Source: a virus. Taken from it: a stretch of 38,507 bases of DNA. The stretch covers positions 1 to 38,507 of the IMG/VR virus record IMGVR_UViG_3300008116_000268. One strand, 5' to 3'. Each line of letters starts with the position of its first letter. Position 1 is the first letter of the stretch. This document shows positions 1 through 38,507 of the stretch, piece after piece. The notes beneath the pieces were generated by a model. The model saw only the letters and a list, made by a program, of their open reading frames with translations. It was not told the DNA's origin and made no database searches. A program made the position numbers and the translations under genes.

Positions 1-108
1 AGCAACGTACTTAGACCAATCAGCAGGGTATACCGGGAAACCACTATAATCCCCGAGGTACGGAAGCCCCTTAAGAGATTGTTGAAGACCTAGAGCCGAA
101 TAACCCAT
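1..108 (-). CDS. Start of a structural protein, cut by the window edge
   Basis: Only the first 36 codons lie in the window; the gene runs off the left edge. The ATG is at 108 and the peptide begins MGYSALGLQQSLKGLPYLGD. It starts 15 bases after the stop of the DUF4815 gene, so it continues the baseplate operon. In T4 the position after gp10 is taken by gp11/gp12 fibre-attachment proteins, but too little is visible to name it. I do not recognise the family. Confidence 0.6.
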   Translation of the reverse strand, partial: MGYSALGLQQSLKGLPYLGDYSGFPVYPADWSKYVA

Positions 109-122
109 TTAAAAAACTTCCT

Positions 123-3100
123 TTAGACTAATTGATTGTAATTAGAAAGAACAAACCCACCGTAATTCAACAGATAGTTAGTTGTAGCGTTAGTCAGTGT
201 TTCATTGACTGTTGTATCTGTTGGGTAGAATAACTTATATCCAAATGTACCAGCCTTAGCATTCTGTAGGAAGCCACCATGCTTCTTACCCTTGAATACA
301 CGGACCCTTACATAAATGCCGTTATCTGGATTATGTATCCAGAGTAACTTGAAGTGGTCTTCAATAAATGTACCCCATGCTGTACCTGATGGATACAACT
401 TTCTTTCTTCCGAGCCAGGGTGTTCAATCTTTCTTCCGCCGTTCAGGCCGCTTAGACCCTTAGCGAAGATATCACCTGATGCGATTGGTATAGAGGTAGC
501 GCTAGTCTGTGTGGTTGTCCATGGTCCATCCGGGGTACTAGATTGAGCAATTTCGAGACCAATATTGTTATCGCGAGCATTGATATAGAACTCTGCGGGG
601 CCTGACTTAGTGCTGAATGTATAGAAGAAGTCTTCATAGACTGAACCATCATCAGCGCGGCTAGTATTTCTCTGCTCTTGTACGACAGATGTAATAATCT
701 GTACTGTAGTAACAGCAGTATTAACAACTAGCGGTCCATCTGTAGCGCGTGTCTGCGTGATATATGGTACTTCAACGTATGGAAGAATACCACTATCTTC
801 ATCAGCTGTAGATAGACCAATGTTGACTTCCTTAATGAACGGTGATAGATAACCATCAACAATTGTAGCTGAATACGCTGGATTTGATACATCAGAGTAA
901 GTATAGTTCTCGAAGCTATCAACGAAGAAGCCAAACTTAAAGCGATCAGCTCCATCTGCGCCCGGTAGAACTCTCTTCTGAGCCTGTAGCTCAGTCAATG
1001 TAAGCGCTGTATAGTATTCTAGTTCTGAGATACGTCTTTCAAGCTTACCGATATCCTTCATGGTATAACCACGAGGCTGGAGTGTAGCTCTTTCTGAATC
1101 TGTTATAGCGGTTGTAATTCTATAATCATTCAGTCTTCTTGTACCATACTTTTCGTTTGCGATCTTCGTATCGATGTACTCAACCATATCGGTTGAGAGC
1201 TGATATGGAAGCGAAGGATATGGTGGGATCTTTAGAACGTTAATGGACAGAGCGTTTTCTGGTGCCTGTGGTGGTTCTGTTGAGCCTGGTGTACCAGCAA
1301 TAACACGGAACTGATTCGACTCATCGATAATGACTCTATCTGTTCTACCGACATAATAGCTTACTGTTGTCGATAGCTCTGAGTCAGGCGCTGGGAACTT
1401 CTTGTCTGTCGACATAAAGCGCGCGGCTGCAGTCTGCTCAGCTGGGTTTAGCGGTGCTAATGAAATGTCCGTCGAAGGAATAACTGTGCTATTCGATAGC
1501 GGTCTGAAGTCAAACTGATCGCGAAGATCGTAGTATGTACCTCTTGCACCATACACTTCAGGGATTTCAACAGTATTAATAGTAGTTGTTGCTGCAGAAA
1601 GGAGCGTAGCATCATTAATAGGATATGTACCAGAACCACCGGGGCCTTTCAGACCTTCAGCGCCTGGTGTAACCGAGAAGTGATCAAACTCAACTAGAAG
1701 CCAATCAGCGGTTGTTAGAGCGTCACTGCCTGGCTTGGTATACAGATAGGAAAGATCATAATAGTCTTCTGTCTGATTATGATCAATATAGAAGTTCTGT
1801 GTAATATCGGTTTCTGATGTACCGAATGTAGCGTTAGCGCCCTTGTAAACTTTCTTTAGACGGAAAGCATCGGGAACGCCTAGGCACCACGGTCCTGTAG
1901 CAGAGCCGGCATTGTTTGCGAGACAGAGTCGCACATAACGGGTTCTATTAACAGTCTTAGCGACTGGTGTTACACCTGATTCGCGAATATTATATGTCAC
2001 TGCCACCTGTACCGGTGTGAACATTAGCGTACCGGTGCTAATAGTCAGCTGCTTAAGATCACCGGTTGTTGTAGCTCCACGTGCTGTACGCTCAAGCGGA
2101 ATTGGAGCAAATGCTGGATATCCAATCTTATGAGTATCCGATACAATACTCACACCAGCATTAGCTGTTAGATAAAGTACAGTGTCGTTAGCAATTGATT
2201 GAACCTGCCCATAGACACCGGAATTAGTGAACTTGATATAATCACCCTCGCGATATTCTGAAACGAATAAAGTGCTCGAACCGGTGATTGTCTGCGATGT
2301 AGCAGAGCCGGATACCGTACCCGTCAGTACGCCGGCGGCTTCACCATTAGCAAGTGGTACAACGATTAAGTCTCTTAGTTGTGTAGAAGAGAGTTGAACG
2401 CTGTAAGGAAACTCTTGCGAGCCTCCAGAAGGTACAGAAATAACAATATTACCATCACTACCCAGTGTAGCGGTATTAGATGTACGATAGATGTACGAGA
2501 TTGACGATGCATTAATAACAGCTGGGTTACCTGCGTAGTAGATAAGCGATGAGTTAATATTATCCTTAATGACAGCAGTATTAGCTTCTAATACCGGGTC
2601 GCAGACAGCCTTAACCGCTCCATCGTAGAAGATAGAACGAACATCACCGAAGTTCTTTCCGGTGTTCATCTGAATGTCAAATAGATACAGTCTGTATACG
2701 CAGCTCGGCGTACCTGGAACACCCGAATCATATACGAGCGAACGAATTCGTGCATAGCCAAGTAGATTACCTAGCCCGGATGCCGATGGCGCAGTGAATG
2801 TTCTATTGGAAATGTAATCACCGGCTGTATCGTAAAGCGCCACTCTATCGCCTGTCTTAAACAGGAAGTAGCCGCCAACTTCATTTATCTTAACATAGTT
2901 ACCGTAGTTGAGAGAAATGTTACCGTTATTAACTTGTAGGTTAGCTGTGCCCTTATCGACGGGTGCTTCGTAATTGAGTACTGTTTCGACGCGCGCCCCA
3001 TTAATGAAGGCTACGCCCGGGTCAATAAAGACATTAAATTGTGTTGCTTCGCTAGTAAATGGTGTAGTGCTCTTAGTGGTAAGCAAGAATGGGTTAGTAA

Positions 3101-4547
3101 CGAAGCTACCAGCTGTCTCGTTAAATCGCTGATCAACGTACTTACCGATTTTATTGTAAACTGTTTGACGGTTTTGCTTATACGGGCTACCAGCTGAGAA
3201 CTCAGCAACATATAGCCAGTCGTCGCGAGCATCAGCCTCTGCTTTCGAGATAACAGATAGTCTAGGTGTAAGCTTAAGACGATTAGCGCCCGGCGCGGTA
3301 AAGTTAGGAGCACCTGTTGCGTTATCAAGAAGAGAACTATCCTGATTTGAGTTAATAATTTCTTCTAGAGTTTCGAAACCAACTGACTTAGCATCTGGCT
3401 TTGTAGGACTATCTACATACTTCTCAACGATAACAATCTGCTCTGCAACGCGCGAGAAATAACCTTTTTGGTAAACAATACCCTCACCGACTGTCATACC
3501 ATAGGAATTACCGACAGGTAAGAACGATAACGGCGCGACTGTAATAGTTGCTAGTTGAGTCTGCGGCAGTGCAGAGAAAGCACCGATTTGACCTACAGTT
3601 GCGCCTGGCGAGGCAACGCTGATATTAGGTAATACCTTATACCCGATGCCTTTGGTAAGAATATTAATACCGGTTGCTTCACCGAGCGAAGATGTTATCA
3701 GAGTAGCAGAAGCACCTTCACCGATAATAGATGAAACAGTAGCGATCGAAGATGGTGTAGCGTTAACTGTTTGAACATTTGTATTAGTAGTAAATGTCCA
3801 CTTAGTAAAGTCACCAGCTTTTAGGTCATCTGGTTTTGGCGCGATCTTAAGTACAACCGCATCAGAGAATGTTGTTGTATCAATCGCCTTAATTTGAACG
3901 TTGGCAGTGCCATTTGTGATATAGTCACCAACATAGAAGTTATTAGCAAACGCTGTACCACCAGAGGAGTTCTGAATGGCGATAGCAGAAAGAATAATAA
4001 CCTTATCGGTAGAGATAAAGCCCGACGAGCCGTTGAGAATAGAAATCTTTTCGATAGGGGCTTCAGGGTTATAAACAGTTAGCTGCTCAGAAGCTTCGAA
4101 TGTTGGCTGACCGTTAGCGGGTCCACCGGTCTTGAAGCCTGTATTTAGATAGCGAACATATAGAGTGTTTAAATTTGGAGATGTAGATTCGAAGCCCGGG
4201 TCAGCGGTAATAATCGACGCTTCAAGAGGAATAATATTGTTCTGGTTACGTACACGATAGCCAACATACTTGCTAACATCAACAGCTGTAGAGTTTGTTT
4301 CAATATCTCGTATCTTAACGTACTGAAGCGAATCATGGAATGTGATATCGCAACCATCTATAATGGTGCCCTGTTTAAATACATGGTTACCAAAGCGCTC
4401 AATCTGCTTCTGCAGAATGGTCTGGAGCTGATTAAGCTCACGTGCCTGTACTGCCACGCCGGGACGAAACAGAATCTTATAAAAGTCTTTCTGATCATCA
4501 TAGTCGTCAAAATATGGCGATACGCTCAGATCTGTTTGAATCGGCAT
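123..4547 (-). CDS. gp10-like baseplate/tail protein with N-terminal DUF4815
   Basis: The 1474-residue product opens with a DUF4815-type module (residues 5-60, including SPYFDDYD, ILFRPGVAVQARELNQLQ and QIERFGNHVFKQG). This module is seen in large structural proteins of T4-like environmental phages. The rest is rich in Ser, Thr, Gly and Asn and looks beta-structured, as in baseplate and fibre proteins. A charged, coil-like stretch near residues 1160-1200 (KLERRISELEYYTALTLTEL) is the main helical segment. It follows gp8 with a 6-base gap, where T4 has gp9 and gp10, so a role in the baseplate periphery or in fibre attachment is inferred. T4 gp10 is about 600 residues, so this protein is more than twice as long. 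Stop codon TAA. The DUF4815 call is firm; the gp10 label is positional. Confidence 0.85.
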   Translation of the reverse strand: MPIQTDLSVSPYFDDYDDQKDFYKILFRPGVAVQARELNQLQTILQKQIERFGNHVFKQGTIIDGCDITFHDSLQYVKIRDIETNSTAVDVSKYVGYRVRNQNNIIPLEASIITADPGFESTSPNLNTLYVRYLNTGFKTGGPANGQPTFEASEQLTVYNPEAPIEKISILNGSSGFISTDKVIILSAIAIQNSSGGTAFANNFYVGDYITNGTANVQIKAIDTTTFSDAVVLKIAPKPDDLKAGDFTKWTFTTNTNVQTVNATPSSIATVSSIIGEGASATLITSSLGEATGINILTKGIGYKVLPNISVASPGATVGQIGAFSALPQTQLATITVAPLSFLPVGNSYGMTVGEGIVYQKGYFSRVAEQIVIVEKYVDSPTKPDAKSVGFETLEEIINSNQDSSLLDNATGAPNFTAPGANRLKLTPRLSVISKAEADARDDWLYVAEFSAGSPYKQNRQTVYNKIGKYVDQRFNETAGSFVTNPFLLTTKSTTPFTSEATQFNVFIDPGVAFINGARVETVLNYEAPVDKGTANLQVNNGNISLNYGNYVKINEVGGYFLFKTGDRVALYDTAGDYISNRTFTAPSASGLGNLLGYARIRSLVYDSGVPGTPSCVYRLYLFDIQMNTGKNFGDVRSIFYDGAVKAVCDPVLEANTAVIKDNINSSLIYYAGNPAVINASSISYIYRTSNTATLGSDGNIVISVPSGGSQEFPYSVQLSSTQLRDLIVVPLANGEAAGVLTGTVSGSATSQTITGSSTLFVSEYREGDYIKFTNSGVYGQVQSIANDTVLYLTANAGVSIVSDTHKIGYPAFAPIPLERTARGATTTGDLKQLTISTGTLMFTPVQVAVTYNIRESGVTPVAKTVNRTRYVRLCLANNAGSATGPWCLGVPDAFRLKKVYKGANATFGTSETDITQNFYIDHNQTEDYYDLSYLYTKPGSDALTTADWLLVEFDHFSVTPGAEGLKGPGGSGTYPINDATLLSAATTTINTVEIPEVYGARGTYYDLRDQFDFRPLSNSTVIPSTDISLAPLNPAEQTAAARFMSTDKKFPAPDSELSTTVSYYVGRTDRVIIDESNQFRVIAGTPGSTEPPQAPENALSINVLKIPPYPSLPYQLSTDMVEYIDTKIANEKYGTRRLNDYRITTAITDSERATLQPRGYTMKDIGKLERRISELEYYTALTLTELQAQKRVLPGADGADRFKFGFFVDSFENYTYSDVSNPAYSATIVDGYLSPFIKEVNIGLSTADEDSGILPYVEVPYITQTRATDGPLVVNTAVTTVQIITSVVQEQRNTSRADDGSVYEDFFYTFSTKSGPAEFYINARDNNIGLEIAQSSTPDGPWTTTQTSATSIPIASGDIFAKGLSGLNGGRKIEHPGSEERKLYPSGTAWGTFIEDHFKLLWIHNPDNGIYVRVRVFKGKKHGGFLQNAKAGTFGYKLFYPTDTTVNETLTNATTNYLLNYGGFVLSNYNQLV

Positions 4548-4553
4548 TGTAAC

Positions 4554-6623
4554 TTAGAACTCCAGAATTAATTTAACAGTTTCAGTCTGTCTTATGTCTC
4601 TTGTAATCGGACTTAGATTTTCCAGGTAGAGTATCTCACCGCTGTCTGGAACAATTTCCCCATTATATTTATAACGTGCTGTAAAGTAAGAGTTTGATGT
4701 AGCACCGCGAATCTGCCCACCGCTTCCGTTTATACCTTGTAAATCGAATGTATTGCTTACATTAGTAACATAAAGATAATCATTAGCCGACCCTGGGTTA
4801 TCTGTAAACGAGTGTAGTCTAGCCGATGGTGTAAGATCAACGTCATCAACGTCCTGAAGTAAATATTCATCTTCGATAAATTCAGGTGATGATATAAACG
4901 ATCCTACAAACGTAGTAAGCTGATTAAACGCGTTAAATTCATCAGCATCGCGACTATTAACAGTTATAGCTGGCTGAGTATTAGAAACACCCGCTGTGCA
5001 GTACGATGCAGCACCAAGCAGCTTTGTACTAATATCCCAGCCTATAGGGTTAACGTCAGTGAGCCTGAGATTAATACTATCATATGAGGTAGCAGTACCG
5101 AAAAGCTCACTCTCAACTAGATAAATTTCGCTGTTACCACCTGAATAGGTTGGTATTTTATCAATTGAGAGTTGCGTATCAGATATAATTGATTGAATAT
5201 TTGCAAATATATTAGTGACACCATTTGTAATAATAACACGATCATTTGTTCTGAAAGTATTAATAAACGAAGTATTTGTGCCGATAACGAGCGAATTAGC
5301 CGCAATAGTTACGTTGCTGAATAGCTTAAGAGGCTTATAGCGATAAATGGTCTCTCCGGTAACAAATGATCCAATAACAGTATCAGTATCAATTTTAACA
5401 TTAACGTTAGCGTATCTAGGATTTTTAAGAAGACCAACAGTTCTATAATCGTTGTTAGGTGTTAGCGGATCGTTATTGCCGATAAAGCTGGTAGTAATAC
5501 CAACATAGCGTGCAAATAATTCGTTATTAATATTTGCACCGTGACCGCCGGGAGGAGAGATGATTGGTCTAACTACAGCGTTACTAGTTACAGCCACAAT
5601 ATTAGCTGTCTTGATCTTAGCCGTAGCAATTCTATAACCTTCGCCGATTGAAAGAACTTCTACACGGGAGATGGCATTACCGATGCTTGAGTTAACAATA
5701 GCGCGCGCGATGCAATTAGCCTGGCTTGTAGCGCTAACATCGTAGATAAAGACGTTAGGGTAGATTTCATACTCATCGCCAGCATTAGGTCTGTTATTAA
5801 AAGGTCTATCAATAACGATAATCTTACGACCACCCTGAATAATATAATCGGTAATTAGTCTATATTCGCCATTAGCGACACCAGATGTCATCTTAATTAA
5901 GCAATTTTTATAATACTGATCTACAGATGAAGCTGAGGCGTCTAGTCCAAAACGTAGATTAGAACCAACAGCAATAGATGCCGCGTCTGGGAAGATACCT
6001 GTCGTATAGTTATTGTAGCCTGAGCCAGCTGTCTCTACTTCTACAACTTCGATCGAGCCAGGTACAGCCGCTTCGGTGATAAAATCTACAGGTGTCGCGG
6101 GTGCATAATCATCTGTAGCAAATTTACGAATATTAAATTGATCTACAGTGAAGAGATATTTCCAGATATATCCGTCTTGCGGAAATTCAAACGGAGCAGT
6201 ATCTTTACCGAAAGGCTTTTGTGTTGATTTAGCGCCTTTATTATTGTAGAGACACTTATAGACATTATACTCAACTACATCGTCAATAACAACATAAAAC
6301 GCTTTTGATGCTAGGTCAGTATCTGTATCATCGTACATATCATAAACGGTATTCTCAACCCAGTCATAACGCTTGATAAGAGCGGCAACGTTATCGCCTT
6401 TGATTCTCTTACCGAAGATCATATCATTGTATACCTGAAGATCGGATAGAGCAGTATCTTGAGGTACAGGAGGGGCATCATCCGAACCGCCGCCTTGATC
6501 AACACCGAACGGAGTATGTTTTGCGGCAAAAATATAGTAAGCAGCATTCTCTTGTACGGACTGTACAAAAGATTCAGCGGCCTGAACGTTGAGTGTCTTG
6601 CTAATTTTTTGCTTAATGCTCAT
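4554..6623 (-). CDS. 8: Baseplate wedge protein gp8 (enlarged)
   Basis: The 689-residue protein ends with SGEILYLENLSPITRDIRQT and a TVKLILEF tail. This matches the end of T4 gp8 (SGEMIYMENRPPI, then TEEINILFTF). The region around FPQDGYIWKYLF (residues 155-170) matches the gp8 motif GDGYVWEYLF. The N-terminal KHTPFGVDQGGGSDDAPP corresponds to the early gp8 region describing test fields of the wedge. T4 gp8 is 334 residues; here about 350 extra residues sit in the middle, mostly beta-rich and Asn/Thr-rich, like the inserts in gp8 of marine T4-like phages. gp8 joins gp10, gp7 and gp6 in the wedge. The gene lies between gp7 and the gp10-like gene, as in T4. Confidence in gp8 is high because both ends match. 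Confidence 0.88.
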   Translation of the reverse strand: MSIKQKISKTLNVQAAESFVQSVQENAAYYIFAAKHTPFGVDQGGGSDDAPPVPQDTALSDLQVYNDMIFGKRIKGDNVAALIKRYDWVENTVYDMYDDTDTDLASKAFYVVIDDVVEYNVYKCLYNNKGAKSTQKPFGKDTAPFEFPQDGYIWKYLFTVDQFNIRKFATDDYAPATPVDFITEAAVPGSIEVVEVETAGSGYNNYTTGIFPDAASIAVGSNLRFGLDASASSVDQYYKNCLIKMTSGVANGEYRLITDYIIQGGRKIIVIDRPFNNRPNAGDEYEIYPNVFIYDVSATSQANCIARAIVNSSIGNAISRVEVLSIGEGYRIATAKIKTANIVAVTSNAVVRPIISPPGGHGANINNELFARYVGITTSFIGNNDPLTPNNDYRTVGLLKNPRYANVNVKIDTDTVIGSFVTGETIYRYKPLKLFSNVTIAANSLVIGTNTSFINTFRTNDRVIITNGVTNIFANIQSIISDTQLSIDKIPTYSGGNSEIYLVESELFGTATSYDSINLRLTDVNPIGWDISTKLLGAASYCTAGVSNTQPAITVNSRDADEFNAFNQLTTFVGSFISSPEFIEDEYLLQDVDDVDLTPSARLHSFTDNPGSANDYLYVTNVSNTFDLQGINGSGGQIRGATSNSYFTARYKYNGEIVPDSGEILYLENLSPITRDIRQTETVKLILEF

Positions 6624-6629
6624 AAACTA

Positions 6630-6637
6630 TATTTATA
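6630..6637 (-). promoter_or_regulatory. Possible T4-type late promoter before gp8
   Basis: The minus strand reads TATAAATA, the T4 late-promoter octamer, in the 24-base gap between gp7 and gp8. It lies only 6 bases before the gp8 ATG, so a transcript starting here would be almost leaderless. This could instead be chance in an AT-rich spacer. Confidence 0.3.
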
Positions 6638-6647
6638 CCTTTTTTCG

Positions 6648-9600
6648 TTATTCTCTAATTTCAATGAAGAAATCACCGCGATCTTCAACGTCAATACTGC
6701 GACGATCTTGAATTACATACGGTGAGGAATCATCGATTGTAATTAGAGAATTCGCTACATTAATTGTTGTATTAGCTATAGTATCGATCAATACACTACC
6801 GAAAAATCTCGTGCCAGCGGTATGCATTACCTTCTTAAACATCGCGGAATATTTTTCTAGTGGTATACGTGAGATAATATCATATGAGTATTCTTGGTAA
6901 TAATCGCCGTCATGTATTCTAGAGATATCAGATAAGAAGCCCTTAGCAGTTCTATAATAGCCGGTGCCGATACCCACACCACCTCTAATATTTGATACGG
7001 TACCAAAACGTGTAGAATCTGTATTAGCTACAAATGTAATATCGTCATCGTTTGAGAAACCATAACCTGAGTCGATAATCTGAACGGTGTTAATAACACC
7101 ATTGGCTGTGGTAGCTTTTGTACGAACCTTAGCGTTTAAACCAGCCGGGTCAGAGTTAGGATCTAGATCTACCGATACAAGATTAGCAGAGGTACCAGAT
7201 AGCGAGCCTGTAATAGTTTTACCGGTTATAAATCTATTTTCGAGCTGCACTCTCTTTACATACACCAGATCGTTTTCGCTATCCTTAACAACGCCTCTAG
7301 AAGTAAACTGACCGACAAAGGGTACTGCGTTAGTGATAAAAGAGTTAGCTGTTGAGAATAAAGATTTTAATGTGTAACTATTAGATGTGGGGAATGTACC
7401 AGCAGGAAACTCTAGATCAATATATTTGTTAGCAGAATTTATATAGAATACTATACCGTTGGCAATAAAGCTAGTTGTAGTGTTCGCAGCATGAACTTTT
7501 TCACCGTATAGGTACGGGTCAGTATTGCTGACAAAAACCTTAACGAAGTTGCTATTAGATGTCTGCTCTACAAATTCACCGACAATAAATTGCGTCTCAT
7601 TATCTTTAATTGTAAAGATGTAGTCGCGAGCCTGGTACCCTGTAATGTAATTCTGGAATAGTGATGTGATAGGGTCTCTATTGTATCCGGTACCAGGGTT
7701 AATGTCACCTAGAGTGGCTACAGAGCCGACAGTAATACCTTGGAACATAAGAGCGCTAAAGATAATAGATGAGGAATTAGCAAAAGTATTACCTTGTAGG
7801 CCATACGCTAGCGCATTTAGCTTCATATCTAGAATTGTATTGTTGCACAGTCTATCGGTATTTACTTTAACGTCTTGCGTATTGGTTAGCGACGCAATTC
7901 TATATTGCGCGTTAGAACCTGAAGTCGTGCTATCAACAAAGCCTCTCGTTCCGTTATTTGACGAATAGATGACTGGTGAAAAGCTATCAACAAGTGTATT
8001 GCTTGAGCCTACGATAGCTACGTTTAAGGTAATATTCTTAAACAGAGCGCTAGATGTTTTACCTTCTACAAGAATCTCTTCGTTATTACGGAAAACGCCT
8101 TGAAGATCTTTTACATTGATAATACCACCGCCAAGGGTGAGATTCGACGTACTGGTGATTGTAGCTGTAGCTGCGATATCGTTCGCGCTATTTCTTTGAT
8201 ACAATACGTCGCCGACAGTAAATTGTCCACTCGGGGTGCCAATTTCCATAATAGCGGTGTTGCTAACATTTATAACCTGTGCTTTAGCTTCGCGTAGAGA
8301 TACAGTAACAACGTCAACTTTATTTGTAGTGTTAGCATCTAAATGTACAACGTCGCCGGAATTGATAATATCGTTTTTAAGAAGCGATATCAGCATAGTA
8401 TTATTAACTGTATCAATCTCGATTAGTCGACCTAATTTGTCAATGTTATTAATATCAACAAGAGAGCCAGCTGACATAAAGTCCAGCCCGACCGGATTTT
8501 GATACGTTATAAAGAACAATGGCTGCGTAATAGTTTCAAGATATTCAAAATACTTCTTAGGGTATTCATATTGAATATTGAATGTCGCGCCTACGCCCTG
8601 TGATGGGTAGCTTGTTGAGTTTATTATGCTTACCGGAGGTGTTTCAAGTTGAGGGTAGTAGCCTGTTCCTCTTTCCGTGACTATGGATGAAAGAATAGAA
8701 CCGGAAGAGTTGGTAACGGGTCTTATGACCGCATCATCATAACGTGAGAATACATAAATTAAATCTGTATTATTATATCCAGAACCACTAGTAATAGGAT
8801 TAATATTAGAAACATATTGACCAGATTCCACATTTGCGACTAAGAGAATCTTATCAGATAGAAAAGTATTCGACGAATAGCTATAGGTACTACCTACTCT
8901 GTTTGTAGTATACCCCCAGCCTGAGTTAGCTAGTGTAAACGAAACCTCACCTGTACCCTTTACGGTATCGGTAACCAGACCAATAGCGCCAAGCCCAGCA
9001 GCTGACGAAAAGTTGACTACATCACCAACTTCAAAATCCTCAGAGCCATCAACAACAGCTGCGGCGTTAAATGAGCCTATAATTCTTGGCGAGTCAGGGA
9101 AGATCTGAACATACTTTAGTCGTTCGTTTACCTGAAATTCTCCACGTACGTTTGATACGTAAAATACGTGAACAACACCCGACTTAACTTTCTTCTTGAT
9201 ATAGCGTTCTACGAAAGCTGTAGCACCGGAGTTAACGCCAGTGATCTGCTTACCTACAAGCTGAATAGCTCTATCGACGGATGTAGAGTTAATTTCGATG
9301 TATTGAGGCTTGAACCATTCAGCATCTGAGAGGCGGAAAAGATCATCGCCAGGATAATAGACGCTTGATTTAACACCATAGATGAGTCTAAAGAATAGAT
9401 CGATCGAGCGCGATGTACCTTTAGAGCGGTACAGGTCGAGTGAGTTCTTTACGAGAAGTCTTTTGTTGGTTTCGGTATCGAATTCAATATTCTTGAGATA
9501 CTTTTCTTTAAAGCGTACGATGAATAGATCTATTGTCTTATCAATATCACGAATATTAAATAAGTTACGGCTCATGAATAGCGAGCCTAAACGTCTAGTT

Positions 9601-9938
9601 GTACCGCCGCGAAGAATATATGTACTACCACCCGAAGATGATGTAACTGGAAGTAGTTCTGAGCAGATGTTAAAACATTTGAATGTTTCTAGCCCGTCAA
9701 CAAGTACAAGAATACTATTACCGAGTATGGAAAAGATCTTACCGGTAACGTTCTCTTGCTGTACTGTGTCGCCTATTTTAAAATTTTCTACCGATTCTAG
9801 ATCTAGCAGCTGAAAGTTTTGTTCTAACCACTCATAATACGCAATTATGAAAGCAATAAAATTCGGACCCTCTTCTTGATAAAAAGAAGGAAATTGACTT
9901 ACTAGTAGGGGTGAAATTTTACTTTCAATACTCTTCAT
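6648..9938 (-). CDS. 7: Baseplate wedge initiator, gp7-like
   Basis: This 1096-residue protein begins MKSIESKISPLLVSQFPSFY followed by QEEGPNFIAFIIAYYEWLEQN. That N-terminus is typical of the large wedge protein of T4-like environmental phages. Residues 110-200 carry the conserved helical block with LFMSRNLFNIRDIDKTIDLF and KGTSRSIDLFFRLIYGV. The C-terminus includes the aromatic block YYQEYSYDIISRIPLEKYSA, also shared by this family. The middle is repetitive beta structure (many SGSGYNN and GTGYYR turns). T4 gp7 is 1032 residues, so the size fits. It sits between gp6 and gp8 as in T4, where gp7 binds gp10 and gp6 and starts wedge assembly. The gp7 name rests on synteny, size and remembered family motifs. 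Confidence 0.8.
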   Translation of the reverse strand: MKSIESKISPLLVSQFPSFYQEEGPNFIAFIIAYYEWLEQNFQLLDLESVENFKIGDTVQQENVTGKIFSILGNSILVLVDGLETFKCFNICSELLPVTSSSGGSTYILRGGTTRRLGSLFMSRNLFNIRDIDKTIDLFIVRFKEKYLKNIEFDTETNKRLLVKNSLDLYRSKGTSRSIDLFFRLIYGVKSSVYYPGDDLFRLSDAEWFKPQYIEINSTSVDRAIQLVGKQITGVNSGATAFVERYIKKKVKSGVVHVFYVSNVRGEFQVNERLKYVQIFPDSPRIIGSFNAAAVVDGSEDFEVGDVVNFSSAAGLGAIGLVTDTVKGTGEVSFTLANSGWGYTTNRVGSTYSYSSNTFLSDKILLVANVESGQYVSNINPITSGSGYNNTDLIYVFSRYDDAVIRPVTNSSGSILSSIVTERGTGYYPQLETPPVSIINSTSYPSQGVGATFNIQYEYPKKYFEYLETITQPLFFITYQNPVGLDFMSAGSLVDINNIDKLGRLIEIDTVNNTMLISLLKNDIINSGDVVHLDANTTNKVDVVTVSLREAKAQVINVSNTAIMEIGTPSGQFTVGDVLYQRNSANDIAATATITSTSNLTLGGGIINVKDLQGVFRNNEEILVEGKTSSALFKNITLNVAIVGSSNTLVDSFSPVIYSSNNGTRGFVDSTTSGSNAQYRIASLTNTQDVKVNTDRLCNNTILDMKLNALAYGLQGNTFANSSSIIFSALMFQGITVGSVATLGDINPGTGYNRDPITSLFQNYITGYQARDYIFTIKDNETQFIVGEFVEQTSNSNFVKVFVSNTDPYLYGEKVHAANTTTSFIANGIVFYINSANKYIDLEFPAGTFPTSNSYTLKSLFSTANSFITNAVPFVGQFTSRGVVKDSENDLVYVKRVQLENRFITGKTITGSLSGTSANLVSVDLDPNSDPAGLNAKVRTKATTANGVINTVQIIDSGYGFSNDDDITFVANTDSTRFGTVSNIRGGVGIGTGYYRTAKGFLSDISRIHDGDYYQEYSYDIISRIPLEKYSAMFKKVMHTAGTRFFGSVLIDTIANTTINVANSLITIDDSSPYVIQDRRSIDVEDRGDFFIEIRE

Positions 9939-9941
9939 CTA

Positions 9942-11726
9942 TTAGGCCCTGACCGGTACGGCGGTAATTGCTAGGTCTTCTTCGATAATATTTAGGATGA
10001 CATTATTAATGGTAGAGATGTCTTTGTTTCTAGGTATAGCGAAGAACTTAAGACCTGCACCAAAGTAGTTATCAATTTTAAAGTTAGAGAACTGTATTAG
10101 TCCGGTATCATAATCGATAGTACCTACAGTATCAATTATAGCTTCTGTAGAAGCCGAAAGTACGTTGATAATACCATCACCGTTATCACGAACAAACGCT
10201 TTAATACCCTTATAGGTAATAAACGATGAATAGACGGAGAATAGAGCAGAGGTCACACCCTGCTGTTGATCCACGTCCAGGGGTATATTATAATTAACGT
10301 CAAAAGTCGTATACTTACCAACTACTGGTTGTACAACCTTAATTACTGTAATGTCTGTTTCGTTTGAAATAATGGCTATCTGCGAATTATCGATTGCCTG
10401 TATTAGCTTCGAATAGCGAAATGTCTTATTGAAGTCGTTTAAGTTATTCTGAGCGTATAGCAGAATAGCGGAGCTAACAATTGTTTCCATATCATCGACG
10501 CTTAGAGATGTAACGTTAACGTTATAGTTAACTCTAGAGCGAACACCCAGGTAAGTATACTCAGGGTTGACGAAAACAGGGTCAATTGAAACTGGCGAGC
10601 GTGGTTTGAGGAAGCGATAATACTCTAGTTTCTTAATATCTGGAAGAGCGTCAACATCTTTAAGGTCTACCGAAACAAACACTTTACCGAACTGAGGAGG
10701 ATCAAGATCCTCGCCTCCATATGCAGTGACTGTATTGACTTCAGGGAAGTTGAGACGTAGAAGCGTTTCGTAATCTTCTGTAGTGATAGCTCTTTCTTGT
10801 GTGGTGAAGTGTCTAGGTGCGTTAAACTTGATAGACTCTAACGACTCCGATACAGTACCTCCAGCTGCAGCGGCCGCTGTAAAAATAGTTATAGCGGTTT
10901 CACCTTGAATAGGAGCATCAGGTACAAAACTACTGCAGCCATTAGGGAGCTGGCCGTTTGATACTCTATATTCAATTTGTATGACAGAGTTGTTCTTTGG
11001 TCTGCGGCCAGTTACACCATCACCAAATATAATTTCGTATGAATCGTTTTCAGCGCCTTGAACGAAAAATACCTTAGAGTCTTTGGTTAGGTCAAAGAGA
11101 GAATTAGCGCGTGTATAGTTGTATACAGCTGAACCTGCATCCTCAATAACAGTAACTGTGATAGATGAAATATCAACGTTCTTGTTAGAGATTACAAGTC
11201 TTTCAGTTGAGTCATAAGCGTAGGTATACGAATCGTTTACATAGTAGCCTTCGTATAGGGTAATGTTATCGCCTGTAAATGTAATGTTAGAGCCAGAGAT
11301 AGAATAGTCACTTACAACAATATTTTCAGCTACCGTAAACGTATAAGTTTTATTAAGTAGTCGTGATGTAAACGAAAAGCCTTTAGGAATAACAAGTGAG
11401 CGCTTTGTAATATCAGACGATACAATACTAATATTTACTGTTGCTTCAGCCGACTTAAACGAGCGCGGCGTATAGTTTAGCTCCTTGGCATGCGATACCA
11501 CAGAGTCGCGCAGCTGAGCTGAATCCAGAAACATCTCATTGCCAACCATATTAAGGTAGAATGAGTTATGGAAAGTGTTATAGGCTAGAAGATCTAGCAA
11601 CACGCTCATATTTGAGCCATCAAAGTCGTAGTCGTTAAATCTATCCTGCGACTTCATGAACGCCTTAAAGGTATTTTTAAGCGTATCGAAGTCTAGATTT
11701 GATAGAATAATACTTGAATTGGCCAT
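9942..11726 (-). CDS. 6: Baseplate wedge protein gp6
   Basis: The 594-residue product has the gp6/J-type baseplate layout. The N-terminal helical part contains SVLLDLLAYNTFHNSFYLNM (residues 44-63), the strongest gp6 signature. It continues with LRDSVVSHAKELNYTPRSFK, then a beta-rich middle with a VFFVQGAENDSYEIIFGDGV segment. RAITTEDYETLLRLNFPEVN (around residue 310) and FGKVFVSVDLKD follow, as in gpJ/gp6 ring proteins. gp6 dimers form the continuous ring that holds the six wedges together and changes diameter on contraction. T4 gp6 is 660 residues. The ATG overlaps the stop of gp25 by one base (ATAATG-like junction), indicating translational coupling. Confidence 0.93.
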   Translation of the reverse strand: MANSSIILSNLDFDTLKNTFKAFMKSQDRFNDYDFDGSNMSVLLDLLAYNTFHNSFYLNMVGNEMFLDSAQLRDSVVSHAKELNYTPRSFKSAEATVNISIVSSDITKRSLVIPKGFSFTSRLLNKTYTFTVAENIVVSDYSISGSNITFTGDNITLYEGYYVNDSYTYAYDSTERLVISNKNVDISSITVTVIEDAGSAVYNYTRANSLFDLTKDSKVFFVQGAENDSYEIIFGDGVTGRRPKNNSVIQIEYRVSNGQLPNGCSSFVPDAPIQGETAITIFTAAAAAGGTVSESLESIKFNAPRHFTTQERAITTEDYETLLRLNFPEVNTVTAYGGEDLDPPQFGKVFVSVDLKDVDALPDIKKLEYYRFLKPRSPVSIDPVFVNPEYTYLGVRSRVNYNVNVTSLSVDDMETIVSSAILLYAQNNLNDFNKTFRYSKLIQAIDNSQIAIISNETDITVIKVVQPVVGKYTTFDVNYNIPLDVDQQQGVTSALFSVYSSFITYKGIKAFVRDNGDGIINVLSASTEAIIDTVGTIDYDTGLIQFSNFKIDNYFGAGLKFFAIPRNKDISTINNVILNIIEEDLAITAVPVRA

Positions 11727-12148
11727 TATCTTACTCGAGTTAACGTTACGTTGAGGGTAATTGGTGTTTGTCTATTTATGATCATATATTCGATTGTAAC
11801 TTGATAACTGTTGTTATCAAAATTGGGCGCTACATTTACCGCTAGAACTTTCGCACGTGGCTCATAATCACTAATTGTACGCTGAATGGTGGATGAGAGA
11901 AGTTCTGCTATACCATCAGACATCGGCTCAAATAACATTTTGAAAATATCAGTGCCAACTTCAGGCTGAAATAGACGTTCACCTTTATTCGTTGAAATAA
12001 GATTACGAATAGATCTACTTACTGACGCTTCGTTGATATAACGAACTATATCCCCTGTGGCAGGGTGCGGGGTAAAATCATTAAGAAAATCAGAGTAAAT
12101 CTGATTCTTTGTATCGCTAACGGTGAATCTATCTTTTACGACAGCCAT
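11726..12148 (-). CDS. 25: Baseplate wedge protein gp25
   Basis: The 140-residue protein matches gp25 in size (T4 gp25 is 132) and motifs. It has YSDFLNDFTPHPATGDIVRY early, then SISRSIRNLISTN-type sequence (SVSRSIRNLISTNKGERLFQ, residues 44-63). PEVGTDIFKMLFEP follows, carrying the EPR-like turn, and then YEPRAKVLAVNV. gp25 is the small wedge protein that binds gp6 and starts sheath assembly; it is the phage relative of TssE in type VI secretion. The E-P-R triplet conserved in this family is visible as YEPRA. It overlaps gp6 by one base and lies 10 bases after the collagen-repeat gene. Confidence 0.95.
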   Translation of the reverse strand: MAVVKDRFTVSDTKNQIYSDFLNDFTPHPATGDIVRYINEASVSRSIRNLISTNKGERLFQPEVGTDIFKMLFEPMSDGIAELLSSTIQRTISDYEPRAKVLAVNVAPNFDNNSYQVTIEYMIINRQTPITLNVTLTRVR

Positions 12149-12158
12149 TGTATTTCTC

Positions 12159-13967
12159 TTATGTTGTAATTAGTTCGTACGAAGACTTAAATGTAGTAGG
12201 CGATGCTGATGCTGGTGTAACTCTAATACGAGTATTACCACTCAGTACATCTACTTCAACAGTAAATAATGTAGTATCTGTAATCAACGTTTCATATTCT
12301 GTAGCGACAGCAACAGTTGTATTTGATGTCATAGTCAAACGCGTTAAGTGAGCAGCTAGTCCACTCACTGCTTGAATTAAAAAGCTACCCGATCTATATG
12401 TAGCGTTAGGGAATTCTACTAATGTATCCTGTGATGCAGACGAAGTAGATAGAGTAGCTGTATTCTTGAATACAATATTATCAAAGGTTAAGCCGCCCGT
12501 AATATTACCAGACAGCTGACCCTGTGAACCAGTATACCCGATGGGGCCTTGTACACCCTGCGGACCTGCGGCGCCCTGCGGGCCTGGTGCACCAGCAGCG
12601 CCTTGCGGGCCAGGAGCTCCTGCACCACCTTGGGCTCCTTGAGCACCAACAGCGCCTTGAGGTCCGGTAGCACCCTGTGGCCCTGGTGCACCAGCACTGC
12701 CTTGAGCTCCTGCAGGTCCAGGGGAGCCAGCTGGACCCTGCGGTCCTACCGATCCCATATAACCAGCGCCAGCAACTAAAATAACATTAGATACGGCTTC
12801 AGCTATTCCTAGCTGTGTTTCAGCTCGTACTCTACAAAATACTTCTTGACCCGAATCAAAATTTGTAGTAGTATACTGGAATGTGTTAGCGCCGTAGATT
12901 TCTACGTTCTGTCTCATCCACTGGAATGTCAGCGGAAATGTTGTTACTACGCCATTAGAGGTCCACGTACCATTCGAACATGTTAGTAGCGAGCCAACTG
13001 CTGTGCTACCAGTAACAACTGGAGCTGTCTGACTTACCGGGTCGGGGGTCTGAAGAACAGCTTGTACCTGCTCTCTATACTGCTCATATTCAGTACTATT
13101 AGCGGTCTCAGTAAATGAATCGAGCGAAGAAGGATCGATAACAGGCGGAATACCAGTGATACCTTGTATCAGGGTCTGATTTTGACTGACCTTATTCAGA
13201 CTACCCTGTAGACCGGTCTCAACAGTATTCTTAAAATTATCAAATGTATCGACGGCCTCCATAATAGCGGAAACACCGGTCAGAATATTATCTACATCAT
13301 TCGCTGATATACCAGCTTCATTAGCTGACCGACAGATAGCATCCGCAATAGATTTTTCAATTTGTCTCTTTACTTGATCAACAGCATCATCAATCTCATT
13401 TTGAAGGTCACGTCTTATCATATCCTCTGTAGAAATTGCACAAGCTTCAAGGCGTGGCTTTAATTCTTGAACTACCTGCACTAGATCGTTCAGAGCGGTT
13501 ACAACTTCTATAATTCTCTTTATGAGATCAATAGTTGCTTCATAATCAGGAAGAATTCTACCTAACGTAAACTTTTTAAGCCATTTTGGAATTGCAAATG
13601 GATTAAGGGGTAGACTCAGAATAGGAGATATCTCTTCAAGCTTTCTCTTTACTTCTTCATCACTACCTATAATTTCTTCTTTAAGTCCGTCAAGGGCGGT
13701 TTTAATTTTCTGCTGTAGAGCAACACAGTCTGTCTCTTTAAGAATTGACTGTGTAAGTTCACGAATATCAGCTGCAAGAGATGAGCCCTTTTTAGTCTTA
13801 TTTTCATCAGGCTTCTTTTCGCGTTTTATACGACATTGCTCACCACCTATTGGAGGAATGACGATCTCGCTTAAAAGCTTATCAATTTCTTCTTGAGTAA
13901 CCGCAACAAGAGGCTCATCTGAAGCCGCTAGAAAGACAGCAAGATATTCGGAATTTGCTTCAGCCAT
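12159..13967 (-). CDS. Collagen-repeat baseplate/fibre protein
   Basis: The 602-residue protein has four visible parts. Residues 1-120 are charged and helical. Residues 120-300 contain helices with heptad character ([20 protein letters not shown], then [20 protein letters not shown]). Residues 310-400 form an Ig-like beta module with a Cys pair (LLTCSNGTW and VFCRVRAET). Residues about 401-483 are uninterrupted Gly-X-Y collagen repeats ([20 protein letters not shown]). The last 115 residues form a beta-rich head that resembles a fibre tip. Collagen repeats in phage proteins trimerise and occur in fibres. Between gp25 and gp5, T4 has no such gene, so this is an added baseplate or central-fibre component. 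Which partner it binds is unknown. Confidence 0.8.
12518..12765 (-). repeat. Collagen-like Gly-X-Y coding repeat
   Basis: About 27 consecutive Gly-X-Y triplets, dominated by GPQ, GAP, GPA and GAQ, are encoded by a GC-rich tract that stands out from the AT-leaning surroundings. The near-repeats at DNA level (variants of ggccctggtgcacca) could recombine and change triplet number. Confidence 0.85.
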
Positions 13968-14863
13968 TATGCGGTCCTCACAACTAGGCCGTTTCTAACA
14001 GACATATTAGCACCGCCCGCTATAGTTGTAGAAGTTACTCCAGTACCTGAAGTAATTTTACCGATGCAATGTATGCTTCCTTCGGTTACGTTAAACCCAC
14101 CAGGTCCTTGAACTGTGCAGCTCGAGCCGGATGAAATCTGGACACCTAATAAACCAATTAAACGAAGAATACCTTTGGACTCTACTGTGATATTATTCTC
14201 AGATACAATTGTAGCAGCGCCCTTAACAACAGCGTTTAGACTGCCACCTACTTCAATTTTAGCATTACCAACAACAGCAATATTCTTAATACCACCTACA
14301 ACTTCAAAACTATCACCGGGATTACGAACAGTCAGGCGGCCATCAGGTGCCATCTCAATTGACGTACCTGATGAATGGAAGATATGAACGCGTTCACCTC
14401 CGTCAGTATCATCTAGCTCAATCTTATGGCCCTTACGCGTTCTAATAACACGGTTAAATGGATACTCAGCCTTAAATGCTGTGTCAGGTTCGACAGGATG
14501 CAACTTATCTCGCTGATCAGGGTCGCGTCCTCTCGCTTCGAATGAAAGAGCATTGGTATTTTCATCACCTGTTTGCTGTGGAATAGTACCCACGATAAGA
14601 CGTACTTCGCCTCTATTGCCGTCAGCGAAGAAGCCGAATACCTCTGAACCTTCTATGAGAGACGGTGTATCACCGACCTGTCTATAAGAAGCGGATGTAG
14701 AAGGAGTAACGCAAGAGGCCCACTGGTTAATCTGATCATCTTCTTTAGCATCGTCTACACCGTAGATACGTACGCGTGCTCGTCCCAGCTTTAAAGGATC
14801 ATTCTTAACATCTAAAACTACTCCGACCCACCAACGAAAGCCTTCTTGTCCCATCTGTGCCAT
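13967..14863 (-). CDS. 5: Baseplate hub protein gp5-like, OB-fold, no lysozyme domain
   Basis: The 298-residue protein begins with a gp5/VgrG-type OB-fold. The visible run is [20 protein letters not shown], then [10 protein letters not shown] and [10 protein letters not shown]. This is followed by [20 protein letters not shown] (residues 146-165) and then a regular run of short beta strands ([20 protein letters not shown]) that fits the triple-stranded beta-helix spike. T4 gp5 is 575 residues and has a lysozyme domain between the OB-fold and the spike; here that domain is absent. Cell-wall cleavage is instead offered by the tail lysozyme/M23 protein at 23031. It overlaps the collagen gene by one base and follows the gp27-like hub, its expected partner. 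Confidence 0.88.
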
Positions 14864-14867
14864 AATA

Positions 14868-16253
14868 TTACTTTCCTAGCATCCCAGCTTTCATAAGATT
14901 ACACGCGATAACATGCTGCGGTCTATCGGTGTTAAGAATCATATGACGGAGGTGTGTTATTAAATAGTTACCACTATCTAGGCGAGTCTCTCCAGGGTCG
15001 TTTTCAGCATCCGAAGAGGTAGGGAATGAACATTCGACGAGATCACCTACAGCTAGATTTGTATCACCGTAAATGAATATCTGTGCTTCGATCTGCTGCA
15101 GCTTGCGTAGGAAATTTTCACGCTTGACAAGAACCTCTGCAATATTAGAATTAGGTCTGGTCTCTGTGTTAACAGCTATCAACATGTTGACAACGCTATT
15201 ACGCTCATACTGACGAATAAAATCTGTACCTACTAGAGCAGTACCGTTTGTATCTGTAGTAGGTTGCGATGCACCTTCCTGCGATTCGCGAAAGCGCGCT
15301 ATTTCACCAAAACCTGTTGCTGGTGTCCAAGGTGTAGCTGTTACATTTAACCCGCCACCTGATACTATATCAATAGCATCACAGAACTTAGATTGATTAT
15401 AAGCAAGAATATTTCTAAACTTAACATCACTTGCATCAGCATTACGAATAGGAGTAAATTCAAAGCGCTTATCCGACCCGAATCTCAGCTCTTTCTTACC
15501 GTCCTTTATGAGCTTTTCATACGTAACTAAATTATAGCCGTGCTTATTTTCAAAAAAGACATATACACCATTATTATCGCGTCTATTATCCGCATCCATA
15601 GCATGCTCATGTATCAACGCAAACGGAAAACGAACACCAGTTGTCTTATCGATTATGCCTGTTGACGGCTCAATATTGATTTTCTTCCTTGTGCCTAAAT
15701 CTTCTGTTAGAATAGACCTAACAAAGTCGCTAATTGTACCCTTGAACTGCTTTATGATAGGGCTTGCAGACGAAGCTTTCAACTCCGTACTAACTAACTG
15801 TAGCGTATACGTAACGATCTTATTATTTTGCTGTGTAACTTTATCTCCAATGCGATTAATAGCGAATCTATACTCATTCTTATCGCGTCCAGGAGTCTGT
15901 ATAGCTAATGTTATGAATTCATTAGTAGTTAAAGGAAAATCCTCATAGAGACGAATACTATCTGCTATTGTAATTTCGCAGAACATAGACGGGTACACTA
16001 TATTTTCATAGATATGAATTTCGGTAACATAAGGCATGATATCATGCGCTCTTTTACCATCCGCGCTAACAAGTGATATATTATCGATATTAATATCACC
16101 AGGCTTAAAATTTTCAGCGTCCCTTTTAGGTGTGTTAATATTTTCTGCTGGGTCAATTCGTGACCAGAGTTCAGCCTCAACACCGCTGAGAATATCGCGA
16201 GTAAGGTTCTTAAAAAAATTCTTATTGAGACTAGGTAATCTTATAAAGCTCAT
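14868..16253 (-). CDS. 27: Baseplate hub protein, gp27-like
   Basis: The 461-residue protein looks like the T4 gp27 / gpD hub fold. Early sequence includes ITEIH-type strands (YVTEIHIYENIVYPSMFCEI, residues 76-95). FVRSILTEDLG (about 180), a central segment VRFPFALIHEHAMDADNRRD and VYVFFENKHGYNLVTYEKLI follow; that phrase is characteristic of this hub family. The C-terminal GDLVECSFP and HLRHMI phrases match the last hub beta-barrel. gp27 forms the trimeric ring joining the tube to the gp5 spike. T4 gp27 is 391 residues. It lies directly before gp5 with a 4-base gap and overlaps gp53 by 4 bases. The function is inferred from motifs and synteny. Confidence 0.8.
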   Translation of the reverse strand: MSFIRLPSLNKNFFKNLTRDILSGVEAELWSRIDPAENINTPKRDAENFKPGDINIDNISLVSADGKRAHDIMPYVTEIHIYENIVYPSMFCEITIADSIRLYEDFPLTTNEFITLAIQTPGRDKNEYRFAINRIGDKVTQQNNKIVTYTLQLVSTELKASSASPIIKQFKGTISDFVRSILTEDLGTRKKINIEPSTGIIDKTTGVRFPFALIHEHAMDADNRRDNNGVYVFFENKHGYNLVTYEKLIKDGKKELRFGSDKRFEFTPIRNADASDVKFRNILAYNQSKFCDAIDIVSGGGLNVTATPWTPATGFGEIARFRESQEGASQPTTDTNGTALVGTDFIRQYERNSVVNMLIAVNTETRPNSNIAEVLVKRENFLRKLQQIEAQIFIYGDTNLAVGDLVECSFPTSSDAENDPGETRLDSGNYLITHLRHMILNTDRPQHVIACNLMKAGMLGK

Positions 16254-17098
16254 CTAGGGTCCATCAACCTCTTTAGATCTTGATCGACTTGATTTCTGTA
16301 TCTAGTATCCATTAATAACACTTCGCGCTTCTTTTCGTTCTCTTCTTTTTCAAAATCGTAGAATGATACCGCCTTCCAATAGAGGCTATCCGTATAGGCT
16401 AATGTAGTTGATATAGCATTATTGCACGAAACAATAGTAGCCGTTGCACCAGACTCTTGCCCGGTTATAACTGTATCAGGGGTGAATTGGCCGTTAATAT
16501 GCTGTACCGCTAACTCGGTATTGCTGGTATAAGTACAGAAAGCATAGTTAGTGCCGTTGTATTGTACTTCTTCACCCACTATAAACTCACCGGTAACGTT
16601 AGTAATACTAATAGAGCCTATTCTGTTAGTATTAAGTACCTGGTGATCGGTATTTCTTTTATAATGTCTTACATTGAAAAGATAATCTAATACCGGCGAC
16701 CAATACTTCTGTCTATTGAGTGGAAGGGCATTGTATTCAGCTTCCGAGATTATAGACTCATCATCTTCGCCGTTTGTTCTGTAGAAGGCAATTTTACGTT
16801 GTGCTCGTTCTAATGATCCATACTTAACTTTAATTAAGATATCTAGATCAAAATCACTCACGGACATATCATAGTAAGGATCAACAACTTCATTCGAAAA
16901 CCATACTAGCCAGGCATAGCCGGTCGAGCCGTAATACGCCCTAGAAATTAGATCGGCTCTATCACCGTCGCCGATTGTATACGGAAGCAATACTCTACGG
17001 TCACCTTTTAAATTATCCGATAGCTTAGCACGCGCTAATATATTTACAGCCATTCGGTTATCATATGTGATAGTAGGTAGTTTTTCGAAGTAATTCAC
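16250..17098 (-). CDS. 53: Baseplate wedge protein gp53
   Basis: The 282-residue protein starts MNYFEKLPTITYDNRMAVNI, the classic opening of gp53. Next comes the DRADLISRAYYGSTGYAWLV block with WFSNEVVDPYYDM (residues 45-75), which fits the LysM-like wedge domain. The second half carries an insert (about residues 145-220) with repeated IVGEEVQYNGT and VITGQESGATATI turns. These turns also occur in gp7 and the gp10-like protein here and probably represent a shared structural insertion. It ends with EKKREVLLMDTRYRNQVDQD, typical of gp53. T4 gp53 is 196 residues. gp53 joins neighbouring wedges around the hub. It overlaps the gp48-like gene by 4 bases (ATGA). Confidence 0.92.
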   Translation of the reverse strand: MNYFEKLPTITYDNRMAVNILARAKLSDNLKGDRRVLLPYTIGDGDRADLISRAYYGSTGYAWLVWFSNEVVDPYYDMSVSDFDLDILIKVKYGSLERAQRKIAFYRTNGEDDESIISEAEYNALPLNRQKYWSPVLDYLFNVRHYKRNTDHQVLNTNRIGSISITNVTGEFIVGEEVQYNGTNYAFCTYTSNTELAVQHINGQFTPDTVITGQESGATATIVSCNNAISTTLAYTDSLYWKAVSFYDFEKEENEKKREVLLMDTRYRNQVDQDLKRLMDPR

Positions 17099-18252
17099 TG
17101 TGCGTCCCCTGATGTGAGAGCAGCACCAACAGCGACAGCTGTAGCTACCGCAGGTCCGATGACTGGTATACTAAGCAGTGTATTTAAAGATTGAATCCCA
17201 GCCACAGCTGCTGTGTTAGCAATACTACCAGCTGTTAGAGCATTTTCTATTGAGGTAAATCCTAATGCACCAGCAACTTCACCCGCTACAGTAGCAAGTG
17301 CGGTATCTTTTGATATAGACCCGCTATTAGCAGTAGGGGCAATAGAAGAATTAAGGCTGGTGTCATTCCAGTCCTCACTAAGCATGTATTCTATTTCTTT
17401 GAAAGAAATAGTCAGCTGATATGATACAGGGAGCTTAGTACCTTCAAAAAACGCTGGAGTGCCGAATGGATTATAGTTAACATTAACACCCTGCATAACG
17501 CATTTTTTATATCTAATAATGCTATTACCGTCTCGGTTCCATCCCCATTTACCTGTACCATTTGAATCCCATGGGTAGAAATTAACTTGACAAACATCTG
17601 GATAATCTAAAATAGCAGCTGAAGCATGTATAGAATTACGCGGTAGTGCGCTTCTCTTGAGGACTTTAATTAATTTTTGTATATTTTCTGATTCAGCAGC
17701 ACTCTTAGGATAGAAAGCCCAGGTATAGGCAAAGTCTCTTAGTACCGGTCCCTGAAATTGCACTGATGGATTGGGGTTAGGAGCTAGCGCTGCATCTTGT
17801 TGTATGGCAGATGTTATCTGCTCAGGGGGAAATAAATTACTTCCTATAGAAGTTAATGCCCCAGTAACAGCGTTCTCAACAGCATTACTTCTTGTACCCG
17901 CTCCGGCCGCGGACCCCAATGCCGTCGCCGCGAGATTTCCAGCTGTAGATATAAGTGTACCGGAGTTTCTTAATAGAGCAGCACCTAAAAGCGGCTGGAA
18001 GCCGGCCCCGTTAATAAAATCACCAACAGTTTCTAAATTTACGTTTGTGTAGCCTACAGAGGTATCATCACGCAATTCATTAGGTATAGGTAGATATGCT
18101 ATAATAGTAGGATTGAATTTGGACTCTTTAAAAGGCGACTCACGGTTATACTTACCAATTTTAATAGTTGTGTAATACTTACCGAGATAGCTGCCGCCAG
18201 GCCCACCATCTTGATCACTACTAATTTGTCTGACTAGATCGCTTGCTGGCAT
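17095..18252 (-). CDS. 48: Baseplate tail-tube cap, gp48-like
   Basis: The 385-residue protein has an N-terminal strand region (GSYLGKYYTTIKIGKYNRES) and a low-complexity Ala/Gly middle (residues 80-140). A conserved tube-fold C-terminal domain follows, with FAYTWAFYPKSAAESENIQK, DYPDVCQVNFYPW and KKCVMQGVNVNYNPFGTPAF. It also has LPVSYQLTISFKEIEYMLSE. The 'YQLTISFKE' strand and 'FxPR/KS..E...I..LI..LK' helix are hallmarks of gp48/gp54-type tube-initiating proteins. T4 gp48 (364 residues) sits on the hub and starts tube growth with gp54. The start ATG overlaps the stop of the upstream 130-residue gene by one base. The gp48 versus gp54 choice rests on length and location. Confidence 0.78.
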   Translation of the reverse strand: MPASDLVRQISSDQDGGPGGSYLGKYYTTIKIGKYNRESPFKESKFNPTIIAYLPIPNELRDDTSVGYTNVNLETVGDFINGAGFQPLLGAALLRNSGTLISTAGNLAATALGSAAGAGTRSNAVENAVTGALTSIGSNLFPPEQITSAIQQDAALAPNPNPSVQFQGPVLRDFAYTWAFYPKSAAESENIQKLIKVLKRSALPRNSIHASAAILDYPDVCQVNFYPWDSNGTGKWGWNRDGNSIIRYKKCVMQGVNVNYNPFGTPAFFEGTKLPVSYQLTISFKEIEYMLSEDWNDTSLNSSIAPTANSGSISKDTALATVAGEVAGALGFTSIENALTAGSIANTAAVAGIQSLNTLLSIPVIGPAVATAVAVGAALTSGDAQ

Positions 18253-18644
18253 TATAGCACCGTAATAATTTCTATGGTATTATCGCTCTTATAGTTGGCG
18301 ATAGCTGTCTGTGGATTAACTTTATTAACAAAATTCTTAATATCAAGGCTACTATTTTTGACATTGCGAAGCGCTACGCGTGACGCTCTTGTGGGATCTT
18401 TTCCTGCAATCGCGTAATATTCATCTGCACCACCGGCTACTGCGGCATCGGTTCTGGACGCTGCTAGCTCCGCTGCTAATGCCGCGGATGCGCCTACATT
18501 AATCATAGTATCTACAGTAGATGTTGCTACTGTTGTTGCGCTCGTCGGTAACCCGTATGTTGTTGAATTTATAATAGGGTCTGCAATTCGATTTGTAAAG
18601 GGCTTGTCAGCATCCTTAACATAATTGCTAACATTAAACGCCAT
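18252..18644 (-). CDS. Unknown 130-residue protein, first gene of the baseplate operon
   Basis: I do not recognise a family. The protein opens MAFNVSNYVKDADKPFTNRI, then has an Ala/Thr/Ser-rich helical stretch (ASAALAAELAASRTDAAVAG, residues 52-71) and ends with a hydrophobic strand TIEIITVL. There is no signal peptide and no membrane helix. Being the first gene behind the late promoter and one base from gp48, it probably encodes a small structural or assembly protein of the tail. Similar short Ala-rich proteins occur beside tube genes in T4-like phages. Confidence 0.7.
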   Translation of the reverse strand: MAFNVSNYVKDADKPFTNRIADPIINSTTYGLPTSATTVATSTVDTMINVGASAALAAELAASRTDAAVAGGADEYYAIAGKDPTRASRVALRNVKNSSLDIKNFVNKVNPQTAIANYKSDNTIEIITVL

Positions 18645-18656
18645 TAGAATATCCTT

Positions 18657-18685
18657 GATAAATATAATGCATCAATCTATTTATA
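18657..18685. promoter_or_regulatory. Divergent T4-type late promoter region
   Basis: The minus strand reads TATAAATA at 18685-18678, an exact T4 late octamer, 34 bases before the ATG of the minus operon. The plus strand reads GATAAATA at 18657-18664, one mismatch, 38 bases before gp4. T4 late promoters need gp55, gp33 and the clamp; gp33 is encoded at 26732. The minus-strand site is the stronger call. Confidence 0.65.
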
Positions 18686-18701
18686 CGAGTTTTTAAAAGG
18701 A

Positions 18702-19145
18702 ATGGCTTACAAGGGAGTGTTTCGGGCTAGAAATCCGAATAAATACAAAGGCGACGCTCAAAATATTATTTATAGATCAAGGTGGGAGCTAATGGTAATG
18801 CAAAAGCTAGACTCACATCCTGATGTATTAGAATGGGCTTCTGAAGAGATTATAATACGGTATAGATCTCCTATCGATGGAAAAGTGCATAGATACTTCC
18901 CTGACTTCTGGGTTAAGAAGAAAGATAGATCTGGTACAATAGTTCATGATTTAATAGAGGTAAAGCCGTTCAAACAAACACAGCCGCCGACTGTTATGGA
19001 AGGCAAACCGACGAGAAGGTATTTAAACGAAGTTATGACATGGGGTATTAATTCAGCTAAGTGGAAGGCAGCAAAAGAATACTGCGCCGATCGCGGCTGG
19101 AACTTTGTCATTATAACCGAAAAAGAGTTGGGATTACAGTTCTAA
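18702..19145 (+). CDS. 4: Head completion nuclease gp4
   Basis: The 147-residue protein aligns along its length with T4 gp4 (150 residues). It has MAYKGVFRARNPNKYKGDAQ, IIYRSRWELMVMQKLDSHPD, HRYFPDFWVKK, LIEVKPFKQTQPP and TWGINSAKWKAAKEYCADRG. The E-V/I-K motif in LIEVKP with the preceding acidic residues (YFPDFW) and the early RSRWE fit a PD-(D/E)XK nuclease core. gp4 acts on packaged heads with gp2 so that they can join tails. It is the first gene of the plus operon, with SD AAAAGGA 5 bases before ATG. The last stop bases overlap the next start (TAATG). Confidence 0.95.
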   Translation: MAYKGVFRARNPNKYKGDAQNIIYRSRWELMVMQKLDSHPDVLEWASEEIIIRYRSPIDGKVHRYFPDFWVKKKDRSGTIVHDLIEVKPFKQTQPPTVMEGKPTRRYLNEVMTWGINSAKWKAAKEYCADRGWNFVIITEKELGLQF

Positions 19146-19759
19146 TGGCTGGTGTGTTTAGCGAGATTATTACTACAGGTGTACGCTCGGGGCAGATCCC
19201 ATCGCGTACAAACGATGCGCGTGAATGGTATAGAAATACCGCACGCGATTACGGTAACACCACCGGTCGCATTAACGAAAGACGTTTCGTTAATTCTGAT
19301 CCAGGAAGGTTGAAAGTAGAGCCTAGACCAGGCAATATGTACATGTATCTTTATGATCCTAAGACCAAAGATACGTTGCCATATTATGACCGCTTTCCTT
19401 TAATTTTTCCTTTTCGTATAGAGTCAGATAGATTCTGGGGCATCAACTTTCACTATCTTCCTCTTCCGTATAGAGCAATGTTAATGGATCAGCTCTATGA
19501 TACCGCTAATAATAGACGCTATGATGAGTCTACAAAGCTGAGAATTAATTATCAGATTCTCAACTCAGCTTCGAAGTTTCGCTATTTCAAGCCTTGTGTT
19601 AAGCAGTATCTTTTCAGTCAAATGCAATCTAAGTTTGTTTATATTTACCCATCTGAATGGGACATCGCTCTATTCTTACCTCTTGAGCGCTTTAGTAAAG
19701 CATCTAAGACAGAAGTTTGGGCTCAGACAAGAAAACAAGTAATGAGTAACGGCAGATGA
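19145..19759 (+). CDS. Conserved T4-like structural protein (gp2/gp3 neighbourhood)
   Basis: The in-frame ATG at 19145 (TAATG junction with gp4) gives 204 residues; a longer reading back to 19061 would overlap gp4 and is not needed. Visible features are a basic N-terminus and GNMYMYLYDPKTKDTLPYYD (about residue 60). PLIFPFRIESDRFWGINFHY and YPSEWDIALFLPLERF follow near the end. This aromatic-rich pattern is conserved in T4-like environmental phages beside gp4. T4 has gp2 (DNA-end protector) next to gp4, so that function is possible, but I cannot show homology from motifs. It overlaps the following tube-fold gene by 4 bases (ATGA), so the two are translationally coupled. Confidence 0.8.
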   Translation: MAGVFSEIITTGVRSGQIPSRTNDAREWYRNTARDYGNTTGRINERRFVNSDPGRLKVEPRPGNMYMYLYDPKTKDTLPYYDRFPLIFPFRIESDRFWGINFHYLPLPYRAMLMDQLYDTANNRRYDESTKLRINYQILNSASKFRYFKPCVKQYLFSQMQSKFVYIYPSEWDIALFLPLERFSKASKTEVWAQTRKQVMSNGR

Positions 19760-20394
19760 GAAATATAAGAGATTTCACTAGCAGTATTAATAATAGAGGC
19801 GTTCTCAAGAACAACAAATATATTGCAACCATTGCACTTGGCCCTGATCACTATCTATCGCGCCGAACTGCAGGCAATACAAATTCGGATGTTGAGTTAT
19901 TCTCTATACGCTGCGATAGTGTACAGCTACCCGGTGTCTCGATCGCGTCTGCAGATGGTCCCCCAAGACTAGGTTATGGTCCGATTCAGAAACATCCTTA
20001 CAATGTTAACTTCGAAGATATTAGTCTTACATTTATTGTAGATGCTAATTCACGTATTCATCGACTGCTTTATGATTGGGTTAACTGCATTGTTAACATT
20101 AAAGGTTTCGGTGGCAATACTCTAAGAGGTAATACTAATAATATTGCCGGAAAGAACTGGGCCGCTTATGAGGTAGGTTATAAACAAAACTTTAGCGCTA
20201 CATTAGAAGTAGCGGTCTATAAAGACAGCGGGGTCGACGGTAATCACGAAAAGACTATGACCGTGACTGCCTATAATGCTTTTCCGATGGCCTTCCCAGC
20301 TGTCGGTCTTAATTGGAATGAAGGCGATATATTGAGACTTAATGTACCCTTCTCATATACAGATTACAAAATTGATTATCCGGGTAATAATTAA
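19756..20394 (+). CDS. Tail-tube-fold protein, probably gp54-like tube initiator
   Basis: The 212-residue protein has the tube-fold pattern shared by gp19, gp48 and gp54. It carries an N-terminal extension, then VELFSIRCDSVQLPGVSIAS (residues 48-67), the 'interior strand plus LPG' signature. The HPYNVNFEDISLTFIVDANS hairpin and LLYDWVNCI helix (IHRLLYDWVN) follow. The closing strands are TMTVTAYNAFPMAFPAVGLN and GDILRLNVPFSYTDYKID. It is longer than gp19 (163) and shorter than T4 gp54 (320). Its place just before the hub chaperone and tape measure fits a tube initiator rather than the main tube subunit, which would be expected near the sheath gene outside this window. Confidence 0.78.
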   Translation: MRNIRDFTSSINNRGVLKNNKYIATIALGPDHYLSRRTAGNTNSDVELFSIRCDSVQLPGVSIASADGPPRLGYGPIQKHPYNVNFEDISLTFIVDANSRIHRLLYDWVNCIVNIKGFGGNTLRGNTNNIAGKNWAAYEVGYKQNFSATLEVAVYKDSGVDGNHEKTMTVTAYNAFPMAFPAVGLNWNEGDILRLNVPFSYTDYKIDYPGNN

Positions 20395-20409
20395 AGAATG
20401 GAGTAAATA

Positions 20410-21120
20410 ATGACACTACCTAAAATTGATAAACCTCTTTTTGAATTGAATATCCCGTCCCAGAATAAGGTATATAAATTTAGACCTTTCACTGTAAAGG
20501 AAGAAAAGATTCTTCTTGTGGCGCAGCAGGATGGAAATGAAAAATCTATTATTTTAGCTATCAAGCAAGTTATTAATAACTGCTGTCAAGAAGCTTCTTT
20601 TGATGTCGATAAGCTAGCTACGTTTGATCTTGAATATCTCTTTCTCAAGCTAAGATCAAGATCGATTAATAACGTAATTGAAGTATCCTATCGGGATATC
20701 GAAGATGACAAGGTTTATAATTTCGAAATCGATCTTGATGAAGTTGAAATTATAAAGAACGATAATATCTCTAATATTATTCCTATTACCGATGAAGTCG
20801 GTATTAAGATGAAGTATCCTTCGGTAACGATTATCGATGACGCTCCTACTGAAGCAACAGCAGGGGAAGTTGTTGAGTATCTCATTCGGAAGTGCATTGA
20901 TTCTATTTACGATAAGGAAAATGTCTACCCGGCTGATGACTATGATGAAAAGGAACTTATCGAGTGGATTGACGGCCTGGATGTCGAAACATTCAATAAA
21001 ATTCGTGCGTTCTTTGACAATCTACCGCAGATGTATTACAAGCTTGAATATGAAAATTCAATGGGTAATAAAAGAGAAATTGAACTCACAACGTTAAGTG
21101 ATTTTTTTATCTTGGGCTGA
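20410..21120 (+). CDS. 26: Baseplate hub assembly protein gp26/gp51-like, with frameshift site
   Basis: The 236-residue product begins with LPKIDKPLFELNIPSQNKVY, then KFRPFTVKEEKILLVAQQ (residues 25-42). This phrase is found in the T4 baseplate-hub gp26 family and resembles tail chaperones of other phages. The middle has EYLFLKLRSRSINNVIEVSY, and the C-terminus is acidic (EKELIEWIDGLDVETFNKIR). In T4, gp26 and gp51 help assemble the hub around the tape measure. The gene ends at TGA 21118-21120. A T-TTT-TTT heptamer at 21102-21108 precedes the stop by three codons, allowing a -1 shift into an open frame. It is followed by the tape-measure-like gene, matching the chaperone-then-tape order of many tailed phages. 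Confidence 0.85.
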   Translation: MTLPKIDKPLFELNIPSQNKVYKFRPFTVKEEKILLVAQQDGNEKSIILAIKQVINNCCQEASFDVDKLATFDLEYLFLKLRSRSINNVIEVSYRDIEDDKVYNFEIDLDEVEIIKNDNISNIIPITDEVGIKMKYPSVTIIDDAPTEATAGEVVEYLIRKCIDSIYDKENVYPADDYDEKELIEWIDGLDVETFNKIRAFFDNLPQMYYKLEYENSMGNKREIELTTLSDFFILG

Positions 21121-21171
21121 GTCACAATACACTAGCGAATTATTATACCACAATATTCGCTTTGGCTCAGC
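21102..21171 (+). promoter_or_regulatory. Programmed -1 ribosomal frameshift signal
   Basis: The slippery heptamer T TTT TTT lies in the zero frame at 21102-21108. Seven bases later a composite hairpin begins: outer stem GCTGAG 21116-21121 with CTCAGC 21166-21171, inner stem AGCGAAT 21134-21140 with ATTCGCT 21155-21161. Heptamer, spacer and stimulator all meet the standard geometry of -1 frameshift sites. Efficiency cannot be read from sequence. Confidence 0.8.
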
Positions 21172-21290
21172 ATCATAAGTATTCGATTGATGAAATTGAA
21201 GATCTAATACCTTATGAGCGTGACATCTATGTTGATATGCTAATTACGTTCTTAAACGATAAAAGAGAACAAGAAGAAAAAGGGCGATAA
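21108..21290 (+). CDS. -1 frameshift extension of the gp26/gp51-like chaperone
   Basis: After a -1 slip the ribosome reads 60 further codons, YLGLSHNTLANYYTTIFALA then QHHKYSIDEIEDLIPYERDI, to TAA at 21288-21290, giving a 293-residue fusion instead of 236. The frame has no independent start with a Shine-Dalgarno; it is closed upstream by TGA at 21099, just before the heptamer. The extension is helical and Tyr/acid-rich, with a C-terminal charged tail (DKREQEEKGR). It resembles the T extension of G/GT tail chaperones, whose extra domain recruits tube protein while the common part binds the tape measure. That role is inferred from architecture. Confidence 0.75.
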   Translation, partial: YLGLSHNTLANYYTTIFALAQHHKYSIDEIEDLIPYERDIYVDMLITFLNDKREQEEKGR

Positions 21291-21293
21291 TAG

Positions 21294-23027
21294 TTGGCAA
21301 AAGGACGCTTACCCAGTGTTGTCAGTCGTGCCAGAAAAATAGCTGGTAAGGGGTTCGCTCGCGACTTCGGTGAGCGCTTCTTACGAGGTGTTGGCTTGAA
21401 TCCGGATGACTTCCGCTCTGGTGGCTTTGTCAAAGGTAGACTAGGGTTATTTGGTGAATCTATCACTAAATCTATACCCGGTCAAGCAGGCCCTGGCCCT
21501 CAGCCCACTATTGAGCAACCACAACGTGTAGCCAACGAAAATAATCCATCAATCACTACAATTATAAAGCAGCTTGATACTCTGGTTAAGACTGCTAAGA
21601 AAGTCGGTATTCTCTCTAAAGAGCAGCAGGATGCTCTATTAGGCCAAATCGCTCAAGCTAGAAGATTGTCTAAAGAGCAGATACTTGAAAATAAACAACC
21701 ACCCATACCAGTACCCACAGCTGCAGGAAGTGCTGCAGCACTTACGCCTCTTGGCGATATGATGGATGATTTAAGACAGCAGATTGACAAGCTTACCGGT
21801 AAAGTTGCAGAGAAAAATCAAGAGCAGGATTCTAATAACCGCGGATTCACTGAACGCTTCTTTGATGCATATGGCTTTGGAGATGATTACAGACAAAGAC
21901 GACGCAGAGGTCGCGCAAGAGCAGCACGTGCAATGCGTACGGCGCCACCTACAAGCTTTACCGTACGCGGTCAGCAATTAGAACTTAACAAGTCGGGTCG
22001 CTGGGTTGACGCTGCTACGAAACGCTACGCATCTCGCGAAGTAGCTGAAATAGCTACGCGACGCTCTCAACGAGCTGCAGCTAGTGCTGTTCGAGCTACT
22101 ACAACATCTTCTGGTATAGCGCGTGCTATAGGAATGGGAGCTACGCGTTCTACAGCCCTAGCGCGTACAGCCGGTTCTAATGTTAAGTCTGTTGTTAGAC
22201 GTGTTGCAGCGCCTATCGTTGCGAAAGGACTAGGTACCACTGCTCTTAAATCTATACCTATTATCGGTGGCATTGCAGCCGCTGGTTTCGCTGTAGACAG
22301 ACTAGTTAAAGGCGACGTATTAGGCGCTGGTCTAGATTTAATGTCAGGTCTGGGCGGACCGTTAACGGCTATTCCAGCTCTTATAGCTTCTACAGCGAGA
22401 GATGTATACTCAAGTGTGTACGGTGTGCAGCCTGAGAATGATCTTGCTTTTGCTAAAAGAATACCCGAGGTAACTGGTGCTGTAGAAAGTCTTGTAAAAG
22501 AGCAGATCAGCGGTAGTGTAGATGTAAAGTCTAAACCTACACAAGAAAAAATTGATCAGAAAATTGTTCCCCCGGTTCCTCCTCAAGCACCTGAGAGAAT
22601 GTCAGCGCCTTCATTAGGCACACCCCTGACACCGCCATCCATAACCAGACCGGGTACACCTGGTACAAGTTCAAGTGCCGGAGCGGCAGCATCAGCTGAT
22701 GCTGCTTCACCAGAAACGTCAGCCGCGGCTACGCCTGCTTCTGCAGAAACCAGCACACCAGCCGCTATACCTTCACCAACGGCGCCGACGAGCGGGACTG
22801 ATATTTTAACGGCGACGACGCCACCCGTACCTCCCGTACAGGTACCTAGTCTTTATGGGTTTAATCAAGAACTCGGCAGATTCTTACCGCAAGTTTCATC
22901 CACATCTAAGAACGGGCATGTCGGTATCGGTGTTGTCCCTGATCCTGATTATATACCGTCAGGCTATAATAACTTACCTGTTCTATACAATGTAATGTTC
23001 TTTAACGTTAATTATCAGGAGCAATAA
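21294..23027 (+). CDS. Tape-measure-like / tail-tip protein
   Basis: The 577-residue reading starts at TTG 21294 (SD AAGGG upstream); no ATG lies near the N-terminus. Residues 1-30 are basic. A helical, Gln/Lys-rich stretch follows (about 95-180), then a strongly basic patch RQRRRRGRARAARAMR (about 196-212) and a hydrophobic Gly/Ala-rich region (AAPIVAKGLGTTALKSIPII, 295-400) able to insert in membranes. A Pro/Ala/Thr linker (430-530) precedes a short C-terminal strand region. Length is close to T4 gp29 (590), and the gene follows the frameshifted chaperone directly, as tape measures do. I infer a tape-measure or DNA-channel role; no enzymatic motif is visible. Confidence 0.65.
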   Translation: MAKGRLPSVVSRARKIAGKGFARDFGERFLRGVGLNPDDFRSGGFVKGRLGLFGESITKSIPGQAGPGPQPTIEQPQRVANENNPSITTIIKQLDTLVKTAKKVGILSKEQQDALLGQIAQARRLSKEQILENKQPPIPVPTAAGSAAALTPLGDMMDDLRQQIDKLTGKVAEKNQEQDSNNRGFTERFFDAYGFGDDYRQRRRRGRARAARAMRTAPPTSFTVRGQQLELNKSGRWVDAATKRYASREVAEIATRRSQRAAASAVRATTTSSGIARAIGMGATRSTALARTAGSNVKSVVRRVAAPIVAKGLGTTALKSIPIIGGIAAAGFAVDRLVKGDVLGAGLDLMSGLGGPLTAIPALIASTARDVYSSVYGVQPENDLAFAKRIPEVTGAVESLVKEQISGSVDVKSKPTQEKIDQKIVPPVPPQAPERMSAPSLGTPLTPPSITRPGTPGTSSSAGAAASADAASPETSAAATPASAETSTPAAIPSPTAPTSGTDILTATTPPVPPVQVPSLYGFNQELGRFLPQVSSTSKNGHVGIGVVPDPDYIPSGYNNLPVLYNVMFFNVNYQEQ

Positions 23028-23030
23028 TAA

Positions 23031-24800
23031 ATGGCTATTGCTCAAAATATTGACAATGATACGTTAAACAGTATTATAAAGAAATCATTTATAGGTATTG
23101 CACCAAAAGAAAACCAGGAAGTAATACCTGGCAAGTCTATTGTCAAAGTTTCTAACACTATAACATCTCTACAAAATGCGTTTAATAGTATATACACATA
23201 TACATTGAATGTTAAAAATATTCATAAAGTGCAGGAGAGAAGACTTCAAAATATTAAAAAAGAAGTCACAATGGAGACAAAGACATCCACCACGCCTACT
23301 CTTGTAGGAGGGATGGATTTTGAGATTGGTAATTTACCCGATGTATTCAGACGCTTAACTACATCGGTTAAAGATCTTACACTGCAGCTTGATAATCTAG
23401 ATATGTCAGGCAGCGCATGTGATACAGAAATTGATATCGATATTGATAGAAGACGCCGTAGAAGCCGTGGTACCGAATCTATTGAATCTATTGATGACGA
23501 TGATGATAATGATAGTAGAAAGCGCAGGCGAAGAGGCGGCCGCGCTGGCCGTAGAGGTTTTGGGCGCGCCCTAGGTGTTTTCGGTGCAGTGCTTGATATT
23601 GCGGATCGTGTAGACGAAGGTCAGTCCGCCGGTCAAATAGCAGCGGGTGTTGGAGGAGGTATTGCAGGCGGTGCGTTAGGCGCTAAAGCAGGTGCTGCTC
23701 TAGGAGCTTTCGGCGGTCCTCTCGCCCCCGTTACAGTACCACTAGGTGCATTAGTAGGCGGTGCATTAGGGTATATGGGAGGTAGCGCTCTTGGGGATAA
23801 AGCATATTCTGTTGCTACCAATAAAGGATCCCAACGCCGGCTTGAAACAACAGCGACAAATGTAGCCCGTCAACAAGCTAGACTTGAAAATGGCCAACCA
23901 TTAGGAGCTACATCTTACTCATCACGTTTTGCTGATTATCTAAGACAGTCTATTAGTAACATGTCAGTGTGGGCTCTGGCTGCGGGTGGTATGCTTGCCG
24001 CTGGTTTTGGAGGATTTGGCGGCTTTGACGGCGGTGGCGCTTCTGGATTTTATGGTGACGGCGCAGGTTCTACCGAGAATGCTGAAAAAGCTATGCAATA
24101 TTTCATGTCTCAGGGCTGGTCCAGAGAACAGGCAGCTGGTATTGTAGGTAACCTTCAAGCTGAGTCTACCCCTAACTTAAATCCAAATGCTTTCGGGGAA
24201 AACGATGTAAGACCTGGAGTGCACTCGTATGGTATTGCTCAATGGAATAGAGGCAGATGGGCCAACCTTCAAGCCTTTGCGCAAAGTAAGAATAAACCAT
24301 GGAATGATTTTCAAACACAGCTTGAATTTATTCAGAATGAACTAACAGGCTCACACAGAAGAGCCGGTGATTTATTGCGGAACGCGCGCGACGCAGCAAC
24401 CGCTGCTGAAATTGTTAATAGGCAATACGAAGTATCAGCTGATTATACTAATAGAAGAGCAGCAAATGCCATTGCCTTGCTTCAAGGCGGCACTGCACTT
24501 CGAACTGCTAATGGTACGATCGATCGATCTGCGGGCGGTACAGGTAGACTAACCAGTTTTTATGGTATGCGCAACGGTAGAATGCACGAGGGGATTGACA
24601 TTGCTGCCCCTACAGGTACACCTGTAGCAGCTGCTTATGGCGGTGTAATTACAACAGCGGGTATAGTTAGAGGTTACGGTAACGTAGTCTATATCGACCA
24701 TGGTCAGGGCTATAGTACACGCTACGGACATCTTAATTCATTTGCATACGGTATAAGAGACGGGGTTCGTGTAAACGCTGGTGATATCATCGGCGCATAA
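23031..24800 (+). CDS. Tail lysozyme plus M23 peptidase, C-terminus cut by duplication
   Basis: The 589-residue reading has an Asp/Arg-rich segment (145-175), a Gly/Ala-rich hydrophobic segment (GGGIAGGALGAKAGAALGAF, about 205-260) and a phage tail lysozyme domain (Phage_lysozyme2-like; AMQYFMSQGWSREQAAGIVG, NLQAES, SYGIAQWNRGRW; about 353-485). An M23/LytM domain from about 505 carries the zinc motif MHEGIDIAAPTGTPV and TRYGHLNSF. Translation stops at TAA 24798-24800, before the second metal motif. A perfect 26-bp tandem repeat creates this stop. Removing one copy restores frame and adds 106 residues with GGPHLHYELR, the missing HxH. It would cut glycan and peptide bonds of peptidoglycan at the tail tip, replacing the lysozyme absent from gp5. 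As read, M23 should be inactive. Confidence 0.85.
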   Translation: MAIAQNIDNDTLNSIIKKSFIGIAPKENQEVIPGKSIVKVSNTITSLQNAFNSIYTYTLNVKNIHKVQERRLQNIKKEVTMETKTSTTPTLVGGMDFEIGNLPDVFRRLTTSVKDLTLQLDNLDMSGSACDTEIDIDIDRRRRRSRGTESIESIDDDDDNDSRKRRRRGGRAGRRGFGRALGVFGAVLDIADRVDEGQSAGQIAAGVGGGIAGGALGAKAGAALGAFGGPLAPVTVPLGALVGGALGYMGGSALGDKAYSVATNKGSQRRLETTATNVARQQARLENGQPLGATSYSSRFADYLRQSISNMSVWALAAGGMLAAGFGGFGGFDGGGASGFYGDGAGSTENAEKAMQYFMSQGWSREQAAGIVGNLQAESTPNLNPNAFGENDVRPGVHSYGIAQWNRGRWANLQAFAQSKNKPWNDFQTQLEFIQNELTGSHRRAGDLLRNARDAATAAEIVNRQYEVSADYTNRRAANAIALLQGGTALRTANGTIDRSAGGTGRLTSFYGMRNGRMHEGIDIAAPTGTPVAAAYGGVITTAGIVRGYGNVVYIDHGQGYSTRYGHLNSFAYGIRDGVRVNAGDIIGA

Positions 24801-24823
24801 ACGCTGGTGATATCATCGGCGCA
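24772..24823 (+). repeat. Perfect 26-bp tandem duplication
   Basis: Bases 24772-24797 and 24798-24823 are identical over 26 bp (unit begins taaacgctggtgat and ends catcggcgca). Since 26 is not a multiple of three, the second copy shifts the frame and its first three bases form the TAA stop. It could be a slippage mutation, a reversible switch, or an assembly error. Confidence 0.95.
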
Positions 24824-25144
24824 GTTGGAAGCACCGGTCGTTCAGGCGGGCCGCATTTACACTACGAGCTACGTACCCCTAATGGTGCAACCGATCCCAT
24901 TTCAAGTTATAGAAGTAAACCATGGATTGTAGGTGGTAGAATTAGATCTGCTGCAGCGCTCACACCACCGGTATTAGCAGATATTGAACGTAGAAGAGCA
25001 AATCCAGATGCATGGGCAGGCTTGCCATACCTAGCCGATACGCGTAATCGTGATCTACCTCGTAGTTTGGGTGGGCAGCCTCCAGCACCGTTAACTCGAA
25101 ATCCGCATTCAGAAAATGCATTTAGAGCTCTGCAGAGCCGCTAG
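24824..25144 (+). pseudogene. Detached C-terminal part of the M23 peptidase
   Basis: In the +2 frame relative to the upstream gene, 106 codons encode VGSTGRSGGPHLHYELRTPN onwards to TAG at 25142-25144. GPHLHYEL is the second zinc/catalytic motif of M23 peptidases. The rest is a Pro/Arg-rich tail (ADIERRRANPDAWAGLPYLA) of unknown role. No start codon with a Shine-Dalgarno precedes it, so it is expressed only if the duplication is absent or bypassed. With the reading frame restored the whole protein would be 695 residues. Confidence 0.85.
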
Positions 25145-25146
25145 AT

Positions 25147-25172
25147 AAAAAAGGGGAGCCGAAGCTCCCCTT
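25147..25172 (-). terminator. Rho-independent terminator of gp32
   Basis: A 9-bp perfect stem AAGGGGAGC / GCTCCCCTT (25151-25159 with 25164-25172) closes a CGAA loop. On the minus strand it is followed by TTTTTT (25147-25152 region), the standard layout. It lies 7 bases after the gp32 stop and between convergent genes. On the plus strand there is no T-run, so it favours minus transcripts. Confidence 0.88.
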
Positions 25173-25178
25173 AGTGAC

Positions 25179-26090
25179 TCAGTCATCTTCAGCTAGTCGC
25201 TTGAAGATAGCTTCCATATCATCATCGTCGTCATCGTCAACCGAAGCGGCCGGCTGAGGGCGAGGCTCAGCTGCACGATGCTGCGGCGCCGGATCAAACG
25301 GCGGTGTATCGTCATCTTCATCAACGAACTGCTGACGAGTATTAGCCGGTGCAGAGCCGCTGGTGTTGCCCAGTGCACGATCCAGGCGCTTCTTCAGTTC
25401 GTCATACGACTTGAAGTGCTTAGGATCCAGAAGTTCCTTCAGCGAGTACTCAGACTTCCAGATCTGCTCAAGACGATCATCATCACCCGTGAGAGGTCCA
25501 GGAGTATCAAACTCAGACTTGTCGTAGTTCGGGTAACCCTCGAACTTACGAATCTTGAGCTTGAAGTTAGCACCTGTCCAGAGGTTGAACGGATCAACAG
25601 GCTTCTCATCTTCGAACTGCGGGTTCATGAGATCCATGATCTTGTCAAAGATCTTCTTACCGTAGCGGAAGAGGAATACCTTACCTTCGTTCTCCGGATT
25701 AGCCGGATCCTTAACGACATAGATGTTGGAGTAGTAGTTGAGCTGACGCTTCTGCTTACGAACAGTTTCCTGATCACCAGCGTTCCAAAGACGAGTATTA
25801 AGCTCGGCGATAGGATCCTGCTGTCCAATTGTGGTCAGAGAGTTCTCAATATACCAGCCACCTGGGCCCTTGAAGCCGTGCGTCCAGATACGAACGAACG
25901 GAACATCCTCGCCACCTGGAGCGGGGAGGAAACGAATAACAGCGTAGCCGTTACCAGCCTTATCGGTCTGGCAAGACCAGAGACGGTCATCGCGAGTAGG
26001 AGCGTTGGAATTGAGCTTGGTGAGTTCTTGATTAAGCTTCTCGAAAGAGTTCGAGGAATTGCGCTTAAGCTCATTAAAAGAAAAAGACAT
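25179..26090 (-). CDS. 32: Single-stranded DNA-binding protein gp32
   Basis: The 303-residue product matches gp32 (T4, 301). The N-terminal basic LAST-type region is followed by GYAVIRFLPAPGGEDVPFVR (around 50-70), then GGWYIENSLTTIGQQDP. The OB-fold core NYYSNIYVVKDPANPENEGK with VFLFRYGKKIFDKIMDLM (about 118-155) is nearly the T4 phrase. The C-terminal tail is very acidic (SVDDDDDDDMEAIF), as needed for contacts with replication proteins. T4 gp32 binds zinc through one His and three Cys; here the only Cys is in WSCQTDK, so the zinc ribbon is lost, as in cyanophage gp32. It coats ssDNA in replication and recombination. It has its own promoter and terminator, and gp59, its partner, lies just upstream. 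Confidence 0.96.
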   Translation of the reverse strand: MSFSFNELKRNSSNSFEKLNQELTKLNSNAPTRDDRLWSCQTDKAGNGYAVIRFLPAPGGEDVPFVRIWTHGFKGPGGWYIENSLTTIGQQDPIAELNTRLWNAGDQETVRKQKRQLNYYSNIYVVKDPANPENEGKVFLFRYGKKIFDKIMDLMNPQFEDEKPVDPFNLWTGANFKLKIRKFEGYPNYDKSEFDTPGPLTGDDDRLEQIWKSEYSLKELLDPKHFKSYDELKKRLDRALGNTSGSAPANTRQQFVDEDDDTPPFDPAPQHRAAEPRPQPAASVDDDDDDDMEAIFKRLAEDD

Positions 26091-26116
26091 ATTATGTACC
26101 TTTCGTATATTTGCGT

Positions 26117-26145
26117 ATTGTATCGTATGGTTTAGTATAACCCAA
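26117..26145 (-). promoter_or_regulatory. Sigma70-like promoter of gp32
   Basis: On the minus strand TTGGGT (26145-26140), 17 bases, then TACAAT (26122-26117). The predicted start is about 20 bases before the gp32 ATG at 26090. The AC(A/T)GTTGC element seen in the accessory-region promoters is absent, so gp32 may be timed differently. Confidence 0.55.
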
Positions 26146-26159
26146 TATGGGCATACTAT

Positions 26160-26735
26160 TTAGCTTATCAAAGGGCGAATTATAGACTTTATTTTCGCCT
26201 TATCATAATGTAGGAATGGCCTATACTTTAAACACCGTTCTCTAATAGAGGGCCATAGTACGGTGTCATCTATCCTTGTATCCCATAATGGAAAGAAGTT
26301 CAACTGATCATTAAGGATAGTGAAGGATTCGATGGTTATCTTACCTCGGCGGAATATTACCAGAGCTTCTGGATGCTGCCCGTCTTTGCAACTGAATTTG
26401 GATATAAAGTCTTCTTCAAGCTTTCCGATATCGGACTGGAAGTTGTAGGTGAGGGATTGCTGTCGAGCAAGGTATTGAGTATACTGTCGTTCAGCATCTT
26501 CTGTAAAGAGGTCACCCACCCATCCGGTAAAGTCATTGGAGACGTATTGAGCGACGAGGTACCCCATTGGGTCTTTATGCTTCGCGAGCTTGGCGAAATG
26601 GAACTTGTCTCTACGTCTGTTGAATGAGTCGAGGTTGGCATTCACTTTACCATTATATTTAAAGAAGTCGTATGAGGGGTTTGTGAAATGTGCCTTAATG
26701 GCGAGGAAGAGCTTATATGCTTCAAACGGTGTCAT
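26160..26735 (-). CDS. 59: gp59, loader of replicative helicase
   Basis: The 191-residue protein starts MTPFEAYKLFLAIKAHFTNP, with DFFKYNGKV(N) following; this is the gp59 opening. It continues with RRRDKFHFAKLAKH, then FTGWVGDLFTEDAERQYTQY. T4 gp59 is 217 residues, all helical, and loads helicase gp41 on gp32-coated forks. The order gp33-gp59-gp32 is the T4 order. It overlaps gp33 by 4 bases (ATGA). Confidence 0.93.
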   Translation of the reverse strand: MTPFEAYKLFLAIKAHFTNPSYDFFKYNGKVNANLDSFNRRRDKFHFAKLAKHKDPMGYLVAQYVSNDFTGWVGDLFTEDAERQYTQYLARQQSLTYNFQSDIGKLEEDFISKFSCKDGQHPEALVIFRRGKITIESFTILNDQLNFFPLWDTRIDDTVLWPSIRERCLKYRPFLHYDKAKIKSIIRPLIS

Positions 26736-26977
26736 ATAGGCAGTTTAGCTGTTTTCGGTAAGAAGTTCAACAGCTCTCCCTCCTGCTGTATCTGTGATTT
26801 AATCCTGAAGTTCCCCTTGATCATAGAGGCCGCGGTTTCTATTTCGAGTTCGTTCTTCTCACAGTAGTAAACTATAGCATCCATGTAGGTTAAATTATGT
26901 TTACGAACTAAGGTATCAATCTCTTTGTAAAATAGGTCCGTGCTTACGATCTTGGAGAACTTCAGGGCTTCACTCAT
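26732..26977 (-). CDS. 33: gp33, late transcription coactivator
   Basis: The 81-residue protein begins MSEALKFSKIVSTDLFYKEI and continues DTLVRKHNLTYMDAIVYYCE, with KNELEIETAA after it. This helical block matches the conserved core of gp33, which ties RNA polymerase (beta flap) to the sliding clamp for late transcription. T4 gp33 is 112 residues, so this one is short but keeps the core and a hydrophobic C-terminus (ELLNFLPKTAKLPI) that fits the clamp-binding tail. Its place before gp59 agrees with T4. It is the cofactor needed for the TATAAATA promoters seen here. Confidence 0.9.
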   Translation of the reverse strand: MSEALKFSKIVSTDLFYKEIDTLVRKHNLTYMDAIVYYCEKNELEIETAASMIKGNFRIKSQIQQEGELLNFLPKTAKLPI

Positions 26978-26980
26978 ACA

Positions 26981-27550
26981 TTATCCTCTGTAAAAGATAT
27001 GATCACCGATTTTAATAACTCTGCGGAGATTCCAGCGAGGGTTTACATAATCGGCATGATAAAATTTTGCGCCGAGTGTAACATCACCGACATTACGGAG
27101 ATATACATCTTCGGCTACTCTACGCGCTTCCGCAAACTGTTCCATAGAACGGATGCGCTTCTTTCCTTCACATACCCAGGAAAATTGACATACACGGCTT
27201 GTTCTTTGATAAACAACACCGCAAGGTGTCTTTGGGAATCTTCCGTCAGCAACGCGGTTCATAACTACGTTAGTGACAGCGATCTTACCTTTTGTAGATT
27301 GATTGCCAGCTTCGAAATATGCATTCTCTGCTAAACATTGTATTTGGCGTCTGTCATTCGCACTGAGATAGACAGGCTCCTTAACGATGACTGGCTTTTC
27401 GACTACTTGAACGACTGGTACCTTTACTACAGCTGGTGCAGGTGTAGGCATCATAACAGCAATTAGTAGAATTACTATTGCTCCGATGAAGAAGCCTTCA
27501 CCCCAGCGTAAGAAAGGAAAGTCTCTCTTGCTCTCGAATAGTTTTGTCAT
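26981..27550 (-). CDS. Membrane-anchored SleB-type cell wall hydrolase
   Basis: The 189-residue protein has a single N-terminal hydrophobic helix (FFIGAIVILLIAVMMPTPAP, about 20-39), then a Pro/Val linker, then a Hydrolase_2 (SleB/CwlJ) domain from about residue 70. Visible motifs are LAENAYFEAGNQSTKGKIAV (with the catalytic-type Glu in AYFEA), NVVMNRVADGRFPKT, VCQFSWVC and AKFYHADYVNPRW. SleB enzymes cleave peptidoglycan glycans. The uncleaved anchor suggests signal-anchor-release, so this may be the endolysin. It lies downstream of structured RNA and just before gp33 (4-base gap). SD AGAGGA precedes the ATG by 7 bases. Confidence 0.88.
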   Translation of the reverse strand: MTKLFESKRDFPFLRWGEGFFIGAIVILLIAVMMPTPAPAVVKVPVVQVVEKPVIVKEPVYLSANDRRQIQCLAENAYFEAGNQSTKGKIAVTNVVMNRVADGRFPKTPCGVVYQRTSRVCQFSWVCEGKKRIRSMEQFAEARRVAEDVYLRNVGDVTLGAKFYHADYVNPRWNLRRVIKIGDHIFYRG

Positions 27551-27984
27551 TTGTATCCTCTTAGATTCAATGACCTTGGCAGATGCGGATAGCTTTGATA
27601 GGGTGTCACAACCCGTACAATCCGTCTACTATGAGAAGATACAAAATATAGGAAAATAAATCAAGGTATCTTCAACATCCATCCCTCCATTACTAGGAAT
27701 GCAAAATCATTAGTGTTTTCGTCGGTGGATATATCCGAAGATAAATCCGCTTTCTTAGCCATCTAAGACTTGAAGCTTTTGTAATGGTCAATGGAGGTAG
27801 ATACCCCCGTCTTAAAAATATATTTAGCTATTCTCTATAAACGAATAGATGCGTCTACCGTGCAGATAAACGCATCTATCGATGGCCGGTTACTGTGTCC
27901 GGCGATGGCATTTCGTTCCATCAGCTCCACCAAAGGTGCTTTTTCACGCCAACACTCTAAAGCAGTTGGCTGCTTGCAGCTCAC
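27551..27984 (-). ncRNA. Non-coding stretch with a hairpin array behind the DUF2828 gene
   Basis: No convincing gene lies in this 434-base gap. On the minus strand, directly after the DUF2828 stop, several hairpins follow. They include CCAAC/GTTGG; GATGG/CCATC (27918-27922 with 27904-27908) abutting GCCGG/CCGGC (27899-27903 with 27885-27889), both with 9-nt loops; and a long stem at 27845-27879. That stem has 10 perfect pairs, extending to 15 with two G-U pairs and a 5-nt loop on the minus strand only, so the RNA sense is minus. Nearer the SleB gene is an 8-bp inverted repeat (GAAGATAC 27635-27642, GTATCTTC 27666-27673). This may be a 3' UTR or a separate small RNA. Confidence 0.5.
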
Positions 27985-29403
27985 TTAAAGAGCGTAACGA
28001 TCGCTCGATACGGTCTTAACCATGATAGACTCTGGCGTCATACCATCGAGGTCAGCCGAGAGGACCGACTTCATGATAGCAGGACTGAAACCAGAGACCA
28101 GAGCAACACCCTTTTCGTCGAAACGAACAGGAACGTTGTCGGCTGCGTTGAGGTTCCAGAAGACGACAGCAGGTACAGCGTACCCAGCGTCTTCATACTT
28201 GCGACGAATCATCTGCATTGCAGAGTCATCGAAACGAGTGCACTCGTTGAACTGCATGTCCGACATGATCAGGAGAACCTGAGGCATATCTTCTGCTGCA
28301 ACACGGTTAGTAGTTGCAACGCGCAGAATCTCTTCGAAAGCACCGTGCAGGTTGGTAGACATCTCCCAGTGGGAGCGCTCCATCTGACGGACCTTCTGCG
28401 AGAGAGTACCCTTGACGTGCTCGAACTTCGGACGAGTCGAGAAGGTCAGGAACAGATCCTTGAACGGACCAGTGTTCTTATCTGCACAGTAAAGACCGAG
28501 CGAGACAGCAACATCCAGACACGTAGTCTGAGCCTTACCGAGAACATGCTTACCCCCGATAGGAGAGGTCATCGACCCCGAGACGTCAACCAGTGGCAGA
28601 ACCATGGCGTCACCGATGTAGTTAGGCAGAGCCTTCCACTGTTCATCGGCAAGAGCAGAGTCACCGTGGCGAACGTTCTTAACGATGTCGTACGGATAAA
28701 CCGCGCCAGCGTTAACCTTCGCAACCTTCGGGTCGCCCTTCTTCAGAGCTTCCTTATAAGCGGTGAATAGCTCAGGAGCGTTCTTACCGAACGCCTTCGA
28801 GTAGCGAGACATAGCCAGCGAAGGAACATGCGAGAAGTTAATTGCTTCCCACTCCTTAGCGCACATCTGCTGCTCAACAACCTTAGTTAGCTCAACGAGC
28901 CGCTTACGGTAGAACTTAGGGCTCCAACCGAATGCTTCTCGCAGCTCTGCAGCCTGCGGACCCTTACGAGGCATCCACTTAGCGCATAGACCGTTACCAG
29001 CCTCGAGCGCCTCACGGATGAGGTTGTACGCGACAGACTTGACCTCGGCGTCTTCGAAAACAAGCAGGTCGTCCCAACGGCCGATCTCTGCAGTGTTACG
29101 AAGGATGCGAGTGTTCAGAAGCTCATGCTTGTAGTTCTTCTCAAGGAACTTGAGAGTCTTACGATAGAGCTCACGCTCACCTGCACCACCGCGGACATCA
29201 CGAGCCCACTGCGCTACACGCAGAGCCAGCTCGCGGTCCTCGTGATAAGCCTTCTCGAACTGCTTCGAGATATCCTTACCACGTGACGCACCGATCTTGA
29301 AGAACAGATCAGTGGTGTTAGATAGAGACGACTTGAGAGCCTTCATACCATTCCAGGTACGAGCTTCAACTTCAGTGTTTAGTACTGCATTCTTAAAAGT
29401 CAT
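27985..29403 (-). CDS. DUF2828/Ro60-like protein with von Willebrand A domain
   Basis: The 472-residue protein has an all-helical N-terminal half with the DUF2828 phrases LRVAQWARDVRGGAGERELY (about 62-81), IGRWDDLLVF and AKWMPRKGPQAAELREAFGW. The C-terminal von Willebrand A domain starts near residue 265 (MVLPLVDVSGSMTSPIGGKH) and has an intact MIDAS metal site (D-V-S-G-S, with later T and D in QVLLIMSDMQFNE). Helical repeats plus a vWA domain is also the plan of Ro60/TROVE proteins, which bind Y RNAs and misfolded RNA. DUF2828 function is not established; RNA binding is inferred from this resemblance and from the structured RNA on both sides of the gene. SD GGAG 8 bases before ATG. Its own promoter lies at 29603. 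Confidence 0.85.
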   Translation of the reverse strand: MTFKNAVLNTEVEARTWNGMKALKSSLSNTTDLFFKIGASRGKDISKQFEKAYHEDRELALRVAQWARDVRGGAGERELYRKTLKFLEKNYKHELLNTRILRNTAEIGRWDDLLVFEDAEVKSVAYNLIREALEAGNGLCAKWMPRKGPQAAELREAFGWSPKFYRKRLVELTKVVEQQMCAKEWEAINFSHVPSLAMSRYSKAFGKNAPELFTAYKEALKKGDPKVAKVNAGAVYPYDIVKNVRHGDSALADEQWKALPNYIGDAMVLPLVDVSGSMTSPIGGKHVLGKAQTTCLDVAVSLGLYCADKNTGPFKDLFLTFSTRPKFEHVKGTLSQKVRQMERSHWEMSTNLHGAFEEILRVATTNRVAAEDMPQVLLIMSDMQFNECTRFDDSAMQMIRRKYEDAGYAVPAVVFWNLNAADNVPVRFDEKGVALVSGFSPAIMKSVLSADLDGMTPESIMVKTVSSDRYAL

Positions 29404-29487
29404 AATATTTCTCCAGGTTAAACTTTTTGCGTTTTAGATTACAAGTCTAGTGCATATATTGATTGCGGAACTTAACCTATATGCTAC

Positions 29488-29588
29488 GGGTTGATCGTGC
29501 CTTACCCGGGACCACCCAGCACATCGACCGAATCGAACGGTCCAGACTCCTGTTATCAAAAGAATAGTTCGTATGCTGAACTCAACCC
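29488..29588 (-). ncRNA. Structured leader / Y-RNA-like candidate with tRNA T-arm
   Basis: Just after a promoter the minus strand can fold into a closed element. Outer stem GGGTTGA/TCAACCC joins 29588-29582 to 29494-29488. Inner stem CAGCATA/TGTGCTG (29578-29572 with 29523-29517) contains one G-U pair, which fixes the RNA sense as minus. Inside it GACCG-TTCGATT-CGGTC (29542-29526) is a perfect 5-bp, 7-nt T-arm with the canonical TTCGA loop. No full tRNA can be built around it. A further hairpin (GCATATA/TATATGC) lies between the element and the DUF2828 start. Options are a Y-RNA-like partner of the Ro-like protein, or a cis-regulatory leader. Confidence 0.55.
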
Positions 29589-29602
29589 TTATTCAATACC
29601 TT

Positions 29603-29631
29603 GTTATACGATATTTTGCGTATAAAGGCAA
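29603..29631 (-). promoter_or_regulatory. Promoter of the structured RNA and DUF2828 gene
   Basis: Minus strand: TTGCCT (29631-29626), 17-base spacer, TATAAC (29608-29603), with AAATAACAG immediately upstream. The predicted start is near 29596, eight bases before the first stem of the structured RNA. It shares the AAC(A/T)GTTGC element with four other promoters in the window. Confidence 0.75.
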
Positions 29632-29634
29632 CTG

Positions 29635-29997
29635 TTATTTCACCCAAGCCAAGATATCTTCCATCTCGAGCTTATATGAGTGATACTTCTTGACCATCGA
29701 CAGTACGCGAGGGAGGACGTAAACTTTGAGTTTAACTTCATCCTTACACTTATGTTCGACAGTCTTATACGGAACACCAGCGATGAAGGCTCGAGCAAGA
29801 AACGTTGAACGGTTCTCGTTGCGAACATTCCACTTACGGTGTTCTGTGATGGAATTTAACTTCCATTCAAGCTTTTTGTTTGGTGATTGTACTTTGGAAT
29901 GCCAGCGAAGTTGCTTCTTCAGCTTGGCTTCTTCAAATTTGATGACCTTGGCTTCAAGGCCGAGATGTTTAGACTTAATTTTCAGTTCAATAGACAT
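29635..29997 (-). CDS. Unknown basic 120-residue protein
   Basis: I do not recognise a family. The product is Lys-rich (KIKSKHLGLEAKVIKFEEAK at 5-24, then LKKQLRWHSKVQSPNKKLEW) and short of acidic residues, so a nucleic-acid-binding role is possible. There is no membrane segment. A central NENRSTFLARAFIAGVPYKT segment (residues 60-79) looks like a folded core. SD AAGGA lies 9 bases before the ATG, behind an inverted repeat at 30011. The -35 box of the DUF2828 promoter overlaps its stop codon region. Confidence 0.7.
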   Translation of the reverse strand: MSIELKIKSKHLGLEAKVIKFEEAKLKKQLRWHSKVQSPNKKLEWKLNSITEHRKWNVRNENRSTFLARAFIAGVPYKTVEHKCKDEVKLKVYVLPRVLSMVKKYHSYKLEMEDILAWVK

Positions 29998-30010
29998 AAT
30001 AGTTTCCTTA

Positions 30011-30050
30011 ATTTGACGTTAATAATAAAGTTTAATTCACAACGTCAAAT
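30011..30050 (-). repeat. 10-bp inverted repeat in the leader of the 120-residue gene
   Basis: ATTTGACGTT (30011-30020) and AACGTCAAAT (30041-30050) are perfect complements around a 20-base AT-rich loop. On the minus strand the stem is preceded by CCTCCT, the anti-Shine-Dalgarno core, and the AAGGA site of the next gene lies just after it. It could regulate translation or act as a weak terminator. Confidence 0.55.
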
Positions 30051-30074
30051 AGGAGGTCCTATTGCGTCATACGG

Positions 30075-30101
30075 CTACCCACCGATACCTTCGTTAGTCA
30101 T
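30075..30101 (-). CDS. Micro-ORF ending in amber, next to the amber-reading tRNA
   Basis: ATG at 30101 has an ideal Shine-Dalgarno, AAGGAG at 30114-30109, seven bases upstream. It encodes MTNEGIGG and ends with TAG at 30077-30075. If TAG were read through, the frame would continue PYDAIGPPI to TGA at 30045. It begins 17 bases after the CCA end of a tRNA with CUA anticodon. Such a short ORF may be chance or a leader peptide; no homology can be claimed. Confidence 0.35.
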   Translation of the reverse strand: MTNEGIGG

Positions 30102-30117
30102 ATTCATACTCCTTATA

Positions 30118-30195
30118 TGGCGCGCGCAGTGGGATTTGAACCCACGCATGACAAGATTTTAGAGATCTCCGCTCTAACCACTGAGCTATGCGCGC
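30118..30195 (-). tRNA. tRNA with CUA anticodon (putative amber suppressor)
   Basis: The cloverleaf is complete. The acceptor GCGCGCA/TGCGCGC is followed by G73 and encoded CCA, and the D-stem is GCTC/GAGC with loop AGTGGTTA. The T-arm is GTGGG-TTCAAAT-CCCAC. The anticodon stem GAGAT/ATCTT (one G-U) closes loop CTCTAAA, placing U33 before CTA and A37-A38 after it. CTA reads UAG. The variable loop has 7 bases (GTCATGC), two more than usual. Reading it as Arg(TCT) would put C at position 33 and break the stem. Confidence 0.88.
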
Positions 30196-30492
30196 ATCTA
30201 TTTATATCAACGGGATGTCGGTTCTTTATTGGGAACCTAGGGAAGACCTAGTCTCATTTCGGTGAGACACCTAGATCGACGTAGAAACGCCGAACATCGT
30301 GCTAGAGTATCCGAAGATACGAGTCGAGTTGCTGTAACCATCCCAAATTAGAATTAGTTGCCGGATTCTGTTTCCAGGCTCCGGCGGGCCCATATGGATT
30401 ACGCAGCTAGGCGCATATCCATGAGGTCGTTGTCATTAGCAGCGACATTTAAGTTTATGGCCACTCGGCCAGCGAATCAGTCTCGAACCGCC

Positions 30493-30681
30493 TTATTCCG
30501 TCCCAGTCGATCCTAGTTCACCCCCATCATGAGTACAGAGTAGTTCACTTGCCTTGTTCACCCATATGAAAGGAAGAACCCCGTGAACCAGTAGAACGAA
30601 AGAAATCTTCCACGCTCTTAAAAGATGCTGCATGTATGTATACCCAGTATCTTTTAGATGCTTCATCTTCTCTGTACTCAT
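30493..30681 (-). CDS. Small membrane protein (DUF6356-like) nested in the tmRNA gene
   Basis: The 62-codon frame starts at ATG 30681, whose A is the last base of the tmRNA acceptor CCA, and ends at TAA 30493, inside the coding piece. Residues 6-46 (MKHLKDTGYTYMQHLLRAWK, then ISFVLLVHGVLPFIWVNKAS) match the pattern of DUF6356 proteins: HLKE-x-TYxxH, then one hydrophobic helix with IHAxLPFxF. ATG at 30666 (residue 6), behind GAGAAG, is an alternative start and gives 57 residues. The first start codon is in a 12-bp helix that flanks the segment. Translation would have to occur before tmRNA maturation. Function is unknown. Confidence 0.7.
   Translation of the reverse strand: MSTEKMKHLKDTGYTYMQHLLRAWKISFVLLVHGVLPFIWVNKASELLCTHDGGELGSTGTE
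30529..30681 (-). repeat. 12-bp inverted repeat bracketing the tmRNA intervening segment
   Basis: ATGAGTACAGAG (minus strand, 30681-30670) and CTCTGTACTCAT (30540-30529) are exact complements. The helix lies directly next to the acceptor stem, separated by only CC/CA on one side and GAT on the other. In the precursor it would stack on the acceptor stem and close a loop of about 129 bases, which is most of the nested gene. It probably positions RNase P and 3' processing. Confidence 0.85.
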
Positions 30682-30750
30682 GGTGGAGGTGACGGGTACT
30701 GCCCCCGTGTCCTCAGAACCTTTATCGTTGATTGTCAACAACTGATAATT

Positions 30751-31083
30751 TTATATAGCTTCATTTTGTTTATATTGCAACAGTTTTTTCGCTCTTTCTT
30801 TTACCCATTTATCAAAAGGTAGAAAAGCTCCCGATGCACCAGTCCAATCACGGAAAGCATCATCGTAGAAACCTATATCTATCTTTTGCTTTTGTAGCTC
30901 TACAAGCTCATCGGCCCACTGCTGCCACTTGTGGTCATCCACAACGTTATCGTCGAGCTCATAGTAGAGGTAGGAGTGTACCAGCATCTGTATACGTCTC
31001 TGACGGATCTTTTCCGAGAGCGTTTGCACCGCATTAACTTTCGGATCATCTTCATCTTCAAAAAAAGCATCAAGCGTCTGCAT
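30751..31083 (-). CDS. Unknown 110-residue phage protein with ligase-Ia-like motif
   Basis: I chose ATG 31083 (MQTLDAFFEDEDDPKVNAVQ), giving 110 residues, because earlier in-frame starts would overlap the upstream gene extensively; this one overlaps it by 14 bases. The core RRIQMLVHSYLYYELDDNVV with DDHKWQQWADELVELQ resembles the N-terminal Ia helix pair of NAD-dependent DNA ligases (LYY..D...SD.EYD), but no ligase catalytic domain follows. Small phage proteins with this single module are common and have no assigned role. The tmRNA promoter lies in its last codons. Confidence 0.72.
   Translation of the reverse strand: MQTLDAFFEDEDDPKVNAVQTLSEKIRQRRIQMLVHSYLYYELDDNVVDDHKWQQWADELVELQKQKIDIGFYDDAFRDWTGASGAFLPFDKWVKERAKKLLQYKQNEAI
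30752..30780 (-). promoter_or_regulatory. Promoter of the tmRNA
   Basis: Minus strand TTGCAA (30780-30775), 17 bases, TATATA (30757-30752), preceded by AAAAAACTG. It lies within the last codons of the upstream 110-residue gene. The predicted start is near 30745, at the proposed beginning of the acceptor piece. The AACTGTTGC element is shared with the other promoters of this family. Confidence 0.68.
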
Positions 31084-31258
31084 ACTTTCCGAACTCCCAA
31101 TAGTCCTTATCGTTCTTTGTGACGAAAAGAACCTTATAGCCTTCACCAAGAACACTATGATCTGCGATCATCTCATCGATGGTAAATGGCATTTGAGACA
31201 TTCGTTCATCGTTGGTCTTGATCCAGCCTTTGTTGGTAGAGATGAGATATGTGTTCAT
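31070..31258 (-). CDS. Unknown 62-residue protein
   Basis: I do not recognise a family. The sequence MNTYLISTNKGWIKTNDERM, then SQMPFTIDEMIADHSVLGEG, then YKVLFVTKNDKDYWEFGKYA is a compact alpha/beta mix. It overlaps the upstream 138-codon frame by 4 bases and the downstream gene by 14 bases, so these three genes form one coupled operon behind the promoter at 31682. SD GGAGG (from CCTCC in plus sense at 31265) supports the start. Confidence 0.68.
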   Translation of the reverse strand: MNTYLISTNKGWIKTNDERMSQMPFTIDEMIADHSVLGEGYKVLFVTKNDKDYWEFGKYADA

Positions 31259-31650
31259 TCCGTACCTCCTTCAAGAGCGGCCTTGATAGAGCCGTACTTG
31301 AGATCGAAGCACCATTCCAGGCGTTCGTATCCATAGAACTTGAGCTCTTCAAGCTCGCCTTCAGCATCAGCGATGATCTCGATTGCGCGAACCTGATCGC
31401 AGTTGCAAAGTTCCATGGTATCGCGAACGCGATCGAAGAACTTGTCGAGGTTAGCGGACTGACGAACGCGATCTTCGTCGATCTGCATGCTCAGCTCAGC
31501 GCAGAGCTCGGTGTAACGACGATCGAAAGCTTCGACCGACTCAAAAGTGACGTAGCGGGGACGGAAGCCATACACATCCTTGTGCAGGTCCGAGAAGATG
31601 TCGCCATCCTTAGAGTTGGTAGCGGCATTGATATCAGAAAGAGTAAGCAT
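31255..31650 (-). CDS. Conserved phage protein of unknown function
   Basis: ATG 31650 has SD GGAG about 9 bases upstream and is preferred to ATG 31671, which lies only a few bases after the predicted transcription start. It gives 131 residues. The opening MLTLSDINAATNSKDGDIFS and SDLHKDVYGFRPRYVTFES are typical of a small family widespread in tailed phages without known function. The C-terminal half is acidic and helical (IIADAEGELEELKF). First gene of a three-gene operon. Confidence 0.75.
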   Translation of the reverse strand: MLTLSDINAATNSKDGDIFSDLHKDVYGFRPRYVTFESVEAFDRRYTELCAELSMQIDEDRVRQSANLDKFFDRVRDTMELCNCDQVRAIEIIADAEGELEELKFYGYERLEWCFDLKYGSIKAALEGGTE

Positions 31651-31681
31651 TTCGTATCTCCGTTTCTTCATCCTATAATTT

Positions 31682-31710
31682 ACTATAGGCTAAAACGGGG
31701 ATTAATGCAA
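31682..31710 (-). promoter_or_regulatory. Promoter of the three-gene operon
   Basis: Minus strand TTGCAT (31710-31705), 17 bases, TATAGT (31687-31682), with GAAAATAACAG just upstream. The start would be near 31675. It has the full AAATAAC(A/T)GTTGC element of the promoter family. Confidence 0.75.
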
Positions 31711-31740
31711 CTGTTATTTTCGAAAAAAGATAAAAAAGTT

Positions 31741-31832
31741 TGGTAGTCCTGCCAGGACTCGAACCTGGATCGTCGGCTAATCTGGCCGTCATGCCTTATA
31801 AGGACACCGCTCTACCTTTGAGCTACAGGACC
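31741..31832 (-). tRNA. tRNA with UAU anticodon and long variable arm
   Basis: Acceptor GGTCCTG/CAGGACT (G1-U72), A73, encoded CCA. D-stem GCTC/GAGC, anticodon stem GTGTC/GGCAT with loop CTTATAA (anticodon TAT, Ile AUA). The variable region is 22 bases with its own stem CGGC/GCCG, a class II feature not expected for Ile. T-arm CCAGG-TTCGAGT-CCTGG is canonical. Its first 21 bases are shared with the end of the DUF4031 gene. Confidence 0.88.
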
Positions 31833-32033
31833 ATTAATTATTTTGACTATATCCTTGCTGGATACCAATGTGCATAGAGCTTCAATTTCTTTCTGCCGTT
31901 TCTTTGGTATATCGTAATGATCCCTGTGAAACCAGCAACGCTTTATGTTTAATTCCATAGCCATTATGTGGAGGTTATCTATGGAATATGGTATGCAAAT
32001 AAGATGTCTTTTGCCGTCTGTGATGTATGTCAT
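31812..32033 (-). CDS. DUF4031 protein squeezed between two tRNAs
   Basis: The 73-residue frame starts at ATG 32033, whose A is the final A of the upstream tRNA-Leu CCA, and ends at TAG 31814-31812 inside the D-loop of the next tRNA. KRHLICIPYSIDNLHIMAME, then LNIKRCWFHRDHYDIPKKRQ match DUF4031 (H-L-x..LH.fA..LGL.R.WF..DHYD). Its function is unknown; the family occurs in phages and bacteria. There is no good Shine-Dalgarno, since the upstream sequence is the tRNA acceptor stem. Processing of either tRNA would cut this message. The amber stop could be read by the CUA tRNA. Confidence 0.82.
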   Translation of the reverse strand: MTYITDGKRHLICIPYSIDNLHIMAMELNIKRCWFHRDHYDIPKKRQKEIEALCTLVSSKDIVKIINGPVAQR

Positions 32034-32110
32034 GGTACCCCCGGTGGGATTCGAACCCACACTGTAGAGATTTTAAGTCTCCTGACTCTAACCGATTGGC
32101 CTACGGGGGC
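32033..32110 (-). tRNA. tRNA-Leu(UAA) with short variable loop
   Basis: Acceptor GCCCCCG/CGGGGGT (G1-U72), A73, CCA. Anticodon stem GGAGA/TCTCT, loop CTTAAAA (anticodon TAA). The T-arm GTGGG-TTCGAAT-CCCAC is canonical. The variable loop is only ACAGT, whereas bacterial Leu tRNAs have a long arm. The body is shared with tRNA-Leu(GAG) at 32663. Confidence 0.9.
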
Positions 32111-32113
32111 ATA

Positions 32114-32205
32114 TGGAGGAGAGCGGGCGGTCTCGATCCCCAGACTGTCTTTCAAGTCCCAACCGCTTTCGAGGCGGTGCCCGGCGCCTGCCGAGTTCAC
32201 TCTCC
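32114..32205 (-). tRNA. tRNA-Ser(CGA), degenerate T-arm
   Basis: Acceptor GGAGAGT/GCTCTCC, U73, CCA. Anticodon arm ACCGC-CTCGAAA-GCGGT gives CGA. Long variable region fits Ser. D-arm CTCGG-CAGGCG-CCGGG. The T-arm pairs poorly (TGGGG with CCGCC) and its loop reads ATCGAGA. One extra base sits between T-stem and acceptor, so it may score low in tRNA finders. Confidence 0.8.
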
Positions 32206-32206
32206 A

Positions 32207-32281
32207 TGGTACCCGTTACAGGTTACGCTCCTGTCACCTCTTGCATGTCAAGCAAGCGCTCTACTAATGAGCTAAACGGGC
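32207..32281 (-). tRNA. tRNA-Val(GAC)
   Basis: Acceptor GCCCGTT/AACGGGT (G1-U72), A73, CCA. D-stem GCTC/GAGC, anticodon stem CTTGC/GCAAG with loop TTGACAT (anticodon GAC). T-stem ACAGG/CCTGT is perfect, but the loop AGCGTAA departs from TTCRANY. Confidence 0.88.
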
Positions 32282-32282
32282 A

Positions 32283-32636
32283 TTAACTACGTGATTCGTT
32301 ATCCGTATGCCATTGTCCATAGACGCAATGTAAAAATTCATGCCCTACAAACTCTGGTTCGTACTTTACCGAAGGCTTGACCATATGTATTGTACATGTA
32401 TCAAACGGCGGACGAAGCACGCTGAAAGCTGCGAGATCAGGCGCCTTAACGCCGTATGAGCTTGCAGCTTGTAATAACTCACGCTCTGAATTATATGTAA
32501 CGATGTTAATCTGTACCTGCTGCTTTTCATATTGAGGGGTTCCAAACCTGTATCCATCAGCGCCTGTTCTAGGGGCTGGTTCGCAGGATGAAAGCAGCAA
32601 TGCGGCAAATGTTAAACCTAGTACTTTCTTTAGCAT
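32283..32636 (-). CDS. Lipoprotein with HExxH zinc-protease-like motif
   Basis: The 117-residue protein has a signal peptide and lipobox (MLKKVLGLTFAALLLSSCEP; Cys18 lipidated). A mixed domain follows, then VGHEFLHCVYGQWHTDNESR at the C-terminus. HEFLH is the HExxH zinc motif. A third His lies seven residues after the second, one more than in metzincins, so the fold is uncertain. It would sit on the periplasmic side of a host membrane. A TATAAATA late promoter and SD AGGAGG precede it, so expression is probably late, perhaps for lysis or envelope change. Spanin function cannot be excluded but the motif argues for a protease. Confidence 0.78.
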   Translation of the reverse strand: MLKKVLGLTFAALLLSSCEPAPRTGADGYRFGTPQYEKQQVQINIVTYNSERELLQAASSYGVKAPDLAAFSVLRPPFDTCTIHMVKPSVKYEPEFVGHEFLHCVYGQWHTDNESRS

Positions 32637-32654
32637 AAGAGTGCCTCCTATGCC

Positions 32655-32662
32655 TATTTATA
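32655..32662 (-). promoter_or_regulatory. T4-type late promoter of the lipoprotein gene
   Basis: Minus strand TATAAATA, exact late octamer, directly after the CCA of tRNA-Leu(GAG). With the usual start some 6 bases downstream it leaves a short leader containing AGGAGG before the ATG at 32636. Geometry is good for a real late promoter. Confidence 0.6.
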
Positions 32663-32739
32663 TGGTGTCCATGATGGGACTCGAACCCATACTGTCTACC
32701 CCCTCAAGATAGTGACTCTACCAATTGGCCTACATGGAC
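32663..32739 (-). tRNA. tRNA-Leu(GAG) with short variable loop
   Basis: Acceptor GTCCATG/CATGGAC, A73, CCA. Anticodon arm CTATC-TTGAGGG-GGTAG gives GAG. T-arm ATGGG-TTCGAGT-CCCAT. Variable loop ACAGT as in tRNA-Leu(UAA), with the same GGCC...GAGTC D region. Confidence 0.9.
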
Positions 32740-32885
32740 GTATTTCTTTTTAGTAAAAGCGTACGCTGAGCTTTACAGTCCTGTGCGCGCTTATATGACT
32801 TATCATCGAATCTAGATCCATCAGGCCAACGAAGGCACCAACGGTCTCCAGATGCTTGATCAACTTGCAGATGATGTAGTATCAT
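32730..32885 (-). CDS. Unknown 51-residue protein ending inside a tRNA
   Basis: ATG 32885 overlaps the end of the upstream gene by 26 bases and gives MILHHLQVDQASGDRWCLRW, then PDGSRFDDKSYKRAQDCKAQ. The WCLRWPDGSRFDDKSYKRAQ block looks like a real folded core, but I know no family. The TAG stop is formed by U8-A9-G10 of tRNA-Leu(GAG), so ten bases of the tRNA are also coding. The Shine-Dalgarno is weak, so coupling with the upstream gene is likely. Confidence 0.62.
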   Translation of the reverse strand: MILHHLQVDQASGDRWCLRWPDGSRFDDKSYKRAQDCKAQRTLLLKRNTSM

Positions 32886-33486
32886 ATTGAATACCGAGCG
32901 ACTTATATAGCTCGAGAATCCAGTTATTTGAATCAGCGACGCGCTTCTTCTCTTTCTCAAGCTCTTCCTCGTAATGCTTGGCGTTCCACTCTACGCTCTT
33001 AACAGCGTCGTTGTAGAAGTCAATCGAGGTCTTAGAGATAGCAGTCTGCAGGCGTTCCAGGTCATACTTGGTGTCGCAATCAAAGCTAATCGAATCTACG
33101 ATCTGCTTAGTCATAAACTCCTTCAGACCCTGGTGCTCAGATGTAGGAGGATTCCAAGCGCCTACCTTAGCCATCATAGCGTTATACTTTTCACGCAGTG
33201 CGCTCTTATCTTCAATCGCCTTCTGAATACGCGCAATTTCCTTATCGCGCTCTTCCTCACCATACGCTTCTTTCTGCTCTTCAGTGAGAGACTGAAGATA
33301 GCCGTACTCAGCGAGTGCCTCAGGAAGCTTCTCTTCGTAATAGGATGACTCTTCGCGAAGCTTAGGTTTGTCAGAAGCTGGATCATCACGCTGCATAATG
33401 CATGCACCAAAAGCGCGTGCACAATTCAATGCGAAATCTTCGAACGACTGACCTTTTTCGATAGCGTGTGTATAACCGGTAGGCAT
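32860..33486 (-). CDS. Conserved phage coiled-coil protein, unknown function
   Basis: ATG 33486 gives 208 residues; the open frame extends further but through tRNA genes. MPTGYTHAIEKGQSFEDFAL and NCARAFGACIMQRDDP are the conserved opening of a family common in tailed phages with no known role. The rest is rich in Glu and Lys and largely helical (ERDKEIARIQKAIEDKSALR and HYEEELEKEKKRVADSNNWI), suggesting coiled coils. A weak SD (GGAA) precedes it. No membrane segment. Confidence 0.8.
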   Translation of the reverse strand: MPTGYTHAIEKGQSFEDFALNCARAFGACIMQRDDPASDKPKLREESSYYEEKLPEALAEYGYLQSLTEEQKEAYGEEERDKEIARIQKAIEDKSALREKYNAMMAKVGAWNPPTSEHQGLKEFMTKQIVDSISFDCDTKYDLERLQTAISKTSIDFYNDAVKSVEWNAKHYEEELEKEKKRVADSNNWILELYKSLGIQYDTTSSAS

Positions 33487-33500
33487 AATAAATTCCTTTA

Positions 33501-33575
33501 TGGTGCTCCTAAGAGGAATTGAACCTCTACTCCGTCCGTACCAAGGACGTGTGCTACCACTATCACTATAGGAGC
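33501..33575 (-). tRNA. tRNA-Thr(GGU)
   Basis: Acceptor GCTCCTA/TAGGAGC, A73, CCA. Anticodon arm CGTCC-TTGGTAC-GGACG gives GGT. T-arm AGAGG-TTCAATT-CCTCT. Variable loop GAGT. All features canonical. Confidence 0.93.
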
Positions 33576-33579
33576 TCAG

Positions 33580-33670
33580 TGGAGGAAAGCCGCGGTCTCG
33601 ATCCGCATACCTATTACTAGGCACCCTTGGTTTAGCAAACCAGGACAGTCACCCGACTGCTTGACTTTCC
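33580..33670 (-). tRNA. tRNA-Ser(GCU)
   Basis: Acceptor GGAAAGT/GCTTTCC, U73, CCA. D-arm CAGT-CGGGTG-ACTG. Anticodon loop TTGCTAA with GCT, stem of four pairs plus C-A. Variable arm with TGCCTA/TAGGTA. T-arm TGCGG-ATCGAGA-CCGCG: A at position 54 instead of T. U73 is unusual for Ser (normally G). Confidence 0.85.
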
Positions 33671-33675
33671 ATCAA

Positions 33676-33763
33676 TGGAGGAGAGCGGGGTTCCCGCCAC
33701 CCAGACCCTTTCGGGTCCCAACCGCTTTCCAGGCGGTGCCGAGACTCTCTCGGTTCACTCTCC
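33676..33763 (-). tRNA. tRNA-Ser(GGA), non-canonical T-loop
   Basis: Acceptor GGAGAGT/GCTCTCC, U73, CCA. D-arm CCGAG-AGAGT-CTCGG lacks the GG of normal D-loops. Anticodon arm ACCGC-CTGGAAA-GCGGT gives GGA. Variable arm GACCC-GAAA-GGGTC. The T-loop reads GGCGGGA, so the normal D-loop/T-loop elbow cannot form. Confidence 0.8.
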
Positions 33764-33772
33764 TTTAGCCCA

Positions 33773-34579
33773 TTAACGTCCTACGTTGACGATACCCTTG
33801 AAGTCGTACGGTACAACTACAGTGTTGACCTTACCAGCCTTAACACCTTCAGCGATATCCTGCAGAGCCATGGCAGCCATGTACTCAGTAGCACCGCGGT
33901 TAGCGTTCAGAGCAGCAATACGCTGCGCTTCCAGCTTAGCAGTCTGCACTTCAACTTCCTTACGCTTCTGTTCGTTCTGAGCCTGAACCAGAGCGTTAGC
34001 CGAGGCTACAATGTTTGCTGCGGGCTTAACCTGACGAACCAGAACCTGCGAGAGCGAGATTGCTCCATCGAGCTTCTCAGCAGCAAGCTGGTTGACGATT
34101 TCCTGACGAATCAGCTGTTCCATTTCAGCGCGATTATCAGCCATCTTAAGCGATTCATAACGACGAGCAACCTTGTAGGCAGCGTTACGACCGAGCTGAC
34201 GGATGTAGTTATACATCAGCAGCGTATCGCCTTCTTCCGTATCAGCGTGGAAGCCGCGGTTCTTTTCGATGTACAATTCAGCGACAGCGCCAGGATTGAT
34301 CGAGTAGATGACAGCCATATCGAAGTCAGCAACAGTCGAGTTGTCCGAAGCTAGAGGAGTCAAATCAGTAATATCGACCTGAACGTCCTTGGTAGGGAAG
34401 GTCAAAACATCACCGAAAATGGTCTGGTTAACCGAACCAGGCATCAGCTCAGTGGTCTCAATGGTCTTGTCGAAAGCACGACGAACACCGACTTCACCAG
34501 TTTCAATACGAGTACAAGCAGCAGTCGTGGCCATCAGACCAGCGAGAACGGCAACCTTAGCATAACGATTCATATTCAC
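33773..34579 (-). CDS. SPFH/prohibitin-like lipoprotein
   Basis: The 268-residue protein has a lipoprotein signal (MNMNRYAKVAVLAGLMATTA then AC|TR; Cys22). An SPFH (band 7/HflC-like) domain covers about 25-200: TGEVGVRRAFDKTIETTELM, DVLTFPTKDVQVDITDLTPL, VADFDMAVIYSINPGAVAEL, and ISLSQVLVRQVKPAANI. A long Ala/Glu/Gln helix (QAQNEQKRKEVEVQTAKLEA, 205-245) follows, as in prohibitins and HflK/C, which assemble into large membrane rings and control FtsH-type proteases. A phage copy could modulate host proteolysis or the envelope. It follows a small two-helix membrane protein by 8 bases, a likely partner. Confidence 0.88.
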   Translation of the reverse strand: MNMNRYAKVAVLAGLMATTAACTRIETGEVGVRRAFDKTIETTELMPGSVNQTIFGDVLTFPTKDVQVDITDLTPLASDNSTVADFDMAVIYSINPGAVAELYIEKNRGFHADTEEGDTLLMYNYIRQLGRNAAYKVARRYESLKMADNRAEMEQLIRQEIVNQLAAEKLDGAISLSQVLVRQVKPAANIVASANALVQAQNEQKRKEVEVQTAKLEAQRIAALNANRGATEYMAAMALQDIAEGVKAGKVNTVVVPYDFKGIVNVGR

Positions 34580-34587
34580 TTTTTCCT

Positions 34588-34764
34588 TTAGAACAAGATA
34601 ACGATTGCAGCGATAATGCTAACCACTACCACTGTTACTACCATAGTATAACCCAGAGATTTAATCAACTGGATTTTTTCACGCCCGGTTGCAGCAGTGA
34701 AGCCTTGAATACCGGCAAACACCAATCCAAACAGTACGAGAAACCCTAAAATCATTTTAGCCAT
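34588..34764 (-). CDS. Small two-helix membrane protein upstream of SPFH gene
   Basis: ATG 34764 (MAKMILGFLVLFGLVFAGIQ) has SD GGAG 8 bases upstream; a GTG three codons earlier is less likely. The 58-residue product has helix 1 at about 4-20, a polar loop (TAATGREKIQLIKSLG) and helix 2 at about 38-56 (MVVTVVVVSIIAAIVILF). I know no characterised family, but similar small proteins are frequent in phages. Close linkage to the SPFH gene suggests joint function at the membrane. Confidence 0.75.
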   Translation of the reverse strand: MAKMILGFLVLFGLVFAGIQGFTAATGREKIQLIKSLGYTMVVTVVVVSIIAAIVILF

Positions 34765-34783
34765 AATATACACTCCAAAAAAA

Positions 34784-34859
34784 TGGTGGACCCCGTGGGG
34801 TTCGAACCCACGACCTACAGGTTAAAAGCCCGTTGCTCTACCTACTGAGCTAGAGGTCC
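34784..34859 (-). tRNA. tRNA-Lys(UUU)
   Basis: Acceptor GGACCTC/GGGGTCC, A73, CCA. Anticodon arm ACGGG-CTTTTAA-CCTGT gives TTT. D-loop AGTAGGTA, T-arm GTGGG-TTCGAAC-CCCAC. Canonical throughout. Confidence 0.95.
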
Positions 34860-34866
34860 ATTGATA

Positions 34867-35064
34867 CTACAAATATATCGGGGTAAACTCGATATAATCA
34901 TATTTCCGTTTATTTTTGTCGATCTGCTTATAAAACTTCGGTGCTCTATCATTGGAGGGAAGGATGATGATAGGCGAAGATTTAAGCCGAATGGTGGATA
35001 GGTTATGTGACGTAACTAGGTTATTATTTTCATCATAAAAATTAACCCTAACATAGTTGCTCAT
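34867..35064 (-). CDS. Unknown 65-residue protein
   Basis: ATG 35064 with SD GAGGTG upstream gives MSNYVRVNFYDENNNLVTSH and a basic second half (KFYKQIDKNKRKYDYIEFTP). It ends with TAG, one of few amber stops in the window, seven bases before tRNA-Lys(UUU). No family recognised; it looks like a small beta-rich soluble protein. Confidence 0.65.
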   Translation of the reverse strand: MSNYVRVNFYDENNNLVTSHNLSTIRLKSSPIIILPSNDRAPKFYKQIDKNKRKYDYIEFTPIYL

Positions 35065-35123
35065 AATAATACACCTCAAAAATTATGGTACCAGTAGTTG
35101 GTAACGCTCCAACCAAACCAACC

Positions 35124-35348
35124 TTATGAGAGTCGGTCGAGCACTTGCTCTACTGGCGCAAGAGGATCAACGTTGAAGGACCGTTTTACAGACATTGTAA
35201 CAACCGGTTCATCATCCGAGATTATCTTATACTTAGTATATCCTGCAGTTAGATTCAACTGTTCAAGAGTATAATTAGCTACACGGCTATTCTTATAATG
35301 CCGGAGCTTTACTGTAGGGTAATCCAATTCTACGAGATAGTAGTTCAT
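35124..35348 (-). CDS. Unknown 74-residue protein
   Basis: MNYYLVELDYPTVKLRHYKN and LEQLNLTAGYTKYKIISDDE suggest a small alpha/beta domain; no family recognised. It is expressed from the promoter at 35375 through a short leader with AAGG three bases before ATG. The leader, AAGGCAATG start region and promoter are nearly the same as those of the gene at 35952, pointing to a duplicated expression cassette. Confidence 0.7.
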   Translation of the reverse strand: MNYYLVELDYPTVKLRHYKNSRVANYTLEQLNLTAGYTKYKIISDDEPVVTMSVKRSFNVDPLAPVEQVLDRLS

Positions 35349-35374
35349 TGCCTTACTTCCATTCCTTATACCTT

Positions 35375-35403
35375 CTTATAGGCTCAAAATGAAAATAAGG
35401 CAA
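35375..35403 (-). promoter_or_regulatory. Promoter of the 74-residue gene
   Basis: Minus strand TTGCCT (35403-35398), 17 bases, TATAAG (35380-35375). The spacer ends TTTTGAGCC as in the promoter at 36176. Member of the GTTGC promoter family, with a variant upstream part (AGTAGTTGCC). Confidence 0.78.
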
Positions 35404-35409
35404 CTACTA

Positions 35410-35625
35410 TTATTCCTTAACCTCGCGAGGAGCAATCTTATTGCCATCTACAGAAGCATCACTAAGATTAGCGCCGTCAGTTACAACTGCAGGTGCATCA
35501 GCAGCAGGGGCGTCGGTTGCAGGAGCTTCAGTAGCAGGAGCATCTACAGGAACTTCAGTTTCAGCCTGATTGCAAGCAGCGGTGAGAGCTGCAACAGCAA
35601 GAACCATATAAGTCTTAATATTCAT
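35410..35625 (-). CDS. Small Ala/Pro-rich lipoprotein
   Basis: The 71-residue product has a lipoprotein signal MNIKTYMVLAVAALTAACNQ (Cys18 as lipidation site). A low-complexity stretch of repeated A-P-A-T-(D/E) units (APATEAPATDAPAADAPAVV) and a short polar tail follow. Such proteins often form an extended linker from the membrane. By size, a lipobox and no second helix, it could be an outer-membrane spanin subunit, but no inner spanin is visible here. It could also act in superinfection exclusion. Confidence 0.72.
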   Translation of the reverse strand: MNIKTYMVLAVAALTAACNQAETEVPVDAPATEAPATDAPAADAPAVVTDGANLSDASVDGNKIAPREVKE

Positions 35626-35647
35626 ATTATACCTCGTTGTTGGAAAA

Positions 35648-35733
35648 TGGAGGAGGGTGATGGCATCGAACCATTAACCTTTCGGTTACTACAGTTTTCA
35701 AGACTGTGTGAGGAGCCAACCTCAGCACCCTCC
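35648..35733 (-). tRNA. tRNA-Ser(UGA)
   Basis: Acceptor GGAGGGT/ACCCTCC, U73, CCA. D-arm TGAGG-TTGGCT-CCTCA. Anticodon arm ACAGT-CTTGAAA-ACTGT gives TGA. Variable arm AACC-GAAA-GGTT. T-loop TTCGATG normal. Fourth Ser-type tRNA here, again with U73. Confidence 0.88.
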
Positions 35734-35786
35734 GTATAATAGGCTCTACCTATGTAGAATTAAGTCGCTTGATTGACACCTAAATT

Positions 35787-35861
35787 TGGTAGCCCGAACG
35801 GGTTTCGATCCCGCTTCTCCTGGTTGAGAACCAGACGTCCTAGCCACTAGACGACCGGGCC
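35787..35861 (-). tRNA. tRNA-Glu(CUC)
   Basis: Acceptor GGCCCGG/TCGGGCT (G1-U72), A73, CCA. D-stem GTCT/GGAC, anticodon arm TCTGG-TTCTCAA-CCAGG gives CTC. T-arm GCGGG-ATCGAAA-CCCGT, with A54. Confidence 0.9.
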
Positions 35862-35866
35862 AAAAA

Positions 35867-35942
35867 TGGTAGACCATGTAGGATTCGAACCTACGACCTA
35901 AGGATTAAGAGTCCCGCGCTCTACCAACTGAGCTAATGGTCC
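35867..35942 (-). tRNA. tRNA-Lys(CUU)
   Basis: Acceptor GGACCAT/ATGGTCT (G1-U72), A73, CCA. Anticodon arm CGGGA-CTCTTAA-TCCTT gives CTT. T-arm GTAGG-TTCGAAT-CCTAC. Complements tRNA-Lys(UUU). Confidence 0.94.
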
Positions 35943-35951
35943 ATTAAACTA

Positions 35952-36149
35952 TTAAATGTATCGATGATCGAAATCAGCGTAAGCAGCAAAACCAAGTACA
36001 CGACGATCAACGTAATAACGATCTCGGACAGACAATAGATCACGAGTGTAAGCACCCAAAGCATCTACAGCTTCTTGCTCAGAAGCGTACACGCCAAGAA
36101 GGTAATCACCTTCGTAATCCATCGAACCCATCAGTACAAAAACTTCCAT
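35952..36149 (-). CDS. Unknown 65-residue protein
   Basis: MEVFVLMGSMDYEGDYLLGV, then YASEQEAVDALGAYTRDLLS: the pattern 'V-x-G-x-Y-x-S-x-E-x-A' is typical of small phage or bacterial proteins with a beta-beta-alpha fold (DUF7336-like), without known function. It lies just after tRNA-Lys(CUU) in gene order and is transcribed from the promoter at 36176, with a GGAG...AAGGCAATG leader shared with the gene at 35124. Confidence 0.75.
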   Translation of the reverse strand: MEVFVLMGSMDYEGDYLLGVYASEQEAVDALGAYTRDLLSVRDRYYVDRRVLGFAAYADFDHRYI

Positions 36150-36175
36150 TGCCTTATCTCCTTTATTGATACCTT

Positions 36176-36204
36176 CTTATAGGCTCAAAATGGAAATAAG
36201 GCAA
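36176..36204 (-). promoter_or_regulatory. Promoter of the 65-residue gene
   Basis: Minus strand TTGCCT (36204-36199), 17 bases, TATAAG (36181-36176), preceded by AAAATAACTG. It differs from the promoter at 35375 by one base within the spacer. Confidence 0.8.
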
Positions 36205-36219
36205 CAGTTATTTTAAAAA

Positions 36220-36459
36220 TTAATCGAGGCCGAGAGCAGCCTTGTAGGTCTCAGTGAGCGCTTCTTCTTCCATGCGCGCATCACGAGTCTGCTTACGCAG
36301 CTTTACCATCTTACGCATAATCTTAACATCATAGCCAACAGCCTTAGCTTCAGCATACACATCCTTAATGTCGTCCGAGACGCCCTTCTTTTCTTCTTCG
36401 AGACGCTCAACGCGTTCAATCAGGAGGCGCAGACGATCATCAGTAGCTTCAACAGTCAT
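36220..36459 (-). CDS. gapR: GapR-like nucleoid-associated protein (DUF2312)
   Basis: The 79-residue protein carries the whole DUF2312 pattern: [20 protein letters not shown], then [29 protein letters not shown] and [14 protein letters not shown]. GapR is an essential alphaproteobacterial protein that clamps overtwisted DNA ahead of replication and transcription and stimulates topoisomerases. The two coiled-coil helices and basic C-terminal helix are intact, so the phage copy should bind DNA. It may act on the replicating phage genome or interfere with host GapR. The start overlaps the stop of the glycosyltransferase by one base (TAATG). Confidence 0.93.
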
Positions 36460-37130
36460 TATATAATCCTTTCACGGTATTGTTTGATTAAACGTTCATA
36501 GATAAAACCTTCGCGGCCTAGCAGCATATCGGAATGAAATTCCTTACAAGTAGCTGATGTAGGTGTATATGCGAAAGCATCAGAGATAACCCATATCTCG
36601 CCACCCTTGGCTTCTAGGGTATCACCAATCCAGTTATCACCGTAGTAGAACTCTAGCCCTTGTGGAATAGGTTCCCAATCACTACGATGAATGAAGAAGC
36701 ATGATCCCCAGTGATAAGCGTTATCACGAGCATCGTTCAGCTTCTGCACTTCCATAACACCTGTATTAATATGATCAGGGTTACGAAGATTACCTGCATG
36801 ATCGCGTTCATAGTTAAAGCCTACTAATCTCTTTGGCTGGCAAGCTTCATAGCCCTTCATAAACACCTTTAGATCGATAATAAGATCATCATTCATGATG
36901 CAAATCTTATCATTAGACGCGACAGCAACGCCAAAATTCCATGCAGCATTAACATAAATGTTGCGATCAAAATCGTAGCGCGCTACCTTCGGTATATCGA
37001 TAGTAGGTGTTTCGGCAACGTTATTATTGATTATAATGATCTCGGAAATAATATCCACTCTAGACATATAATTAAGCATGTCTATAAATGGTTCAAATTT
37101 CCACATCGTAGGAATAATAACGGAGAGCAT
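36459..37130 (-). CDS. GT2-like (GT-A fold) glycosyltransferase
   Basis: The 223-residue protein begins [20 protein letters not shown], the standard first strand of family 2 glycosyltransferases. It has [10 protein letters not shown] (about 28-37) and the acidic metal motif [11 protein letters not shown] (about 78) in place of Dx[21 protein letters not shown] with CFFIHRSDW and YYGDNWIGD (near 165) follow as acceptor-site motifs. It has no membrane helix. It could modify phage DNA, phage fibres or host surface glycans; the GT25 gene upstream suggests a small glycan-related module. It is coupled to the GapR gene downstream. Confidence 0.8.
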
Positions 37131-37142
37131 AATACCTCAAAA

Positions 37143-37216
37143 TGGATGCCCCTCTAGGACTCGAACCTAGGTTGACGGATTCAAAGTCCGCTCTCTTACC
37201 ACTAGAGGAAGGGGCA
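37143..37216 (-). tRNA. tRNA-Gln(UUG)
   Basis: Acceptor TGCCCCT/AGGGGCA with the U1-A72 pair typical of Gln, U73, CCA. Anticodon arm GCGGA-CTTTGAA-TCCGT gives TTG. T-arm CTAGG-TTCGAGT-CCTAG. Confidence 0.93.
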
Positions 37217-37222
37217 ATGTAC

Positions 37223-37296
37223 TGGATCCTCGTGATGGATTCGAACCACCATTCGCTGAGTCAGAGTCAGATGTCCTGCCGTTAGACGAACGAGGA
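37223..37296 (-). tRNA. tRNA-Gln(CUG)
   Basis: Acceptor TCCTCGT/ACGAGGA (U1-A72), U73, CCA. Anticodon arm TCTGA-CTCTGAC-TCAGC (outer pair mismatched) gives CTG. T-arm GGTGG-TTCGAAT-CCATC. Confidence 0.92.
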
Positions 37297-37302
37297 ATGA
37301 AA

Positions 37303-37379
37303 TGGTGACCCCACCGGGTGTCGATCCCGGTTCTCAGCTGTGAAAGAGCTGGATTCTAGCCAACGTAAACTATGGGGCC
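37303..37379 (-). tRNA. tRNA-Glu(UUC)
   Basis: Acceptor GGCCCCA/TGGGGTC, A73, CCA. Anticodon arm CAGCT-CTTTCAC-AGCTG gives TTC. D-arm weak (GTTT with AGAA). T-arm CCGGG-ATCGACA-CCCGG, again with A54. The 82 bases after it hold nothing I can name. Confidence 0.9.
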
Positions 37380-37461
37380 ATAATGGCTGTAACGCAAGTA
37401 TGGGCCATTGACGAACAATGAAGCATTGGTTACAATTTAAACGGGACACGTACCATAAACT

Positions 37462-37536
37462 TGGAGCGGAGAACGGGGATCGAACCCGCGACCTTTTGGA
37501 TGGCAACCAAATGCTCTACCGCTGAGCTACCTCCGC
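37462..37536 (-). tRNA. tRNA-Gly(GCC)
   Basis: Acceptor GCGGAGG/TCTCCGC, U73 (normal for Gly), CCA. Anticodon arm TTTGG-TTGCCAT-CCAAA gives GCC. T-arm GCGGG-TTCGATC-CCCGT. It follows the stop of the GT25 fusion gene by one base. Confidence 0.95.
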
Positions 37537-37537
37537 A

Positions 37538-38507
37538 TTAAATCTTTTTAATAATTACAAAATCATCGCTATTATATAGCACAGTTGCATTGACAGCATC
37601 GATAATATTTTTAACAGCGGCACTATCACCGCCATTGAATATCAATATACCGCCTCTCTTTAATAAGTTCCAGCTTAAAATGCCATCATAGATAACATCT
37701 TTGAACTCAGGCCAGGCATCGCTGTAGATAACATCAAAGCGAATATCTGGATCAGCCACAGCTTGCTCAAGCAGCTTATGTTCGCGAGGAACAGGTACGA
37801 TGTTCAGCTTATAATAGTACTTGCTGAAGTACGTATTAAACGCACATATCTGCTGCTCTCTTTGATTTGTGAAGCTAGATACGATCTGCATATAGCTATC
37901 GTCATGTTGTAGCAGCTTATTCGATAACCAGACACTGGAGAGCCCTTCATAGCCCCCGTGGACAAGGACAGCTTGCTCTCTACCGTCTGTCTTACCAGCC
38001 TCTTTGAGAACCCGTTCTAACACGGGGATACGCTGGTTAAACGATAGATCCGTATAATGGAGCTGACGAATAGGAGGTACTGTACATCCAGGGCGCAGGT
38101 TCTTCAAGAATAGATCAGTATGATAAGCATTCCAGAAGCCCGGGTTGCCTGAGCTCTCAATACACGATTCACGATTACCAACAACGGCTACAACTGGTGG
38201 AGGATTAACTGTAACGAAGCTCATATCGAACATATTGCGCATGCCGAGCTGCCCATCGATTGAATCGTTCAGGCCATATTCCCGAATTTTATCGATAAGG
38301 AACTGAGCTGTCTTAGGTGTAATAGCATATGCATGCGTACCTTCCCAGCGCTCGACGTCCTGGTAGTCAGGAATCGATCCAATCGGGAATTTGTAATCAT
38401 CTTCGTATTCAATACGAGGACCAAGCCAGAGGATCTCATCATCATCTACATCGATGTTCGAGAGAGGGCCTTTGACGATAGCATCATGCTCAAGTACAAC
38501 GCCAGGC
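37538..38507 (-). CDS. GT25 glycosyltransferase-methyltransferase fusion, partial
   Basis: The frame is open to the right edge, so the N-terminus is missing; 322 codons are visible. The visible first 90 residues contain VVLEHDAIVK, DDDEILWLGPRI, and WEGTHAYAITPKTAQFLIDK, then NDSIDGQLGM. This fits family 25 glycosyltransferases (acidic E-x-D-A motif, then AY.I......L). From about residue 105 a second domain looks like a class I methyltransferase: QAVLVHGGYEGLSSVWLSNK as the glycine loop, RFDVIYSDAWPEF as the acidic strand, SWNLLKRGGILIFNGG as the late strand. The internal ATG at 38242 is not needed as a start because coding continues upstream. A role in glycan building is inferred. Confidence 0.78.
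   Translation of the reverse strand, partial: PGVVLEHDAIVKGPLSNIDVDDDEILWLGPRIEYEDDYKFPIGSIPDYQDVERWEGTHAYAITPKTAQFLIDKIREYGLNDSIDGQLGMRNMFDMSFVTVNPPPVVAVVGNRESCIESSGNPGFWNAYHTDLFLKNLRPGCTVPPIRQLHYTDLSFNQRIPVLERVLKEAGKTDGREQAVLVHGGYEGLSSVWLSNKLLQHDDSYMQIVSSFTNQREQQICAFNTYFSKYYYKLNIVPVPREHKLLEQAVADPDIRFDVIYSDAWPEFKDVIYDGILSWNLLKRGGILIFNGGDSAAVKNIIDAVNATVLYNSDDFVIIKKI

Follow-up and report, generated by a model that had tools for sequence, protein, structure and literature searches.

A permuted (two-piece) tmRNA encoded on the minus strand of a viral genome fragment, at about 30743-30356 of IMG/VR record IMGVR_UViG_3300008116_000268, has a small DUF6356-type reading frame nested between its two pieces. 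The whole record, 38,507 bases long, was analysed and is referred to below as the window. Nested reading frames recur between the tmRNA pieces of other phages, and it appears from sequence comparison that many aquatic phages accommodate small protein genes in the tmRNA spacer. We consider it quite probable that one transcript yields both the tmRNA and the message for the small protein, and that expression of the two would be coupled.

Identification of the permuted tmRNA

Two Rfam covariance models match the locus on the minus strand. The permuted tmRNA model (RF04321, tmRNA_permuted) scores 85.0 bits against a cut-off of 47 at 30743-30399 and covers model positions 1-213, and the alpha_tmRNA model (RF01849) scores 83.6 bits against a cut-off of 50 (E 2e-21) at 30784-30356 and covers model positions 1-355. 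ARAGORN independently calls a permuted tmRNA* with the tag given as VAANDNDLMDMRLAA. The first-pass annotation had proposed a permuted two-piece tmRNA from the letters of this strand and had suggested a minus-strand covariance-model search as the check; both models exceed their cut-offs over their full length, and the proposal is confirmed by all three calls. Its assignment to the alphaproteobacterial type, carried by a phage, also holds, with the RF01849 and ARAGORN matches lying in a fragment of a T4-like myophage.

The sequence and the alignments place the acceptor piece, with T-arm and CCA, ahead of the coding piece (Table 1). The elements that had been pointed out earlier, namely CACCTCC, CCA, the T-arm, the GGGGGTG start and the D-loop-like GGATCGACTGGGAC, are all present. 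The acceptor helix GGGGGTG/CACCTCC, described as seven pairs with one G-U, indeed forms in all seven positions. The single G-U pair is G3-U70, the alanine identity determinant of tmRNA, and is therefore a required feature and not a blemish. The minus strand between 30745 and 30340 folds at -149 kcal/mol, compared with a shuffle mean of -114 (z = -5.9). The sequence points to a complete, probably working phage copy of the alphaproteobacterial two-piece tmRNA.

The tag frame follows the pattern expected for permuted tmRNAs, with an alanine resume codon, an LAA-type degron end and then a stop. Alignment with the relatives L128 (AAATGTC GCT GCA AAT) and L132 (AAATGTC GCA AAT) sets the resume codon at the first GCN after AAATGTC, so that the tag reads as in Table 1. 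The frame and stop given in the first-pass annotation stand, while its tag length does not, since the true tag is one alanine longer. The window and L128 tags differ by four synonymous changes, one conservative change (L to I) and the replacement of stop TAA by TGA; because this change is mostly synonymous, the tag looks selected as a peptide. The middle of the tag had been set apart from normal tags. Dozens of phage tags called by ARAGORN are varied, and the window tag falls within their normal spread.

Table 1. Features of the tmRNA locus in the window (positions are those of the whole record)
Feature	Positions	Strand	Remarks
tmRNA acceptor piece	30681..30743	-	RF04321 and RF01849 alignments, sequence
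T-stem	ACGGG 30708-30704 / CCCGT 30696-30692	-	In the acceptor piece
Acceptor 3' strand	CACCTCC 30691-30685, then ACCA 30684-30681	-	
Intervening segment, 155 nt	30526..30680	-	Between ACCA and GGGGGTG; presumably absent from the mature two-piece RNA
Closing helix, 5' strand TGAGTACAGAG	30670..30680	-	11-bp perfect complement of 30540-30530; starts right after CCA
Closing helix, 3' strand CTCTGTACTCA	30530..30540	-	Followed by linker TGAT 30529-30526
Nested ORF, 62 aa, DUF6356-type small protein MSTEKMKHLKDTGYTYMQHLLRAWKISFVLLVHGVLPFIWVNKASELLCTHDGGELGSTGTE	30493..30681	-	Pfam PF19883; C48C1 homologue
tmRNA coding piece	30356..30525	-	RF01849 reaches its last model position at 30356
Acceptor 5' strand GGGGGTG	30525-30519	-	Start of the coding piece
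D-loop-like GGATCGACTGGGAC, tag frame, 3' hairpin region GCCGGAGCCTGGAAACAGAATCCGGC		-	Further contents of the coding piece
Tag reading frame AANDNDLMDMRLAA-TAA	30399..30443	-	Resume codon GCT 30443-30441; ARAGORN
tRNA, CUA (amber) anticodon	30118..30195	-	ARAGORN; RF00005 65.3 bits; directly downstream of the tmRNA

Intervening segment and nested reading frame of the window

Neither the nested ORF nor the 11-bp helix that closes the intervening segment was noticed in the first-pass annotation, and the protein gene between the halves is a more unusual feature than the phage tmRNA itself. The helix lies 0 nt after CCA and 4 nt before GGGGG, which is the common register in phages. The ATG of the nested ORF (30681-30679) begins on the final A of CCA, and an alternative ATG (30666-30664) is found just past the closing helix; the ORF has no clear Shine-Dalgarno sequence, and its start codon is doubtful. 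The stop codon TAA (30495-30493) is located 33 nt into the tmRNA coding piece.

The encoded protein, predicted to be of membrane type, matches Pfam family PF19883 (DUF6356) with 30.1 bits against a cut-off of 24.4, and residues 1-48, which are encoded wholly ahead of the coding piece, alone reach 30.6 bits. All five invariant columns of the family (H, H, H, P and S) are kept. A tblastn search of 50,697 phage records returned one homologue (E 2e-8), a free-standing gene of phage C48C1, which is 55% identical to the window ORF over residues 7-48 (42 residues) without gaps; no permuted tmRNA was found in the C48C1 record. Given this gapless homologue and the Pfam match of the core, the window frame is, as far as sequence can tell, the core of a real protein subfamily. 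Only identical copies of the window ORF are known, and selection can be compared solely with the distant C48C1 gene, from which it differs at 12, 12 and 24 sites in codon positions 1, 2 and 3, with saturated synonymous sites. A chance ORF is ruled out by the Pfam match, the C48C1 homologue and the shuffle test given below. Decay of a DUF6356 copy, as might be read from the 7-residue gap relative to the Pfam family, is weakened as an explanation by C48C1, which has the same short form without gaps.

Nested genes in other phages

Scans of viral contigs for longer segments were pooled with the earlier loci, resulting in 48 non-redundant phage segments of at least 100 nt. Fifteen of them have a ribosome-binding site and an ATG near the start and an ORF that takes up 60% or more of the segment, compared with 0.55 expected from dinucleotide shuffles. 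Another set, picked on tmRNA letters alone and not on length, comprises 74 segments that are distinct but not reduced for redundancy; 22 of these are at least 100 nt long, and 10 hold such an ORF.

Nine viral loci carry a nested DUF6356 gene that is distinct from the one in the window (46.2 bits); six of these loci were found automatically (L525, L526, L527, L530, L532 and L565) and three, with differing acceptor letters, by eye (L528, L529 and L537). Codon comparison indicates strong purifying selection on these nested genes: the pairwise dN/dS values are mostly 0.02-0.14, and all seven codon changes between L525 and L526 are synonymous. The same protein is encoded by a free-standing gene in other phages. 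The acceptor stems of the eight complete loci are paired in seven of seven positions, with G3-U70, through compensatory changes (GGGGGTG/CACCTCC, GGGGCAG/CTGCTCC and GGGGCTG/CAGCTCC); these acceptor pieces were found from the position of the nested ORF, with the 5' strand set, within two nucleotides, to the register that pairs best. Acceptor stems from the wider survey are left out of the evidence, since pairing was a requirement of that search.

Of the 73 non-redundant phage segments of at least 40 nt, 53 have a closing helix of at least 8 bp (3.2 expected from simple shuffles); in a small bacterial sample, none of nine segments does. In the printed phage examples, the helix usually starts right after CCA and ends four nucleotides before GGGGG; two examples have it one nucleotide further in at both ends. 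The linker between helix and GGGGG is TGAT in most phage segments. Within the nested DUF6356 group, the helix changes in a compensatory manner from AAAACACA/TGTGTTTT to AAAATACA/TGTATTTT.

Two overlapping genes, one for a DUF6356 protein and one for an 89-aa membrane-like protein, share a 443-nt segment in L540/L542 (2477 onward). The 352-nt segment of L050 (minus strand, 8881-8337) holds a 95-residue frame whose product shares 43.5% identity with a pelagiphage HTVC010P hypothetical protein; the gene for the latter follows a peptidase M15 gene on its downstream side, a few genes away. No nested-gene family besides DUF6356 matches Pfam above the cut-off, and none of the nested genes matches a homing endonuclease family. 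We also observed a small membrane-like protein ending in IVYLIFF or VVYLVFF in segments of 159-294 nt (L015, L027, L064, L259, L306 and L497), with its stop just ahead of the coding piece.

Rfam models confirm tmRNAs that span the nested ORFs in L525, L537, L016, L050 and L251. ARAGORN misses most of the long-segment forms that were checked, so the number of long-segment phage tmRNAs is probably underestimated. Long-gap pattern matches in genome_contigs were set aside as apparently due to chance, with no locus having a D-loop-like motif after the gap.

The recurrence of nested genes bears on an alternative in which the phage tmRNA is an ordinary one and the window ORF is an untranslated captured remnant or harmless DNA. 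The absence of a clear ribosome-binding site and the overlap with the coding piece in the window would agree with it, as would the unrelated content or shortness of the segments in relatives; within the window clade these mostly differ, L127 having another ORF, L128 a hairpin, and L124 and L132 short segments. We nevertheless regard this alternative as unlikely, given that the 42-residue core is uninterrupted DUF6356, aligned with the C48C1 gene without gaps, and that nested frames elsewhere are subject to strong purifying selection and far more common than expected by chance.

Bacterial permuted tmRNAs

Permuted tmRNAs are present in 224 of 240 genomes of the class of genome G001, a class reached via a Sphingomonas locus, and among the matches listed just five span at least 277 nt. 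Read by eye, none of these five regions (L473-L477) showed a segment ORF accompanied by a ribosome site. The long segments of L473, L474 and L475 look repeat-like rather than gene-like. The surveyed bacterial permuted tmRNAs have short segments without nested genes. The DUF6356 gene itself was found in 27 of 142 bacterial genomes; its nesting in bacterial ssrA was not seen, and where both positions are listed, the two genes lie on different contigs or are separated by about 9 kb or more. DUF6356 is also present in Alphaproteobacteria, and the nesting of distinct DUF6356 genes within the tmRNA genes of different phages provides a strong context clue to the role of the family.

Possible use of the transcript

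The tmRNA parts, the closing helix and the conserved DUF6356-type frame running into the coding piece can be read directly from the sequence; from there on we propose the following. The precursor would fold as one long hairpin, in which the acceptor stem is followed by an ACCA/UGAU internal loop and then by the closing helix of 11 bp. Host RNase P and 3' processing enzymes could cut out the two tmRNA pieces, and host SmpB and alanyl-tRNA synthetase would use them to rescue stalled ribosomes, the nascent chains being tagged with AANDNDLMDMRLAA for ClpXP-type degradation. The SmpB used would have to be that of the host, since neither a set of 32 viral records nor a further set of 22, which includes the complete genomes of five isolated permuted-tmRNA phages, yielded an SmpB gene. 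Redirection of stalled host ribosomes by the phage, as suggested in the first-pass annotation, is shown by nothing in this analysis. The same transcript, before or after cutting, may be translated into the small DUF6356 protein. The two uses would compete in the window, because ribosomes reading the nested frame run across the acceptor strand and the cut at GGGGG removes the stop codon of the frame. With a nested gene, the tmRNA precursor would serve two purposes and would offer a simple system in which to study how RNA processing and translation compete.

A special form of this explanation is a self-limiting circuit similar to that of ArfA, in which the GGGGG cut strips the nested stop, the ribosome stalls and fresh tmRNA rescues it; the DUF6356 protein would then accumulate only at low levels of tmRNA processing or activity. 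Such a circuit would account for the window stop 33 nt inside the coding piece and for the eight of 15 nested frames that end within it. In the other seven, however, among them the nested DUF6356 genes with the best support, the stop falls 1-12 nt ahead of the cut site, and the conserved tmRNA letters give stops in two of three frames regardless. Because of these seven frames we treat the circuit as a rival and not as a rule, and its probability as low. We speculate, with little confidence, that phages turned the intervening segment into a regulated cassette, where the closing helix and RNase P cutting choose between the small-protein message and mature tmRNA; with a stop beyond the cut site, as in the window, the tmRNA would convert the nested message into a nonstop substrate and switch it off.

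The phage tmRNA might instead be a decoy that titrates host SmpB or blocks host trans-translation. The absence of an SmpB gene from every phage record searched, the complete genomes of the five isolated phages included, is consistent with this possibility, and such a role has been proposed for the TLD-only RNA of mycobacteriophage DS6A, a DS6A-like molecule having been found to inhibit tmRNA (PMC4131195). It seems highly unlikely for the window, since the G3-U70 pair and an amino-acid-conserved tag frame ending in LAA are kept, both of which would be needless in a decoy. The tag peptide to be sought as a mark of protein tagging in infected cells is NDNDLMDMRLAA.

Genomic context

The window belongs to a T4-like myophage, as genes for gp59, a single-strand-binding protein and a late-promoter regulator are present. 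The best matches of its gp6 baseplate protein are in Caulobacter phage Cr30 (39% identity) and, among others, Sinorhizobium phages N3, M12, M19 and M7. The tmRNA locus is common to three viral records, namely the window and two near-identical IMG/VR records, L121 and L122, the latter 100% identical to the window over 3345 nt. With its T4-like neighbours and its presence in three viral records, the locus sits in a phage genome and not in a prophage remnant. An origin from host DNA by misassembly, contamination or integration into host ssrA has a negligible probability: tmRNA genes are common integration sites (PMC11915505), but the three viral records, the flanking T4-like genes and phage tRNA array, and a tmRNA gene that is complete and no mere 3' fragment rule out contamination or an integration scar, and host-type genes have short intervening segments.

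The amber tRNA is probably a co-transcribed neighbour that is separate from the tmRNA. A tRNA with the CUA anticodon again lies near the tmRNA in the relatives L127 (3838), L128 (3239) and L132 (4413), and TAG is the stop in just one of 37 window genes. An amber suppressor beside a ribosome-rescue RNA raises the idea that rescue might follow readthrough. Just upstream of the tmRNA (30751-31155, minus strand), we observed a 134-aa stand-alone Nlig-Ia domain (PF22745), the N-terminal NAD+-binding domain of DNA ligase, with the rest of the ligase not adjoining. A 472-aa DUF2828/DUF7788 protein (phrog_850, 'RNA-binding protein'), which many phage contigs have, is encoded near the tRNA/tmRNA array at 27985-29403 of the minus strand.

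Comparison with known systems

Phage two-piece tmRNAs are already known, and the nested protein gene appears to be the new part. The novelty implied for the former in the first-pass annotation was too high, as aquatic-phage examples were described in 2022: according to Buchholz et al. (PMC9004378), 53 of 133 unique phage tmRNA structures are two-piece, 50 of these 53 come from marine or aquatic phages, and similar roles were proposed for them. In viral contigs, one 20-mer pattern gave at least 119 matches. Among isolated phages, we found permuted tmRNAs in two Rhodobacter phages, one Mesorhizobium phage, one Rhizobium phage and Stenotrophomonas phage DLP_6. The host of DLP_6 is gammaproteobacterial, and its permuted tmRNA (L583, 102838-103059) scores 136.8 bits. 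The permuted tmRNAs of RcRudolph, RcSimone-Hastad and Cp1R7A-A1 (L575, L577 and L576) are unannotated in GenBank, and the RcRudolph record places a 'hypothetical protein' across the tmRNA. No report of protein genes inside a tmRNA intervening segment was found in the open part of PubMed Central.

Four known systems are closest to the window locus. Methylophage Melnitz and related aquatic phages likewise have a complete permuted tmRNA of the alphaproteobacterial type in a T4-like aquatic myophage; for these, the paper (PMC9004378) reports a glutamine riboswitch and no nested protein gene, and its tmRNA section names no ORF in the intervening segment. Bacterial permuted ssrA (RF04321/RF01849) shares the whole-model match, G3-U70 acceptor pairing, T-arm, tag frame and piece order with the window, but the surveyed bacterial copies have short segments, whereas that of the window is 155 nt long and contains a closing helix as well as a protein frame. 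Genes borne by introns, including group I introns in tmRNA genes, similarly place a protein gene in a removable part of an RNA gene; the window, however, has no intron or self-splicing, and its gap parts two pieces that are never joined. Finally, the window protein shares with DUF6356 (PF19883) a core that scores above the family cut-off and the invariant residues, whereas together with C48C1 it forms a short subfamily without about 7 middle residues, and its C-terminus is encoded by tmRNA letters.
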